Shown here piece by piece: positions 1-43,352 of a stretch of DNA of 43,352 bases; positions within the stretch are counted from its first letter, which is position 1, and every line of letters starts with the position of its first letter. The translations under genes and the position numbers were made by a program. Origin of the DNA: Spirochaetota bacterium (GTDB taxonomy: Bacteria; Spirochaetota; Spirochaetia; Treponematales; UBA12059); assembly GCA_029560805.1 (NCBI GenBank), contig JAKQKE010000044.1, positions 1-43,352 of the forward strand. The letters run 5' to 3'. Under the pieces are notes generated by a model. That model saw only the letters and a list, made by a program, of their open reading frames with translations. It was not told the origin of the DNA and ran no database searches.

Positions 1-10
1 AGGTAAGGCA

Positions 11-325
11 ATGGCGGATATGGCTAAGGCCATCAAGAACCACGAGACGGATAACGTGGCCACGGTCTTCGACGTGGTCAAGGCGGGGGCGGACGTCAAG
101 GTGTTCGACAAGAAGGGAAACACCTTCGTGATGAAGGTGTCAAACGACATCCCGTACGGGCACAAGGTCGCCCTCGTGGCGATCGCGGTCGGCGAGCAGG
201 TCACGAAGTACGGCGAGGAGATTGGCGTGGCGACCAAAGCCATCCAGCCAGGCGATCACGTCCACGTCCACAACATCGACAGTATCCGCGGCCGCGGGGA
301 CTGGTCCGCGAAGGGAGCGCAGTGA
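11..325 (+). CDS. UxaA-family dehydratase, small SAF-domain subunit
   Basis: This 104-residue protein looks like the stand-alone SAF (N-terminal UxaA) domain of the altronate/galactarate dehydratase family, seen in the run VALVAIAVGEQVTKYGEEIG and the ending with GDHVHVHNI. In the family this domain closes over the active site of the large subunit, which eliminates water (altronate, galactarate) or sulfite ((2R)-sulfolactate, SuyA). The ATG at 11 follows an AAGG at 5-8; a second ATG at 20 is possible. The stop overlaps the start of the large subunit (TGATG), so the two are translationally coupled. The substrate cannot be read from sequence; the GntP permease downstream favours a sugar acid. 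The upstream part of the operon lies outside the window. Confidence 0.85.
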   Translation: MADMAKAIKNHETDNVATVFDVVKAGADVKVFDKKGNTFVMKVSNDIPYGHKVALVAIAVGEQVTKYGEEIGVATKAIQPGDHVHVHNIDSIRGRGDWSAKGAQ

Positions 326-1488
326 TGCCCGGCTTCCAGGGCTACGTCCGCAAGGACGGCAAGGTCGGTGCCAGGAACTACGTCGCCGTCATCCCGTCGG
401 TCGTCTGCTCGGTGGAGGTCGTCGAGGCCATCGTCGCGAACACCGTGATGACCCAGGGGATCATTCACCACCAGGGCTGCTGCCAGACGCCGCCCGACCT
501 CGAGCGCGTCACCGATTGCCTCATCAAGATCTGCGAGAACCCGAACGTCGGCGCGGCGCTGATCGTCAGCCTCGGCTGCGAGGGCGTCGACACGAACCGC
601 CTCGAGGCCGCCGCGCGCGCCACCGGCAAGCCGATCGAGCGCGTCAACATCCAGGAGCTCGGCGGCACGAGCGCCGCCATAGCCGCCGGCATCAACGCGG
701 CCCAGCGCCTGGTCATGGCCATCTCCGGCCAGCAGCGCGAGAGCGTCGACATGTCAAGCTTCGTGATGGGCATCAAGTGCGGCGCTTCCGACACGACCTC
801 GGGCGTGGCCTCCAACCCGGTGATCGGCTATGTAGCCGACAAGGTCGTCGACCTCGGCGGCACCGTGATCTTCGGCGAGACGACCGAGTTCATAGGCGCG
901 GAGCACATCCTACAGCGCCGCGCCAAGAACCCGCACGTGGCCTCCGAGATTGCGCGCATCGTCACCGAGATGGAGGACCGCGCCAAGGCTATCGGCGTCG
1001 ACATGCGCAAGGGCCAGCCGACCCCCGGCAACATCGAGGGCGGTCTATCTACGATAGAGGAGAAGTCGCTCGGCGCCATCGTCAAGTCAGGCACGAGGAC
1101 CATCGAGGGAGTGATCGGCTATACCGAGGTCCCGAAGGGCAAGGGCCTCTGGATCAAGGACTCCCCGGGCCGCGAGATCGAGCTCCTGTCGGGCATGGCC
1201 GTCGGCGGCGCCCAGGTCATCCTGTTCTCGACCGGCCGCGGCGCTCCCCAGGGCTTCCCGGTGGTACCGGTCATCAAGATCTGCGGCAACCCGGTGACCT
1301 TCGCTCATATGCAGCAGGACATGGACGTCAACGCCGGCCTCATCGTCGACGGCACGAGCTCGATCGAGGACGTGGGCGAGGAGGTCTTCCAGCAGCTCGT
1401 CCGGGTCGCCTCCGGCGAGACGACGAAGGGCGAGTCGATCAAGTATACGAAATCGATGGACTTTTACTGCTTGGGTCCGGTACTCTAA
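325..1488 (+). CDS. UxaA-family dehydratase, large catalytic subunit
   Basis: About 387 residues, matching the C-terminal catalytic part of UxaA/GarD or the large subunit SuyB of sulfolactate lyase. Family-like features are the N-terminal Tyr-Val-Arg-Lys-Asp-Gly-x-x-Gly-x-Arg-Asn segment, the GCCQTP run, GCEGVDTNRL, IKCGASDTTSG (family GGSD-type motif) and TGRGAPQGFPVVPVIKICGN. These enzymes use a divalent metal and act in the cytoplasm. I chose ATG 325, which overlaps the TGA of the small subunit and lies 7 nt after AAGGGAG (311-317); a GTG at 322 is in frame. Together with the small subunit it makes a two-component lyase. Altronate, galactarate or sulfolactate are all possible substrates. 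Confidence 0.85.
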   Translation: MPGFQGYVRKDGKVGARNYVAVIPSVVCSVEVVEAIVANTVMTQGIIHHQGCCQTPPDLERVTDCLIKICENPNVGAALIVSLGCEGVDTNRLEAAARATGKPIERVNIQELGGTSAAIAAGINAAQRLVMAISGQQRESVDMSSFVMGIKCGASDTTSGVASNPVIGYVADKVVDLGGTVIFGETTEFIGAEHILQRRAKNPHVASEIARIVTEMEDRAKAIGVDMRKGQPTPGNIEGGLSTIEEKSLGAIVKSGTRTIEGVIGYTEVPKGKGLWIKDSPGREIELLSGMAVGGAQVILFSTGRGAPQGFPVVPVIKICGNPVTFAHMQQDMDVNAGLIVDGTSSIEDVGEEVFQQLVRVASGETTKGESIKYTKSMDFYCLGPVL

Positions 1489-1498
1489 CAGACATTTC

Positions 1499-1519
1499 GC
1501 CGGGGCCGTCGGCCCCGGC
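1499..1519 (+). terminator. GC hairpin between dehydratase and permease genes
   Basis: Perfect 9-bp stem (1499-1507 with 1511-1519) and a 3-nt loop, just after the dehydratase stop. No T-run follows, so it is more likely an RNA-stabilising or partial terminator hairpin inside the operon that sets different levels for enzyme and permease. Confidence 0.45.
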
Positions 1520-1550
1520 TGTATAGCACCATCATAAGGAGCGAATGAGG

Positions 1551-2939
1551 ATGACTGACGTAAACGTCGCTAGAGTAGTCATCGGTCTCGTCGTCGCCAT
1601 GGCGATCATCATCGTCACGGTGACCAAGACCAAGATCCACGTATTCCCCGCCATGCTGATCGGCGCTGTCGCGGCCGGCCTGGTGGCCGGCATGCCGTCC
1701 GCCGACGTGATGAGCAACATCATCAGCGGCTTCGGCGGGACCATCGGCAGCATCGGCATCATCATCGGCTTCGGCGTGATGATGGGCGCGATCTTCGAGG
1801 CTTCAGGCGCCGCCAAGCGCATGGCGCTGACCTTCATCAAGCTACTGGGCAAGGGCAAGGAAGACATAGCGATGGGCATCACCGGCTTCATCGTGTCCAT
1901 CCCGGTCTTCTGCGACTCCGCCTTCGTGGTGCTCTCGCCCCTGGCCAAGTCCCTGGCCAGGAATACCGGCAAGAGCCTGATTACCATCAGCTGCGCGCTC
2001 GGCACCGCCCTCCTCATCACGCACTCGCTCGTGCCGCCGACCCCTGGTCCGCTGGCCGTGGTCAACTACTTCAAGCTCGACCTCGGCATGTTCATGATCT
2101 ACAGCCTGATCGCGTCAGCGCTGATCGTGCCGTTCGGCCTGATCTATGCCCGCTGGGTAGGCAAGAAGATCTTCCGCCTGCCCGACCCGGCCAACCCCGG
2201 CGAGCTGATCGATAGGCCGTACACCGCCTCCGAGCTCGAGAGCCCCGAGCAGCTCAGCCACGAGAAGCTCCCGGGCACCTTCATCTCGTTCGCCCCGATC
2301 GTCATTCCGATCGCGCTGATCCTCTTCAATACGGTCTCCAGCGTCCTCGGGGCCTCCGGCCTGCTCAAGTCCGTCGCCACGCTGATCGGCCACCCGGTCG
2401 TAGCCGTCGGCATCGGCCTCCTGATAGCCATCTATGGCCTGGCCGGCAAGACCGACCGCAAGGAAGTCGTGGCCCTGCTCGACAAGGCCATGCAGGACGC
2501 GGGCATCATCGTGTTCGTGACCGGCGCCGGCGGATCGCTCGGCCAGGTGCTCAAGGCCACCGGAGCGGGCGGCTCGATCGCCGAGCTGCTCGTCGCGGCC
2601 CACATCCCCGGCATCCTCCTGCCGTACATCATGGCCTTCATCCTGCGCATCGTCTCCGGTTCGGCCACGGTCGGCATGCTGACCGCCGGCTCGATCACCG
2701 CCCCGATCCTCCTGTCGATGGCCGGCGTCAACCCGTACATGGGCGCGCTCGCCTGCTGTATCGGCTCGATCGGTATCACCGGTCTCCATGACAGCTACTT
2801 CTGGGTCGTCAACCGCACGACCGGCCTCAAGGACATGAAGGACATGCTCTGGCATTGGTTCGGCGCGGTCCTCGCGCTGTCCGTCGGCGGAGCCATCGTC
2901 CTGTTCGTGATGAACTTCGTCGTGGGCAAGATCGCCTAA
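1551..2939 (+). CDS. GntP-family gluconate/sugar-acid:H+ symporter
   Basis: About 462 residues, strongly hydrophobic, with many predicted membrane helices. Recognisable GntP-family stretches are FPAMLIGAVAAGLVAGMP, the SIPVFCDSAFVVLSPL segment, THSLVPPTPGPLAV, GSATVGMLTAGSI and the C-terminal GLHDSYFWVVNR. Family members import gluconate or other aldonate/hydroxy acids with protons. AAGGAG at 1536-1541 is 9 nt from ATG 1551 but only 3 nt from the in-frame ATG 1545, so 1551 is preferred. It follows the split dehydratase at a short distance, so it probably imports that enzyme's substrate. Confidence 0.9.
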   Translation: MTDVNVARVVIGLVVAMAIIIVTVTKTKIHVFPAMLIGAVAAGLVAGMPSADVMSNIISGFGGTIGSIGIIIGFGVMMGAIFEASGAAKRMALTFIKLLGKGKEDIAMGITGFIVSIPVFCDSAFVVLSPLAKSLARNTGKSLITISCALGTALLITHSLVPPTPGPLAVVNYFKLDLGMFMIYSLIASALIVPFGLIYARWVGKKIFRLPDPANPGELIDRPYTASELESPEQLSHEKLPGTFISFAPIVIPIALILFNTVSSVLGASGLLKSVATLIGHPVVAVGIGLLIAIYGLAGKTDRKEVVALLDKAMQDAGIIVFVTGAGGSLGQVLKATGAGGSIAELLVAAHIPGILLPYIMAFILRIVSGSATVGMLTAGSITAPILLSMAGVNPYMGALACCIGSIGITGLHDSYFWVVNRTTGLKDMKDMLWHWFGAVLALSVGGAIVLFVMNFVVGKIA

Positions 2940-2974
2940 CGGTACGATCCAGGCCTACGGATCGATCGACCATG

Positions 2975-3006
2975 GGACCCGCCGGGCTAAGCTCGGCGGG
3001 TCCTTT
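2975..3006 (+). terminator. Rho-independent terminator after GntP gene
   Basis: Perfect 10-bp GC-rich stem (2975-2984 with 2994-3003), 9-nt loop, followed by TTT and a pyrimidine stretch. It lies between the convergent GntP and TetR genes. Confidence 0.75.
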
Positions 3007-3129
3007 CCGTGTTCGACGACAGCTCCTGGCCGACGCACGAGGGGCGTACCGCCCGGTCCCGGATAGCCGCCACCTGGCGTGTGGGACGGACGATGCTGGC
3101 GGTGGAGCGAGGCTCGCTCGTCGGGTCGC

Positions 3130-3726
3130 TTACCGCGCCTTAAGCCCGTCGAGCAGGATGCGTAGGTCGCGCAGCGTCGTATCGAGCGATATGTTGTCGT
3201 ACAACGCGCTATGCACGGTAGCCGCCTCGACGAACGAGAAGAGCGTGAAGGCCATGGACTTGGCGTCCATGGGGCGGAGCTCGCCGGAATCGACGCCGGC
3301 CTGGAGCACCCTCTCGAGCCCGACGCGCAGGGCCCGGACGTGCTCCTGCACGTCGAACTTGACGCCTGGTACCTCCCGCTTGGGGTGGAGCAGGAAGTCG
3401 AGCACGAGGACCATGCGCTCCTTGTCGAGGATGGCGACCCGCTCGAGGAATTCCATGACGCGGAGCAACTTACCCGACGGCGCGAGCGAGTCGTCCGCCG
3501 CGGCGGCGGCGATCTCCGCGTCGAGCCGCTTGAAGACGTCGGCGAGCGCGTAGTCGATGATCTGGCCTACGTTCCTAAAATATTGGTAGATGGTCGTCCG
3601 GCCGATGCCGCACAGCGCGGCGACCTTGCCGAGCTTGAGTTCCCTGAAGCCGTCGCGCACCAGCACGGAGACGGTCTTATCTGCAATATCCTTGCGGCGC
3701 GCGTCGTAATCGACGATTTTAGGCAT
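3130..3726 (-). CDS. TetR/AcrR-family transcriptional regulator
   Basis: A 198-residue protein with an N-terminal TetR helix-turn-helix (residues about 10-55; LGKVAALCGIGRTTIYQYF is the typical recognition region) and a variable C-terminal ligand domain. The start is fixed by GAGGAG 6 nt upstream of ATG 3726. It has its own sigma70-like promoter at 3749-3778. It is convergent with the GntP gene and downstream of the lipoprotein gene on the same strand. Its target is not evident; the dehydratase/permease operon or the lipoprotein pair are the nearest candidates. Confidence 0.88.
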   Translation of the reverse strand: MPKIVDYDARRKDIADKTVSVLVRDGFRELKLGKVAALCGIGRTTIYQYFRNVGQIIDYALADVFKRLDAEIAAAAADDSLAPSGKLLRVMEFLERVAILDKERMVLVLDFLLHPKREVPGVKFDVQEHVRALRVGLERVLQAGVDSGELRPMDAKSMAFTLFSFVEAATVHSALYDNISLDTTLRDLRILLDGLKAR

Positions 3727-3748
3727 CGTTTCTCCTCATGGCGACGCC

Positions 3749-3778
3749 ATTATAGGGTCCATACGATGCGCCGATCAA
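3749..3778 (-). promoter_or_regulatory. sigma70-like promoter of the TetR gene
   Basis: On the minus strand TTGATC (3773-3778), an 18-nt spacer and a perfect TATAAT (3749-3754), about 23 nt before the tetR start codon. Confidence 0.6.
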
Positions 3779-3814
3779 CCGCCGTCGCTTCGAACCCGAG
3801 GCCGCGGACCAGCC

Positions 3815-4675
3815 TTACGAGCGGGCAGCGGCCAGGAGCGCCCAGAGCCGCCAGGCGGCCTTGGCTTTCTGGTTGGCGTTGAGCGGTTCCGAGTGGGCCG
3901 AGGAACATTCCCACCACTGGCCCGGATGCGCGTCCTGCCAGGCTCGCGCCCAGTTGCCGCCGTCGTACCCGCAGGCGTCGTCCACGTTCCGGTCGCCGTA
4001 GTAGGTTCCGTCCGGGTCGTAGCATTCGATGTCGTAGAAGTCGTAGAGCCAGCTACCGTTGGCCACGCAATGCTCTCGAACCTGCTGGTTGCGGATATGC
4101 AGGTTGCCCGAGAGGCCGGAGCCGTCGGCGTGGCCGGTCATGTAGACGAAGTCGACCGAGCCGAACTCGGCCTCGAGCGCCTCCATGATCTCCAGGTAGC
4201 GGTCTATCATCGCCTCGCTGGCGCCCGAGACCTGACCGCACCAGGAGGCCATCACGACGTCGGTGTCGGCGTGGTCGGCCAGGTAGGCCCGGACCGACGC
4301 GTCGAAATCCTCGAGCCCCGGGTTGCCTATGTCGGTACCCTGCTCGTCGAGCGCCAGGCCGTCCTGGCCGCCGAGGACGAAGCGGCCCCGGCCGCCGTAG
4401 AACGCGTCCATGCCGTCGTTCCCGGTGACGAGTTGACTGCCGTGCGAGGTGTGCCAGTACGCCACGCGCAGGGCCCTGGCGGCCGCGAGCTCGGCGTCCG
4501 ATAGGCCGTCGATCGTCGCGGAGCGGTGGTCGATGAGGGTCGTGCGCCGACCCGTGGCGCCGCCTGGGGTAACGGTATTCGGTAGGTCGGTGCCTATTTC
4601 CCAATCGCAGGCGACTGATATGAGCGCCGTCGCGATCATGATGGCCCGGGCGATGGTTGTTCGGCGTATTGACAT
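3815..4675 (-). CDS. Exported lipoprotein of unknown function with HTSHGSQ motif
   Basis: 286 residues. The N-terminus (about 22 residues) is a signal peptide ending Ile-Ser-Val-Ala-Cys, a relaxed spirochaete-type lipobox with Cys23 as lipidation site. The mature part carries distinctive motifs: YWHTSHGSQ, FVLGGQDGLALDEQGTDIG, VVMASWCGQVSG, FVYMTGHADGSG and a C-terminal WWECSSAHSEPLNANQKAKA. The alternating strand/Gly-rich motif and His/Asp pattern could fit an SGNH-hydrolase-like or other alpha/beta fold, but I cannot assign an enzyme. Several Cys suggest disulfides. The ATG follows GGGAGGGA. It starts 13 nt after the beta-barrel gene, so the two are one operon. Confidence 0.8.
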   Translation of the reverse strand: MSIRRTTIARAIMIATALISVACDWEIGTDLPNTVTPGGATGRRTTLIDHRSATIDGLSDAELAAARALRVAYWHTSHGSQLVTGNDGMDAFYGGRGRFVLGGQDGLALDEQGTDIGNPGLEDFDASVRAYLADHADTDVVMASWCGQVSGASEAMIDRYLEIMEALEAEFGSVDFVYMTGHADGSGLSGNLHIRNQQVREHCVANGSWLYDFYDIECYDPDGTYYGDRNVDDACGYDGGNWARAWQDAHPGQWWECSSAHSEPLNANQKAKAAWRLWALLAAARS

Positions 4676-4688
4676 GGTCCCTCCCCGC

Positions 4689-5222
4689 TCAGAGATAGAA
4701 CAAGAGGCCGAGCTGGGCGGAGCCGGCGCCGCCGAGCGATAGGGTGAAGCCGCCCGAGTCGAGGGCTGCGAGGAGTCGGTACTCCGCGTACAGGGCGACC
4801 GGGCCGAACAGCCTCAGCTCCGCCCCGGCGAGGCCGCCCAGGTAGAGGTCGACGCGGTTCTCGCCGTCCATCGTCGCGCGTAGGCCGGCCAGCCCGCCGG
4901 CGTACGGGGAGACGGTCGGCCGCCGCGACGGATGCCACTCGGCGGCTCCTGAAACGCCGAGCTCCGTCGTCGTTTGCCCGTCCTGGGCGTTCAGCTCGAG
5001 GCCGACGAGGGCCCTGACGGCCAGCGAGTCCTTGGGCCACCACTTGCACCCGACGCCGCTCTGGTAGCCGTCGTCGTAGGGCGACGCCACCGATACGAGG
5101 CTCTGGAGGTCGAAGACGATCGCGAGCGTCTCGGCGGGCGGGTCGTTCGGGGCGGCCGCGGCGATGCCGGGGAACAGGGCGAACGCTGCGAACGCGGCGA
5201 CCGATAACGCGGCTTTACTCAT
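4689..5222 (-). CDS. Small outer-membrane beta-barrel-like protein
   Basis: 177 residues. A clear Sec signal peptide ends near residue 23 (LFPGIAAAAP). The mature chain has alternating hydrophobic strands with Gly and aromatic residues, and ends in an aromatic-rich strand (Phe-Tyr-Leu), typical of 8-stranded outer-membrane barrels. No family recognised. First gene of a two-gene operon with the HTSHGSQ lipoprotein. It has a candidate promoter at 5265-5292 and only a weak Shine-Dalgarno (GAAGAG about 10 nt upstream). It may be a surface or anchoring partner of the lipoprotein (inference). Confidence 0.75.
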   Translation of the reverse strand: MSKAALSVAAFAAFALFPGIAAAAPNDPPAETLAIVFDLQSLVSVASPYDDGYQSGVGCKWWPKDSLAVRALVGLELNAQDGQTTTELGVSGAAEWHPSRRPTVSPYAGGLAGLRATMDGENRVDLYLGGLAGAELRLFGPVALYAEYRLLAALDSGGFTLSLGGAGSAQLGLLFYL

Positions 5223-5264
5223 GGGTACACTCTTCTGCGCGATGAGGTCTCGCTACGTTACCAG

Positions 5265-5292
5265 AGTATAGCGCGCTCGGGCGGGGATGGAA
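5265..5292 (-). promoter_or_regulatory. Candidate promoter of barrel/lipoprotein operon
   Basis: Minus-strand TATACT (5265-5270) preceded at 16 nt by TTCCAT (5287-5292). The -35 lies in the first copy of a 15-bp tandem repeat. The leader to the ATG at 5222 would be about 36 nt. Confidence 0.4.
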
Positions 5293-5325
5293 GGGGCGGG
5301 GATGGAAGGGGCCGGGAGGGAAGGG
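5281..5325. repeat. 15-bp tandem repeat, 3 copies
   Basis: Units 5281-5295 and 5296-5310 are identical (GCGGGGATGGAAGGG); 5311-5325 differs at two positions. It sits between the flavoprotein stop and the barrel-operon promoter and overlaps the promoter's -35. Confidence 0.75.
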
Positions 5326-5346
5326 CGCGTAGCCCTTCTCTCCCGG
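5312..5346 (-). terminator. 15-bp hairpin downstream of the flavoprotein gene
   Basis: Arms 5312-5326 and 5332-5346 pair over 15 bp with one G-U and a 5-nt loop. It lies 11 nt past the flavoprotein stop. There is no U-run, so termination may be weak or Rho-dependent. Confidence 0.5.
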
Positions 5347-5357
5347 AAAAGAACCGA

Positions 5358-7628
5358 TTAGAGCGCGGTGCCCACCGCGTAGGCGGCCCTGGTGGCCTCG
5401 AGCACGCGACCCATGCTGAACGAGTCGCCGAGGTTCCGGATGTCCGGGGCGGCTCCGGCCTCGACGCAGGCGCGGTACAGTCGGTCATCCGGGCGGGCTC
5501 CGGCGGCGAGCAGCACGAGGTCGGCCGGCAGCTCCTCGTCGCGCTCCTCGGACTTGATCCTGGGCGCGAAGGGGTTCTCGACGTTCTCGGGCAGGAGCGG
5601 CGTCCAGGTGACCGTGGGATCGGGGACCGAGCGGTGGACGTTGCGGCGTATCGTCACGGAACCGGGGCGTACCTCGGCGAGCCGCGAGCAGTTGTACAGG
5701 GCGACGCCGCGCTCCTCGAGGTAGTGAAGGAGCCAGCCGCGATTGGCCGTGCAGACGCCCTTCATGAAGGCGGGTAGCATCTCGACGATAGCGACATCCT
5801 TGCCCAGTTCGTGGGCCAGCCAGTACGCGGTCTCGCAGCCGACCACACCACCGCCGACGACGACTATCTTCTGGGCTCCGGAGGCCAGGGACGGGTCGCG
5901 GAGGACGTCGACCGCCAGCCTGACGTTCGCGGAGTCGATGCCCGGTACGGGCGGCCTGGCCTGGACGGAACCGGTGGCGGTGACGATGGCGTCGTACTTG
6001 CCCCTCTTGAGCTCGGCCGCGCTCGGCGCCTCGCCAAGCTTCACCTTGAGCTTGTAGTCCTTGCCGGCGGTCTTGACGTCGTGCCGCAGCTTCTCGAGAT
6101 AATTGACGATGTCGAACTTGATCGCGGGGCGCGAGCCGGGGACGAGCATGCCGCCGAGCTCGACGCGGGACTCGTACAGGGTGACGTCGTGGCCGCGGCG
6201 GGCGGCTATGACGGCGCACTGCATGCCGCCGGGGCCGCTGCCGACGACGGCTATCTTCTTGGAAACGGCGGCCGGGGCGAGCTCGGAGCCGTCGAGGATA
6301 TCCTCGAAACCGGTGCGCGCGTTGACGGCGCACTGGGGATGGCCGCCCTCGACGAACTCGTTGATGCAGCCTTCCTGGTCGCCTATGCACGGCGCGATGT
6401 CGGCGACGCGGCCAGCGAAGGCCTTGTTGGGCCACTCCGGGTCGGCGAGGAGGGGGCGGCCGAGCATGACCATGTCGCAGTCGCCGTCGCGCAGGGCCTT
6501 TTCCGAAAGATCCGGGTAGCCCAGCTTGCCGACCGCGACGACCGGCACGGGCAGGCCGGCGTTGGACAGCAGCTTCCTCTCGGCGAAGCGCTCCTTGACG
6601 ATGCGCGACACCTCGAGGTAGCAGCCGGGGGCCATCGACGAAGGCGGGTGGGGTAGCCACCAGTTATCGTAGCAGCCGAGGTCGACATCGAAGAGGTCCA
6701 CGCCCGCCTTCACGAGGGACTCCATGTACTCGAGGGTCTGTTCCGGCGTGCGGCCGCCCTTGAACTTCTTGAGGCTCGGGACGGCGTCCATGCGCTCGCC
6801 ATAGGTCTCCTCGAGCGCGAGCGATAGGTCGATGCGATACATGATGGGGTAGTCGGGGCCGACGCGGCGGCGGATCTCCTCGATCATCTTGACGCCGAAG
6901 GCCTGCCAGTCGGCGAAGGCACCGAGCTTCCTGCGGTTGAAGGCCGGGTTGGTCATCTGCTCGAGGAGGTAGCCCTCGTGGCCGTGGAGGTAGACGCCGT
7001 CGATGGTCGCGGCCTTGGCGTCCGCTGCGGCCTGGCCCGAGTTCTTGATGATACGCCTGGCCTGGCCGTCGGTCAGGGGGCGGCAGGGCAGCGCGGGCAT
7101 GTAGAAGTTGGGGTTCCAGGACGCCGATACCGGCAGCTTCTTCTTATTGATCAGGCACTCGGGCGAGCCGACGCGGCCGAGGCCGGGCGTGAGCTGGATG
7201 AAGAAGCGGGCGCCGTGGGCGTGGCATCGTTCGGCCAGGTCGCGCCAACCGGCGAACACGGAGCGGCTCCGGTCGATGCGCGGGAAGTACGACAGGTCGC
7301 CGAGCTCGGTAACCGTCGGGTCGACGCCGTGGCTGACGGGCACGAGGCCCGAGGTGATGAGGCCGACGCCGCCGCGCGCGCGAGCCGTGAAGTACTCGAT
7401 CATCTTGGCGCTCGGCCGACCGGTCTCGTCGGCCATGCTGACGTTGCCCATCGGGGCCATCACGAGGCGGTTCTTGATCGTCAGGCGGTTCACGCGGATA
7501 GGCGAGAACATGGAGGTATAGGGGTAGAGCTCGGCGGTCATCCTGCCTGAGGCCAGGCAGCCGGGCTTCTCGTACCAGGTGCCGACGCTCTCCACGAGCT
7601 CGGCGACGCGTTCATGCGTTGTCTTCAT
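5358..7628 (-). CDS. FadH/Old-Yellow-Enzyme-like Fe-S flavoprotein reductase
   Basis: 756 residues with the FadH (2,4-dienoyl-CoA reductase)/trimethylamine-dehydrogenase layout. An N-terminal TIM-barrel FMN domain begins near residue 35 (FSPIRVNRLTIKNRLVMAPM) and contains LHGHEGYLLEQMTNPAFNRR. An Fe-S segment follows, then FAD and NAD(P) Rossmann motifs (IAVVGSGPGGMQCAVIAARR and IVVVGGGVVGCETAYWLA). The four Fe-S ligands should be Cys at +0,+3,+7,+19. Here they are Cys414, Asp417, Cys421, Cys433, so the second Cys is Asp. Members reduce activated C=C or C=N bonds with NAD(P)H. AAGGAG upstream of ATG 7628 fixes the start; the longer open frame reads back into the AcnX gene. Third gene of an operon with aconitase X, 11 nt after it, so its substrate may derive from that reaction. 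Substrate unknown. Confidence 0.88.
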   Translation of the reverse strand: MKTTHERVAELVESVGTWYEKPGCLASGRMTAELYPYTSMFSPIRVNRLTIKNRLVMAPMGNVSMADETGRPSAKMIEYFTARARGGVGLITSGLVPVSHGVDPTVTELGDLSYFPRIDRSRSVFAGWRDLAERCHAHGARFFIQLTPGLGRVGSPECLINKKKLPVSASWNPNFYMPALPCRPLTDGQARRIIKNSGQAAADAKAATIDGVYLHGHEGYLLEQMTNPAFNRRKLGAFADWQAFGVKMIEEIRRRVGPDYPIMYRIDLSLALEETYGERMDAVPSLKKFKGGRTPEQTLEYMESLVKAGVDLFDVDLGCYDNWWLPHPPSSMAPGCYLEVSRIVKERFAERKLLSNAGLPVPVVAVGKLGYPDLSEKALRDGDCDMVMLGRPLLADPEWPNKAFAGRVADIAPCIGDQEGCINEFVEGGHPQCAVNARTGFEDILDGSELAPAAVSKKIAVVGSGPGGMQCAVIAARRGHDVTLYESRVELGGMLVPGSRPAIKFDIVNYLEKLRHDVKTAGKDYKLKVKLGEAPSAAELKRGKYDAIVTATGSVQARPPVPGIDSANVRLAVDVLRDPSLASGAQKIVVVGGGVVGCETAYWLAHELGKDVAIVEMLPAFMKGVCTANRGWLLHYLEERGVALYNCSRLAEVRPGSVTIRRNVHRSVPDPTVTWTPLLPENVENPFAPRIKSEERDEELPADLVLLAAGARPDDRLYRACVEAGAAPDIRNLGDSFSMGRVLEATRAAYAVGTAL

Positions 7629-7639
7629 ATCGTTGCTCC

Positions 7640-8089
7640 TTATGCCGTTTCTATGGTGACTATGCCGTCGGCCTCGACCGAGATGGCGGCGCCGTTCTCG
7701 ACGGCCGCCAGAAACTCGTCGCCCAGGCCGTCGACCGTGACGATGTCGCGGCCGTTCCAGACCTTGGCGAGTATGACGCCGCCCGCTGCCAGCGAGTCTA
7801 TAGGCTCGGAGAAGAGTAGGGCGGCCGGAGCCTTGCCGAGAGCCGCGGCCGCCTGCAGCACCATGCCGCCGGTCGTCGAGCCTATGGTCCGCGGTAGGCA
7901 CAGTATCCTGCCGGATAGCGCCCGGCCGAACGCGTCCGGGTTGTTCTGGTCGGAGCAGCGCACTTCCGCCTTCTTGCCCATCAGGTCTCGCTGCATCGAC
8001 GCGAGGATGTTGAAGCCCCGCCTGGATACGACGGCCTCGCCGCTCGCGGTACCCGGTACCACGGCTCGTCCCTTGAAGCTCTTCTTCAT
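7640..8089 (-). CDS. Aconitase X swivel (small) subunit, DUF126
   Basis: 149 residues matching the aconitase-X swivelling domain (DUF126), with FKGRAVVPGTASGEAVVS at the N-terminus, GRILCLPRTIGSTTGG and AALLFSEPIDSLAAGG. In two-subunit aconitase X this domain pairs with the catalytic subunit encoded just upstream. Its start overlaps the stop of that gene by 4 nt (ATGA, 8086-8089). Characterised bacterial relatives are cis-3-hydroxy-L-proline dehydratases; archaeal ones are mevalonate 5-phosphate dehydratases. The neighbours do not settle the substrate. Confidence 0.88.
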   Translation of the reverse strand: MKKSFKGRAVVPGTASGEAVVSRRGFNILASMQRDLMGKKAEVRCSDQNNPDAFGRALSGRILCLPRTIGSTTGGMVLQAAAALGKAPAALLFSEPIDSLAAGGVILAKVWNGRDIVTVDGLGDEFLAAVENGAAISVEADGIVTIETA

Positions 8090-9378
8090 GCCCGGCCTCC
8101 CGTGACCATAGCCAGAATGTCGGCGTCGGTATAATAGCGGGCCTTGGTGTAGGTCCGCAGCTTATTGGAGTTGGTGATCACCGGCTTCTTGCCGCACAGC
8201 GGATTGTTCATGTACATGAGCGGGCATATCGACGACAGCGTGGCGCCGGTCGCCTCGAGCCTCGCGGCTGCCGCGGCGTCGGCGCGGAACGCCGCCGCCA
8301 CGTCGGGCGCTGTGGTCAGCACGGTCGGCACAGCGACGCGCTTCCTGCCCGCCGCCGAGAGCGAGGCCTCCAGCCGCTCGAGCCAGCCGTAGAGCTGGGC
8401 GCGCGACAGGTGCGGACAGCCTATGAAGCAGCGCGTGGGCTTCGAGTCGGCGTTCTTCCACATCATGGGGTAGCCGGCCTTGACGCGCTCTATCTCCGCG
8501 TCGTCTATCACATAGACTCTGGCGTCTTTGCGCACGAGCGCCTCGCCCAGGTCCTTGGCCTCGGGTGTCAGGCCGTCGACGTGGTACAGGCCGACGGCCC
8601 CGTTCGAGGCGCTCGCGGCGCCCAGGTCTTTGAGGTAGTCCTTGGCGCGGTCGTCGAGGGTTCCGCCTAGGTAGCGGTCGAGGCCGCGGATGTACGGCAC
8701 GTCCTCGACGACCTGCATGCCGATGGCGCTGCCCAGGAGCTGGGCCTCGGGCAGGCCCGTCGTCTTGAGTTCGACGATCCAGGACGCCTGGCGGCCCTCG
8801 TCGGTCAGAAAGCCGAAGCGGGGCGCCTTGCCGACAATGCCGCACATCAGCTCGAGGACGCCGGAGTTGCGGTTGCTGCGGGCGCCGAGCACCGAGTTGG
8901 CGTAGACGACGGCCGACGACTCGGCCCACGCGAGGTTCGCGCCGCGCTTCGGTACGTTCCCGACCTCGTCGAAGTAGCACGCGCAGGTAAAGGCTCGCCC
9001 GTCCTTGAGGCCGACCTTACGGAGCTGCGCCTCGTAGTCCTTCTGCTTGGCGTACATCACCTTGGTGAAGACGAGCCGCTCGATCGGCCCGACCGGTACG
9101 TTGGCGAAGTCATAGGGCCTCGGGTCTACGGTGAACGGCTCCGGCGTCTCGAGCCCCGCGGCTATCAGTTCGTCCATCATGTCGAAGACCGGGCCGAGGA
9201 GCGGAATGCCGAAGGACGTGACCAGGTGGACGCCGTGGTCCAGGTCGACGAGGCGGTCGGCGCCGAAGACGTCTCCGAAGCGGACGACCGATTCCATCGC
9301 CTTGCGTAACGCTTCGCCGCGCCCGCCCTCGAGGATTATGCGTTCATCCTCGGTCAGGCGCATCGTGGGGGAGTACAT
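8086..9378 (-). CDS. Aconitase X catalytic (large) subunit, DUF521
   Basis: 430 residues, the DUF521/AcnX catalytic family. It begins with the typical LTEDERIILEGGRGEALRKAM. It contains GNVPKRGANLAWAESSAVVY followed by ANSVLGARSNRNSG, the Cys-Pro-His segment FIGCPHLSRAQLYGWLERLE and a C-terminal ICPLMYMNNPLCGKKPVITN. Conserved Cys residues in these three regions are expected to hold an Fe-S cluster. The likely reaction is dehydration of a hydroxy acid such as cis-3-hydroxy-L-proline, giving delta1-pyrroline-2-carboxylate. AAAGGAG lies 6 nt before ATG 9378. It leads an operon with the small subunit and the flavoprotein; a TetR gene diverges upstream. Confidence 0.9.
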   Translation of the reverse strand: MYSPTMRLTEDERIILEGGRGEALRKAMESVVRFGDVFGADRLVDLDHGVHLVTSFGIPLLGPVFDMMDELIAAGLETPEPFTVDPRPYDFANVPVGPIERLVFTKVMYAKQKDYEAQLRKVGLKDGRAFTCACYFDEVGNVPKRGANLAWAESSAVVYANSVLGARSNRNSGVLELMCGIVGKAPRFGFLTDEGRQASWIVELKTTGLPEAQLLGSAIGMQVVEDVPYIRGLDRYLGGTLDDRAKDYLKDLGAASASNGAVGLYHVDGLTPEAKDLGEALVRKDARVYVIDDAEIERVKAGYPMMWKNADSKPTRCFIGCPHLSRAQLYGWLERLEASLSAAGRKRVAVPTVLTTAPDVAAAFRADAAAAARLEATGATLSSICPLMYMNNPLCGKKPVITNSNKLRTYTKARYYTDADILAMVTGGRA

Positions 9379-9404
9379 GCCTTGCTCCTTTCGGGACGCT
9401 GTAT

Positions 9405-9440
9405 GATGAAAATAAATACAAATATACCGACTGCGGTCGG
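9405..9440. promoter_or_regulatory. AT-rich promoter and inverted-repeat operator candidate
   Basis: Between the divergent AcnX operon and TetR gene an AT-rich block (9405-9426) holds minus-strand -10-like hexamers. Next to it is an inverted repeat CCGAC-TGCG-GTCGG (9427-9440), the size and symmetry of a TetR-family operator. Inference: the TetR protein at 9505 binds here and controls the AcnX operon. Confidence 0.5.
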
Positions 9441-9504
9441 CAAAATGAGTGTAGCCCCGTTTCTGCCATAGCGCAAGCGCCGGAATGTCGGGTACAGTGA
9501 TCGC

Positions 9505-10110
9505 ATGGGAAGATCAGGCCGGGCTCCGACGACGAGGGATCTCAAGGCGCGGGATACGCGCGAGCGCATCTACGAGTCGGCGTGGAGCCTCATCGTCGAG
9601 GAGGGCTTCGACAAGGTGTCGGTGGACCGCATCTGCGCCGGGGCCGGCGTCGCGAAGGGCTCGTTCTACCACCACTTCAGGAGCAAGGGCGACCTGATCG
9701 TCGAGGGCTACGCCATGTGCGACGCCTACTTCGACGGCGAGGTGGCCGGCCGACTCGAGGCGCCGGACGCACCCGGCCGCATCGTCGAGTTCGTGGCCCA
9801 TCAGATGCGCTACGCCGTCCGGACCGGCATCGACATGATGCGCCAGGTCTATAAGAGCCAGCTCGAGAACGGCACGCGCTTCTTCGTATCGTCGGAGCGG
9901 TCCCTGCCGAGGATACTCCGGGGCATCGTGGTAGACGGTCAGGCCGCAGGCGAGCTGCGGGCCGACCTGGCCGCTGACTACGTGGTCTCCTTCGTGCTGC
10001 GCTTCTCGCGGGGCACCATCTACGATTGGTGCCTGCGCGACGGCTCCTACGACCTCGAGGCGGTGGCCACCGAGGCCTGCGCCCGGCTCGTCGCCGTCTT
10101 CAAGCCTTAG
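9505..10110 (+). CDS. TetR/AcrR-family regulator divergent from AcnX operon
   Basis: 201 residues with an N-terminal TetR HTH (RICAGAGVAKGSFYHHFRSK, about residues 43-62) and a TetR_C-type ligand-binding half. It has no convincing Shine-Dalgarno; TACAGT (9493-9498) ends 6 nt before the ATG, so the mRNA may be leaderless. The divergent position and the shared inverted repeat make it the probable local regulator of the aconitase-X/flavoprotein operon. Its stop overlaps the stop of the convergent methyltransferase by 3 nt. Confidence 0.87.
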   Translation: MGRSGRAPTTRDLKARDTRERIYESAWSLIVEEGFDKVSVDRICAGAGVAKGSFYHHFRSKGDLIVEGYAMCDAYFDGEVAGRLEAPDAPGRIVEFVAHQMRYAVRTGIDMMRQVYKSQLENGTRFFVSSERSLPRILRGIVVDGQAAGELRADLAADYVVSFVLRFSRGTIYDWCLRDGSYDLEAVATEACARLVAVFKP

Positions 10111-10742
10111 GCCGGGCGCACGAGTACCGCTCGGTCGGGCGGCTCGACGAGGGCTATCTCGAGGCCGAGGCGCGCGGACAGCCATGCGAATGATCCGGGG
10201 CCGAAGAACCCGACATGGGTCGAGTCCATCCGATAGCGCCAGCGCGCGAACGACTCGCGGTCCTTGGGCGGAAACCGGGTGCGTATGCACCAGGCGCCGC
10301 CCGGGCGGAGTAGGGCCGCGAGCTCGGCCAGCGTCTCCCCGGGCTCCGCGAGGTGTTCGGCGACCTCGTGTACCAGGATGGCGTCCCAGGACCGCGAACG
10401 CCAGAGCTCGCCCGGGGCAAAGTACGGGTCGTAGGCGGTCACCGAGTAGCCCCGCTCGCGGAGCAGGGCGGCCGGCACGGGCTCGGGCCCCGAGCCGAAG
10501 TCGAGCAGGTCGGCGCCGGTCTGAAGGTACGGCTCGACGGCGTCGATGAACTCGAGTATCCACGCGACGTAGCCCGAGTCGCCCCGAGAGTTGCGGTGCA
10601 GCCTATAGCGGGCTTCCTCCGCCGTGGGCGAAGGCAGGCGGGACGGCTCGAGGCCGATGTAGCCGCAGACCGGACACTCGCCGTAGCCGGCTCCGCCCGA
10701 TACGAATTCCGCGGCCTCGGCGCCGCATAATCTGCATCTCAT
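10107..10742 (-). CDS. Zinc-ribbon class I SAM-dependent methyltransferase
   Basis: 211 residues. The N-terminus has two CxxC pairs (Cys3/Cys6 and Cys23/Cys26) forming a small zinc ribbon. It is followed by a Rossmann methyltransferase with motif I LLDFGSGPEPVPAALL, the acidic strand VTAYDPYF, the post-motif DAILVHEVAEHL and LLRPGGAWCIRT. The layout resembles Methyltransf_23 proteins, which act on sugars, lipids or small molecules; substrate unknown. The open frame runs far upstream, but ATG 10742 starts exactly at the ribbon, so the longer frame is not coding. Convergent with the TetR gene, divergent from the ECF operon. Confidence 0.8.
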   Translation of the reverse strand: MRCRLCGAEAAEFVSGGAGYGECPVCGYIGLEPSRLPSPTAEEARYRLHRNSRGDSGYVAWILEFIDAVEPYLQTGADLLDFGSGPEPVPAALLRERGYSVTAYDPYFAPGELWRSRSWDAILVHEVAEHLAEPGETLAELAALLRPGGAWCIRTRFPPKDRESFARWRYRMDSTHVGFFGPGSFAWLSARLGLEIALVEPPDRAVLVRPA

Positions 10743-10803
10743 GGCGTGGATACTATGACGGACGGAGGCGCAGATGGAAGGCCGCTCCGGGCGACGGCGC
10801 GGC

Positions 10804-10832
10804 TTGACATGGAGGCGAGTTCTTCGTAGCTT
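10804..10832 (+). promoter_or_regulatory. Candidate promoter of the ECF transporter operon
   Basis: Consensus TTGACA (10804-10809), a 17-nt spacer and a poor -10 TAGCTT (10827-10832). It would give a leader of about 80 nt before the ATPase gene. Confidence 0.45.
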
Positions 10833-10880
10833 TGGCCTACGCTTGGATCCGGTGAACGGACCGAGACGCGAGGACGTACC

Positions 10881-10928
10881 ATGACCCACGCCACGCTCGC
10901 GCGCCTCCGAAGGCGCGTATGTCGCTGA
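10881..10928 (+). other. Possible 15-codon Arg-rich leader ORF
   Basis: ATG 10881 with a GAGG-type site 7-8 nt upstream opens a 15-codon frame (MTHATLARLRRRVCR) with five Arg codons among the last nine, including CGA and AGG. It ends at TGA 10926-10928, past the ATPase start at 10919, so ribosomes reading it would cross the start region. No homology available. Confidence 0.25.
10900..10917 (+). promoter_or_regulatory. Hairpin covering the ATPase ribosome-binding site
   Basis: CGCGCCT (10900-10906) pairs with AGGCGCG (10911-10917) around a CCGA loop, directly before ATG 10919. The AAGG used as Shine-Dalgarno lies at the loop/3' arm, so the hairpin should limit initiation. Translation of the overlapping leader ORF would open it. 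Confidence 0.4.
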
Positions 10929-12748
10929 TACGTGTTCGATCCCTGAGCTATACCTATCCGGGGGCCGAGTCCCCGGCCCTGTCCGATGTGAGCCTCGAGC
11001 TCGACGATGGCGAGTATCTGGCCATCGTCGGGGCCAACGGCTCCGGTAAGAGCACCCTCGTCCGTTGCCTGAACGGCCTCCTCGTCCCGCCGGCCGGTTC
11101 GGTCTCGGTGGCCGGGGCCGATCCTTCCGACCCGGTCGGCAGGGCGGCTGCCCGCAGGGCCTTGTCCATCGTCTTCCAGTCGCCTCCGGACCAGCTCGTC
11201 GCCTCGGTCGTCGAAGAGGATGTCGCGTTCGGGCTCGAGAACCTCGGGGTGCCCCGCCAGGAGATGCGCGAACGCGTGGCGGCGGCGCTGCGCGACGTCG
11301 GGCTCGAGTCGGAGCGGACGCGCTCGCCCCGCTTCCTGTCGGCTGGCCAGCAGCAGCGCCTGGCCGTAGCCGGAGCGATCGCGATGCGGCCGAGGGCTGT
11401 GGCCTTCGACGAGGCGACCTCGATGATAGACCCGGTGGGCCGCGACGACGTGCTTCGCCTGATGGACGAGCTGGTCGCCGAGGGCGTCGCCGTGCTCCAT
11501 GTGACGCATGACATGGACGAGGCGGCCCGGGCCTCCCGCGTGCTCGTGCTGTCGGACGGCCGGGTGGCCTACGATGGCTCGCCGAACGGGCTGTTCGCCT
11601 CGGGAGAGGCGGCGCGCTACCGGCTCGGATTGCCGCGTTCGTATGCGGCGGCGCTCGAGCTAGGGCTCGAGCCGGTCGTGGGGGAAAGCGCCGCGGCTCT
11701 CGGGCACAGGATAGCCTCATCGGACGGTCCGGCCGAAGCCGCTAGGCGCCTCGTCGGCATATCGCGAACCCCGGAGGCCAGGGCCGCCGCAGCCACGGGC
11801 TCGGCAGCCACGGGCTCGGCAGCCACGGGCTCGGCAGCCACAGGCTCGGCAACCACGGGCTCGGCAGCCACGGACTCGGCAGCCACGGGCTCGGCAGCCA
11901 CGGGCTCGGCAGCCACGGGCTCGGCAACCACGGACTCGGCAACCACGGACTCGGGCGGCGCTTCGGCTTTCTCGCTCCGGGGCGCGTCGATGCGCTACCT
12001 GGCGGGCACCGAGAGCGAACGGCTCGCCGTCGACGCCGCGACGCTCGAGCTGCCGTCCGGGGCGATCACCGCGCTCATCGGTCGAACCGGTTCGGGCAAA
12101 TCGAGCCTGCTCCAGCTCCTCGACGCGTTGGCCCTGCCCGACTCGGGCATCGTCGTATCGCTCGGCCGGGTGACCGCGGAGCCCGGTACCGACCTGCGGG
12201 CCGTGCGTATGCGCGCGCCGCTCGCCGTCCAGCGCCCCGAGAGCGCCCTGTTCGAGCTGTACGCCGGCGACGAGGTGGCCTTCGGGCCCCGCAACCAGGG
12301 GCTGTCCGGCAAAGCCCTGGTAGAACGTTGCAGGGCAGCGATGGACGAAGCGGGCCTGCCGTTCGACGAGTATCGGGACGCGCTGTCGCGCGCCCTGTCG
12401 GGCGGCCGCAAGCGTCGCCTGGCGATAGCGTCGGTGCTGTCGCTCGAGCCCGAGGCGCTACTCCTCGACGAGCCGACCTCGGCCCTCGACCCGGCGTCGC
12501 GAGACGAGGTAATGCGTCTGATACGGTCCTACGCCGATCGCGGCCGGACCGTCGTCATGTCTACTCATTCGATGGACGAGGCGGCACGCGCCGACATGGT
12601 CGCGGTGATGCGGGGCGGCGCCGTCGTCGCGTTCGGGCCGCCTGGGCAGGTATTCGGCGAAGGCTGGGATCCGGCCTGGGGCGTCGGGCGCCCCTTCGCC
12701 TACGAGTTGCTCGAGGCCGTCTCGCGGGATGGGGAGGCTACTCAATGA
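10919..12748 (+). CDS. ecfA: ECF transporter fused ATPase (EcfA1-EcfA2)
   Basis: 609 residues holding two complete ABC ATPase domains in one chain. Domain 1 (about 1-235) has Walker A near residue 38 (GANGSGKST), a variant signature LSAGQQQR and AFDEATSMID. Domain 2 (about 350-600) has Walker A GRTGSGKSS, signature LSGGRKRR and LLDEPTSALDP. EcfA proteins are normally two separate genes of about 280 residues. Here they are joined through a linker containing 11 five-residue Ala-Thr-Gly/Asp-Ser repeats (coded at 11789-11953). The ATP hydrolysis powers vitamin uptake with EcfT and an S component, both encoded next. The stop overlaps the EcfT start by 4 nt (ATGA). Confidence 0.9.
   Translation: MSLIRVRSLSYTYPGAESPALSDVSLELDDGEYLAIVGANGSGKSTLVRCLNGLLVPPAGSVSVAGADPSDPVGRAAARRALSIVFQSPPDQLVASVVEEDVAFGLENLGVPRQEMRERVAAALRDVGLESERTRSPRFLSAGQQQRLAVAGAIAMRPRAVAFDEATSMIDPVGRDDVLRLMDELVAEGVAVLHVTHDMDEAARASRVLVLSDGRVAYDGSPNGLFASGEAARYRLGLPRSYAAALELGLEPVVGESAAALGHRIASSDGPAEAARRLVGISRTPEARAAAATGSAATGSAATGSAATGSATTGSAATDSAATGSAATGSAATGSATTDSATTDSGGASAFSLRGASMRYLAGTESERLAVDAATLELPSGAITALIGRTGSGKSSLLQLLDALALPDSGIVVSLGRVTAEPGTDLRAVRMRAPLAVQRPESALFELYAGDEVAFGPRNQGLSGKALVERCRAAMDEAGLPFDEYRDALSRALSGGRKRRLAIASVLSLEPEALLLDEPTSALDPASRDEVMRLIRSYADRGRTVVMSTHSMDEAARADMVAVMRGGAVVAFGPPGQVFGEGWDPAWGVGRPFAYELLEAVSRDGEATQ
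11789..11953 (+). repeat. Coding minisatellite, 11 x 15 bp
   Basis: Eleven in-frame copies of a 15-bp unit (consensus GCAGCCACGGGCTCG), encoding AATGS with variants ATTGS, AATDS and ATTDS. It forms the flexible linker between the two ATPase domains. Unit length keeps the frame whatever the copy number. Confidence 0.9.
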
Positions 12749-13593
12749 AGGGCCTGGAATTCTGGAAGCACGTATCCATCGGCCGCTACGTCGAGTCGGA
12801 CTCGATGGTCCATCGCATGTCGCCGTCGACGAAGTACCTGTGGCTCTTGGCGGCGGTGCTTCCGGCGAGCGTATCCCGCTCGGCGATCGTCGTCGCCGCG
12901 GTGACGCTGCTACCGTTGATCCTGGCGCCGCTTGCCGGGGTCCGGATACGCTTCCTCTTGCGCGGCGTCTTGCCCGTGCTGCCCTTCGTCGCGCTGGCCG
13001 CTGCCATCCAGCTGCTCATCGCCTGGCCGAACGACGCCAGCCCCGTGCTGGCGCGGGTAGGGCCGGTATCGGTCACGGCGCGGGAGGCCCTGGCTGTGCT
13101 GACGATGGGCCTGCGCTTCATCGCGATCATGACGGCGATCGGCCTGTTCACCTCGGTGACCAGCGAGGGGGATACGGCGCGCGGCGTCGAGGACCTGTTT
13201 TCCCCGTTATCATCCCTCGGCTTCCCGGCCAGGCCGCTCGCGCTGATGATCGCCGTGGCCTTCAGGTTCATACCGATCATAGCCGGTGAATTCGAGTCGG
13301 TCGTCAAGGCGCAGGCGGCTAGGGGCGCGGATTTCGGCGCCGGCGCTCGGGGGCCTATACGCAAGGCCAAGGCGTACCTGCCCCTCCTCGTGCCGGTGAC
13401 CATCCGGGCGCTCGAGCGGGCCGAGGCCCTCGCCGAGGCGATGGAGGCGCGCTGCTACGGCACGGGGCCGGCGACGCGTTACGTCGATACGGCCGGAGGG
13501 GCCGCCGACGTCGTCGCCCGCATCGTCGCAATGCTATGGATACTCGCCGCCTTGGCGGGGCCGGCGCTCGCCGCCTCCGTCGGAGGCTCCTAG
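12745..13593 (+). CDS. ecfT: ECF transporter T component
   Basis: 282 residues, a polytopic membrane protein. It has the two Ala-Arg-Gly-like coupling motifs of EcfT near the C-terminus: VKAQAARGADFGAGARG and AEAMEARCYGTG, separated by the PLLVPVTIRALERAE helix. EcfT couples the ATPases to the substrate-binding S protein in the inner membrane. The start is ATG 12745, overlapping the ATPase stop and preceded by GGGGAGG. The open frame extends much further upstream, but that part lies inside the ATPase gene. Confidence 0.9.
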   Translation: MKGLEFWKHVSIGRYVESDSMVHRMSPSTKYLWLLAAVLPASVSRSAIVVAAVTLLPLILAPLAGVRIRFLLRGVLPVLPFVALAAAIQLLIAWPNDASPVLARVGPVSVTAREALAVLTMGLRFIAIMTAIGLFTSVTSEGDTARGVEDLFSPLSSLGFPARPLALMIAVAFRFIPIIAGEFESVVKAQAARGADFGAGARGPIRKAKAYLPLLVPVTIRALERAEALAEAMEARCYGTGPATRYVDTAGGAADVVARIVAMLWILAALAGPALAASVGGS

Positions 13594-13682
13594 TACGGTT
13601 CTTCGCGCGCGGCCAGGGCCGCGCTCATAGCCATGGGACGCGACCGTCCGAGGCGGCGCGTACCCCGAACGGAGGAAGATGA

Positions 13683-14291
13683 ATGGAACGATCGAACGTA
13701 CGGAAGATCGTGGTCGCCGGGGCGCTCGGCGCGGTCTCGGCTGTCATGGCGGTGACGCCGCTCGGCTACCTGCCGTGGTTCGGCGGGGCTTCGCTGACCA
13801 TCATGCATATCCCGGTCATCATCGCGGCCGTGCTCGAGGGACCGCTCGCCGGTACGGCCGTCGGGTTGGTCTTTGGCGTGACGAGCCTCGTGCGCGCGGC
13901 AACCGCTCCCGTCGGCCCGCTCGACCCCTTGTTCGCCAACCCGATCGTGTCGGTGCTGCCGCGCCTGTTCATCGCGATAGCGGCCTGGGCAGCCTTCAAG
14001 CTGTTTAGGGGCAAGGCGTCGCCGGTAGCCGCGGGCTTCGCCGGCGCGGTCGGTAGTCTCGTCAACACGGCCCTCGTGCTATCGGCCCTCGGCCTTGTCG
14101 GCGCGGAACAGCTATCCGGCCTGTTCGGCGTCGAGCCTGGCGCCCTGCCCGCTGCCCTCGCCGCCCTCGCCCTATCCAACGGCCTCGTCGAGGCCGCCGC
14201 CGCCGCCGTGTTCACGAGCTCGGTGGTCAGCGCCTGGAAGGGCATCGAGAGCGCTCGGGGCAAGGCCCGGCTGTCCGAAGAGGAGCGCTGA
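13683..14291 (+). CDS. ECF transporter S component, probable pantothenate type
   Basis: 202 residues, about six membrane helices. The core MHIPVIIAAVLEGPLAGTAV followed by GLVFGVTSLVRA and the NPIVSVLPRLFIAI stretch match the ECF_trnsprt S-component family that includes PanT. This subunit binds the vitamin and toppled EcfT/EcfA drive uptake. GGAGGAAG precedes ATG 13683. The gene downstream is coaX, 3 nt away, so pantothenate is the most economical substrate (inference); folate or other PF12822 ligands are not excluded. Confidence 0.82.
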   Translation: MERSNVRKIVVAGALGAVSAVMAVTPLGYLPWFGGASLTIMHIPVIIAAVLEGPLAGTAVGLVFGVTSLVRAATAPVGPLDPLFANPIVSVLPRLFIAIAAWAAFKLFRGKASPVAAGFAGAVGSLVNTALVLSALGLVGAEQLSGLFGVEPGALPAALAALALSNGLVEAAAAAVFTSSVVSAWKGIESARGKARLSEEER

Positions 14292-14294
14292 GCC

Positions 14295-15104
14295 GTGCTG
14301 TTGGCGCTCGACGCGAGGAATTCTGGCATCGTCGCCGGGTTCAGGGATGGAGACGGCTGGAAGTCCATCGTGCGACTCGGCGTCGACCGTAGCGCCGATG
14401 AGATAGGCATACTGCTCGAGGCCGCTGCGGCCCGCGCCGGCGTAGGAACGACGACGGCTTCCGTCGACGAGGCCTGGCTGTCGTGCGTGGTCCCGGCGCT
14501 TACCTCCCGCCTCGTCCACGCGGTCCGCGAGGCCTTCGGGATAGACGCCTCGACGGTCGGGCCAGGCACCAGGACGGGGCTCAAGATCCGCACCGATAAC
14601 CCCTCGGAACTTGGTAGCGATATAGTCTGCTCGTGCGTGGCCGCACGGTGCGTGGCCGCACGGGAGATTACGTCGCGCGAAGCGGAGTCGCCCGCGGTCA
14701 TCGTCGTCGACTTCGAGGCGGCCCTCGTCGTGTCGGCGGTCAACGCCGACGGCGAGCTACTCGGCGTATCGATCGCTCCCGGCCTCGAGACGGCCGCCCG
14801 TTCGCTCCGCGCCTCGGCCGCCCAGATCCCCGAGATCAGGCTCGACGTGCCGCGCCGGGCCATAGGCAAGAACACCGCCCAGTCGCTCCAGTCCGGCATC
14901 GTGCTCGGCTACGGCGGTCTCGTCAGCCGCCTGGTCGAGCTGATGTCCGCCGAGATGGGCGGCTCCGCCCTGGTGATAGGCACCGGCGACGAAACCGGGC
15001 GGACGGTGCTCGAGAGCGCCGGCTATGATCGCTTCGTGCCGAACCTGGCCCTCGACGGGCTCAGCATCCTGGCCGAGCGCGACCGGATAAGCGCCAAGCG
15101 CTGA
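14295..15104 (+). CDS. coaX: Type III pantothenate kinase-like protein (CoaX), divergent
   Basis: 269 residues with the CoaX fold. Matches are the N-terminal Leu-Ala-Leu-Asp6, the segment PGTRTGLKIRTDNPSELGSD, the GVSIAPGL turn and the C-terminal AIGKNTAQSLQSGIVLGYGG. CoaX phosphorylates pantothenate, the first step of CoA synthesis. Key motifs are altered: family Asp-x-Gly-Asn-Thr is DARNS, Gly-Ala-Asp-Arg is GSDI (Asp kept, Arg lost), and the Asp-x-Gly-Thr-Ala-Thr-Thr ATP motif reads DFEAALV. A 15-bp exact tandem duplication (14633-14662) gives CVAAR twice just after the GSD segment. GTG start at 14295 with GAGGAG inside the S-component 3' end. It may be a divergent kinase or a pseudoenzyme. 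Confidence 0.82.
   Translation: MLLALDARNSGIVAGFRDGDGWKSIVRLGVDRSADEIGILLEAAAARAGVGTTTASVDEAWLSCVVPALTSRLVHAVREAFGIDASTVGPGTRTGLKIRTDNPSELGSDIVCSCVAARCVAAREITSREAESPAVIVVDFEAALVVSAVNADGELLGVSIAPGLETAARSLRASAAQIPEIRLDVPRRAIGKNTAQSLQSGIVLGYGGLVSRLVELMSAEMGGSALVIGTGDETGRTVLESAGYDRFVPNLALDGLSILAERDRISAKR
14633..14662 (+). repeat. Exact 15-bp tandem duplication inside coaX
   Basis: GTGCGTGGCCGCACG occurs at 14633-14647 and again at 14648-14662, adding five residues (CVAAR x2) beside the catalytic Asp segment. Each unit also contains the inverted repeat GTGCG/CGCAC. Confidence 0.85.
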
Positions 15105-15135
15105 GCCGCCGTCGACACTCGGCCAGGTGGCGGCT
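15104..15135 (+). terminator. Weak hairpin after coaX
   Basis: AGCCGCC (15104-15110) can pair with GGCGGCT (15129-15135) over an 18-nt loop, immediately before the tRNA promoter. There is no real T-run, so termination is doubtful. Confidence 0.25.
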
Positions 15136-15136
15136 G

Positions 15137-15165
15137 TTGACAAAAGGCGCGCCGTTCTGTATAAA
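15137..15165 (+). promoter_or_regulatory. Near-consensus sigma70 promoter of tRNA-Met
   Basis: Perfect TTGACA (15137-15142), 17-nt spacer, TATAAA (15160-15165). Transcription should start about 10 nt before the tRNA at 15183. Confidence 0.85.
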
Positions 15166-15182
15166 GTGCGGGCGTCACGAAT

Positions 15183-15255
15183 GGCGGCGTAGCTCAGTCG
15201 GTAGAGCAAACGGCTCATATCCGTTGTGTCGAGGGTTCAATCCCCCCCGCCGCTA
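15183..15255 (+). tRNA. tRNA-Met (CAT), elongator type
   Basis: A 73-nt cloverleaf: acceptor 15183-15189/15248-15254 (first pair G-U), D arm GCTC/GAGC, anticodon stem AACGG/CCGTT around loop CTCATAT (anticodon CAT), T loop TTCAATC, discriminator A. The anticodon stem lacks the three G-C pairs of initiators, and the GGCGGnGTAGCTCAG start resembles elongator tRNA-Met. A tRNA-Ile2 with modified CAT is less likely. The T stem GAGGG/CCCCC has one A-C mismatch. CCA is not encoded, so it must be added enzymatically. Confidence 0.92.
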
Positions 15256-15264
15256 CATTGTAGG

Positions 15265-15290
15265 AGAGGCCGCCCCTCGGGGCGGCCTCT
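15265..15290 (+). terminator. Terminator hairpin after tRNA-Met
   Basis: Perfect 11-bp stem (15265-15275 with 15280-15290) capped by a CTCG tetraloop, followed by a T-rich TTCGTCTAT tail. Confidence 0.7.
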
Positions 15291-15317
15291 TCGTCTATGT
15301 ACCCCGTAGGAGCCATC

Positions 15318-15569
15318 GTGTCATCGATAGAATGGAAGGACAAGGCCTATGACGACGCGTACTCCGAGACGCTCGCCAGTCTAGCGCGTAAGCGGACCGA
15401 GGATCCGGCCTTCTCGGCGGAGGATGCGAGGGGCGTGCTCAAGCACCTCTATATCCAGGACGGCAACGACTGGGGCGGCCGCGGCGAGCTTCAGGATATA
15501 ACGATACGGGCGACGATAGACGCCTACGAGCGCTTCATCGCCGAGTGGGTATCGGATAAGGCGCCCTAG
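15318..15569 (+). CDS. Small acidic protein of unknown function (83 aa)
   Basis: 83 residues, soluble, helix-rich (AYSETLASLARKRTEDPAFS, ILYIQD-like and TIDAYERFIAEW segments). I do not recognise a named family. GTG 15318 is preceded at 5 nt by AGGAG (15308-15312), which decides the start; the open frame reaches back to an ATG at 15297 that lies only 7 nt after the tRNA terminator and has no ribosome site. It ends 5 nt from the convergent HD-GYP gene. Confidence 0.65.
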   Translation: MSSIEWKDKAYDDAYSETLASLARKRTEDPAFSAEDARGVLKHLYIQDGNDWGGRGELQDITIRATIDAYERFIAEWVSDKAP

Positions 15570-15574
15570 CGTCC

Positions 15575-16681
15575 CTACGCGTCGATATTGTCGTTGAAGA
15601 TCGTGTCGAAGTCGTGGCCGATGCGCTTGAACACCTCGACGACGTCGGGATCGAAGTGCTTGCCTCCGTCGGCGACGATCAGGAGCGAGGCGCGCGCGTG
15701 GTCGAAGGGCAGCTTGTAGCTTCTCCTCATCCTGAGCGCGTCGTAGACGTCCGCCAACGCGACGATGCGGGCCGGTAGCGGTATCATCGCGCCTACCAGA
15801 TTATACGGATATCCGGTGCCGTTCCACCACTCATGGTGGGACTGGGCGATCTGCTTGGCCATGGGGTTCGGGTAGCTCGACAGGATGAAGGCGCCGTTGA
15901 TCGTATGCTCCTTCATGATGTTCCACTCGAATTCGTCCAGCGGACCCTTCTTGTTCAGGATGTCATCCGGCGTGCCTATCTTGCCCACGTCGTGCATGGC
16001 CGCGAGGAAGCCGATATTCTCCACGAAGTCCACGTCGACCTCGGGCCACCGCCCGGATTCGTACAGGGCACTCGCCAGCCGCTCGGCGTAGAGGTTGACC
16101 CGCTCGATATGGCGCCCGGTGTCGTTGTCCTTAAGCTTCGACGCCTCGAGCAGGCTGGAGAAGAGCCCTCGGATGAGAGCGTTGCGTTCCTCGGTCACGT
16201 CGTCGAGAAAGGCTACCCAGGCCATCGGCCGCCCATCGCTCGACGCGTCGGGCCTGAAGGGCATGATCGTCGTCTTGGCGATCACGCTGCTCGAGTCCTT
16301 GGCCTTGAGCCGGATCTGGCCATGCCAGCTGTAGCCGCGCCTCGGGTCCTTGATCGCCAGATAGAGATCCCTCGCAGTCGCCTGATCCAGGAAGCGCCCG
16401 ATCGCTCCTATCAGGGTAGGCTTGCCGCTCGCGTGGAACGATTCGAGCAGCCGCTTGAACGGTTCGTTCGTATATAGGAACGACATAGTGCCGTCGAGGA
16501 TCGCGACGGGAATAGGGACGAGCGAGTACGATGAGACGAGGTCCTTGACGATGCGCCGGAGCGCGGCGGCGTCGGTCGGCCCGGACGCCTCGAGTTCTAT
16601 CGGCTGGGCGGGTTCGGACTGGTCGAGCGATTCGGCCGGCTCCAGCTCCTCGAGCAGCTCCGGCTCGTCCCGGGGCTTCAT
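15575..16681 (-). CDS. PAS-HD-GYP domain protein, probable c-di-GMP phosphodiesterase
   Basis: 368 residues: an acidic N-terminus (1-40), a PAS-like sensor domain (about 45-165, VPIPVAILDGTMSFLYTNEP), then an HD-GYP domain. The metal motif His230-Asp231 (HDVGKIG), the HHE at 282-284 and the diagnostic GYP at 290-292 (WWNGTGYP) are all intact, so hydrolysis of cyclic di-GMP is expected. No receiver domain or membrane segment. ATG 16681 overlaps the tsaB stop (ATGA). In the same minus-strand cluster as a PilZ protein and flagellin genes, fitting a role in c-di-GMP control of motility (inference). Confidence 0.88.
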   Translation of the reverse strand: MKPRDEPELLEELEPAESLDQSEPAQPIELEASGPTDAAALRRIVKDLVSSYSLVPIPVAILDGTMSFLYTNEPFKRLLESFHASGKPTLIGAIGRFLDQATARDLYLAIKDPRRGYSWHGQIRLKAKDSSSVIAKTTIMPFRPDASSDGRPMAWVAFLDDVTEERNALIRGLFSSLLEASKLKDNDTGRHIERVNLYAERLASALYESGRWPEVDVDFVENIGFLAAMHDVGKIGTPDDILNKKGPLDEFEWNIMKEHTINGAFILSSYPNPMAKQIAQSHHEWWNGTGYPYNLVGAMIPLPARIVALADVYDALRMRRSYKLPFDHARASLLIVADGGKHFDPDVVEVFKRIGHDFDTIFNDNIDA

Positions 16682-17451
16682 GATGCGGCTCCGTTCGCTG
16701 CCGCGCCGGACGTCGCCGCGGCGGCCTCCTCGGCGTCGCTGGCGCGCAGGTACTCGAGCCCCGCGTCGGACGGGGCCGGGCCGTCCCGCTCGTAGATGCC
16801 GACGGCCAGCCTGGCCATCGCGGCGATAGGCGACCGCCTGCGCTCGGCCGCGATCCTGAAGCCGGGCCGCTCCGCGGCGCTCGACTCGAGCAGGTCGGCG
16901 TCCGGGCCGACGAACAGCAGCTCCGGATAGGCCTGGGTCAGCTCGATGAGTCGGGGGAGGCCGTCGTCGAAGGGGCCGGCGACGAGGCGCCCTCCGTCGT
17001 AGATGGCGAAGTAGAAGCGTGCGCGCTTGGCGTCGATGATCGGTACGATTATCCTCGACGCGCCCTCCCAGTCGGCGGCCATGGCGTCCAGGGTCGGTAC
17101 CGCGACGAAGGGCTTATCGAGCCCGAGCGACAGGCCCTTGACCGTCGCCATGCCGATGCGCAGTCCGGTGAAGGAGCCCGGTCCGCCGGCGCAGGCGAGC
17201 AGGTCGAGCTCCGAGGGCGCGAGCCCGGCCTCGCCGAGGCAATACTCGACGGCGCTCATCACGCGCTCGGCGTGCCTGAACCCGGCGTCCACTGAGACGC
17301 ACGCGAAGCTCGGGCCGGCGGCGTGGCCATGACCGCGTTCCTCGCGGTACGGATGCTTGGGAGCCTCGGGACCGCGCCCGGCTATCCCCATCGATCGCCC
17401 GGCTCCGACCGACAGGATGTCGCCCGAGCAGTCCACCGCCAGGATGTTCAC
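16678..17451 (-). CDS. tsaB: tRNA threonylcarbamoyladenosine protein TsaB
   Basis: 257 residues, the YeaZ/TsaB family. It starts NILAVDCSGDILSVG and contains the signature ACAGGPGSFTGLRIGMATVK and VPIIDAKRARFYFA. TsaB is the non-catalytic ASKHA partner of TsaD in the complex that makes t6A37 on ANN-decoding tRNAs. GTG 17451 overlaps the tsaE stop (GTGA); the longer open frame upstream is the tsaE gene in another frame. The C-terminal 25 residues are Ala/Glu rich. tsaE lies directly upstream, so the cluster supplies two of the complex's subunits. Confidence 0.93.
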   Translation of the reverse strand: MNILAVDCSGDILSVGAGRSMGIAGRGPEAPKHPYREERGHGHAAGPSFACVSVDAGFRHAERVMSAVEYCLGEAGLAPSELDLLACAGGPGSFTGLRIGMATVKGLSLGLDKPFVAVPTLDAMAADWEGASRIIVPIIDAKRARFYFAIYDGGRLVAGPFDDGLPRLIELTQAYPELLFVGPDADLLESSAAERPGFRIAAERRRSPIAAMARLAVGIYERDGPAPSDAGLEYLRASDAEEAAAATSGAAANGAAS

Positions 17452-17885
17452 GCCAAGGCCCCTTCCAGCGCGGGGCCGCTGACGGTCACGACGCGGGAGC
17501 CGTCGGCCGACGGCTCGATAGCGATCACGACGGCGTCGGGAGGCATGGCCGCGGCGACCCGCTCGCTCCATTCTATGGCGCAGACGCCGTCGCCGTAGAA
17601 GTAGCGCTTGGCGTCGAGCTGGTCGAACTCGTCGGCCGACGACAGGCGGTAGGCGTCGAAATGGTAGAAGGGCCGCTCGCCTTCGTATTCGTTTATCAAG
17701 GTGTAGGTCGGGCTGGTCACCGGAGCGGTGACGCCGAGACCACGGGCTATGCCGCGGCACATGGCGGTCTTGCCCGCCCCAAGCCCGCCCCGGAACGCGA
17801 TGACGGTACCGGGAGGAGCCGCCTGGCCTATGCGCTCGCCGAGGCGCTCGGTTGCCTCGACGTCGGGGCACTCGAGGCGTATCAG
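17448..17885 (-). CDS. tsaE: tRNA t6A synthesis ATPase TsaE
   Basis: About 145 residues with Walker A FRGGLGAGKTAMCRGIARGL, the switch-like VTSPTYTLINEYEG and FYHFDAYRL, all typical of TsaE/YjeE, the ATPase that drives the TsaD-TsaB complex. The start is unusual: no ATG, GTG or TTG lies between the upstream gene's stop and Walker A. The best position is a CTG at 17885-17883 that overlaps the upstream TGA by CTGA, like the ATGA/GTGA overlaps of the neighbours. The only in-frame ATG is at 17984, deep inside the upstream gene. Confidence 0.85.
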   Translation of the reverse strand: MIRLECPDVEATERLGERIGQAAPPGTVIAFRGGLGAGKTAMCRGIARGLGVTAPVTSPTYTLINEYEGERPFYHFDAYRLSSADEFDQLDAKRYFYGDGVCAIEWSERVAAAMPPDAVVIAIEPSADGSRVVTVSGPALEGALA

Positions 17886-18142
17886 GGTAGGACCCCGCGC
17901 TTGTCCAGGTCGGCTATGAACAGCTTGAGCTTGGATATGAACGGCATGACCGGATAATCCAGGTCGACGACCACCGTGGCGCACACGTCGACCGAACCGG
18001 TGGGCTTGTGCTCGAGCACGAACTCGACCGGAACGTTCCTGGTCTGTTGCATGATCTCTACGACCGCGTCGGCTTTGAATTCCCTTCGGTAGTAAATATG
18101 GGTTTCCTTGCGCAGGATATTCGTGAGCTCGACTATCTTCAT
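17882..18142 (-). CDS. Small conserved-looking protein, unknown (86 aa)
   Basis: 86 residues (MKIVELTNILRKETHIYYRR...), alternating beta-strand and helix, with DVCATVVVDLDYPVMPFISK and a basic/acidic C-terminus LFIADLDKRGVLP. Family not recognised. It ends within the start of tsaE (CTGA overlap) and so leads the tsaE-tsaB-HD-GYP run. No clear Shine-Dalgarno before ATG 18142; an alternative in-frame ATG is at 18178. Confidence 0.65.
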   Translation of the reverse strand: MKIVELTNILRKETHIYYRREFKADAVVEIMQQTRNVPVEFVLEHKPTGSVDVCATVVVDLDYPVMPFISKLKLFIADLDKRGVLP

Positions 18143-18195
18143 CGCTGAAATTGTATGTACGATGGCTCGGACGGTCAAGTGCGGGGCCGCCCGGC

Positions 18196-18285
18196 GACGA
18201 CGCGGGACGACGCGGGACGACGCGGGACGACGCGGGACGACGCGGGACGGCGCGGGACGGCGCGGGACGACTCGGGACGACGGCG
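18196..18285. repeat. Intergenic 10-bp minisatellite
   Basis: About nine tandem units of GACGACGCGG: five identical (18196-18245), two with A to G (18246-18265), one GACGACTCGG (18266-18275) and a degenerate last unit. It fills most of the gap between the PilZ gene stop and the small-protein gene. Confidence 0.85.
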
Positions 18286-18306
18286 CCTTCGCAACCCAGG
18301 CTCGCG

Positions 18307-19410
18307 TCAGTCGTAGCCGTAGACGACCGAGCGTATCTCGTTGATCGTCTTGCGCGAGGCCTTGACGAACTTCAGGTGCATCAGGGCTCCATTGCGGGTC
18401 TTGCTGACGCGCACGACCGTCGCGTAGGCCGAGCGCTGGCCGGTGCCCAGGTCGAACTCCACCTTGATGAATTCTCCGACGTTGGCCGGGCTCATGGTCT
18501 GGAGCGATAGCCCGCCTCCCGAGAGGTCGGTGATGATGCCGGCGACCGCCGCCCGCTCGACCTGCACCGTCTTGACGACCTTGCCCTTGTCGCGCGCGGC
18601 CCGTACGTGCACCAGGTAGAACCTGCCCGATAGCCTGACCTCGCTACGCTGGTTGCGCCTCGCGGGCAGCGGCTTGATGCGGTCGCTGTGAGCTATGGAC
18701 AGGAACTTCTTGCCGTCGATGTCGACCATGCCGCGCGAGCGGGACTGGAAGCTGTAGCCGACGTGGTTTCCAGAGTAGAAGTACAGCGTCAGCTTGGAGC
18801 CGTACTGGATGCGTATCGGCGAGCCGAAGGCATCCAGGGCTGGTTCCAGGTACATGGCCCGGGACTCGTTGACTATCAGGATCGACGAGTAGTGGGCCTC
18901 CTTGGATGTGACGATCGACAGCGGCGTCTTCGGCTTGAGCTGCCTCGTCGAGCGCGGGGCCGACCCTGAGCTCGAGCGGGAGCCGAGGGCCTCGCGTATG
19001 GCGAACAGCCTATGCTTCTGCTCCTCGGCCATGTCCTCGGTCTCGGCATGGCGCTCGATGTACTTGAAGGCGTTGCGCATGAAAGCGTCGAGCAACGTCT
19101 TGCTGCCGAACACCGACTGCGGGCTCGTCACGCCCAGCTTCCGGGCGTAGAATTCGAGGAATTCGGCCTCCGCCGAGGAGAAGCCAGCTTCCTCGGCGCG
19201 CCTCCTGAACGCGCCTCCGGATAGGTTCTGCGGTCTCCGCTGCCCGAGTCCTGCGCCCTTGTCGGCGACGGCGTTCTTGATGATCGAGTAACCGATGAGG
19301 ATCAGGAACAAGGCTCCGGCGATGATCAGGAAGTACTTGCTCTCCGCCGGGTTCTCCTGCTTCCAATAGGCCTGGGCCAAGAGGGCGCGAGCCTCGAACG
19401 CCGGCATCAT
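18307..19410 (-). CDS. Membrane-anchored PilZ-domain c-di-GMP receptor
   Basis: 367 residues. A single transmembrane helix near residues 26-44 (YFLIIAGALFLILIGYSII), a helical region (70-145), a YcgR_N/PilZN-like beta domain (about 165-245) and a C-terminal PilZ domain. The PilZ c-di-GMP motifs are present: RRNQRSEVR near residue 250 (RxxxR) and ITDLSGGGLS (DxSxxG). PilZ proteins of this type tune flagellar motor output or surface behaviour on binding c-di-GMP. Start ATG 19410 overlaps the stop of the upstream gene (ATGA). Downstream of fliD in a flagellar cluster, and near an HD-GYP phosphodiesterase. Confidence 0.85.
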   Translation of the reverse strand: MMPAFEARALLAQAYWKQENPAESKYFLIIAGALFLILIGYSIIKNAVADKGAGLGQRRPQNLSGGAFRRRAEEAGFSSAEAEFLEFYARKLGVTSPQSVFGSKTLLDAFMRNAFKYIERHAETEDMAEEQKHRLFAIREALGSRSSSGSAPRSTRQLKPKTPLSIVTSKEAHYSSILIVNESRAMYLEPALDAFGSPIRIQYGSKLTLYFYSGNHVGYSFQSRSRGMVDIDGKKFLSIAHSDRIKPLPARRNQRSEVRLSGRFYLVHVRAARDKGKVVKTVQVERAAVAGIITDLSGGGLSLQTMSPANVGEFIKVEFDLGTGQRSAYATVVRVSKTRNGALMHLKFVKASRKTINEIRSVVYGYD

Positions 19411-20273
19411 CGATCCCCGACGGCCGCCCTGACGGCGGCATAGAACGAATCGAGCCTCGGCCTGATCTCGTATTCCGCCAAGTCGCCGATGAGCACGCCG
19501 TCCTTGGCCTCGAAGGCCTGGGCCAGTTCCTTGAGCACTCCGTTCAGCTGACCGTAGAACTCGGGTACCGCCATCCCGGCGATATCGGTCGGCGTCCTGG
19601 CCGACGCGCGGGCGTACTCCGGCATGATCCGTACGGTCTTGTTGATCAGCTCGACGGCGAGCACCATCGTTCGCATGGCCTCCGCGTCCTTGCCGGTCTG
19701 TAGGCGTACGGGCACCTCTGACAGATCGTCCTTGATGGCGTCGAAGATGCGGGCCGCGGAAAGCATCGCCTCCTCCGGGTCGCGTAGCTCCGCGAGCCGC
19801 TCGCCGAAGAAGGCGACCATGCCGTCGGCCAGGCGGGTCAGCTCGACCGTCGGCGCGTCATGCCCGAGGCGCTCGCCGAACGCCTCGACGAAGGACGCCT
19901 CCTCGGCGGAGAAGATGCCGCCGAACGCGGCTTGGAACGACGCCCAGGCGGCCCGAGCTGACGCGACGGCCGCGGCGTCCTCGGAGGCCGCCGCCTCGGA
20001 GGCGGCGCGCACCAGCTCGAGCAGCGACTCGAGGCCGCGCGCCTTGAGACCGGCGGCGCTCTCGGCGACCAGGCTGATCGTCCCGGGCGCGTCGGCGCTC
20101 CCGGCGCAGGCCTCTGCCAGCTCGTCGGGGCTCAGCGAGCGGCCGTTCAGGTCCACCTCGACAATGATGGCGCCCATAGCCTCGGCCCTCTCGTCGAGCT
20201 CGGCCAGTACGTCGCCTATCGTGCGCCCGGTTATGGCCGCCTCGGCGGCCGTCCCATTCATTAGGAATTCCAT
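19407..20273 (-). CDS. Unknown protein between fliD and PilZ gene
   Basis: 288 residues, mostly helical and Ala/Glu rich (AASEAAASEDAAAVASARAA). An N-terminal segment of about 70 residues reads like a small alpha/beta domain (ITGRTIGDVLAELDERAEAM). No membrane segment or signal. AGGAG lies about 6 nt before ATG 20273 and 20 nt separate it from fliD; its stop overlaps the PilZ start. Position suggests a flagellar or c-di-GMP-related accessory, but I cannot assign a function. Confidence 0.7.
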   Translation of the reverse strand: MEFLMNGTAAEAAITGRTIGDVLAELDERAEAMGAIIVEVDLNGRSLSPDELAEACAGSADAPGTISLVAESAAGLKARGLESLLELVRAASEAAASEDAAAVASARAAWASFQAAFGGIFSAEEASFVEAFGERLGHDAPTVELTRLADGMVAFFGERLAELRDPEEAMLSAARIFDAIKDDLSEVPVRLQTGKDAEAMRTMVLAVELINKTVRIMPEYARASARTPTDIAGMAVPEFYGQLNGVLKELAQAFEAKDGVLIGDLAEYEIRPRLDSFYAAVRAAVGDR

Positions 20274-20292
20274 CGATCGCTCCTACCCGTCA

Positions 20293-22296
20293 TCATTTGC
20301 CTTGGCTCGAATTAAACGTATCCCATGCGCTCGAGGTGCTTTCCATCTGTCCGAGCGCGCCTTCCATCTGACCGTACTGACGCTTGAGCTCGGCTTCCTT
20401 CTTGGCGAGCTTGTCCTCGAGCGTCTCTATCTCCTTCTGTTGCCGGCTGATCTGCGAGTCGAGGGTAGTGGTCCTCGTCGTGACGACGCCGCCGGTCTCC
20501 ACGTAGGCCTTCATCATGGCGTCGAGCTTGAAGGCCGCGCCGGCGTCCATGAGCAGGTCGCCGTCCGAGTCGAAGCCGAATAGGTCCTTGACCCGGCCGA
20601 AGCTCGTCTGCAGGGCCTTGTCGAGAGCCGACTCGTCGATCTCGAGGTAGCCCCTGAGCCTGGCCGCGTCATAGGAGCCGCCGCGTCTGGAGTCGGTGGT
20701 GATGCCGAAGGCGGCCAGCTGGGACATGCCGCCCCCGGTCGGGTAGGCGTCCATCATCGTGCGCTGCATACTTGTCCGTAGCTGGGATAGCGTGGTGTCT
20801 CCCTGGAACAGGCCGAGCCTCTCGGCGTAGGCCTTCTTCTCGTCCACGGTAAAGTACTCGATCTCCGCCAGCACGCTCTCATCCTTGCGGGCGAGGATGT
20901 TCAACTCGGCCATCAGCCTATTGTAATTGCCTACGAGCTCGATGACCGCTTCCTTGGCGGCCTCGCGGTCGGGCTCCACCTTGAGCTTGACCGGCTTGTC
21001 GGAGGCTTGCCAGAGGTTGATCGTGAGGCCCGGCACGAGGTCGGAGACGGCGTTGTCCGATCGGGTCACCTCGATGCCGTCCATGACGACGACGGCGTCG
21101 CCGGCTGTCTGCACCGGGTTCTTAGGCCGCAGGCCGGCCGTCTCCGTCGGGTCGTAGACCCGCGCCGAGCGCACGCGTAGCTCGCGGCCGGTATTACCGT
21201 TCCGTAGCCCGACGCCCGAGAACGAGTCGACGTAGGCCGGTAGCGGCACGGTGATCGTCTTGAAGCCGTCGCCGGGTCGAACCTCGGGCAACCGAACGGA
21301 GCGGCCAGATCCGTCGATCAGGTACAGGGGCGCGAGGTCGTCGCGCCTGGGCGGCGTCGGGGGGGGAGACCAGGCCGGTAGCTCGGCTTCCGACGGGGCC
21401 GAGGCGATGCGTATACCCTCGTACTCGATGGTCCCGGTCGAGGGGATGGCTGGGCCCGGCGGCGGCCCGACGGGAGCCGCTTGACCGCCCGGGAGGTCGC
21501 GGAGCTCGACCTCCAACTCGAGGACGAGGCCTTCGCTCCGGCTCGGGGAGGGCAGCTTGAGCGCGGCCTCGGCGCCAGGCGCCAGGTAGAGGGCGTCGTC
21601 TTTCTGAAACGCCTTGGAGGCGTCGAGCGGCTGATCGAAGCGGACCGGGTTATCGGTCGGCAGCGCCTGGAGCGTCGAGCTGGCCTTCTCGACGAGCCCG
21701 ACCGATAGCGCGAAGTCCTCCGCGGCGCCGCCGAAGCCCAGCCGGTTGTCCTTGCCGGTCTTGAGCGACTCGATGACGAGCACCCGTTCGTCGGGCCGTA
21801 TCGCGACGAGTTGGGCGCGCACGGTCTCGGCGCCCTTGCGGTTGATCGCGTCGGCGAAGTCCTTGATCGACCCGCCGCCGTATGACAGGCGTATCGTCTT
21901 GTCGCCTACCGAGAAGGAATACTCTCCCTTGGGCACCTTGGCGTCGGCGGGTACGGCGTCCGACATGAAACGGTCGGCGCTCGCCGTCCGCTTGACGACG
22001 AAGGACTTCGTCTCCTCGATCGCCTCCCTGGTGGCGGTGCCGGTCAATACCGACTCGTCGCTCGAGCTGGCCGTGCGTTCGTTGAAGGGGTTCTGGAAGG
22101 AGAAGAGCGAACGAGCGCTCTCCCGGAGCGACGACATGCGGCGGTTGAGGTCGAGCCAGACCGTACGCTGGAGGCGTATCTCCTCGAGGCGGGCCTGGGA
22201 GCGCGTGAGCGGAATGCGCTCGACGGCCATCAAGCCTTCGATTATCTTGGCGGTATCGTACTTGCTCTTGACGCCGGGGATGCTGATATCCGACAT
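20293..22296 (-). CDS. fliD: Flagellar filament cap protein FliD
   Basis: 667 residues. The N-terminal FliD_N region (SIPGVKSKYDTAKIIEGLMA, VERIPLTRSQARLEEIRLQR) and the C-terminal FliD_C coiled coil (ISRQQKEIETLEDKLAKKEA) are clear. FliD caps the filament and folds flagellin subunits; in spirochaetes this occurs in the periplasm. The protein is longer than enterobacterial FliD (about 470), with an extra central domain that includes a Pro-rich stretch. AAGGAGG precedes ATG 22296 but is separated by a palindrome. Downstream of flaG by 25 nt. Confidence 0.93.
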   Translation of the reverse strand: MSDISIPGVKSKYDTAKIIEGLMAVERIPLTRSQARLEEIRLQRTVWLDLNRRMSSLRESARSLFSFQNPFNERTASSSDESVLTGTATREAIEETKSFVVKRTASADRFMSDAVPADAKVPKGEYSFSVGDKTIRLSYGGGSIKDFADAINRKGAETVRAQLVAIRPDERVLVIESLKTGKDNRLGFGGAAEDFALSVGLVEKASSTLQALPTDNPVRFDQPLDASKAFQKDDALYLAPGAEAALKLPSPSRSEGLVLELEVELRDLPGGQAAPVGPPPGPAIPSTGTIEYEGIRIASAPSEAELPAWSPPPTPPRRDDLAPLYLIDGSGRSVRLPEVRPGDGFKTITVPLPAYVDSFSGVGLRNGNTGRELRVRSARVYDPTETAGLRPKNPVQTAGDAVVVMDGIEVTRSDNAVSDLVPGLTINLWQASDKPVKLKVEPDREAAKEAVIELVGNYNRLMAELNILARKDESVLAEIEYFTVDEKKAYAERLGLFQGDTTLSQLRTSMQRTMMDAYPTGGGMSQLAAFGITTDSRRGGSYDAARLRGYLEIDESALDKALQTSFGRVKDLFGFDSDGDLLMDAGAAFKLDAMMKAYVETGGVVTTRTTTLDSQISRQQKEIETLEDKLAKKEAELKRQYGQMEGALGQMESTSSAWDTFNSSQGK

Positions 22297-22297
22297 G

Positions 22298-22311
22298 GGG
22301 CCTCGAGGCCC
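22298..22311 (-). promoter_or_regulatory. Palindrome between fliD Shine-Dalgarno and start
   Basis: Perfect 14-nt palindrome GGGCCTCGAGGCCC lies between AAGGAGG and the ATG. In RNA it forms a 5-bp stem with a TCGA loop. Linear spacing is about 13 nt, too long for good initiation; folding would shorten it. Confidence 0.45.
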
Positions 22312-22321
22312 TCCTTCCGGG

Positions 22322-22654
22322 TTACGCCCTCTCGTCGAACAGGATGCCGATTACCTCCCGTATACGCTCGTTTACGTGCTGAAGCTCGGCGGGCGGAATT
22401 TCCCTTATTACCTTGTCGGTATCGGTATCGATTACCTTGACGACGACTTGGCCGAGCTTCTCGTTCAGGCTGAACGATAGCCGCTTGTTGAACGCGGCGC
22501 TGACGTCCACGAGCTCCTCGATGATGGTATCCATCGATACGGGAGGCTCGGTCCTCATCACGTCGCCCTGCTTGGCGCGCGGCTTAGCGGCTTCCTGCTG
22601 CAAGGCCGACGCGGCGTTGGGGAGCGTATATACGGCAGAAACGTCGATTGCCAT
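22322..22654 (-). CDS. flaG: FlaG-family flagellar protein
   Basis: 110 residues. The C-terminal half (LSFSLNEKLGQVVVKVIDTD and VIREIPPAELQHVNERIREV) is the FlaG signature. The N-terminal 45 residues are low-complexity. FlaG influences filament length and assembly in other bacteria. AGGAGG is 6-7 nt before ATG 22654. It lies between flaB and fliD, as in many flagellin loci. Confidence 0.9.
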   Translation of the reverse strand: MAIDVSAVYTLPNAASALQQEAAKPRAKQGDVMRTEPPVSMDTIIEELVDVSAAFNKRLSFSLNEKLGQVVVKVIDTDTDKVIREIPPAELQHVNERIREVIGILFDERA

Positions 22655-22673
22655 ACGTTTCCTCCTGTCTCAT

Positions 22674-22685
22674 GGGAGCGCTCCC
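22674..22685. promoter_or_regulatory. 12-bp perfect palindrome upstream of flaG
   Basis: GGGAGCGCTCCC, 20 nt upstream of the flaG start. It may be an operator or an RNA hairpin; no factor can be named. Confidence 0.3.
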
Positions 22686-22728
22686 GTTCCGACTCCCTGT
22701 CGCGGGGGCGCGCCCGGTTCGTAAAGAT

Positions 22729-22758
22729 GAAGGGGGGAGGGCGCGATCCCCCCCCTTC
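22729..22758 (-). terminator. Terminator-like hairpin after the flaG-proximal flaB
   Basis: GAAGGGGGG (22729-22737) pairs with CCCCCCTTC (22750-22758). On the minus strand it follows the flaB stop by about 73 nt and is trailed by ATCTTTA. It separates the abundant flagellin message from flaG-fliD. Confidence 0.55.
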
Positions 22759-22831
22759 CGGTCAGATCAGACTCCGTCGCGGAAAGACGACGTCCAGGAA
22801 GCTCTCCGCAATGAATCTATGAACGGTTGTA

Positions 22832-23680
22832 TTAACCCAACAGCTGCATCACGGACTGGGTCCTGGTATTGGCCTGGGCGAGCATCGCCCCACCGGCCTG
22901 GGACAGGATCTGGTTCTTGACGTAATCGACCATCGTCGAGGCCATGTCGGTGTCGCGGATGCGGCTCTCGGCGGCCTGGAGGTTCTCGGCGGCTATCGCG
23001 ACGCCCTTGGAAGCCATCTCGAAGCGGTTCTGGTAGGCGCCGAGGTCGGCGCGCTGCTTCGAAACCGTCTTGAGGGCGGCGTCGAGGTTGCCGATGGAGG
23101 CGTTGGCCTTCTCCGGATCCTCGATGGAGATCATACCGTCCGTACCCTGAGCGCCCTGTAGCCCGAGAGCCGTGGCGGTCATGGTGCCTATGAAGATCCT
23201 CTCGTTCTGATCCATGTTGGCACCGACCTGCAGCTGCATGATATTCCCGCCGTCCTTTGAGAAGCGGCCGGTCAGGATGTTCATGCCGTTGAACTGAGCG
23301 TGGCTGGCGATCCGGTTGATCTCGTCGACCAGCTGGGAAACCTCGACCTGGATCTGCATGCGGTCTTCGGCGGTATAGATGCCGTTGGCCGACTGGACGG
23401 CCAGTTCGCGCACGCGATGCAGGATGTCCTGCGTCTCCTGGAGGTAACCCTCCGTGGTCTGTATGAATGAAACGCCGTTCTCGATGTTGCGCTGAGCCTG
23501 GTTGAGGCCGCGAACCTGGCCGCGGAGCTTCTCGGAAACCGCGAGGCCCGAGGCGTCGTCGCCGGCGCGGTTGATGCGCTGACCGGAGGCGAGCTTCTCC
23601 ATGTTCTTGTTGAGTTCGACCCCGGTAACGCCTAGCGACCTGTTGGCGTACATCGCGCTCATGTTGTGGTTAATGATCAT
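22832..23680 (-). CDS. flaB: Flagellin FlaB (flaG-proximal copy)
   Basis: 282 residues. N-terminal D0/D1 domain [20 protein letters not shown] and C-terminal [20 protein letters not shown] are diagnostic of spirochaete FlaB core flagellins. There is no signal peptide, as expected for subunits exported by the flagellar type III system into the periplasmic filament. AAGGAGG is 5 nt before ATG 23680; the open frame upstream is not coding. A CsrA-like hairpin lies in the leader. Tandem paralogue of the 23935-24795 copy, with differences mostly in the central variable part. Confidence 0.95.
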
Positions 23681-23685
23681 ATGAC

Positions 23686-23725
23686 CCTCCTTGCAGGACG
23701 TACTGCGCGGCATTCCTTGCCGCGC
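23686..23725 (-). promoter_or_regulatory. flaB leader: hairpin with AGGAA loop plus SD (CsrA-like)
   Basis: GCGCGGCA (23705-23712 on plus) pairs with TGCCGCGC (23718-23725). On the mRNA the 5-nt loop is AGGAA. About 13 nt downstream lies the Shine-Dalgarno GCAAGGAGG. Two GGA elements, one in a hairpin loop and one at the SD, is the arrangement CsrA binds in flagellin leaders. Confidence 0.5.
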
Positions 23726-23807
23726 GTCCCGCGCGCATGGCGTCGAGGCCGGGATTCCGTGTTCTCGCGCCCGTTCCCGTCCGTTCATGCCCCATACGGC
23801 GGGGGAA

Positions 23808-23833
23808 CCGGCCCTCCCTGAGGGGAGGGCCGG
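23808..23833 (-). terminator. 11-bp hairpin between the two flaB genes
   Basis: CCGGCCCTCCC (23808-23818) pairs perfectly with GGGAGGGCCGG (23823-23833) around TGAG. On the minus strand it is followed by GTTCCCCC, a weak terminator tail. Confidence 0.45.
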
Positions 23834-23878
23834 CATCTCCGCCGGCATGCGCACGAGGGTGTTTGTCAAAGATCCGTC

Positions 23879-23923
23879 GGCCGTCCCTTTCCCGGTCGGG
23901 AGGGGACGGCCCTATCTTTTTTT
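23879..23923 (+). terminator. Rho-independent terminator oriented against flaB
   Basis: GGCCGTCCC (23879-23887) pairs with GGGACGGCC (23903-23911), extended by an inner CCCG/CGGG, and is followed on the plus strand by CTATC and seven T (23917-23923). All flanking genes run on the minus strand, for which the same hairpin has an A-run upstream. It may act both ways or stop antisense transcripts into flaB. Confidence 0.6.
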
Positions 23924-23934
23924 AGTATACAGCC

Positions 23935-24795
23935 TTACTGGAGCAACTGCAAGACGGAAGCGGTCTTCTGGTTCGCCTGGGCGAGCATCGCGCTCGAGGC
24001 CTGGACGAGGATACGGTCCTTCGTGTAGTGGACCATCTCCGACGCCATGTCCGTGTCGCGGATGCGGCTTTCGGCGGCCTGGAGGTTCTCCGCGCCGATG
24101 TCGATGCCCTTGACGGCGTGTTCGAGCCTGTTCTGGTAAGCGCCGAGGTCCGCTCGCTGCTTGTTGACCTTCTTGAGCGCCTCGTCGAGGACGCCGATGG
24201 TCCGGTTCGCGCCGTCGGGCGACTCGAGCGATACGATCTCGTCCGAGCCGATCTGCTTGACGCCGAGGCCATAGGCGGTCATCGTGCCGATGTACACGCG
24301 CTCACGCTGGTCCATGTTGGCGCCGATGTGGAACCACATCGAGCCGGTGACCAGGTTCTCACCGTCCTCGCGGGCGAAGCGGCCGGTCAGTAGGTTCATG
24401 CCGTTGAACTGGGCGTGGCTGGCGATGCGGTCGATCTCGTCGACGAGCTGGGATACCTCGACCTGGATCTGCATGCGGTCCTCGGCGGTGTAGATGCCGT
24501 TGGCCGCCTGGATCGACAGCTCCCTGAGGCGCTGCAGGATGTCCTGGCTCTCCTGCAGGTAGCCCTCGGTCGTCTGGATGAACGACACGCCGTTGGCCGC
24601 GTTCTTCGAGGCCTGGTTCAGGCCGCGGATCTGGGACCGCATCTTCTCGGATACGGCTAGCCCGGAAGCGTCGTCGCCGGCGCGGTTGATGCGCATGCCC
24701 GAAGACAGCTTCTCCATGCCCTTGTCGACGGCGAGGCCGTTGACGCCGAGCTGGCGGTTGGCGTACATCGCGCTGATGTTGTGGTTGATGATCAT
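23935..24795 (-). CDS. flaB: Flagellin FlaB (promoter-proximal copy)
   Basis: 286 residues, the usual FlaB length. It has the N-terminal [20 protein letters not shown] and C-terminal [20 protein letters not shown] and ends [11 protein letters not shown] periplasmic filament core subunit with no signal peptide. AAGGAGG is 5 nt before ATG 24795. The leader contains a hairpin whose loop matches the CsrA consensus closely. First gene of the flagellin block; a sigma28-like site lies about 200 nt upstream. Confidence 0.95.
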
Positions 24796-24800
24796 GACTT

Positions 24801-24838
24801 CCTCCTTGTGTCTGTGCGCGGAGCATCCGTGTTCCGCG
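24801..24838 (-). promoter_or_regulatory. flaB leader: strong dual CsrA-site candidate
   Basis: On the mRNA CGCGGA/TCCGCG (24833-24838 with 24817-24822) encloses the loop ACACGGATGC, which matches 8 of 10 positions of ACARGGAUGU. The downstream SD region reads ACAAGGAGG (24801-24809), matching ACARGGA. A loop site plus an SD-overlapping site is the known CsrA repression layout. Confidence 0.6.
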
Positions 24839-25097
24839 TCTCGATACGGCGTGGCCGGTCTAGGTCGCCTCCTCCTCCTTTCGCCCTTCGGCGACGCTCA
24901 AGTTATCTATCCCGGGGCCGATTATCGTAGAGTAGGGTAGGAACGCGACGGCCCCTGATGGACCGAAACGCCTAAAGCCCAACTCCTCTTTATATATCGG
25001 CATGGGCGCGGGATTCCTTGAGTCCTATTTTTACCTATCGAGAGCTTTGGCGATGGATCGCTACTAGCGAATCGTCCATCCGCCCGAAGTATTCTTT
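24839..25097. other. Intergenic region between divergent flaB and hydrolase
   Basis: No gene seen. On the minus strand it holds a triple GGA purine tract (24868-24881), a sigma28-like site (24994-25021) and the flaB leader. Toward 25097 is an A/T-richer stretch before the hydrolase promoter. No riboswitch or small RNA is recognisable. Confidence 0.6.
24994..25021 (-). promoter_or_regulatory. sigma28-like promoter candidate for flaB
   Basis: Minus-strand GCCGATAT (24994-25001; sigma28 -10 consensus GCCGATAA) with TCAA (25018-25021; consensus TAAA) 16 nt upstream. It lies about 200 nt from flaB, giving a long leader with the CsrA-like sites. Confidence 0.4.
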
Positions 25098-25126
25098 TTG
25101 CGTAGGCGCGGCCCCGGGTGTATACT
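25098..25126 (+). promoter_or_regulatory. Promoter of the hydrolase gene
   Basis: TTGCGT (25098-25103), 17-nt spacer, TATACT (25121-25126). The ATG follows only 7 nt later, so the transcript should begin at or next to the start codon. Confidence 0.6.
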
Positions 25127-25133
25127 GCCAGGC

Positions 25134-26054
25134 ATGAAAACCGAAGAATTCTCGTTCATCGCCGACGACGGCAAGAGTATCCATGTATACCATTGGGCTC
25201 CCGAAGGGGAGGTTAAGGCTTGCGTGCTCGTCGCGCACGGCATGGCGGAGCATGCCGCCCGGTACGCCCGCCTGGCTGGGGCGATGACCAAGGCCGGCTA
25301 CGAGCTATGGGCCCCCGATCATCGCGGCCACGGCAAGACCGCCGCCGAGGGTGAACTCGGCTGGCTGGCGGATACGGACGGGTTCAGGCGCGTCATCGAG
25401 GACCTGCGGGGACTCGCGGCCCGGATCAAGGCCGATCACCCGGGCAAGAAGCTGTTCCTGCTCGGGCATTCATGGGGCTCGTTCCTGTCGCAGGGCTTCA
25501 TCTCGCTGTACGGCGACGAGCTGGCGGGTTGCGCGCTCAGCGGGACGGCCGGAGACGGCGGCGCCGTCATCGGCATGGGGCGCTCGATCGCGAAGCTCGG
25601 CTGCGCCCTGCGCGGCCAGAAGGCCAAGGCCCCGCTCATGAACGCGATGAGCTTCGGTTCGTATAACAAGGCCTTCAAGCCGAACCGCACGGTATTCGAT
25701 TGGCTGTCGCGAGACGAAGCCGAGGTCGATGCATACATTGCCGACCCCTTCTGCGGTTTCCTATGCACCTACGGTTTTTTCAGGGACCTGCTCGGAGGCC
25801 TGGCTTGGATTCATGCTCCGGCCACGATGGCGGGCGTACCCACGTCGTTGCCCATCTATATGTTCGCCGGGGCCAAAGACCCTGTCGGGGCCGCCAACGG
25901 CTCCTTCGACTGGCTGTACAATCGCTACAAGGAGCTGGGCGTCGTCGACCTATCCAGGAAGCTATACCCCGACGGCCGTCACGAGGTGTTCAACGACACC
26001 TGCCGCGACGAGGCGACCGCCGACGTCATAGCCTGGCTCGACGCCAGAGCCTGA
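25134..26054 (+). CDS. Alpha/beta hydrolase, monoacylglycerol lipase-like
   Basis: 306 residues, Hydrolase_4/lysophospholipase type. It has HGMAEHAARYARLA (oxyanion region), DHRGHGKT, the nucleophile elbow LLGHSWGSF (Ser in GxSxG), the acid AGAKDPVG and the catalytic His in PDGRHEVFND. Such enzymes cleave monoacylglycerols, lysophospholipids or other carboxylic esters. Cytoplasmic (no signal peptide). There is no Shine-Dalgarno before ATG 25134 and the -10 ends 7 nt away, consistent with a leaderless message. Divergent from flaB and not obviously part of an operon. Confidence 0.9.
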   Translation: MKTEEFSFIADDGKSIHVYHWAPEGEVKACVLVAHGMAEHAARYARLAGAMTKAGYELWAPDHRGHGKTAAEGELGWLADTDGFRRVIEDLRGLAARIKADHPGKKLFLLGHSWGSFLSQGFISLYGDELAGCALSGTAGDGGAVIGMGRSIAKLGCALRGQKAKAPLMNAMSFGSYNKAFKPNRTVFDWLSRDEAEVDAYIADPFCGFLCTYGFFRDLLGGLAWIHAPATMAGVPTSLPIYMFAGAKDPVGAANGSFDWLYNRYKELGVVDLSRKLYPDGRHEVFNDTCRDEATADVIAWLDARA

Positions 26055-26083
26055 CCGAGGCAACGCCGTAGCCCCGTACCGGC

Positions 26084-26114
26084 TTGACCTGTACCGCCGG
26101 TGCGGGGGTATAGT
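26084..26114 (+). promoter_or_regulatory. Candidate promoter of the nucleotidyltransferase gene
   Basis: TTGACC (26084-26089), 19-nt spacer, TATAGT (26109-26114), with a leader of about 60 nt to the TTG at 26181. A 6-bp inverted repeat flanks the -35. Confidence 0.4.
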
Positions 26115-26180
26115 ACAGTACCCGGGCCAGCGGCCCAGTCGCTCTCGTAGCGATCCGCACATCTATCTCTAGAGGAAACC

Positions 26181-27320
26181 TTGCTCGTACGATATCAGAA
26201 CGGGCCGGATGGAAAGCCGGTCAAGAAAGCCATAGTCTATACGGAACGCGAACACGGCATCGATCCGCGTTCCGTGGATCAGGACGCGGTGCGCATCGTC
26301 GAGCGCCTGAGGCGCTCCGGCCACGCGGCTTACATCGTCGGCGGCGCCGTCCGGGACCTGCTCCTCGGCCGCGAACCCAAGGACTACGACATCGTCACCG
26401 ACGCCGAGCCCCCTCGGATCAAGAAGCTGTTCTATCGCTCGAGGATCATCGGTAAACGCTTCCGGCTCGTCCACGTCTACGTCGGCGAGCGCATCTTCGA
26501 GGTCTCGACCTTCCGTTCGATAGCCAATGGCACCGTCGGCAACACCTATGGCACCATCGACGAGGACGCGAAACGCCGCGATTTCAGCATGAACGCGCTG
26601 TACTTCGACCCGCTCGAGCAGAAGCTCGTCGACTACGTCGGCGGCCTCAAGGACATGCGCGCCAGGAAGATAGTGCCGGTCATCCCGCTCAAGACCATCT
26701 TCGCGGAGGACCCCGTGCGCATGATCCGGGCGGTCAAGTACGCCGAGGCCACCGGTTTCGCCATCCCGTTCAAGACGCGGCTGGCCATACGCCGGCACGC
26801 CCCCGCGCTGGCTACCGCCTCGATCAGCCGGCTTGGCGAGGAAGCCAATAAGATACTCTACTCCGGGAAGGCGCGAGGCATCGTCGAGTCCTTGCGCCGC
26901 TTCGGCCTCTTATCGGCGATCATGCCGGGCGTCGACAAGGCGCTCGCCTCGGAGGGAGCCGCGGCCGCGTCGATGAAGGCGGCCCTCGCCGAACTCGACG
27001 CCTATGTCGCGGCCACCGGGGATAAGTCGCTCGGGGCGCTCCTGGCCTATGTGCTCAGGGACGCCGTAGCGGCTGCCCAGGCCATTCCGGCTCCCGACGC
27101 CCAGGCCGCCTTCCATAACGCGCTCGAAGCCGCCCGGGATTTCCTGGCTCCGCTGACCATGCCGCGGATCGAGGTGGAGCGGGCCGTCAAGTCGGTCTTC
27201 AAGGCCCCGGAACCGAAGCAGAAGCCTAAGCGCCCGAGACGCCGCCGCCGGAGGAAGCCGCCGACCGGCGCCGCAGAGCCGTCCCCTAGGGGCGGCGACG
27301 AGCCGCGCGACGGTGAATAG
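26181..27320 (+). CDS. pcnB: Poly(A) polymerase PcnB / CCA-type nucleotidyltransferase
   Basis: 379 residues of the class II nucleotidyltransferase family. Motif GGAVRDLLLGREPKDYDIVT spans residues 54-73, with catalytic Asp68 and Asp70. IIGKRFRLVHV at 89-99 matches the PcnB signature ([LIV]2-G-[RK]2-F), and RRDFSMNALYFDP follows. The signature favours poly(A) polymerase, which tags RNAs for decay, over the CCA-adding enzyme, though spirochaete members may differ. The C-terminus is highly basic (RRRRRRKPPTG), probably RNA-binding. TTG start with AGAGGAAAC 5 nt upstream. The tRNA in this window lacks CCA, so a CCA enzyme must exist here or elsewhere. Confidence 0.85.
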   Translation: MLVRYQNGPDGKPVKKAIVYTEREHGIDPRSVDQDAVRIVERLRRSGHAAYIVGGAVRDLLLGREPKDYDIVTDAEPPRIKKLFYRSRIIGKRFRLVHVYVGERIFEVSTFRSIANGTVGNTYGTIDEDAKRRDFSMNALYFDPLEQKLVDYVGGLKDMRARKIVPVIPLKTIFAEDPVRMIRAVKYAEATGFAIPFKTRLAIRRHAPALATASISRLGEEANKILYSGKARGIVESLRRFGLLSAIMPGVDKALASEGAAAASMKAALAELDAYVAATGDKSLGALLAYVLRDAVAAAQAIPAPDAQAAFHNALEAARDFLAPLTMPRIEVERAVKSVFKAPEPKQKPKRPRRRRRRKPPTGAAEPSPRGGDEPRDGE

Positions 27321-27350
27321 GCCCCCTGAGGATGCGTTTCGCCCGATGGC

Positions 27351-27380
27351 TTGACACGGCGAGGCCATTTCTCGGATGAT
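27351..27380 (+). promoter_or_regulatory. Promoter of the DUF4912-GH57-ybaK operon
   Basis: Perfect TTGACA (27351-27356), 18-nt spacer, GATGAT (27375-27380). The GTG start at 27387 is 6 nt downstream, so a leaderless message is likely. Confidence 0.5.
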
Positions 27381-27386
27381 GCGACG

Positions 27387-28091
27387 GTGAACGTCGAACG
27401 GCTGAACGGATTATCGATTGACGCCCTCTACGCCCTCGCGGACAAGATGGGGCTCGATTTACCGATCGAGTTGGAACGCGTCTTCGTCGTCGAGGCCCTG
27501 CTCGAGGCATTCGAGGAAGACAGCGAGGAGCGGAAGGCTTCCGGCGACGCAGCGGTCCATATCGAGGAAAAGAAGTATTCCGGCTCCGAACTCGACGAGA
27601 TCGACGCATCCCTCGACGCCGCCCCTTGCATCGAGAGCCGCTACAACGAGACTGTCGTCCACGTGATAGCTCGGGATCCCGAGTGGGCCTTCGTGTTCTG
27701 GGACGTGAAGGACGACGCGTTCGACGAGTTGCGCGCCAATCCTGCGTTCTCGTGCCTGTTCCTCCGCGTCGTCAAGGAATCGGTCCCCGAGGGCAAGACC
27801 GCTGGCTCGTTCGAGGTGGTCGTGGGTGAAGACGACGACCGCTGGTATCTGCATCTGCCCGACGAGGGTTGCTCGTACCACGTCGATCTGTACGCCCGTC
27901 TCGGGAATCGCTCGCGATTGCTGGCCCACTCGGCCGTCGTCAGGACGCCGAGGGCGTTGATGGCCGATTCACTCGCCAAGCTCGACGCCGACGCCGCGAC
28001 GCTGGCTACGCTGTCCGGATTGGCTAGCCTCGAGATAGCGCCAGCGCCGGAGCACCATCCTTCCCGCATCCTCGGCGGGTTCGACGAATAA
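27387..28091 (+). CDS. DUF4912 domain protein
   Basis: About 234 residues. An N-terminal helical segment (LSIDALYALADKMGLDLPIE, an SAP/Rho-N-like start) precedes a DUF4912 domain recognised by VVHVIARDPEWAFVFWDVKD, followed by a beta-rich part (RWYLHLPDEGCSYHVDLYAR). DUF4912 proteins occur beside GH57 glucan enzymes; function unknown, possibly a carbohydrate- or nucleic-acid-binding accessory. GTG 27387 chosen because the promoter -35 occupies the alternative TTG at 27351. It is 12 nt upstream of the GH57 gene. Confidence 0.8.
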   Translation: MNVERLNGLSIDALYALADKMGLDLPIELERVFVVEALLEAFEEDSEERKASGDAAVHIEEKKYSGSELDEIDASLDAAPCIESRYNETVVHVIARDPEWAFVFWDVKDDAFDELRANPAFSCLFLRVVKESVPEGKTAGSFEVVVGEDDDRWYLHLPDEGCSYHVDLYARLGNRSRLLAHSAVVRTPRALMADSLAKLDADAATLATLSGLASLEIAPAPEHHPSRILGGFDE

Positions 28092-28103
28092 CGGAGGAGC
28101 CCC

Positions 28104-29693
28104 GTGGACCGCGGATACGTAGCGCTCGTTCTAAACGCACACCTGCCGTTCGTTCGGCAACCCGATTACCCGAGCTTTCTAGAGGAACGCTGGTTGTTCG
28201 AGTCGCTGTCGGAGACCTACCTGCCGCTCCTGCGGGTCTTCGCCAGGCTCGAGGCCGACAGAATCCCATGGAAGCTCAACCTGGCGGTTTCGCCGACCCT
28301 CGAGGCTATGCTCGGCGACTCCATGCTGCAGCAGCGCTACGTCGACTGGCTCGGCGCGCAGATAGAGCTGGCCGAGAGGGAAGTGGCGCGATGCGCCGAC
28401 GACGCCGCCTTCAGGCCGTTGGCGGCCATGTACCATGAGCTGTACACGAAGAACCGCGAGGACTTCTCCGTACTCTATGCCGGAAACATCGTCGGCGCCC
28501 TCGACTTCTACTTCAAGAAGGGGCGTATCGACCTGATGACCAGCGGCGCCACGAACGCCTTCATGCCGATCTATAGAGACTATCCTGAGGCCATCGCTGC
28601 CCAGATCGAGGCCGCGGTCGTATCGTTCCGGGCCGCGTTCGGCCGCTCTCCGTCCGGCTTCTGGATGCCTCAGCTCGGCTGGTACCCTGGCGTGGAGGAG
28701 CCGCTGAGCGCGTACGGCCTCCAGTACACCGTTGTCTCGACCCGGGGGGCCCTGCTCGGGGATCCTACGCCGCGGATGGGCTCGTACGCGCCGGTTTCCT
28801 GCCCGAACGGCTTCACGGCCTTCATCCGCGACGTGGCGGCCACCGACGCCGTCTGGTCGGAGACGAACGGCTTTCCGGCGGATCCGGTATATCGCGACTT
28901 CTACAGGGACATCGGTTTCGACCTGCCGCTCGACTATATCGGGCCGTACGTCGAGCAGCAGCAGATCCGTACCTTCACCGGCTTCAAGTACTGGGCCATC
29001 ACCGGGCCCGGCGACCGGAAGGTTCCGTACGACGCCGAGCGCGCCTCGCTCCGCGTCGAGGACCACGTCGAGAGCTTCCTGCGCGACCGCGTCCTACAGG
29101 CCAAGGCGGCCGCCGCCCACATGGGGGGCCGCGAGCCGCTGATGGTCGCTCCGTACGACGCCGAGCTGTTCGGCCATTGGTGGTACGAGGGACCGCAGTG
29201 GATAGAGACGCTGTTCAGGCTGGCCCACCACACCGACGAGCTACAGTTCGTCACGCTGTCGGAGTATATGCGGGCGAACCCCGAGAACTTCGAGTCAGTT
29301 CCCGAGTTCACGTCGTGGGGCGACGGCGGCTACGGCGGCGTCTGGCTCGAGAAGTCGAACGACTGGATCTATCGGCATGTGTTCAAGATGATCGAGCGCA
29401 TGACCGAGCTCGCCGAGCGCTTTCCGAACGAGAGCGGGTTGCGCGAGCGCGTGCTCAACCAGGCGGCTCGCGAGGTGTTGCTGGCCCAGGCCTCGGATTG
29501 GCCCTTCCTGCTGCGAGCCGGCAAGTCCGGCTCCTTCGCGAGGAAGCAGATCGAGGACGCGGTGACCAATTTTAACCGTATCTACGAGATGCTCTGCGCC
29601 AACACCGTCGGCACCGAATGGCTGACCAGGCTCGAGAAGCGCAATAACATCTTTCCGAGTATCAACTACCGGGTCTTCCGGCGTAAACGCTAG
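28104..29693 (+). CDS. GH57 family 1,4-alpha-glucan branching enzyme-like protein, Glu lost
   Basis: 529 residues of the GH57/DUF1957 branching-enzyme type. Motif 1 includes NAHLPFV with His13; motif 4 is PYDAELFGHWWYEGP with the acid/base-type Asp352; motif 5 is WGDGGYGGVWLEKSN. In motif 3 the family has Trp-Leu-Pro-Glu-Cys, where Glu is the nucleophile; here it reads FWMPQLGWYPG with Gln190 (codon CAG 28671-28673). Branching enzymes cut and re-join alpha-1,4-glucan to form alpha-1,6 branches, but without this Glu activity is doubtful; it may bind glucan only. GTG start after GGAGGAG. Operon with DUF4912 and ybaK. Confidence 0.88.
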   Translation: MDRGYVALVLNAHLPFVRQPDYPSFLEERWLFESLSETYLPLLRVFARLEADRIPWKLNLAVSPTLEAMLGDSMLQQRYVDWLGAQIELAEREVARCADDAAFRPLAAMYHELYTKNREDFSVLYAGNIVGALDFYFKKGRIDLMTSGATNAFMPIYRDYPEAIAAQIEAAVVSFRAAFGRSPSGFWMPQLGWYPGVEEPLSAYGLQYTVVSTRGALLGDPTPRMGSYAPVSCPNGFTAFIRDVAATDAVWSETNGFPADPVYRDFYRDIGFDLPLDYIGPYVEQQQIRTFTGFKYWAITGPGDRKVPYDAERASLRVEDHVESFLRDRVLQAKAAAAHMGGREPLMVAPYDAELFGHWWYEGPQWIETLFRLAHHTDELQFVTLSEYMRANPENFESVPEFTSWGDGGYGGVWLEKSNDWIYRHVFKMIERMTELAERFPNESGLRERVLNQAAREVLLAQASDWPFLLRAGKSGSFARKQIEDAVTNFNRIYEMLCANTVGTEWLTRLEKRNNIFPSINYRVFRRKR

Positions 29694-29701
29694 GTGAACC
29701 C

Positions 29702-30166
29702 GTGACGACCAACGCCCTCAGGCTGGTCCGATCCATGGGCATCAGTGTCGAGGCCTTCGAGTACGAGGTCGACGAGTCCGACCTGTCGGCCGTATCGGTC
29801 GCCTCGAGGCTCGGCCTTGACCCCGACCGCGTGTTCAAGACGATAGCCGTCCGCGGAGCCAAGGTCGGACCCTTCCTCTGCGTGGTGCCGGGCTCGACCG
29901 AAGTCGACCTCAAGAAGGCGGCCAAGGCCGCCGGCGACAAATCGGCGGAGCCGCTGCCGCTCAGGGAACTCGAGCCACTGACTGGCTACGTTCGCGGCGG
30001 CTGCTCGCCCGTAGGCACCAGAACGCCCCTGCCGGTGTTCATCGACGAGACGGCCGCGCTATGGGAGACGATCTCGGTCAGCGCCGGTGCGAGGGGACTG
30101 CAAATGGTGCTGGCTCCGGACGACCTCGCGCGCGCCTCGGACGGCTCGTTCGCCGACCTTACCTGA
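29702..30166 (+). CDS. ybaK: Cys-tRNA(Pro) deacylase YbaK
   Basis: 154 residues of the YbaK/EbsC family, which hydrolyses Cys mischarged onto tRNA-Pro. It contains DRVFKTIAVRG with the conserved Lys, LCVVPGSTEVDLKKAAKAAG and the loop YVRGGCSPVGTRT. Length is normal. GTG start 8 nt after the GH57 stop with AGGTG upstream. Last gene of the operon; translation-quality function appears unrelated to the glucan genes before it. Confidence 0.92.
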   Translation: MTTNALRLVRSMGISVEAFEYEVDESDLSAVSVASRLGLDPDRVFKTIAVRGAKVGPFLCVVPGSTEVDLKKAAKAAGDKSAEPLPLRELEPLTGYVRGGCSPVGTRTPLPVFIDETAALWETISVSAGARGLQMVLAPDDLARASDGSFADLT

Positions 30167-30185
30167 GCTTTTAGTTTTGAATTGA

Positions 30186-30317
30186 ACCACGGAGACGCGG
30201 AGACACGGAGAAAGCGAAGGAATAAGGCGAGATTAAGAAAACAAGGAGATTATAATCCTTGCGTTTCTCATTCTCTATTCTCCTCTTGTATTCTCCGCAC
30301 CTCCGCGCCTCCGTGGT
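30186..30317. repeat. ~130-bp imperfect palindromic element
   Basis: The end sequence ACCACGGAGACGCGGAG (from 30186) recurs inverted at 30291-30317 with 23 of 27 bases matching. The element is centred on the perfect palindrome GATTATAATC (30248-30257) and is much less GC-rich than its surroundings. It resembles the ACCACGGAG-type repeats found scattered in many bacterial genomes. It sits between the convergent ybaK and M16 genes and could also terminate both. Confidence 0.7.
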
Positions 30318-30337
30318 CTGATTGCCCTATTCTCGAC

Positions 30338-31879
30338 TTACTCCACGGTGCCTGTGAAGGCGTCGAATTTGGTCTTATCGACTTTGGACAGCGTCGCCTG
30401 GTCGCCCACGACTATCCAGCTGATAGGCGCGTCCACGACGTAGGCGCGTACGGCCGCGACGACGTCCTCCGCGCTGATCGCGTCGATCTTGTCGATGAAG
30501 CGCAGGTACTCGAGGTGGTCGCCGAAGTAGATGTGGCTCGAGGCCAGCTGCGCCGCGGTCTCGGCGTTGGTCTGCTGGCTACCGAAGAACGCGTTGACGT
30601 ACTTGGCCTTGTAGGCCTCGATGGTCGACGCGATCGGCGCGTACTTCTCGTCGCCACCCTTAATATTGATGGTCTTGCCGGACGCCAGGAGCGCTATCGC
30701 CTCGTCGACCCAGCCCTTGGCCTCGCTCGGCCTGTCGGTCTTGTAGACGACGAGCGAGCCATAAGGGCTCTTGAAGCCGAAGGCGCGCGACCAGACCGAG
30801 TAACAGGCGCCGTGGTCGGTGCGGACGATGCTGAACAGCAGCTCGTCGAGCATCGAGAACGCCAGCTGCAGCGTCGCGAAGTCGGGGCTGTCGGGGGTCG
30901 CTATCGGGAAGTCGCCCCGCACGTAGCCTATGCCCTTGGACTTGTCGAAGCGCTCGAGCATGAGCGACCGCCTCGCGTCGTAGCGCGCCACCTCGGGGAT
31001 GGCCGAGCCCTTGGTCGGTACGGCGCCGATGCTTGCGTTGAGCGAGGCGGCGAGGGCGTCCGTGTCGAAGTTGCCCACGGCGACGACGACCATGCGCTCG
31101 GCCGCTATCGCGTCGCGGTAGAAGGCCTTGACGTCGTCGAGGCTGATCGCCGAGATCGAGGCGGCGCTCCCGCCGAAGTCGGCGGCGTAGGGGTGGCCGG
31201 CGAACATGGAGTCGTGGAGCTTCGTGACCGCGTAGCTATAGGGGTCGGCCTGGGCTTTCTGGAGGCTTACCCTGAAGTCGTTCTGAACGAGCGAAAATTG
31301 CGCCGGGTCGAAGGCCGGGTTGAGCAGGCAGTCGGCGTAGACGGCGAGCATCTGGTCCCAGTACTTGTCGATCGTATTCAGGTCGAAGCTGGCCCAGTCG
31401 TAGCTCGAGGCGCTATAGCCTATCGAACTCGACAGCTCGTACTGCAGGCGCTGGATTGCCGCGTAGCTGAACTTGGACGAGCCGCGCGTCAGCATGGCCA
31501 GGGTCATCGCCTCTATGCCAGCCTTCTCGGCGCTCGTCATCGCGGAGCCGCCGCGGAACGCCACCTTCATCGAATAGACGCGGTTGGCCGGGTTTTTCTT
31601 GACGATCAGCTTGACGCCGTTGGCCAGGGTCCTGGTCTCTATGGTCGTCAGGTTGGCCCGCATGAATTTTCCTGGCTCGGCCGACAGTTTCCATCCGGAG
31701 ACCGGCGAGGAGGGAAGGGGCCTGGATGAGGCTACCGCGGGCGCCTCCGTCGCCGCGGGCGTAACCGTTTCGGGCGCGGACGCGGGGGCGCCGGCGCAGG
31801 AGGCCGCTAGAAGCGCCGCGGCTATCGCCGCCGCGACCATGCCGGCCCGGGGCCGGCTCGTATACGTTCGAGTCATCAT
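30338..31879 (-). CDS. M16 peptidase-like lipoprotein, zinc site lost
   Basis: 513 residues. Signal peptide with lipobox-like LLAASC (Cys near 28), then an Ala/Pro/Thr-rich linker and an M16 (insulinase/processing-peptidase) two-domain fold: RTLANGVKLIVKKNPANRVY start, YDWASFDLNTIDKYWDQMLA and FGSQQTNAETAAQLASSHIY. At the position of the inverted HxxEH zinc motif the sequence is GIEAMTLAMLTRGSSKF, so it cannot bind catalytic zinc. Paired with the active M16 gene whose stop overlaps its start (ATGA). Bacterial M16B enzymes work as an active plus inactive pair, so it is probably the partner subunit. Confidence 0.85.
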   Translation of the reverse strand: MMTRTYTSRPRAGMVAAAIAAALLAASCAGAPASAPETVTPAATEAPAVASSRPLPSSPVSGWKLSAEPGKFMRANLTTIETRTLANGVKLIVKKNPANRVYSMKVAFRGGSAMTSAEKAGIEAMTLAMLTRGSSKFSYAAIQRLQYELSSSIGYSASSYDWASFDLNTIDKYWDQMLAVYADCLLNPAFDPAQFSLVQNDFRVSLQKAQADPYSYAVTKLHDSMFAGHPYAADFGGSAASISAISLDDVKAFYRDAIAAERMVVVAVGNFDTDALAASLNASIGAVPTKGSAIPEVARYDARRSLMLERFDKSKGIGYVRGDFPIATPDSPDFATLQLAFSMLDELLFSIVRTDHGACYSVWSRAFGFKSPYGSLVVYKTDRPSEAKGWVDEAIALLASGKTINIKGGDEKYAPIASTIEAYKAKYVNAFFGSQQTNAETAAQLASSHIYFGDHLEYLRFIDKIDAISAEDVVAAVRAYVVDAPISWIVVGDQATLSKVDKTKFDAFTGTVE

Positions 31880-33342
31880 TCGCCATCCTTCCACCAGAAC
31901 GCGTTGTCGGCGCTCACCGTCTTGAAGCCCGCGGCCTCGAGGGCGCCCGCCTCCGTTGCGTAGTCGGACGGGTTCAGCCTGACGGCGATGACGGGCACGT
32001 TCGATAGCACGAATTTCGTCAGGAACGCGCCGATGTCCGCGCGCTGCACCTTCTTCATGCTCGGTACGTAGTCGAAGAAATACTCGGTCGAGGCGACCGA
32101 CCACCAGAACGACAGGGTCTCGATGAAGTGTTCCGGAGTCTCGAGGTTGATGATCTGCTCGTCCTCCAGCTTCTGCTTGACCACCGTGAAGTCGGCGTCG
32201 GAGAAGTAGGCCGGGTCGGAGACCATCGCCCCGACCTGGCCCTTGACCACCGCGTCGCGGAACAGGGCCTTGGCTCGATCGGCTATGGGTAGGCTCGGGT
32301 CGGTGAAGCAATAGGTATAGAAGGATAGCTGGCCGCCGTCTCGCTGGGTGTAGTAGTAGCCACCGAGGTAATCCTTGTTGTATAGGGCAGGCACGCTATC
32401 GAAGACGCCGGTCTTGAAGCGGCCTTCGGGAGCCTGGATCAGGTAACCCCAGACGTCGGCGGCGAAGGTAGGCTTGGGCTCGGTGATCACGTCCGGACCG
32501 CGGAAGCGCATCTCGACATAGGCTATGCCGGCTGGTAGCGACTCGTCGGGGTAGGCGAGGTAGACCGGCTCGGTCACTCCCGGCATAGGATGGGCCGGCG
32601 TCGGCTTCTTCCAAGGGTCAGCTCCCCGCTTCCACGCCCCGTACCACGTCTTGGCCATCGCGTAGACCTGCTCGGGATCGACGTCGCCGCCGACGAACAG
32701 GGCGGCGTTGTTCGGCACGTAGTAGGTCGACTGGATGCCACGGAGCGTATCGACGGTCGCCGAGCGGATGATGGCCTCGTTGCCGCCGATGTCCCGTCTC
32801 CAGGGGTAGGCCCCGAAGAGAGCCTTGTCCATGGCCGCGGAGTAGACGCGGTCCGGGTCTCCCAGGAAGCCGTTGATCTCGTTGGATACCACGTCCTGCT
32901 CGACGGATAGCTCCGCCGGGTCGAACAGGGGCTCGCGCATCGCGTAGGACCAGAACTCGAGGCCGGCCTCGGTCTTATCGGACGGGACGGTGAAGTAGTA
33001 GGTGACGTACTCGGTCGAGGTGCCGCCGTTCCACTCGGCGACGCCGAGGTCGGTCATGGCGGCCGAGAACTCGGTCTCCGTCCTGTACTTCGAGTTTCCC
33101 TTGAAGAGCATGTGCTCGTAAAGGTGGAACAGGCCGGCGGTCTCGGGACCCTGGGTGATGGAGCCGCAGCGGAAGGTGATCTGCACCCTCGTCAGCGGCA
33201 CGGCGTGGTTTTCCAACACGAACAGTTCCAGGCCATTGTCGAGCCTGTAGCGATGGAGACCAGGAATCGGCGTGTCGTCGGAGAACGCCGGCACGGCGAT
33301 CGCGACGAGCAGCGCCGCCGCTACCGCAACTAGACGTTTCAT
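31876..33342 (-). CDS. Exported M16 family zinc metallopeptidase
   Basis: 488 residues. Sec signal peptide (about 1-21). The M16 core begins YRLDNGLELFVLENHAVPLT. The zinc motif His73-Leu-Tyr-Glu76-His77 (AGLFHLYEHMLFKG) is intact, and a downstream VSNEINGFLGDP supplies the third ligand Glu. It should cleave peptides in the periplasm or outer envelope. GAGGAGG lies about 8 nt before ATG 33342. First gene of a two-gene operon; the promoter lies face-to-face with that of mtgA. Confidence 0.9.
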   Translation of the reverse strand: MKRLVAVAAALLVAIAVPAFSDDTPIPGLHRYRLDNGLELFVLENHAVPLTRVQITFRCGSITQGPETAGLFHLYEHMLFKGNSKYRTETEFSAAMTDLGVAEWNGGTSTEYVTYYFTVPSDKTEAGLEFWSYAMREPLFDPAELSVEQDVVSNEINGFLGDPDRVYSAAMDKALFGAYPWRRDIGGNEAIIRSATVDTLRGIQSTYYVPNNAALFVGGDVDPEQVYAMAKTWYGAWKRGADPWKKPTPAHPMPGVTEPVYLAYPDESLPAGIAYVEMRFRGPDVITEPKPTFAADVWGYLIQAPEGRFKTGVFDSVPALYNKDYLGGYYYTQRDGGQLSFYTYCFTDPSLPIADRAKALFRDAVVKGQVGAMVSDPAYFSDADFTVVKQKLEDEQIINLETPEHFIETLSFWWSVASTEYFFDYVPSMKKVQRADIGAFLTKFVLSNVPVIAVRLNPSDYATEAGALEAAGFKTVSADNAFWWKDGE

Positions 33343-33369
33343 ATGATTGCCTCCTCGATAGGATGCTAC

Positions 33370-33398
33370 AGGGTAGGAGGGGGTCTCCCTTGTGTCAA
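33370..33398 (-). promoter_or_regulatory. Promoter of the M16 operon
   Basis: Minus-strand TTGACA (33393-33398), 17-nt spacer, TACCCT (33370-33375). The -35 overlaps the -35 of the divergent mtgA promoter. Confidence 0.5.
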
Positions 33399-33418
33399 GC
33401 CTGAGTACTCGATAGGAT
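33390..33418 (+). promoter_or_regulatory. Promoter of mtgA
   Basis: TTGTGT (33390-33395), 17-nt spacer, TAGGAT (33413-33418), ending 7-10 nt before the likely start codon. A 12-bp sequence CTCGATAGGATG occurs here (33408-33419) and also at 33354-33365. Confidence 0.45.
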
Positions 33419-33428
33419 GTCGCCCGTG

Positions 33429-34298
33429 ATGTATTTCCCTTTCCGCCCCGCGCTCGGCCGCGCGGCCTCGGCGCTGTACCGTTCGGCTCGAGGCGGCGCC
33501 CTATGGCGCATGGTAGTACCGGGCGCTGTGGCCGAGTCGACGCTTGCCCCGCTTGCCCAGCTTTCCCAGCTATCCGCGCCGTCCCCGGGGGCGGTCGCCG
33601 AGCCCCGAGTCTCTAGGCCGCCGTTATCCCTCAAGCGCGCAGCGCTCGGCGTCGCCCGCGCCCTGGCGCTGTTCCATGTCTGGTACATCGGCTCGACCAT
33701 GCTGATCATCGCCTGCTTCTCGTCCGTCGATCCGGCGGCCACGACCCTGGCCCTGTACCGCAAGTATGTAGACCGTTGGGACGTGGCTACGCCGGTTGCG
33801 GTAGAGCTACGGCGCGTGCCGCTGGTGATGAGGCGGATGATAGTCTCGGCCGAGGACGGTAAATTCTGGAAGCACCGCGGCGTCGACCTCGAGGCCGTCG
33901 CCAGGGCCTACCGCGTCAACCAGGCGGCGGGCGAGATACGCTACGGCGCCTCGACGCTGACGATGCAGACGGCCAGGACCCTGTTCCTGCTACCGACGCG
34001 TAGCTACCTGCGCAAGTACCTCGAGGTGTTAGTCGCCCTGGAGATGGAGCTTATCCTGTCCAAGGAGCGCATCTTCGAGCTGTACCTGTCCTGGGCCGAG
34101 TGGGGCAAGGGTGTGTTCGGCGTCGAGGCCGCGTCCAAGCGCTATTATCAGACGCGGGCGGACAAGCTGACGCCGACGCAGGCCGCCAGGCTCGTGACGG
34201 TGCTGCCGTCGCCCATCCTCAATACGCCCGCGACCGCGATGAAGAATCCCCGCCTCGCGGCACGCTATTCTTTCATAGCCGATCGCTATCTTCGCTGA
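33429..34298 (+). CDS. mtgA: Monofunctional peptidoglycan glycosyltransferase
   Basis: About 289 residues. A Ser/Pro/Ala-rich N-terminal stretch and a transmembrane helix near residue 85 (ALALFHVWYIGSTMLIIACF), then a GT51 domain. The first catalytic Glu lies in SAEDGKFWKHRGVDLEA, followed by GASTLTMQTARTLFL and the ILSKERIFELYLSWAEWGKG motif. It polymerises lipid II into glycan strands. There is no transpeptidase domain, so it is MtgA-like. ATG 33429 or GTG 33426 is chosen because the -10 box covers the in-frame ATG 33417; no Shine-Dalgarno. Convergent overlap of 13 nt with the yaiI gene. Confidence 0.88.
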   Translation: MYFPFRPALGRAASALYRSARGGALWRMVVPGAVAESTLAPLAQLSQLSAPSPGAVAEPRVSRPPLSLKRAALGVARALALFHVWYIGSTMLIIACFSSVDPAATTLALYRKYVDRWDVATPVAVELRRVPLVMRRMIVSAEDGKFWKHRGVDLEAVARAYRVNQAAGEIRYGASTLTMQTARTLFLLPTRSYLRKYLEVLVALEMELILSKERIFELYLSWAEWGKGVFGVEAASKRYYQTRADKLTPTQAARLVTVLPSPILNTPATAMKNPRLAARYSFIADRYLR

Positions 34299-34816
34299 GC
34301 GTTCATCGCGGCCCGTATCGCCTTGTCGAGCGCGTCGGCGAAGGCCTTCAGGTCCTTGCGGTCGAATAATCGGCCCTTGGGCAGGGGAGGGGCTACGCCC
34401 AGCTCGCGTAGCGCGGCCATGTGGTCTCGCACGGAGGCCCGCTCCCTGGCCGAGTCCGCAGTCCAGATGACGCCGCGATCGTTCAATGCGACCAACCCGC
34501 GCTCCAGCGCCCGGGCGGCCAGCGGGATATCCCGCGTCACCAGGATGTCTCCCGGCGCGGCCGACGCGATGATGTAGTCGTCGGCGGTATCGCGCTCGAG
34601 GGTATCGCGCTCGGGCTGGGTCGACAAGCCGCCCGCCTGGGCAGCGGCCTTGCCGACGATGACGGCTTGCAGGTTCTTGCCCGGGGGGAGCGGCAATGGA
34701 CGGTTGGCGACGAAGACGGCGCGGATCGGGAAGTCCCCGGTCGAAGACCCGGCCCGCCTGCCGATGAGCTCCTTGACCTCCCGCGGTAGCGAGTCGGCGT
34801 CGGCCCAGAGAGTCAT
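34286..34816 (-). CDS. yaiI: YaiI/YqxD family (DUF188) protein
   Basis: 176 residues, PIN-like nuclease-fold family of unknown function. It starts TLWADADSLPREVKELIGRR and contains VTRDIPLAARALERGLVALN, GVIWTADS and LPKGRLFDRKDLKAFADALD. Slightly longer than the usual 150. A 15-bp tandem duplication (34586-34615) adds ERDTL just before the conserved ADD acidic cluster. Its start overlaps the manA stop by 4 nt (ATGA), so it is co-transcribed with manA, and its 3' end overlaps mtgA. Confidence 0.88.
   Translation of the reverse strand: MTLWADADSLPREVKELIGRRAGSSTGDFPIRAVFVANRPLPLPPGKNLQAVIVGKAAAQAGGLSTQPERDTLERDTADDYIIASAAPGDILVTRDIPLAARALERGLVALNDRGVIWTADSARERASVRDHMAALRELGVAPPLPKGRLFDRKDLKAFADALDKAIRAAMNAQRR
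34586..34615 (-). repeat. 15-bp tandem duplication inside yaiI
   Basis: GGTATCGCGCTCGAG (34586-34600) is followed by GGTATCGCGCTCGGG (34601-34615), one mismatch; encodes a duplicated Glu-Arg-Asp-Thr segment. Confidence 0.8.
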
Positions 34817-36036
34817 ACGGGGACGCCCGCCCTATAGATGGCCCCGGAGCCGCTCACCGCGTAGGCCCGTTCGTCGGCGCAGACGAAGGCGGACGCGCCG
34901 CGCGGTAGCTCGATGGATGCGCCGGACCCGGCCTCGAGGCTGACTTCCCCATCGACGCAAAGCAGTATCTCCGGCGTTTCCGGCCTTCCGCCAAACGTAA
35001 GGGTCCCGCTGACCTCGGCCCGGGACAGGGAGTAGTCCGGTACCCCGCACGGATAGGCGTAGAAGCCGTCGTCGCCGAGCGTCGGCTCCAAAGGCTCGAT
35101 GATGGCGCTGTCGAAGCCGAGAGTCGATATGAACTCGGGAATGTCCACGTGCTTGCTCGTCAGCCCGCCGCGGAGCACGTTGTCGGAGTTGGCCATGATC
35201 TCGGCGGCCGTCCCGCGAAGGTAGGCGTGCGGCTCGCCGGGCGGCAGGTTGATGGCTTCCCCTGGGCTCAGCTCGAACAGGTTGAGCGCGAGCGGCGCCA
35301 GGGCCCCGATGTCGTTGGGGTATTCGTCCATCAGCCTGAGTACCCACGAGAAAAGCCTTGAACGGCCGGAGCCTCTCGGCTCGTCGGCCACGATGCGCTC
35401 GCTCCTCGACCTGGCGTAGCTGAGCCGCCTGGCCTTATGCTCCCCGTCAATCGACATGATCATGTAGATGAAGGACGATAGCTCAAGCTTGCAGGGATCG
35501 ACGGCGAGGCGGCCGATCAGGCGCTCCCAGTCGTCCGGCGCTAACAGCCGCGTAGCATCGACTATGGCTTCGATCGGCCTGAAACCGCAGAGCCCCTCGA
35601 ACGAGGTCAGGGCCACGACGGTCTCCGGCTTATGGTTCGGGTCCTTGTAGTTGCGTTCGGCCGCGTCTATGGGTATGCCCTTCGACTCCTCGCGGGCAAA
35701 GCCATGTTCCGCCTTGCGCTTCGACGGATGAGCCTGTACTGATAGGGGGCGGGCCGCCGACAGCAGCTTGAACAGGAAGGGTAGCTCGCCGCCGAAACGG
35801 CGGGCCACGTCCGCCCCTATCGTCGCGCCAGGCGCGGCGGCTATGAGCGCGTCGAGCGGCTTCCTGGCGCCGGTCGATGGATCGACGGCGACGGACGGGG
35901 CGCGTGGATGGGCTCCCATCCATAGCTCGGCCCATGGCTCGCCGCTCGGGTTCTCCTTGCCCAGCAGCGCCGGCAGGGCATCGTTCGAGCCCCAGGCGTA
36001 GTGTTGTACGGTGTTCTCGAGTACGTAGATGGCCAT
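34813..36036 (-). CDS. manA: Mannose-6-phosphate isomerase, class I
   Basis: 407 residues of the type I PMI family: NTVQHYAWGSNDALPALLG start, the zinc/active-site run SVQAHPSKRKAEHGFAREES, YKDPNHKPETVVALTSFEGL and INLPPGEPHAYLRGTAAEIM. Interconverts mannose-6-P and fructose-6-P, feeding GDP-mannose or mannose catabolism. No Shine-Dalgarno. TACAAT ends 5 nt before the ATG inside a GGGGTA/TACCCC inverted repeat. Downstream of dinG by 24 nt but with its own promoter, and coupled to yaiI. Confidence 0.93.
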   Translation of the reverse strand: MAIYVLENTVQHYAWGSNDALPALLGKENPSGEPWAELWMGAHPRAPSVAVDPSTGARKPLDALIAAAPGATIGADVARRFGGELPFLFKLLSAARPLSVQAHPSKRKAEHGFAREESKGIPIDAAERNYKDPNHKPETVVALTSFEGLCGFRPIEAIVDATRLLAPDDWERLIGRLAVDPCKLELSSFIYMIMSIDGEHKARRLSYARSRSERIVADEPRGSGRSRLFSWVLRLMDEYPNDIGALAPLALNLFELSPGEAINLPPGEPHAYLRGTAAEIMANSDNVLRGGLTSKHVDIPEFISTLGFDSAIIEPLEPTLGDDGFYAYPCGVPDYSLSRAEVSGTLTFGGRPETPEILLCVDGEVSLEAGSGASIELPRGASAFVCADERAYAVSGSGAIYRAGVPV

Positions 36037-36070
36037 GGGGTATTGTACCCCGACTGTCGCTCACGGTCTA
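36037..36070 (-). promoter_or_regulatory. manA promoter with overlapping inverted repeat
   Basis: Minus-strand TAGACC (36065-36070), 17-nt spacer, TACAAT (36042-36047). The -10 is embedded in GGGGTA-CAA-TACCCC (36037-36051), a perfect 6-bp inverted repeat directly before the ATG. A repressor there would block transcription start. Confidence 0.5.
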
Positions 36071-38496
36071 CCGATGAACGAACGGACCTCCCCCGCGACC
36101 TCGGCGAGCGGTCCGAAGCGGGTACGGGTACGGGGTAGCGACGATACGAAGACGCGGCCGTAGCGCTTGGTCAGGAGCCGCACGTCGAGCACGACGACGG
36201 CGCCGCGGTCGTTCGAGTGGCGGATCAGCCGGCCGAAGCCCTGCTTGAAGCGTATGACGGCCTCCGGTAGCGATAGGTCCATGAAGGAGTTGCCGCCCCG
36301 CCGCTCGATATCCTCGGATCGGGCCTTCTGGACCGGGTCGGTCGGCACCCTGAACGGCAGCTTGGTGATGATGACGAGCTCGAGCGTCTCGCCCGGCGCG
36401 TCTATGCCCTCCCAGAACGAGTCGGTCGCGAACAGGACGCTCGAGACGTCGGCGACGAAGGAGCCGAGCAGCCTGGAGCGCTCGTCGTCGCCCTGCCTGA
36501 AGGCGGAGATGCCGAGCGCGTCGAGCCGCGGCTTCACCGCGTCCCAGGCCGCGCGCAGGGCCGTATACGAGGTGAACAGCACGAGGGCGCGGCCGCCCGA
36601 GGCCGCGATCAGCTCGTAGACGGCGTCGTTGACCCAAGCTTGCCAGAGGGGCGACGATGGGTCCGGGGCGTCGCTGGTCGCGGCGAGCAGGGCATTGCGC
36701 TCGAAGGGGAAGGGCGAGGGGTACTCGCGACACTCGACTCTGGCGCCGGAAGCCGATAATCCGACCCGGTTCTTCCAGAATCCGAACGAGCCGCCGATGG
36801 AAAGCGTCGCCGACAGGCAGGCGACGGTGCGGAACTGGTCGAACACCGCCTCGTTCATCATGAAGGAAATGTCGAGCGGGGTGATCATCAGCTGGGCGAA
36901 GCCCTCGCCCTGGCTGGTCTTCCGCCTCTCGAGCCAGAAGATCTCGTTCGGTTCCTCGTCGAAGCTTCGGTAGCGCGCGCAGACGGCCGCCAGCTCCGAC
37001 AGCCTGACCAGGGCCAGCTCGGCTTCGCGTACGGACTGGTCCTCGGACGACTCGTCCGGTACCCCGGCGAGCGCGTCCTTGATCAGCTCGGCCATCGACA
37101 GGAGCGCCCTCTCGAGCTCGCCGAGCGGCTTGAGCAGCTCCTCCTCGAGCTCCTTCGAGCGTACGGTCAGGCGCAGGTTCGGGGCGTCCGATAGCAGGGC
37201 GAGGGCTCGAGCGTCGACGGCCTCGGCCGCGGCGACCAGGGCTTCCGACGCGTCCGGGAAGCGCTTCAACAGCCCGGATGGCAGGCCTTTAAGGTTCTGG
37301 AGCTTGACGACGATGCCGAATTTCCTACCGCGCCGCTCGCGGTACAGCTTGCCGACCTGGCGGAGCGTGGAGAATTTCGTTATTTCGTCGGAGAAGAAGC
37401 TCGTGGCGCTGGCCTCTATCGCATGGGCCTCGTCAAAGATGATGCTTCCGTAGGGCGGTAACACCGCGGTCGACTCGTAGCCCGAGCCGGCGGCGCGGGA
37501 GGCTAGGTCGCTGAATAGGATGTGGTGATTGGCTACGATCAGGTCGGCGTCCGCGGCGTCGCGCTTCATCCTGAGCACGAAGCAGCTCTCCCGGAAGGGG
37601 CAACGCATATTGAGGCACTCGTCGGATTCCGAGCGTATCCTCGACCAGAGCGCGTCCTCGGGCCAGAACGACAGGTCGGAGCGGTCGCCCGTGGCGCTGG
37701 ACTCGGCCCAGGCGGCTATCCGGCGGAGCGGGTGGTCGTCTCCGGCGAACAGGCCCTCCTCGTCTATGGCCTCGGCGAGCCTGGTCCGGCAGAGGTAGTT
37801 GCCGCGACCCTTGACCAGTACGGCCTTGAGCTTCTTCTTGAAGATCGACGATACGATCGGTATGTCCTTGTCGACGAGCTGGCGCTGCAGGTTGATCGTG
37901 GCCGTCGAGACGACCACGCGCTCCTGGTTGCGGGCGGCCCAGGCGAGGGCGGGCAGGAGGTAGGCGAACGACTTGCCGACGCCGGTGCCCGCCTCCGCGG
38001 CCAGTACGTAGCCGCCGTTGAAGGCGTCGGCTATCGCCTTGACCAGCTCGAGCTGGCTGAGCCTGGCCTCGTAGCCGGGTAGCCTCGAGGCCAGCTTGCC
38101 GCCGTCGTCCAGCACGCCGGCTAGCTCGCCCGAGTCTATGGCGACGAGGGCCCGGGCTCGTACCGGCTCGGCGACCACGTAGACTTCCCGTACGTCGCCG
38201 TCGACGATGTAGCAGCCGACGCCGTTCTCCCCGGCCCGCGAGGCTACGGCCAGGTCGGCGTCGCTCGGCTCGAGGAACCCGGACGGGTGGTTGTGTATCA
38301 GCACGTCGCCGCGGTCGAGGAAACCGGCCAGGGCCGGCACCGACGACTGTCCGCCGCGAGCTCCGACGATGATCTCGGCCACGAGGCCGCGCCCGTCCAA
38401 CTTGCCAGCCGCGAAGACCTCGTTGAAGCCGGCGTCGGCTATGGCGTCGCGCAGCTCGGCCGCCGCTTCCTCGGTGAAGCGCTCGATCGCTAGCAT
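36061..38496 (-). CDS. dinG: JAMM/RadC-like domain fused to DinG-family helicase
   Basis: 811 residues. Residues 1-115 are not the usual DinG N-terminus: they carry a complete JAMM metalloprotease/RadC-type signature with Glu26, His68-Asn-His70-Pro-Ser-Gly, Ser78 and Asp81. The rest is an XPD/DinG superfamily 2 helicase: Walker A AGTGVGKSFAYLLP with Lys175, a four-Cys Fe-S domain (Cys before RTRLAEAIDEE, then CLNMRCPFRESC), DEAHAIEAS, and helicase-C motifs LFATDSFWEGIDAPGE and GFGRLIRHSNDRG. DinG unwinds 5'-3' DNA forks and R-loops. GAGGA is 9 nt before ATG 38496; 11 nt after the upstream gene. Confidence 0.9.
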   Translation of the reverse strand: MLAIERFTEEAAAELRDAIADAGFNEVFAAGKLDGRGLVAEIIVGARGGQSSVPALAGFLDRGDVLIHNHPSGFLEPSDADLAVASRAGENGVGCYIVDGDVREVYVVAEPVRARALVAIDSGELAGVLDDGGKLASRLPGYEARLSQLELVKAIADAFNGGYVLAAEAGTGVGKSFAYLLPALAWAARNQERVVVSTATINLQRQLVDKDIPIVSSIFKKKLKAVLVKGRGNYLCRTRLAEAIDEEGLFAGDDHPLRRIAAWAESSATGDRSDLSFWPEDALWSRIRSESDECLNMRCPFRESCFVLRMKRDAADADLIVANHHILFSDLASRAAGSGYESTAVLPPYGSIIFDEAHAIEASATSFFSDEITKFSTLRQVGKLYRERRGRKFGIVVKLQNLKGLPSGLLKRFPDASEALVAAAEAVDARALALLSDAPNLRLTVRSKELEEELLKPLGELERALLSMAELIKDALAGVPDESSEDQSVREAELALVRLSELAAVCARYRSFDEEPNEIFWLERRKTSQGEGFAQLMITPLDISFMMNEAVFDQFRTVACLSATLSIGGSFGFWKNRVGLSASGARVECREYPSPFPFERNALLAATSDAPDPSSPLWQAWVNDAVYELIAASGGRALVLFTSYTALRAAWDAVKPRLDALGISAFRQGDDERSRLLGSFVADVSSVLFATDSFWEGIDAPGETLELVIITKLPFRVPTDPVQKARSEDIERRGGNSFMDLSLPEAVIRFKQGFGRLIRHSNDRGAVVVLDVRLLTKRYGRVFVSSLPRTRTRFGPLAEVAGEVRSFIGRP

Positions 38497-38507
38497 CGGC
38501 CCGGTCC

Positions 38508-41327
38508 TCAGTACGAGGCGACGAGACTCAAGGTCAGGCCGTGGGGGGACACACCGTCGCCGTCGTCCGCTAGGTCCGGCCTGCACCAGAATTCGAGGCT
38601 CGATACCGGGTGCAGGGCGGCGTAGGCGCCGATAGCCGGAGTCCAGGTCAGGCTCGCCCTGGCGAAGGCGGACCAGCCCCAGTCCCGCGCCGTTCCATCC
38701 TGGCCGGCGATCGCGTAGGCACGGCCGCCGGACCGAAGCGAGAGGCGGTTCGCGTAGAAGGAACCTGCCCCGCGCTGGATCTCCGCCTTGAGCAACCTGA
38801 GGCTGGCCTCGAGCGAGGCGTACCAGGCGCCGTAGCCGCTCCCCGAGAAGTCGTCCGGTGACGGGTACGAGGCGCCGAGGGTCCAGCCGCCCGCATAGGC
38901 CCGGCCGTCGGGGCCGTAGGCTATACCGTCGGTGACGGCGAGCGCCCCGTGGGCCGAGACGGCCAGGGCTCCGGCGCCGACAAAGGCTTCCGCGGTCGCT
39001 TCGAGCCCGGCGGTCGGTAGGGCGGCCGTGGGGTAGAGGGCCGCGTCGAGCCGTGTGAAGAGCGATATGACATAGCCCGAGCGGGCTTCGGGGTCGCCGA
39101 GCGGCGCGCTGACGTCGGACCAGGCTATCGTCGACTCGAGGGCGGCGGAGGCGACGCTCCAGACGGCGTACGGAGAGGCTCCCGGGGCGCTCTTGGCATT
39201 GGCGCCGAATCCGCCGGAAACGTTCCAGCTCAGCGCTCCGCCCGAGAAGGGATAGAGCGAGCCGGCGGTACCGGCGAAGGCTTCCGACGAGCGCGCGACG
39301 ATGGAATCGGCGTCCGTCGGGACCGTTCCGGTAAACGAGTCCCGCGCGAGCAGCCTGATGGGCCAGGCGAAGCGCGAGAAGGTGACGTCGAGCTCCAGGT
39401 CGACGGCGCGCGCCGTCGTGTCCCAGGCGGCCGAGACCGACGCCTCGAGCCGCTCGGCCGGATCGCCTAGCACCGCGGCGAGACCCGCCGACTCGAGGCC
39501 GCCAGTGGCGAGGATGGCCGTGGGGAACCAGAAACGGGGCGCCAGGTAGCGTGTCGCCCGGTATCGCTCCGGCGACACCGGCGGCGCCGGGGCGGCGTCG
39601 TAGGCCGAGCCGAGCTCGAACAGTCCGCTCGCCTCTACCCAGAGCGCCGGAGCCTCGGCGAAGCCGAGAGGCGTGCGGTCTGTCGGGTAATCGCAGAGGC
39701 GCTGGCCGTCGGAGAAACGGCCGATATAGCGCACCAGGCCGGCGGACAGTACCGGACTGTGGACGCCGCCCGAGATCGGGACGCTTTGGTACCGTATCAG
39801 CCCGTCGTCGAGCTCGACGAGGCGATAGAACGAACCGTCATCCCAGCCGGAACGTAGGACGCCGTCCGTGCCCATCGATAGATAGCGCAGCCAGGAAAGG
39901 CCGTCGGGGACGACGAGACGCTCTACCGAGTCCGCGCGGGTCCCGGTCCCGTCCAACGCTAGCCTGATGATCGAGGGGACGCCGTCGAGCCTGGCGATCG
40001 CGTAGACGTAGGCTCCGTCGGCGGAGGCCACGGGCGACGAGAAATTCGTACGCTCGTTGCCCTCGAGCAGCGTAGAGCGGGCCTCGCCGCGCGCGACGAC
40101 CAGGTCGGTCTCGTAGCCGTCGACGGACACCCCGACCAGCCCGCCGCCGGGTAGGTAGGCCGCGTCCCTGACGCGGCTCAGGGGCAGGAGCCGAGGGCCG
40201 CCTCGGCCGCCGACCGTGTACTCCATGACAGCGAGCTTGGGGAAACCGCCTGCGAGGCGGGTCGTGGAGACGAGGAGGGCCGAGCCGTCCGGCGAGGCAT
40301 CGAGCCGCGACACCTCGGCGCCGGCCCTGAACAGCGGGCGGCTATCGCCGGAGACCGGGTCGAGCCGGTAGACGGTCTCGGCCGCCTCGTCGGCATAGTA
40401 GAGCGCGTCGCCCGACGAGCAGAGCGCCGAGACGGACGACGCGTCCGTCCGAGGCTCGGCGGCCATGTAGACGGGCGCCGTCGGCGCCATGGAGCGCATG
40501 AAGTCGGTCCAGGCCTCCGATAGCGATATGCCGTAGACCCGCGAGAAGCGCCCCTCGCCAAGCCAACTGTCGTCGAGCGGTCGCAGGAGCGCCCTAGCGC
40601 CGAAGAGCGTCCAGAGCTCGGCGTACTTCCCAATGCCCCAGCGCCCCTGCAGGTAGCGCGAGAAGTAGCCGCCATAGAGGTAGTGGAGCGCGCTCGATGG
40701 GTAGCGGTCGTCGGCTCCGCAGGCCTGGGCGAAGCTCCTGCCCCGGCCTTCGACGATGTCCTGGCGTATGATGGCGCCGGCGAGCGGGTCGGTCGCACGG
40801 CCGAAGCCGTTCATGCTCTCGAACGACACGGTGACGCCCTCGACGAAAGCCCTGGGCGCTAGATACGTCGACAGGCCGAGCGGCGAGCCGAAGACGGCGA
40901 CGAGCGCGCCCTCCGCGCCCCCCCGGAGGCTTAGCGACACCGCGTGCGTGAGCTCGTGCTGGAACAGCTTTCTCAGATCGTCGTCGAACGATCCGAGGCT
41001 CGAGCCTGCCTCGGTGGGGGCCTGGTACAGCACGATGCGCGGATAGGGATAGGCGGTGTAGTAGCCGTTCAGCGTCTCGGAATCGGGCGTCATGACGACC
41101 GGCAGCCTCGCGCGGGGGCTCGTGCCGAGCAGCGCGGCTATCTCGCGGTACGCGTCGTCGGCGAAGGAAGCAAGGTACCGTACCGCCGGCTCCGACTCGG
41201 CCGCGTAGATGAACGTGAAGTACTCGGTCTCGACTGTGGACAAAGGCCTGTCGGGCGAGAACAGGTCGGCGGACGCCGCGGAGACGAAGACCGCGGTCGC
41301 GAACACTAAGGCGAGCGTCCGATGCAT
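38508..41327 (-). CDS. Exported HELTH metallopeptidase with propeller and barrel-like C-terminus
   Basis: 939 residues. Signal peptide 1-20. Residues about 30-290 form a gluzincin-type domain (peptidase MA-like): FQHELTHAVSL with His124, Glu125 and His128, and a third ligand Glu163 in FVEGVTVSFES. Residues about 300-570 look like a TolB-type beta-propeller (ALYYADEAAETVYRLDPVSG, RLDASPDGSALLVST). The last third is rich in amphipathic beta strands and ends LTLSLVASY, like an outer-membrane barrel. Family not recognised as a named gene; probably cell-surface proteolysis or envelope assembly. It has a promoter at 41365-41394 and GGGGG before ATG 41327. dinG follows 11 nt later. Confidence 0.78.
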   Translation of the reverse strand: MHRTLALVFATAVFVSAASADLFSPDRPLSTVETEYFTFIYAAESEPAVRYLASFADDAYREIAALLGTSPRARLPVVMTPDSETLNGYYTAYPYPRIVLYQAPTEAGSSLGSFDDDLRKLFQHELTHAVSLSLRGGAEGALVAVFGSPLGLSTYLAPRAFVEGVTVSFESMNGFGRATDPLAGAIIRQDIVEGRGRSFAQACGADDRYPSSALHYLYGGYFSRYLQGRWGIGKYAELWTLFGARALLRPLDDSWLGEGRFSRVYGISLSEAWTDFMRSMAPTAPVYMAAEPRTDASSVSALCSSGDALYYADEAAETVYRLDPVSGDSRPLFRAGAEVSRLDASPDGSALLVSTTRLAGGFPKLAVMEYTVGGRGGPRLLPLSRVRDAAYLPGGGLVGVSVDGYETDLVVARGEARSTLLEGNERTNFSSPVASADGAYVYAIARLDGVPSIIRLALDGTGTRADSVERLVVPDGLSWLRYLSMGTDGVLRSGWDDGSFYRLVELDDGLIRYQSVPISGGVHSPVLSAGLVRYIGRFSDGQRLCDYPTDRTPLGFAEAPALWVEASGLFELGSAYDAAPAPPVSPERYRATRYLAPRFWFPTAILATGGLESAGLAAVLGDPAERLEASVSAAWDTTARAVDLELDVTFSRFAWPIRLLARDSFTGTVPTDADSIVARSSEAFAGTAGSLYPFSGGALSWNVSGGFGANAKSAPGASPYAVWSVASAALESTIAWSDVSAPLGDPEARSGYVISLFTRLDAALYPTAALPTAGLEATAEAFVGAGALAVSAHGALAVTDGIAYGPDGRAYAGGWTLGASYPSPDDFSGSGYGAWYASLEASLRLLKAEIQRGAGSFYANRLSLRSGGRAYAIAGQDGTARDWGWSAFARASLTWTPAIGAYAALHPVSSLEFWCRPDLADDGDGVSPHGLTLSLVASY

Positions 41328-41364
41328 GCATACCCCCGGTGCGACGAGGCGCCGCCGCCCGTGG

Positions 41365-41394
41365 AGTATACGGACAAAACGGCCGGAGGCGCAA
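41365..41394 (-). promoter_or_regulatory. Promoter of the metallopeptidase-dinG unit
   Basis: Minus-strand TTGCGC (41389-41394), 18-nt spacer, TATACT (41365-41370), with a leader of about 30 nt. The -35 lies inside the terminator stem of the upstream chemoreceptor gene. Confidence 0.5.
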
Positions 41395-41412
41395 CATCCG
41401 TCGCGCCTCCGG
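41383..41412 (-). terminator. Rho-independent terminator of the chemoreceptor gene
   Basis: CCGGAGGCGC (41383-41392) pairs with GCGCCTCCGG (41403-41412); on the minus strand it is followed by CCGTTTTG. A second hairpin (41412-41420 with 41427-41435, 6-nt loop) precedes it. Confidence 0.6.
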
Positions 41413-41439
41413 GCCGGCGCCGCAGCGCGCCGGCCGTCC

Positions 41440-43326
41440 TTATCGTTCTATCGTCGAACTACCTTCCATGGCCATGGAGACCGTGAAACGCTCGACGAGA
41501 GCCTTGAGCGTCGCCACGCTCTCGGAATTCTCCCCTCCGGCCCGCGAGATGGACTCGGCGGCCTTGTATATCTCGTCGATGCCGATGGTGATCTCCTCCA
41601 TGCCGTACTTCGTGTCGCTCGAGATGGCCGCGACGCTGCGCATCGCCTCGACGATGGCCGTGACGCGGGCCTTCATGTCGACCGACGAGCCCTTGACCTC
41701 CTCGGTGGTCGATACGAGCGAGCCGAGGGCCTCGAGTATCTGCTTGGCGCCGATGGACAGCTCGCCGGTGGCGTTCTTCATCTCCGACATGCTCATCGCC
41801 ACGCCCTTGATCTGCTCGACGATGTCGCTGAAGATCCGGCCGGTCTTCTCGGTGCTCGAGGTGGAGACGGCTATGTAGTCGGTCACCTCGCCGAGCGACT
41901 GGGTAATCTGCTTGGCGCTCTCGGCGCTCGACTCCGCCAGGTTGCGTATCTCGTCGGCGACGACCGCGAAGCCTTTGCCGAAATCGCCGGCGTGGGCCGC
42001 CTCGATCGCGGCGTTCATGGCGAGCAGGTTCGTCTTGCTCGCTATGTCCTGGATGATCTGGATCATCTCCATGATGACGGAGGCGCTGTCGGAGACCTTC
42101 TTGATCGTCTGCTCGGTCTCCTCCATCTCGCTCTGGCCTTCGAGCGCGGTGCTCTCGAGCTCGTTGGCCACCCTGAGCTTCTCCTCGGCCGCCATCGCTA
42201 TGTTATTGATGCTCGCGGACATCTGCTCGATCGACGCGCTCGACTGGTTGATGGCGGAGGCCTGGTCGGCTATCAGCTCGGACAGCCTGGACAGGTAGCT
42301 ATCGACGTCCTCGGCCGACTTGGACGACGAGGAGACCTCGCCGTCGAGGTGGACGATCTTGTTCTTCATGCCCTCGGTGTTGATGCGTATCTCGTGCAGG
42401 CTGGCGGCGGTCTCCTCCGAACTGGCGGCTAGGTCCAAGGAAATGTTCTCGGTGGTCTGGGTAACGCTCTTGACCTCGCCGACCATGTGCTCGAGAGTCG
42501 CTATGAAGTCGTTGAAGTAGGCCGCTATCCGGCCTATCTCGTCCCTGGCCCTGACGGTCGCCCTGACGGTCAGGTCGCCGGTCGACGCCGACTTGAACGC
42601 GTCGACGTAGGTGACGATAGGCTTGAGCACGACGCGGATGATCAGGAAGAGCGCGAAGCCGAGGAGCAGCATGACGCCGCCAGCGAAAGACGCCACGTTG
42701 ACGGTGGCCTGCTTTCCGACGAGCTTGGCCGCGCCGAGGGAGCTGATTACCTCGAAGGCGCCGTGAACCTCACCGACGCGCCAGCCCTCGCGCTCGCCGC
42801 CGGTCGGGTCGATCGAGCCGGCTGGGTCGCCGTGGCATAGCATGCAGTCCTGCGACAGCCTGACCGGCCTGAAGTACCGTATGCGTCGAGGCTCCCGCAC
42901 GACGTATTCCTCGAGGCCGCCGCTCAGAAGCTTGAGCGCCTCGAGCTCGACCTCGTCGGGCTCGTTGGCCGGGTTCCTCGGCCGTACCTTGGGTACCCTG
43001 AAGCTGTAGCCGCCTTCATCGGCGTTGCGGGCCGCCACGTCCATCGCCGTTATTATGGGCACGGCGGAGATCAGCTTGTCGCGGTCTCCCTCGGCGGCCA
43101 GGGTCTCGAGGTCCGCGATGACGCCGGCCGCCAGCTTCTCGGCCATCGAGTCTCGGGTCGCCTCTACCGTCAGCGTGATGGCGCGGCTCTTTTCGACTAT
43201 ATTCGCCTGGGCCACCTTGGCTATGTCCCTCACGTACATGACCGCTATGACCGCGGCTATGATAGCCAGTCCGGCCTGGGTCAGTACGAGCACCTTCGTC
43301 TTGAGGCTGAAGTCTCGGATATGCAT
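41440..43326 (-). CDS. Methyl-accepting chemotaxis protein with heme-c sensor domain
   Basis: 628 residues. TM1 (about 12-32), a periplasmic domain of about 170 residues, TM2 (about 211-231), HAMP (232-285) and a cytoplasmic MCP signalling coiled coil with the hairpin tip [20 protein letters not shown] and [20 protein letters not shown]. The sensor domain contains [12 protein letters not shown], i.e. Cys161-x-x-Cys164-His165, a c-type heme site in a Tll0287-like (DUF3365) domain. Such sensors can bind heme and respond to redox or gases. The receptor would pass the signal through CheW/CheA to the periplasmic flagella. AGGAG is 5 nt before ATG 43326. Upstream context lies beyond the window. Confidence 0.92.
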
Positions 43327-43352
43327 CTGGTCTCCTGGTTCGATCTGCGGGC

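Follow-up and report, generated by a model that had tools for sequence, protein, structure and literature searches.

DinG-like proteins have been divided into ten subgroups, one of which, 'RadC-like DinG', combines a YoaA-like helicase core with an N-terminal domain carrying a glutamate, two histidines and an aspartate, and is found in hosts without HolC (Cheng 2025; PMC11981726). DALI comparisons of this subgroup recovered PfJAMM1 and CsRpn11, with no similarity to nucleases, and the same study states that the subgroup has not been researched (PMC11981726). The literature likewise yielded no report of biochemistry, zinc content or phenotype for any RadC-like DinG member. We know of no established substrate for RadC or for any RadC-type JAMM domain. 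Related helicases have been studied in the context of DNA-protein crosslinks. Mutants of Escherichia coli dinG show hypersensitivity to covalent crosslinks induced by aza-C but none to tight complexes that the same enzyme forms non-covalently, and a special role for DinG in crosslink repair was suggested by the authors (PMC4437897). FANCJ, which belongs to the XPD family of helicases, loads on single-stranded DNA, hits the crosslinked protein and unfolds this substrate for cleavage by SPRTN (PMC12279946).

The window, that is the whole 43,352-nucleotide stretch of DNA analysed here, is one contig of a 3.33-Mb genome that is 97% complete, and it encodes a new member of RadC-like DinG. The JAMM-DinG architecture was already known (Cheng 2025); the original prediction, which held that DinG normally carries either nothing or a DnaQ exonuclease at its N-terminus, overlooked this listed subgroup (PMC11981726). 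The same prediction placed the gene at the correct coordinates, though it sits on the minus strand, with its ATG at 38496, a stop codon ending at 36061, and 811 codons with no internal stops. The fusion gene, its parts and its immediate neighbours are as follows:

36061..38496, minus strand: JAMM-DinG fusion gene (RadC-like DinG), 811 aa, complete
38161..38496, minus strand: RadC-like JAMM domain, residues 1-112, with E26, H68-N-H70-P, S78 and D81
38095..38160, minus strand: JAMM-helicase linker, residues 113-134, with a predicted short helix at 122-128
36064..38094, minus strand: DinG/YoaA-type helicase, residues 135-811, with Walker A, Fe-S cysteines, DEAH box and motif VI
38508..41327, minus strand: upstream co-directional gene, 939 aa, ending 11 bp before the fusion start
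34813..36036, minus strand: downstream co-directional manA (mannose-6-phosphate isomerase), 24 bp after the fusion gene

The window protein resembles the RadC-like DinG type (Desulfuromonas soudanensis) in its N-terminal domain residues, its YoaA-like helicase and the absence of HolC from its genome, and differs in sequence divergence only (~38-42% identity to members found in Desulfuromonadales and Dadabacteria). New here are the invariance of the metal-site residues, the repeated loss of the whole domain, its universal acidity and the occurrence of this domain subtype in DinG alone. Confidence in the architecture is high, and in its function moderate at best.

The JAMM/MPN+ motif E...HxHP-x6-SxxD is present in the window protein, and the residues originally assigned to it (E26, H68, N69, H70, P71, S78 and D81) are all found as given. 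Taken singly, the protein matches the Pfam RadC family weakly (PF04002; 20.7 bits, below the cut-off of 22.1, covering residues 65-88 only), and it scores 22.8 bits in the whole-genome search. PF04002 is matched by 18/18 aligned diverse relatives from the same phylum (best 9.5e-9), and a profile built from these 18 relatives matches 2qlc, a crystal structure of RadC, along most of the domain's length (4.6e-8). The expectation that profile searches would return a RadC/JAB match is thus borne out. The protein is not RadC proper (UPF0758), as it opens with the JAMM domain and lacks the RadC N-terminal region.

A search with the full-length fold returned helicase matches only, and the JAMM domain was therefore modelled separately. 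AlphaFold2 models, built with 44 sequences, have a pLDDT of 88.6 for the whole protein and 93.4 for the JAMM domain alone. The best 50 PDB rows for the domain model are all JAMM/MPN-fold proteins, with Z scores of 11.2 for BubCD, 10.6 for CsRpn11, 10.3 for PfJAMM1, 8.8 for AfJAMM and 8.5 for RadC, and the best Foldseek rows agree with this comparison. The predicted fold is hence that of a JAMM domain, as anticipated. In the model, there are five main strands and helices at residues 9-21 and 79-89; E26 directly precedes the first core strand, H68 and H70 end the third strand, and S78 and D81 lie at the start of the helix that follows it. This predicted order of strands and residues corresponds to the layout reported for RadC-like DinG (PMC11981726). 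AfJAMM, PfJAMM1, CsRpn11 and other JAMM/MPN+ proteins share the fold and the E, HxHP, S, D pattern (Z 8.3-10.6), but these proteins have ubiquitin-like conjugates as substrates or are free-standing, whereas the window domain is tethered to a helicase. RadC shares HNHP-x6-SxxD (2qlc; rmsd 3.0 over 99 residues), and the window domain differs from it in being fused to a helicase as well as in its missing N-terminal region. The structural matches also bear on the idea that the domain is a metal-dependent nuclease, like those of ExoDinG and EndoDinG. Other DinG subgroups do have nuclease domains at the same position (PMC11981726), but with matches confined to the JAMM/MPN fold among the best 50 rows, and no nuclease similarity in the published DALI analysis (PMC11981726), this is highly improbable and the least probable role considered.

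Conservation of the domain was assessed within and beyond the phylum. DinG-like matches occur in 260/296 genomes of the phylum, and E26, G48, H68, N69, H70, P71, S78 and D81 are invariant in 50/50 aligned domain-bearing proteins, which were picked without reference to the motif. The same metal-site residues are invariant in 71/71 full-length-aligned relatives from named genomes. These came from a scan based on five domains, in which 80 loci were kept of 442 matches; because its two patterns, one demanding HNHP, favoured this stretch, it is E, S and D that provide independent evidence in the 71. Such invariance across the family excludes a chance origin of the motif. The kept loci belong to Spirochaetota, Thermodesulfobacteriota including Desulfuromonadales, Dadabacteria, KSB1 and Calditrichota, together with single MAGs with other taxon labels, which may be misbinned; MAG labels may more generally be wrong. 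The fusion is old and widespread, spanning Spirochaetota, Desulfuromonadales and other deltaproteobacterial groups, Dadabacteria and KSB1/Calditrichota. In all 80 kept loci the JAMM domain is fused to DinG-type helicase sequence, the helicase being cut short by the contig or reading frame in a few, and among these loci this JAMM subtype occurs fused to DinG only. Mean pairwise identity is 43% for the JAMM domain, not far below the 49-53% of the motor domains and well above the 20% of the Arch region. Distances between JAMM domains correlate with those between helicases (Mantel rho 0.69; 0/999 permutations), and the two parts have therefore evolved together.

The net charge of the domain is negative in 76/76 members tested, with a mean of -7.4 and a range of -13 to -2. 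The original prediction proposed two roles for the domain, the processing of DNA-bound proteins and fork binding. A DNA-binding or fork-recognition module would accord with the old DNA-repair label of RadC and with the nucleic-acid-processing N-terminal domains of some DinG relatives, but given the uniform acidity of the domain and the fact that its invariant residues are those of the catalytic metal site, such a role is very unlikely. Processing of DNA-bound proteins appears to be the better of the two proposals.

The helicase half contains a Walker A motif (GTGVGKS, residues 170-176), four Fe-S cysteines (C236/C294/C299/C305, with C294 replaced by Ser in 2/71 relatives), a DEAH box (355-358) and motif VI (QGFGRLIR, 752-759). 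It matches Pfam Helicase_C_2 (3.7e-45), and its best NCBIfam match is YoaA (NF053712; residues 128-791), though at 544.7 bits it falls below the curated cut-off of 680 for a YoaA equivalog. Structurally, it resembles E. coli DinG (6fws; Z 38.1) and Staphylococcus aureus ExoDinG (8zef; Z 36.1). The whole helicase core, with Fe-S and Arch domains, is shared with E. coli YoaA/DinG and S. aureus ExoDinG; the E. coli proteins are without an extra N-terminal domain and ExoDinG has a DnaQ-type exonuclease, whereas the window protein has a JAMM domain. Both halves of the fusion, the RadC-like JAMM domain and the XPD/DinG-type helicase, are thus confirmed by profile and structure searches, and the core of the original prediction, a true JAMM/RadC-fold domain on a complete DinG/YoaA-type helicase, stands. 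Sequence, fold and conservation together establish the protein as an Fe-S XPD-family helicase from the DinG/YoaA branch, whose N-terminal JAMM domain of the (iso)peptidase type is intact. HolC (PF04364) has no match in the window genome, though the same profile detects the E. coli control. The YoaA-like score of the helicase and the absence of HolC would suit a domain that serves in protein docking without catalysis, standing in for the HolC contact of YoaA and bringing the helicase to the replisome. Eukaryotes commonly have MPN domains that are non-catalytic.

The history of the domain was traced on a helicase tree of 95 rows, comprising proteins with (J+) and without (J-) the JAMM domain. 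Domain presence changes state 12 times, at least nine of the changes being forced by well-supported branches, though the position of the root and of some deep branches is uncertain and the tree contains long branches. J- proteins are interspersed with J+ sisters, L055 and L029 being one such pair. Treponema species nest among sequences of the same order as the window, whose host is therefore probably a spirochaete of the Treponema order. These changes are best read as an ancestral fusion that has repeatedly lost the whole domain; since the domain subtype is seen in DinG alone, a series of losses is more parsimonious than a series of gains. One J- protein (L064) keeps only the C-terminal part of the JAMM domain, which is a trace of such a loss. 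The domain is not required for the helicase, since many Treponema relatives live without it. No JAMM-DinG copies with a broken metal site were seen in this sample, which was selected rather than exhaustive. A domain kept for docking or folding alone should yield broken metal sites, and that none was seen is the main argument for catalysis. The docking role also fails to explain why E26, S78 and D81 never vary among the members examined and, with catalytically dead domains absent despite many losses, we consider it decidedly unlikely. Docking and DNA-binding roles both fit the conservation less well, and taken together, invariance, whole-domain loss, acidity and DinG-only fusion point to an active metallo(iso)peptidase rather than to a module that binds DNA or forks.

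Separate RadC proteins are present in most J+ genomes tested. RadC was accordingly rejected as a simple substitute for the fused domain, and it was also rejected as an obligate partner, since the J+ genomes G271, G094, G079, G037, G099, G073 and G010 show no separate RadC, although some of these may be incomplete. In J- genomes, no split or relocated DinG-type JAMM domain was seen, RadC-type hits alone being found (18/19). The assembly of the window genome yielded no full-length RadC, and the sole other RadC-family match in it is a 151-residue JAB-domain ORF (L031; G000:C118:23224-23580) whose surroundings appear to resemble a mobile element. RadC-type JAMM domains also occur inside open frames of ~1500-3200 codons in same-order relatives (G206:C30, G157:C2, G157:C1, G273:C3, G274:C37 and G260:C4), and these frames may correspond to mobile-element polyvalent proteins, which they resemble.

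The strict conservation of the fused domain suggests that it cuts something attached to DNA, possibly stuck proteins. The preferred reading, for which we estimate a probability of roughly 40%, is that JAMM-DinG acts on crosslinked or conjugated proteins on DNA. It is guided by the dinG crosslink phenotype (PMC4437897) and the FANCJ/SPRTN precedent (PMC12279946), whose logic a DinG helicase with its own JAMM domain would follow in a single chain. The helicase would load on the single-stranded DNA of a stalled fork or gap and move in the 5'->3' direction, a polarity that we infer, until it encounters a protein that is conjugated or covalently trapped, the DNA-protein crosslink being the presumed substrate. 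It would then strain or unfold the trapped protein, and the attached JAMM domain, which is expected to bind zinc and act as a hydrolase, would hydrolyse a peptide or isopeptide bond, after which the block would be bypassed or repaired. JAMM-DinG could in this respect be a one-chain bacterial analogue of FANCJ and SPRTN. The likeness lies in the working only, an XPD-family helicase and a zinc metalloprotease operating at DNA-bound proteins; FANCJ and SPRTN are two proteins, SPRTN is of the SprT type and unrelated to JAMM, and membership is not claimed. In its strongest form, JAMM-DinG would be a dedicated bacterial crosslink-repair enzyme, in which the helicase unfolds DNA-trapped proteins and the JAMM domain cuts them within one chain. 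We consider this strongest form doubtful.

Several considerations weigh against the crosslink reading, among them the lack of the domain in many Treponema relatives and, as described below, the lineage-dependent neighbours and the absence of LexA-box matches. RadC itself has no activity known to us. In addition, characterised JAMM enzymes such as PfJAMM1 and CsRpn11 (as cited in PMC11981726) mostly cut at ubiquitin-like conjugates or small adducts, rather than degrading proteins broadly. Ubiquitin-like conjugates are the substrates of known JAMM enzymes, which makes a specific deconjugase the main rival. It would strip one modifier, be it a ubiquitin-like protein of the MoaD/ThiS type or an adduct made of a small peptide or an amino acid, from a fork or repair protein, without general digestion and with the helicase merely delivering it to DNA. 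The closest folds are indeed deconjugases or Ubl-linked JAMMs (BubCD, CsRpn11 and PfJAMM1), and the window genome has two strong ThiF/E1-like hits, as do most bacteria. However, this genome contains no Prok-JAB family member, no candidate modifier was found, and no E1, E2 or ubiquitin-like gene lies beside the fusion in the identified neighbourhoods, in which most neighbours are unannotated; such a deconjugase is possible, though rather unlikely. The fusion links an active site of the RadC type to a helicase with an E. coli relative that guards against covalent DNA-protein crosslinks. If the strongest form of the crosslink reading is true, JAMM-DinG would, as far as we know, be the first JAMM enzyme to act on DNA-protein crosslinks, and a route would open to the function of RadC itself. 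JAMM function and bacterial crosslink proteolysis become directly testable, as sister genomes of the Treponema order with and without the domain offer a clean genetic comparison and the active-site residues are intact in every copy examined.

In the window, the 939-aa gene, the fusion, manA and a YaiI-type gene form a tight co-directional run. The 939-aa upstream protein has a signal-like N-terminus and a HELTH zinc-peptidase-like motif, and no Pfam match at E 1. Neighbourhoods were derived with a simple ORF caller and neighbour names were read from the sequences, except for the Pfam matches in the window. The neighbours of the fusion gene differ between lineages, and across the family none in the neighbourhoods examined points to crosslink repair. 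Five consensus LexA-box patterns gave 0 matches upstream of 60 relatives, though spirochaete boxes are poorly known. A putative purine nucleoside phosphorylase gene lies immediately upstream in several spirochaetes, and probable UppP and FtsK-type translocase genes are upstream in some phylum members. In KSB1/Calditrichota, an apparent SNM1-like metallo-beta-lactamase nuclease is encoded just upstream (L110, L120 and L150) and is a possible candidate for a repair-nuclease partner. RadC is encoded 2-4 genes downstream in eleven loci, mostly from Desulfuromonadales (L076, L081, L100, L108, L125, L127, L130, L137, L138, L142 and L151); the intervening genes differ (SGNH hydrolase-like, cytochrome-like and others), and the arrangement is suggestive, though it may reflect inherited synteny.
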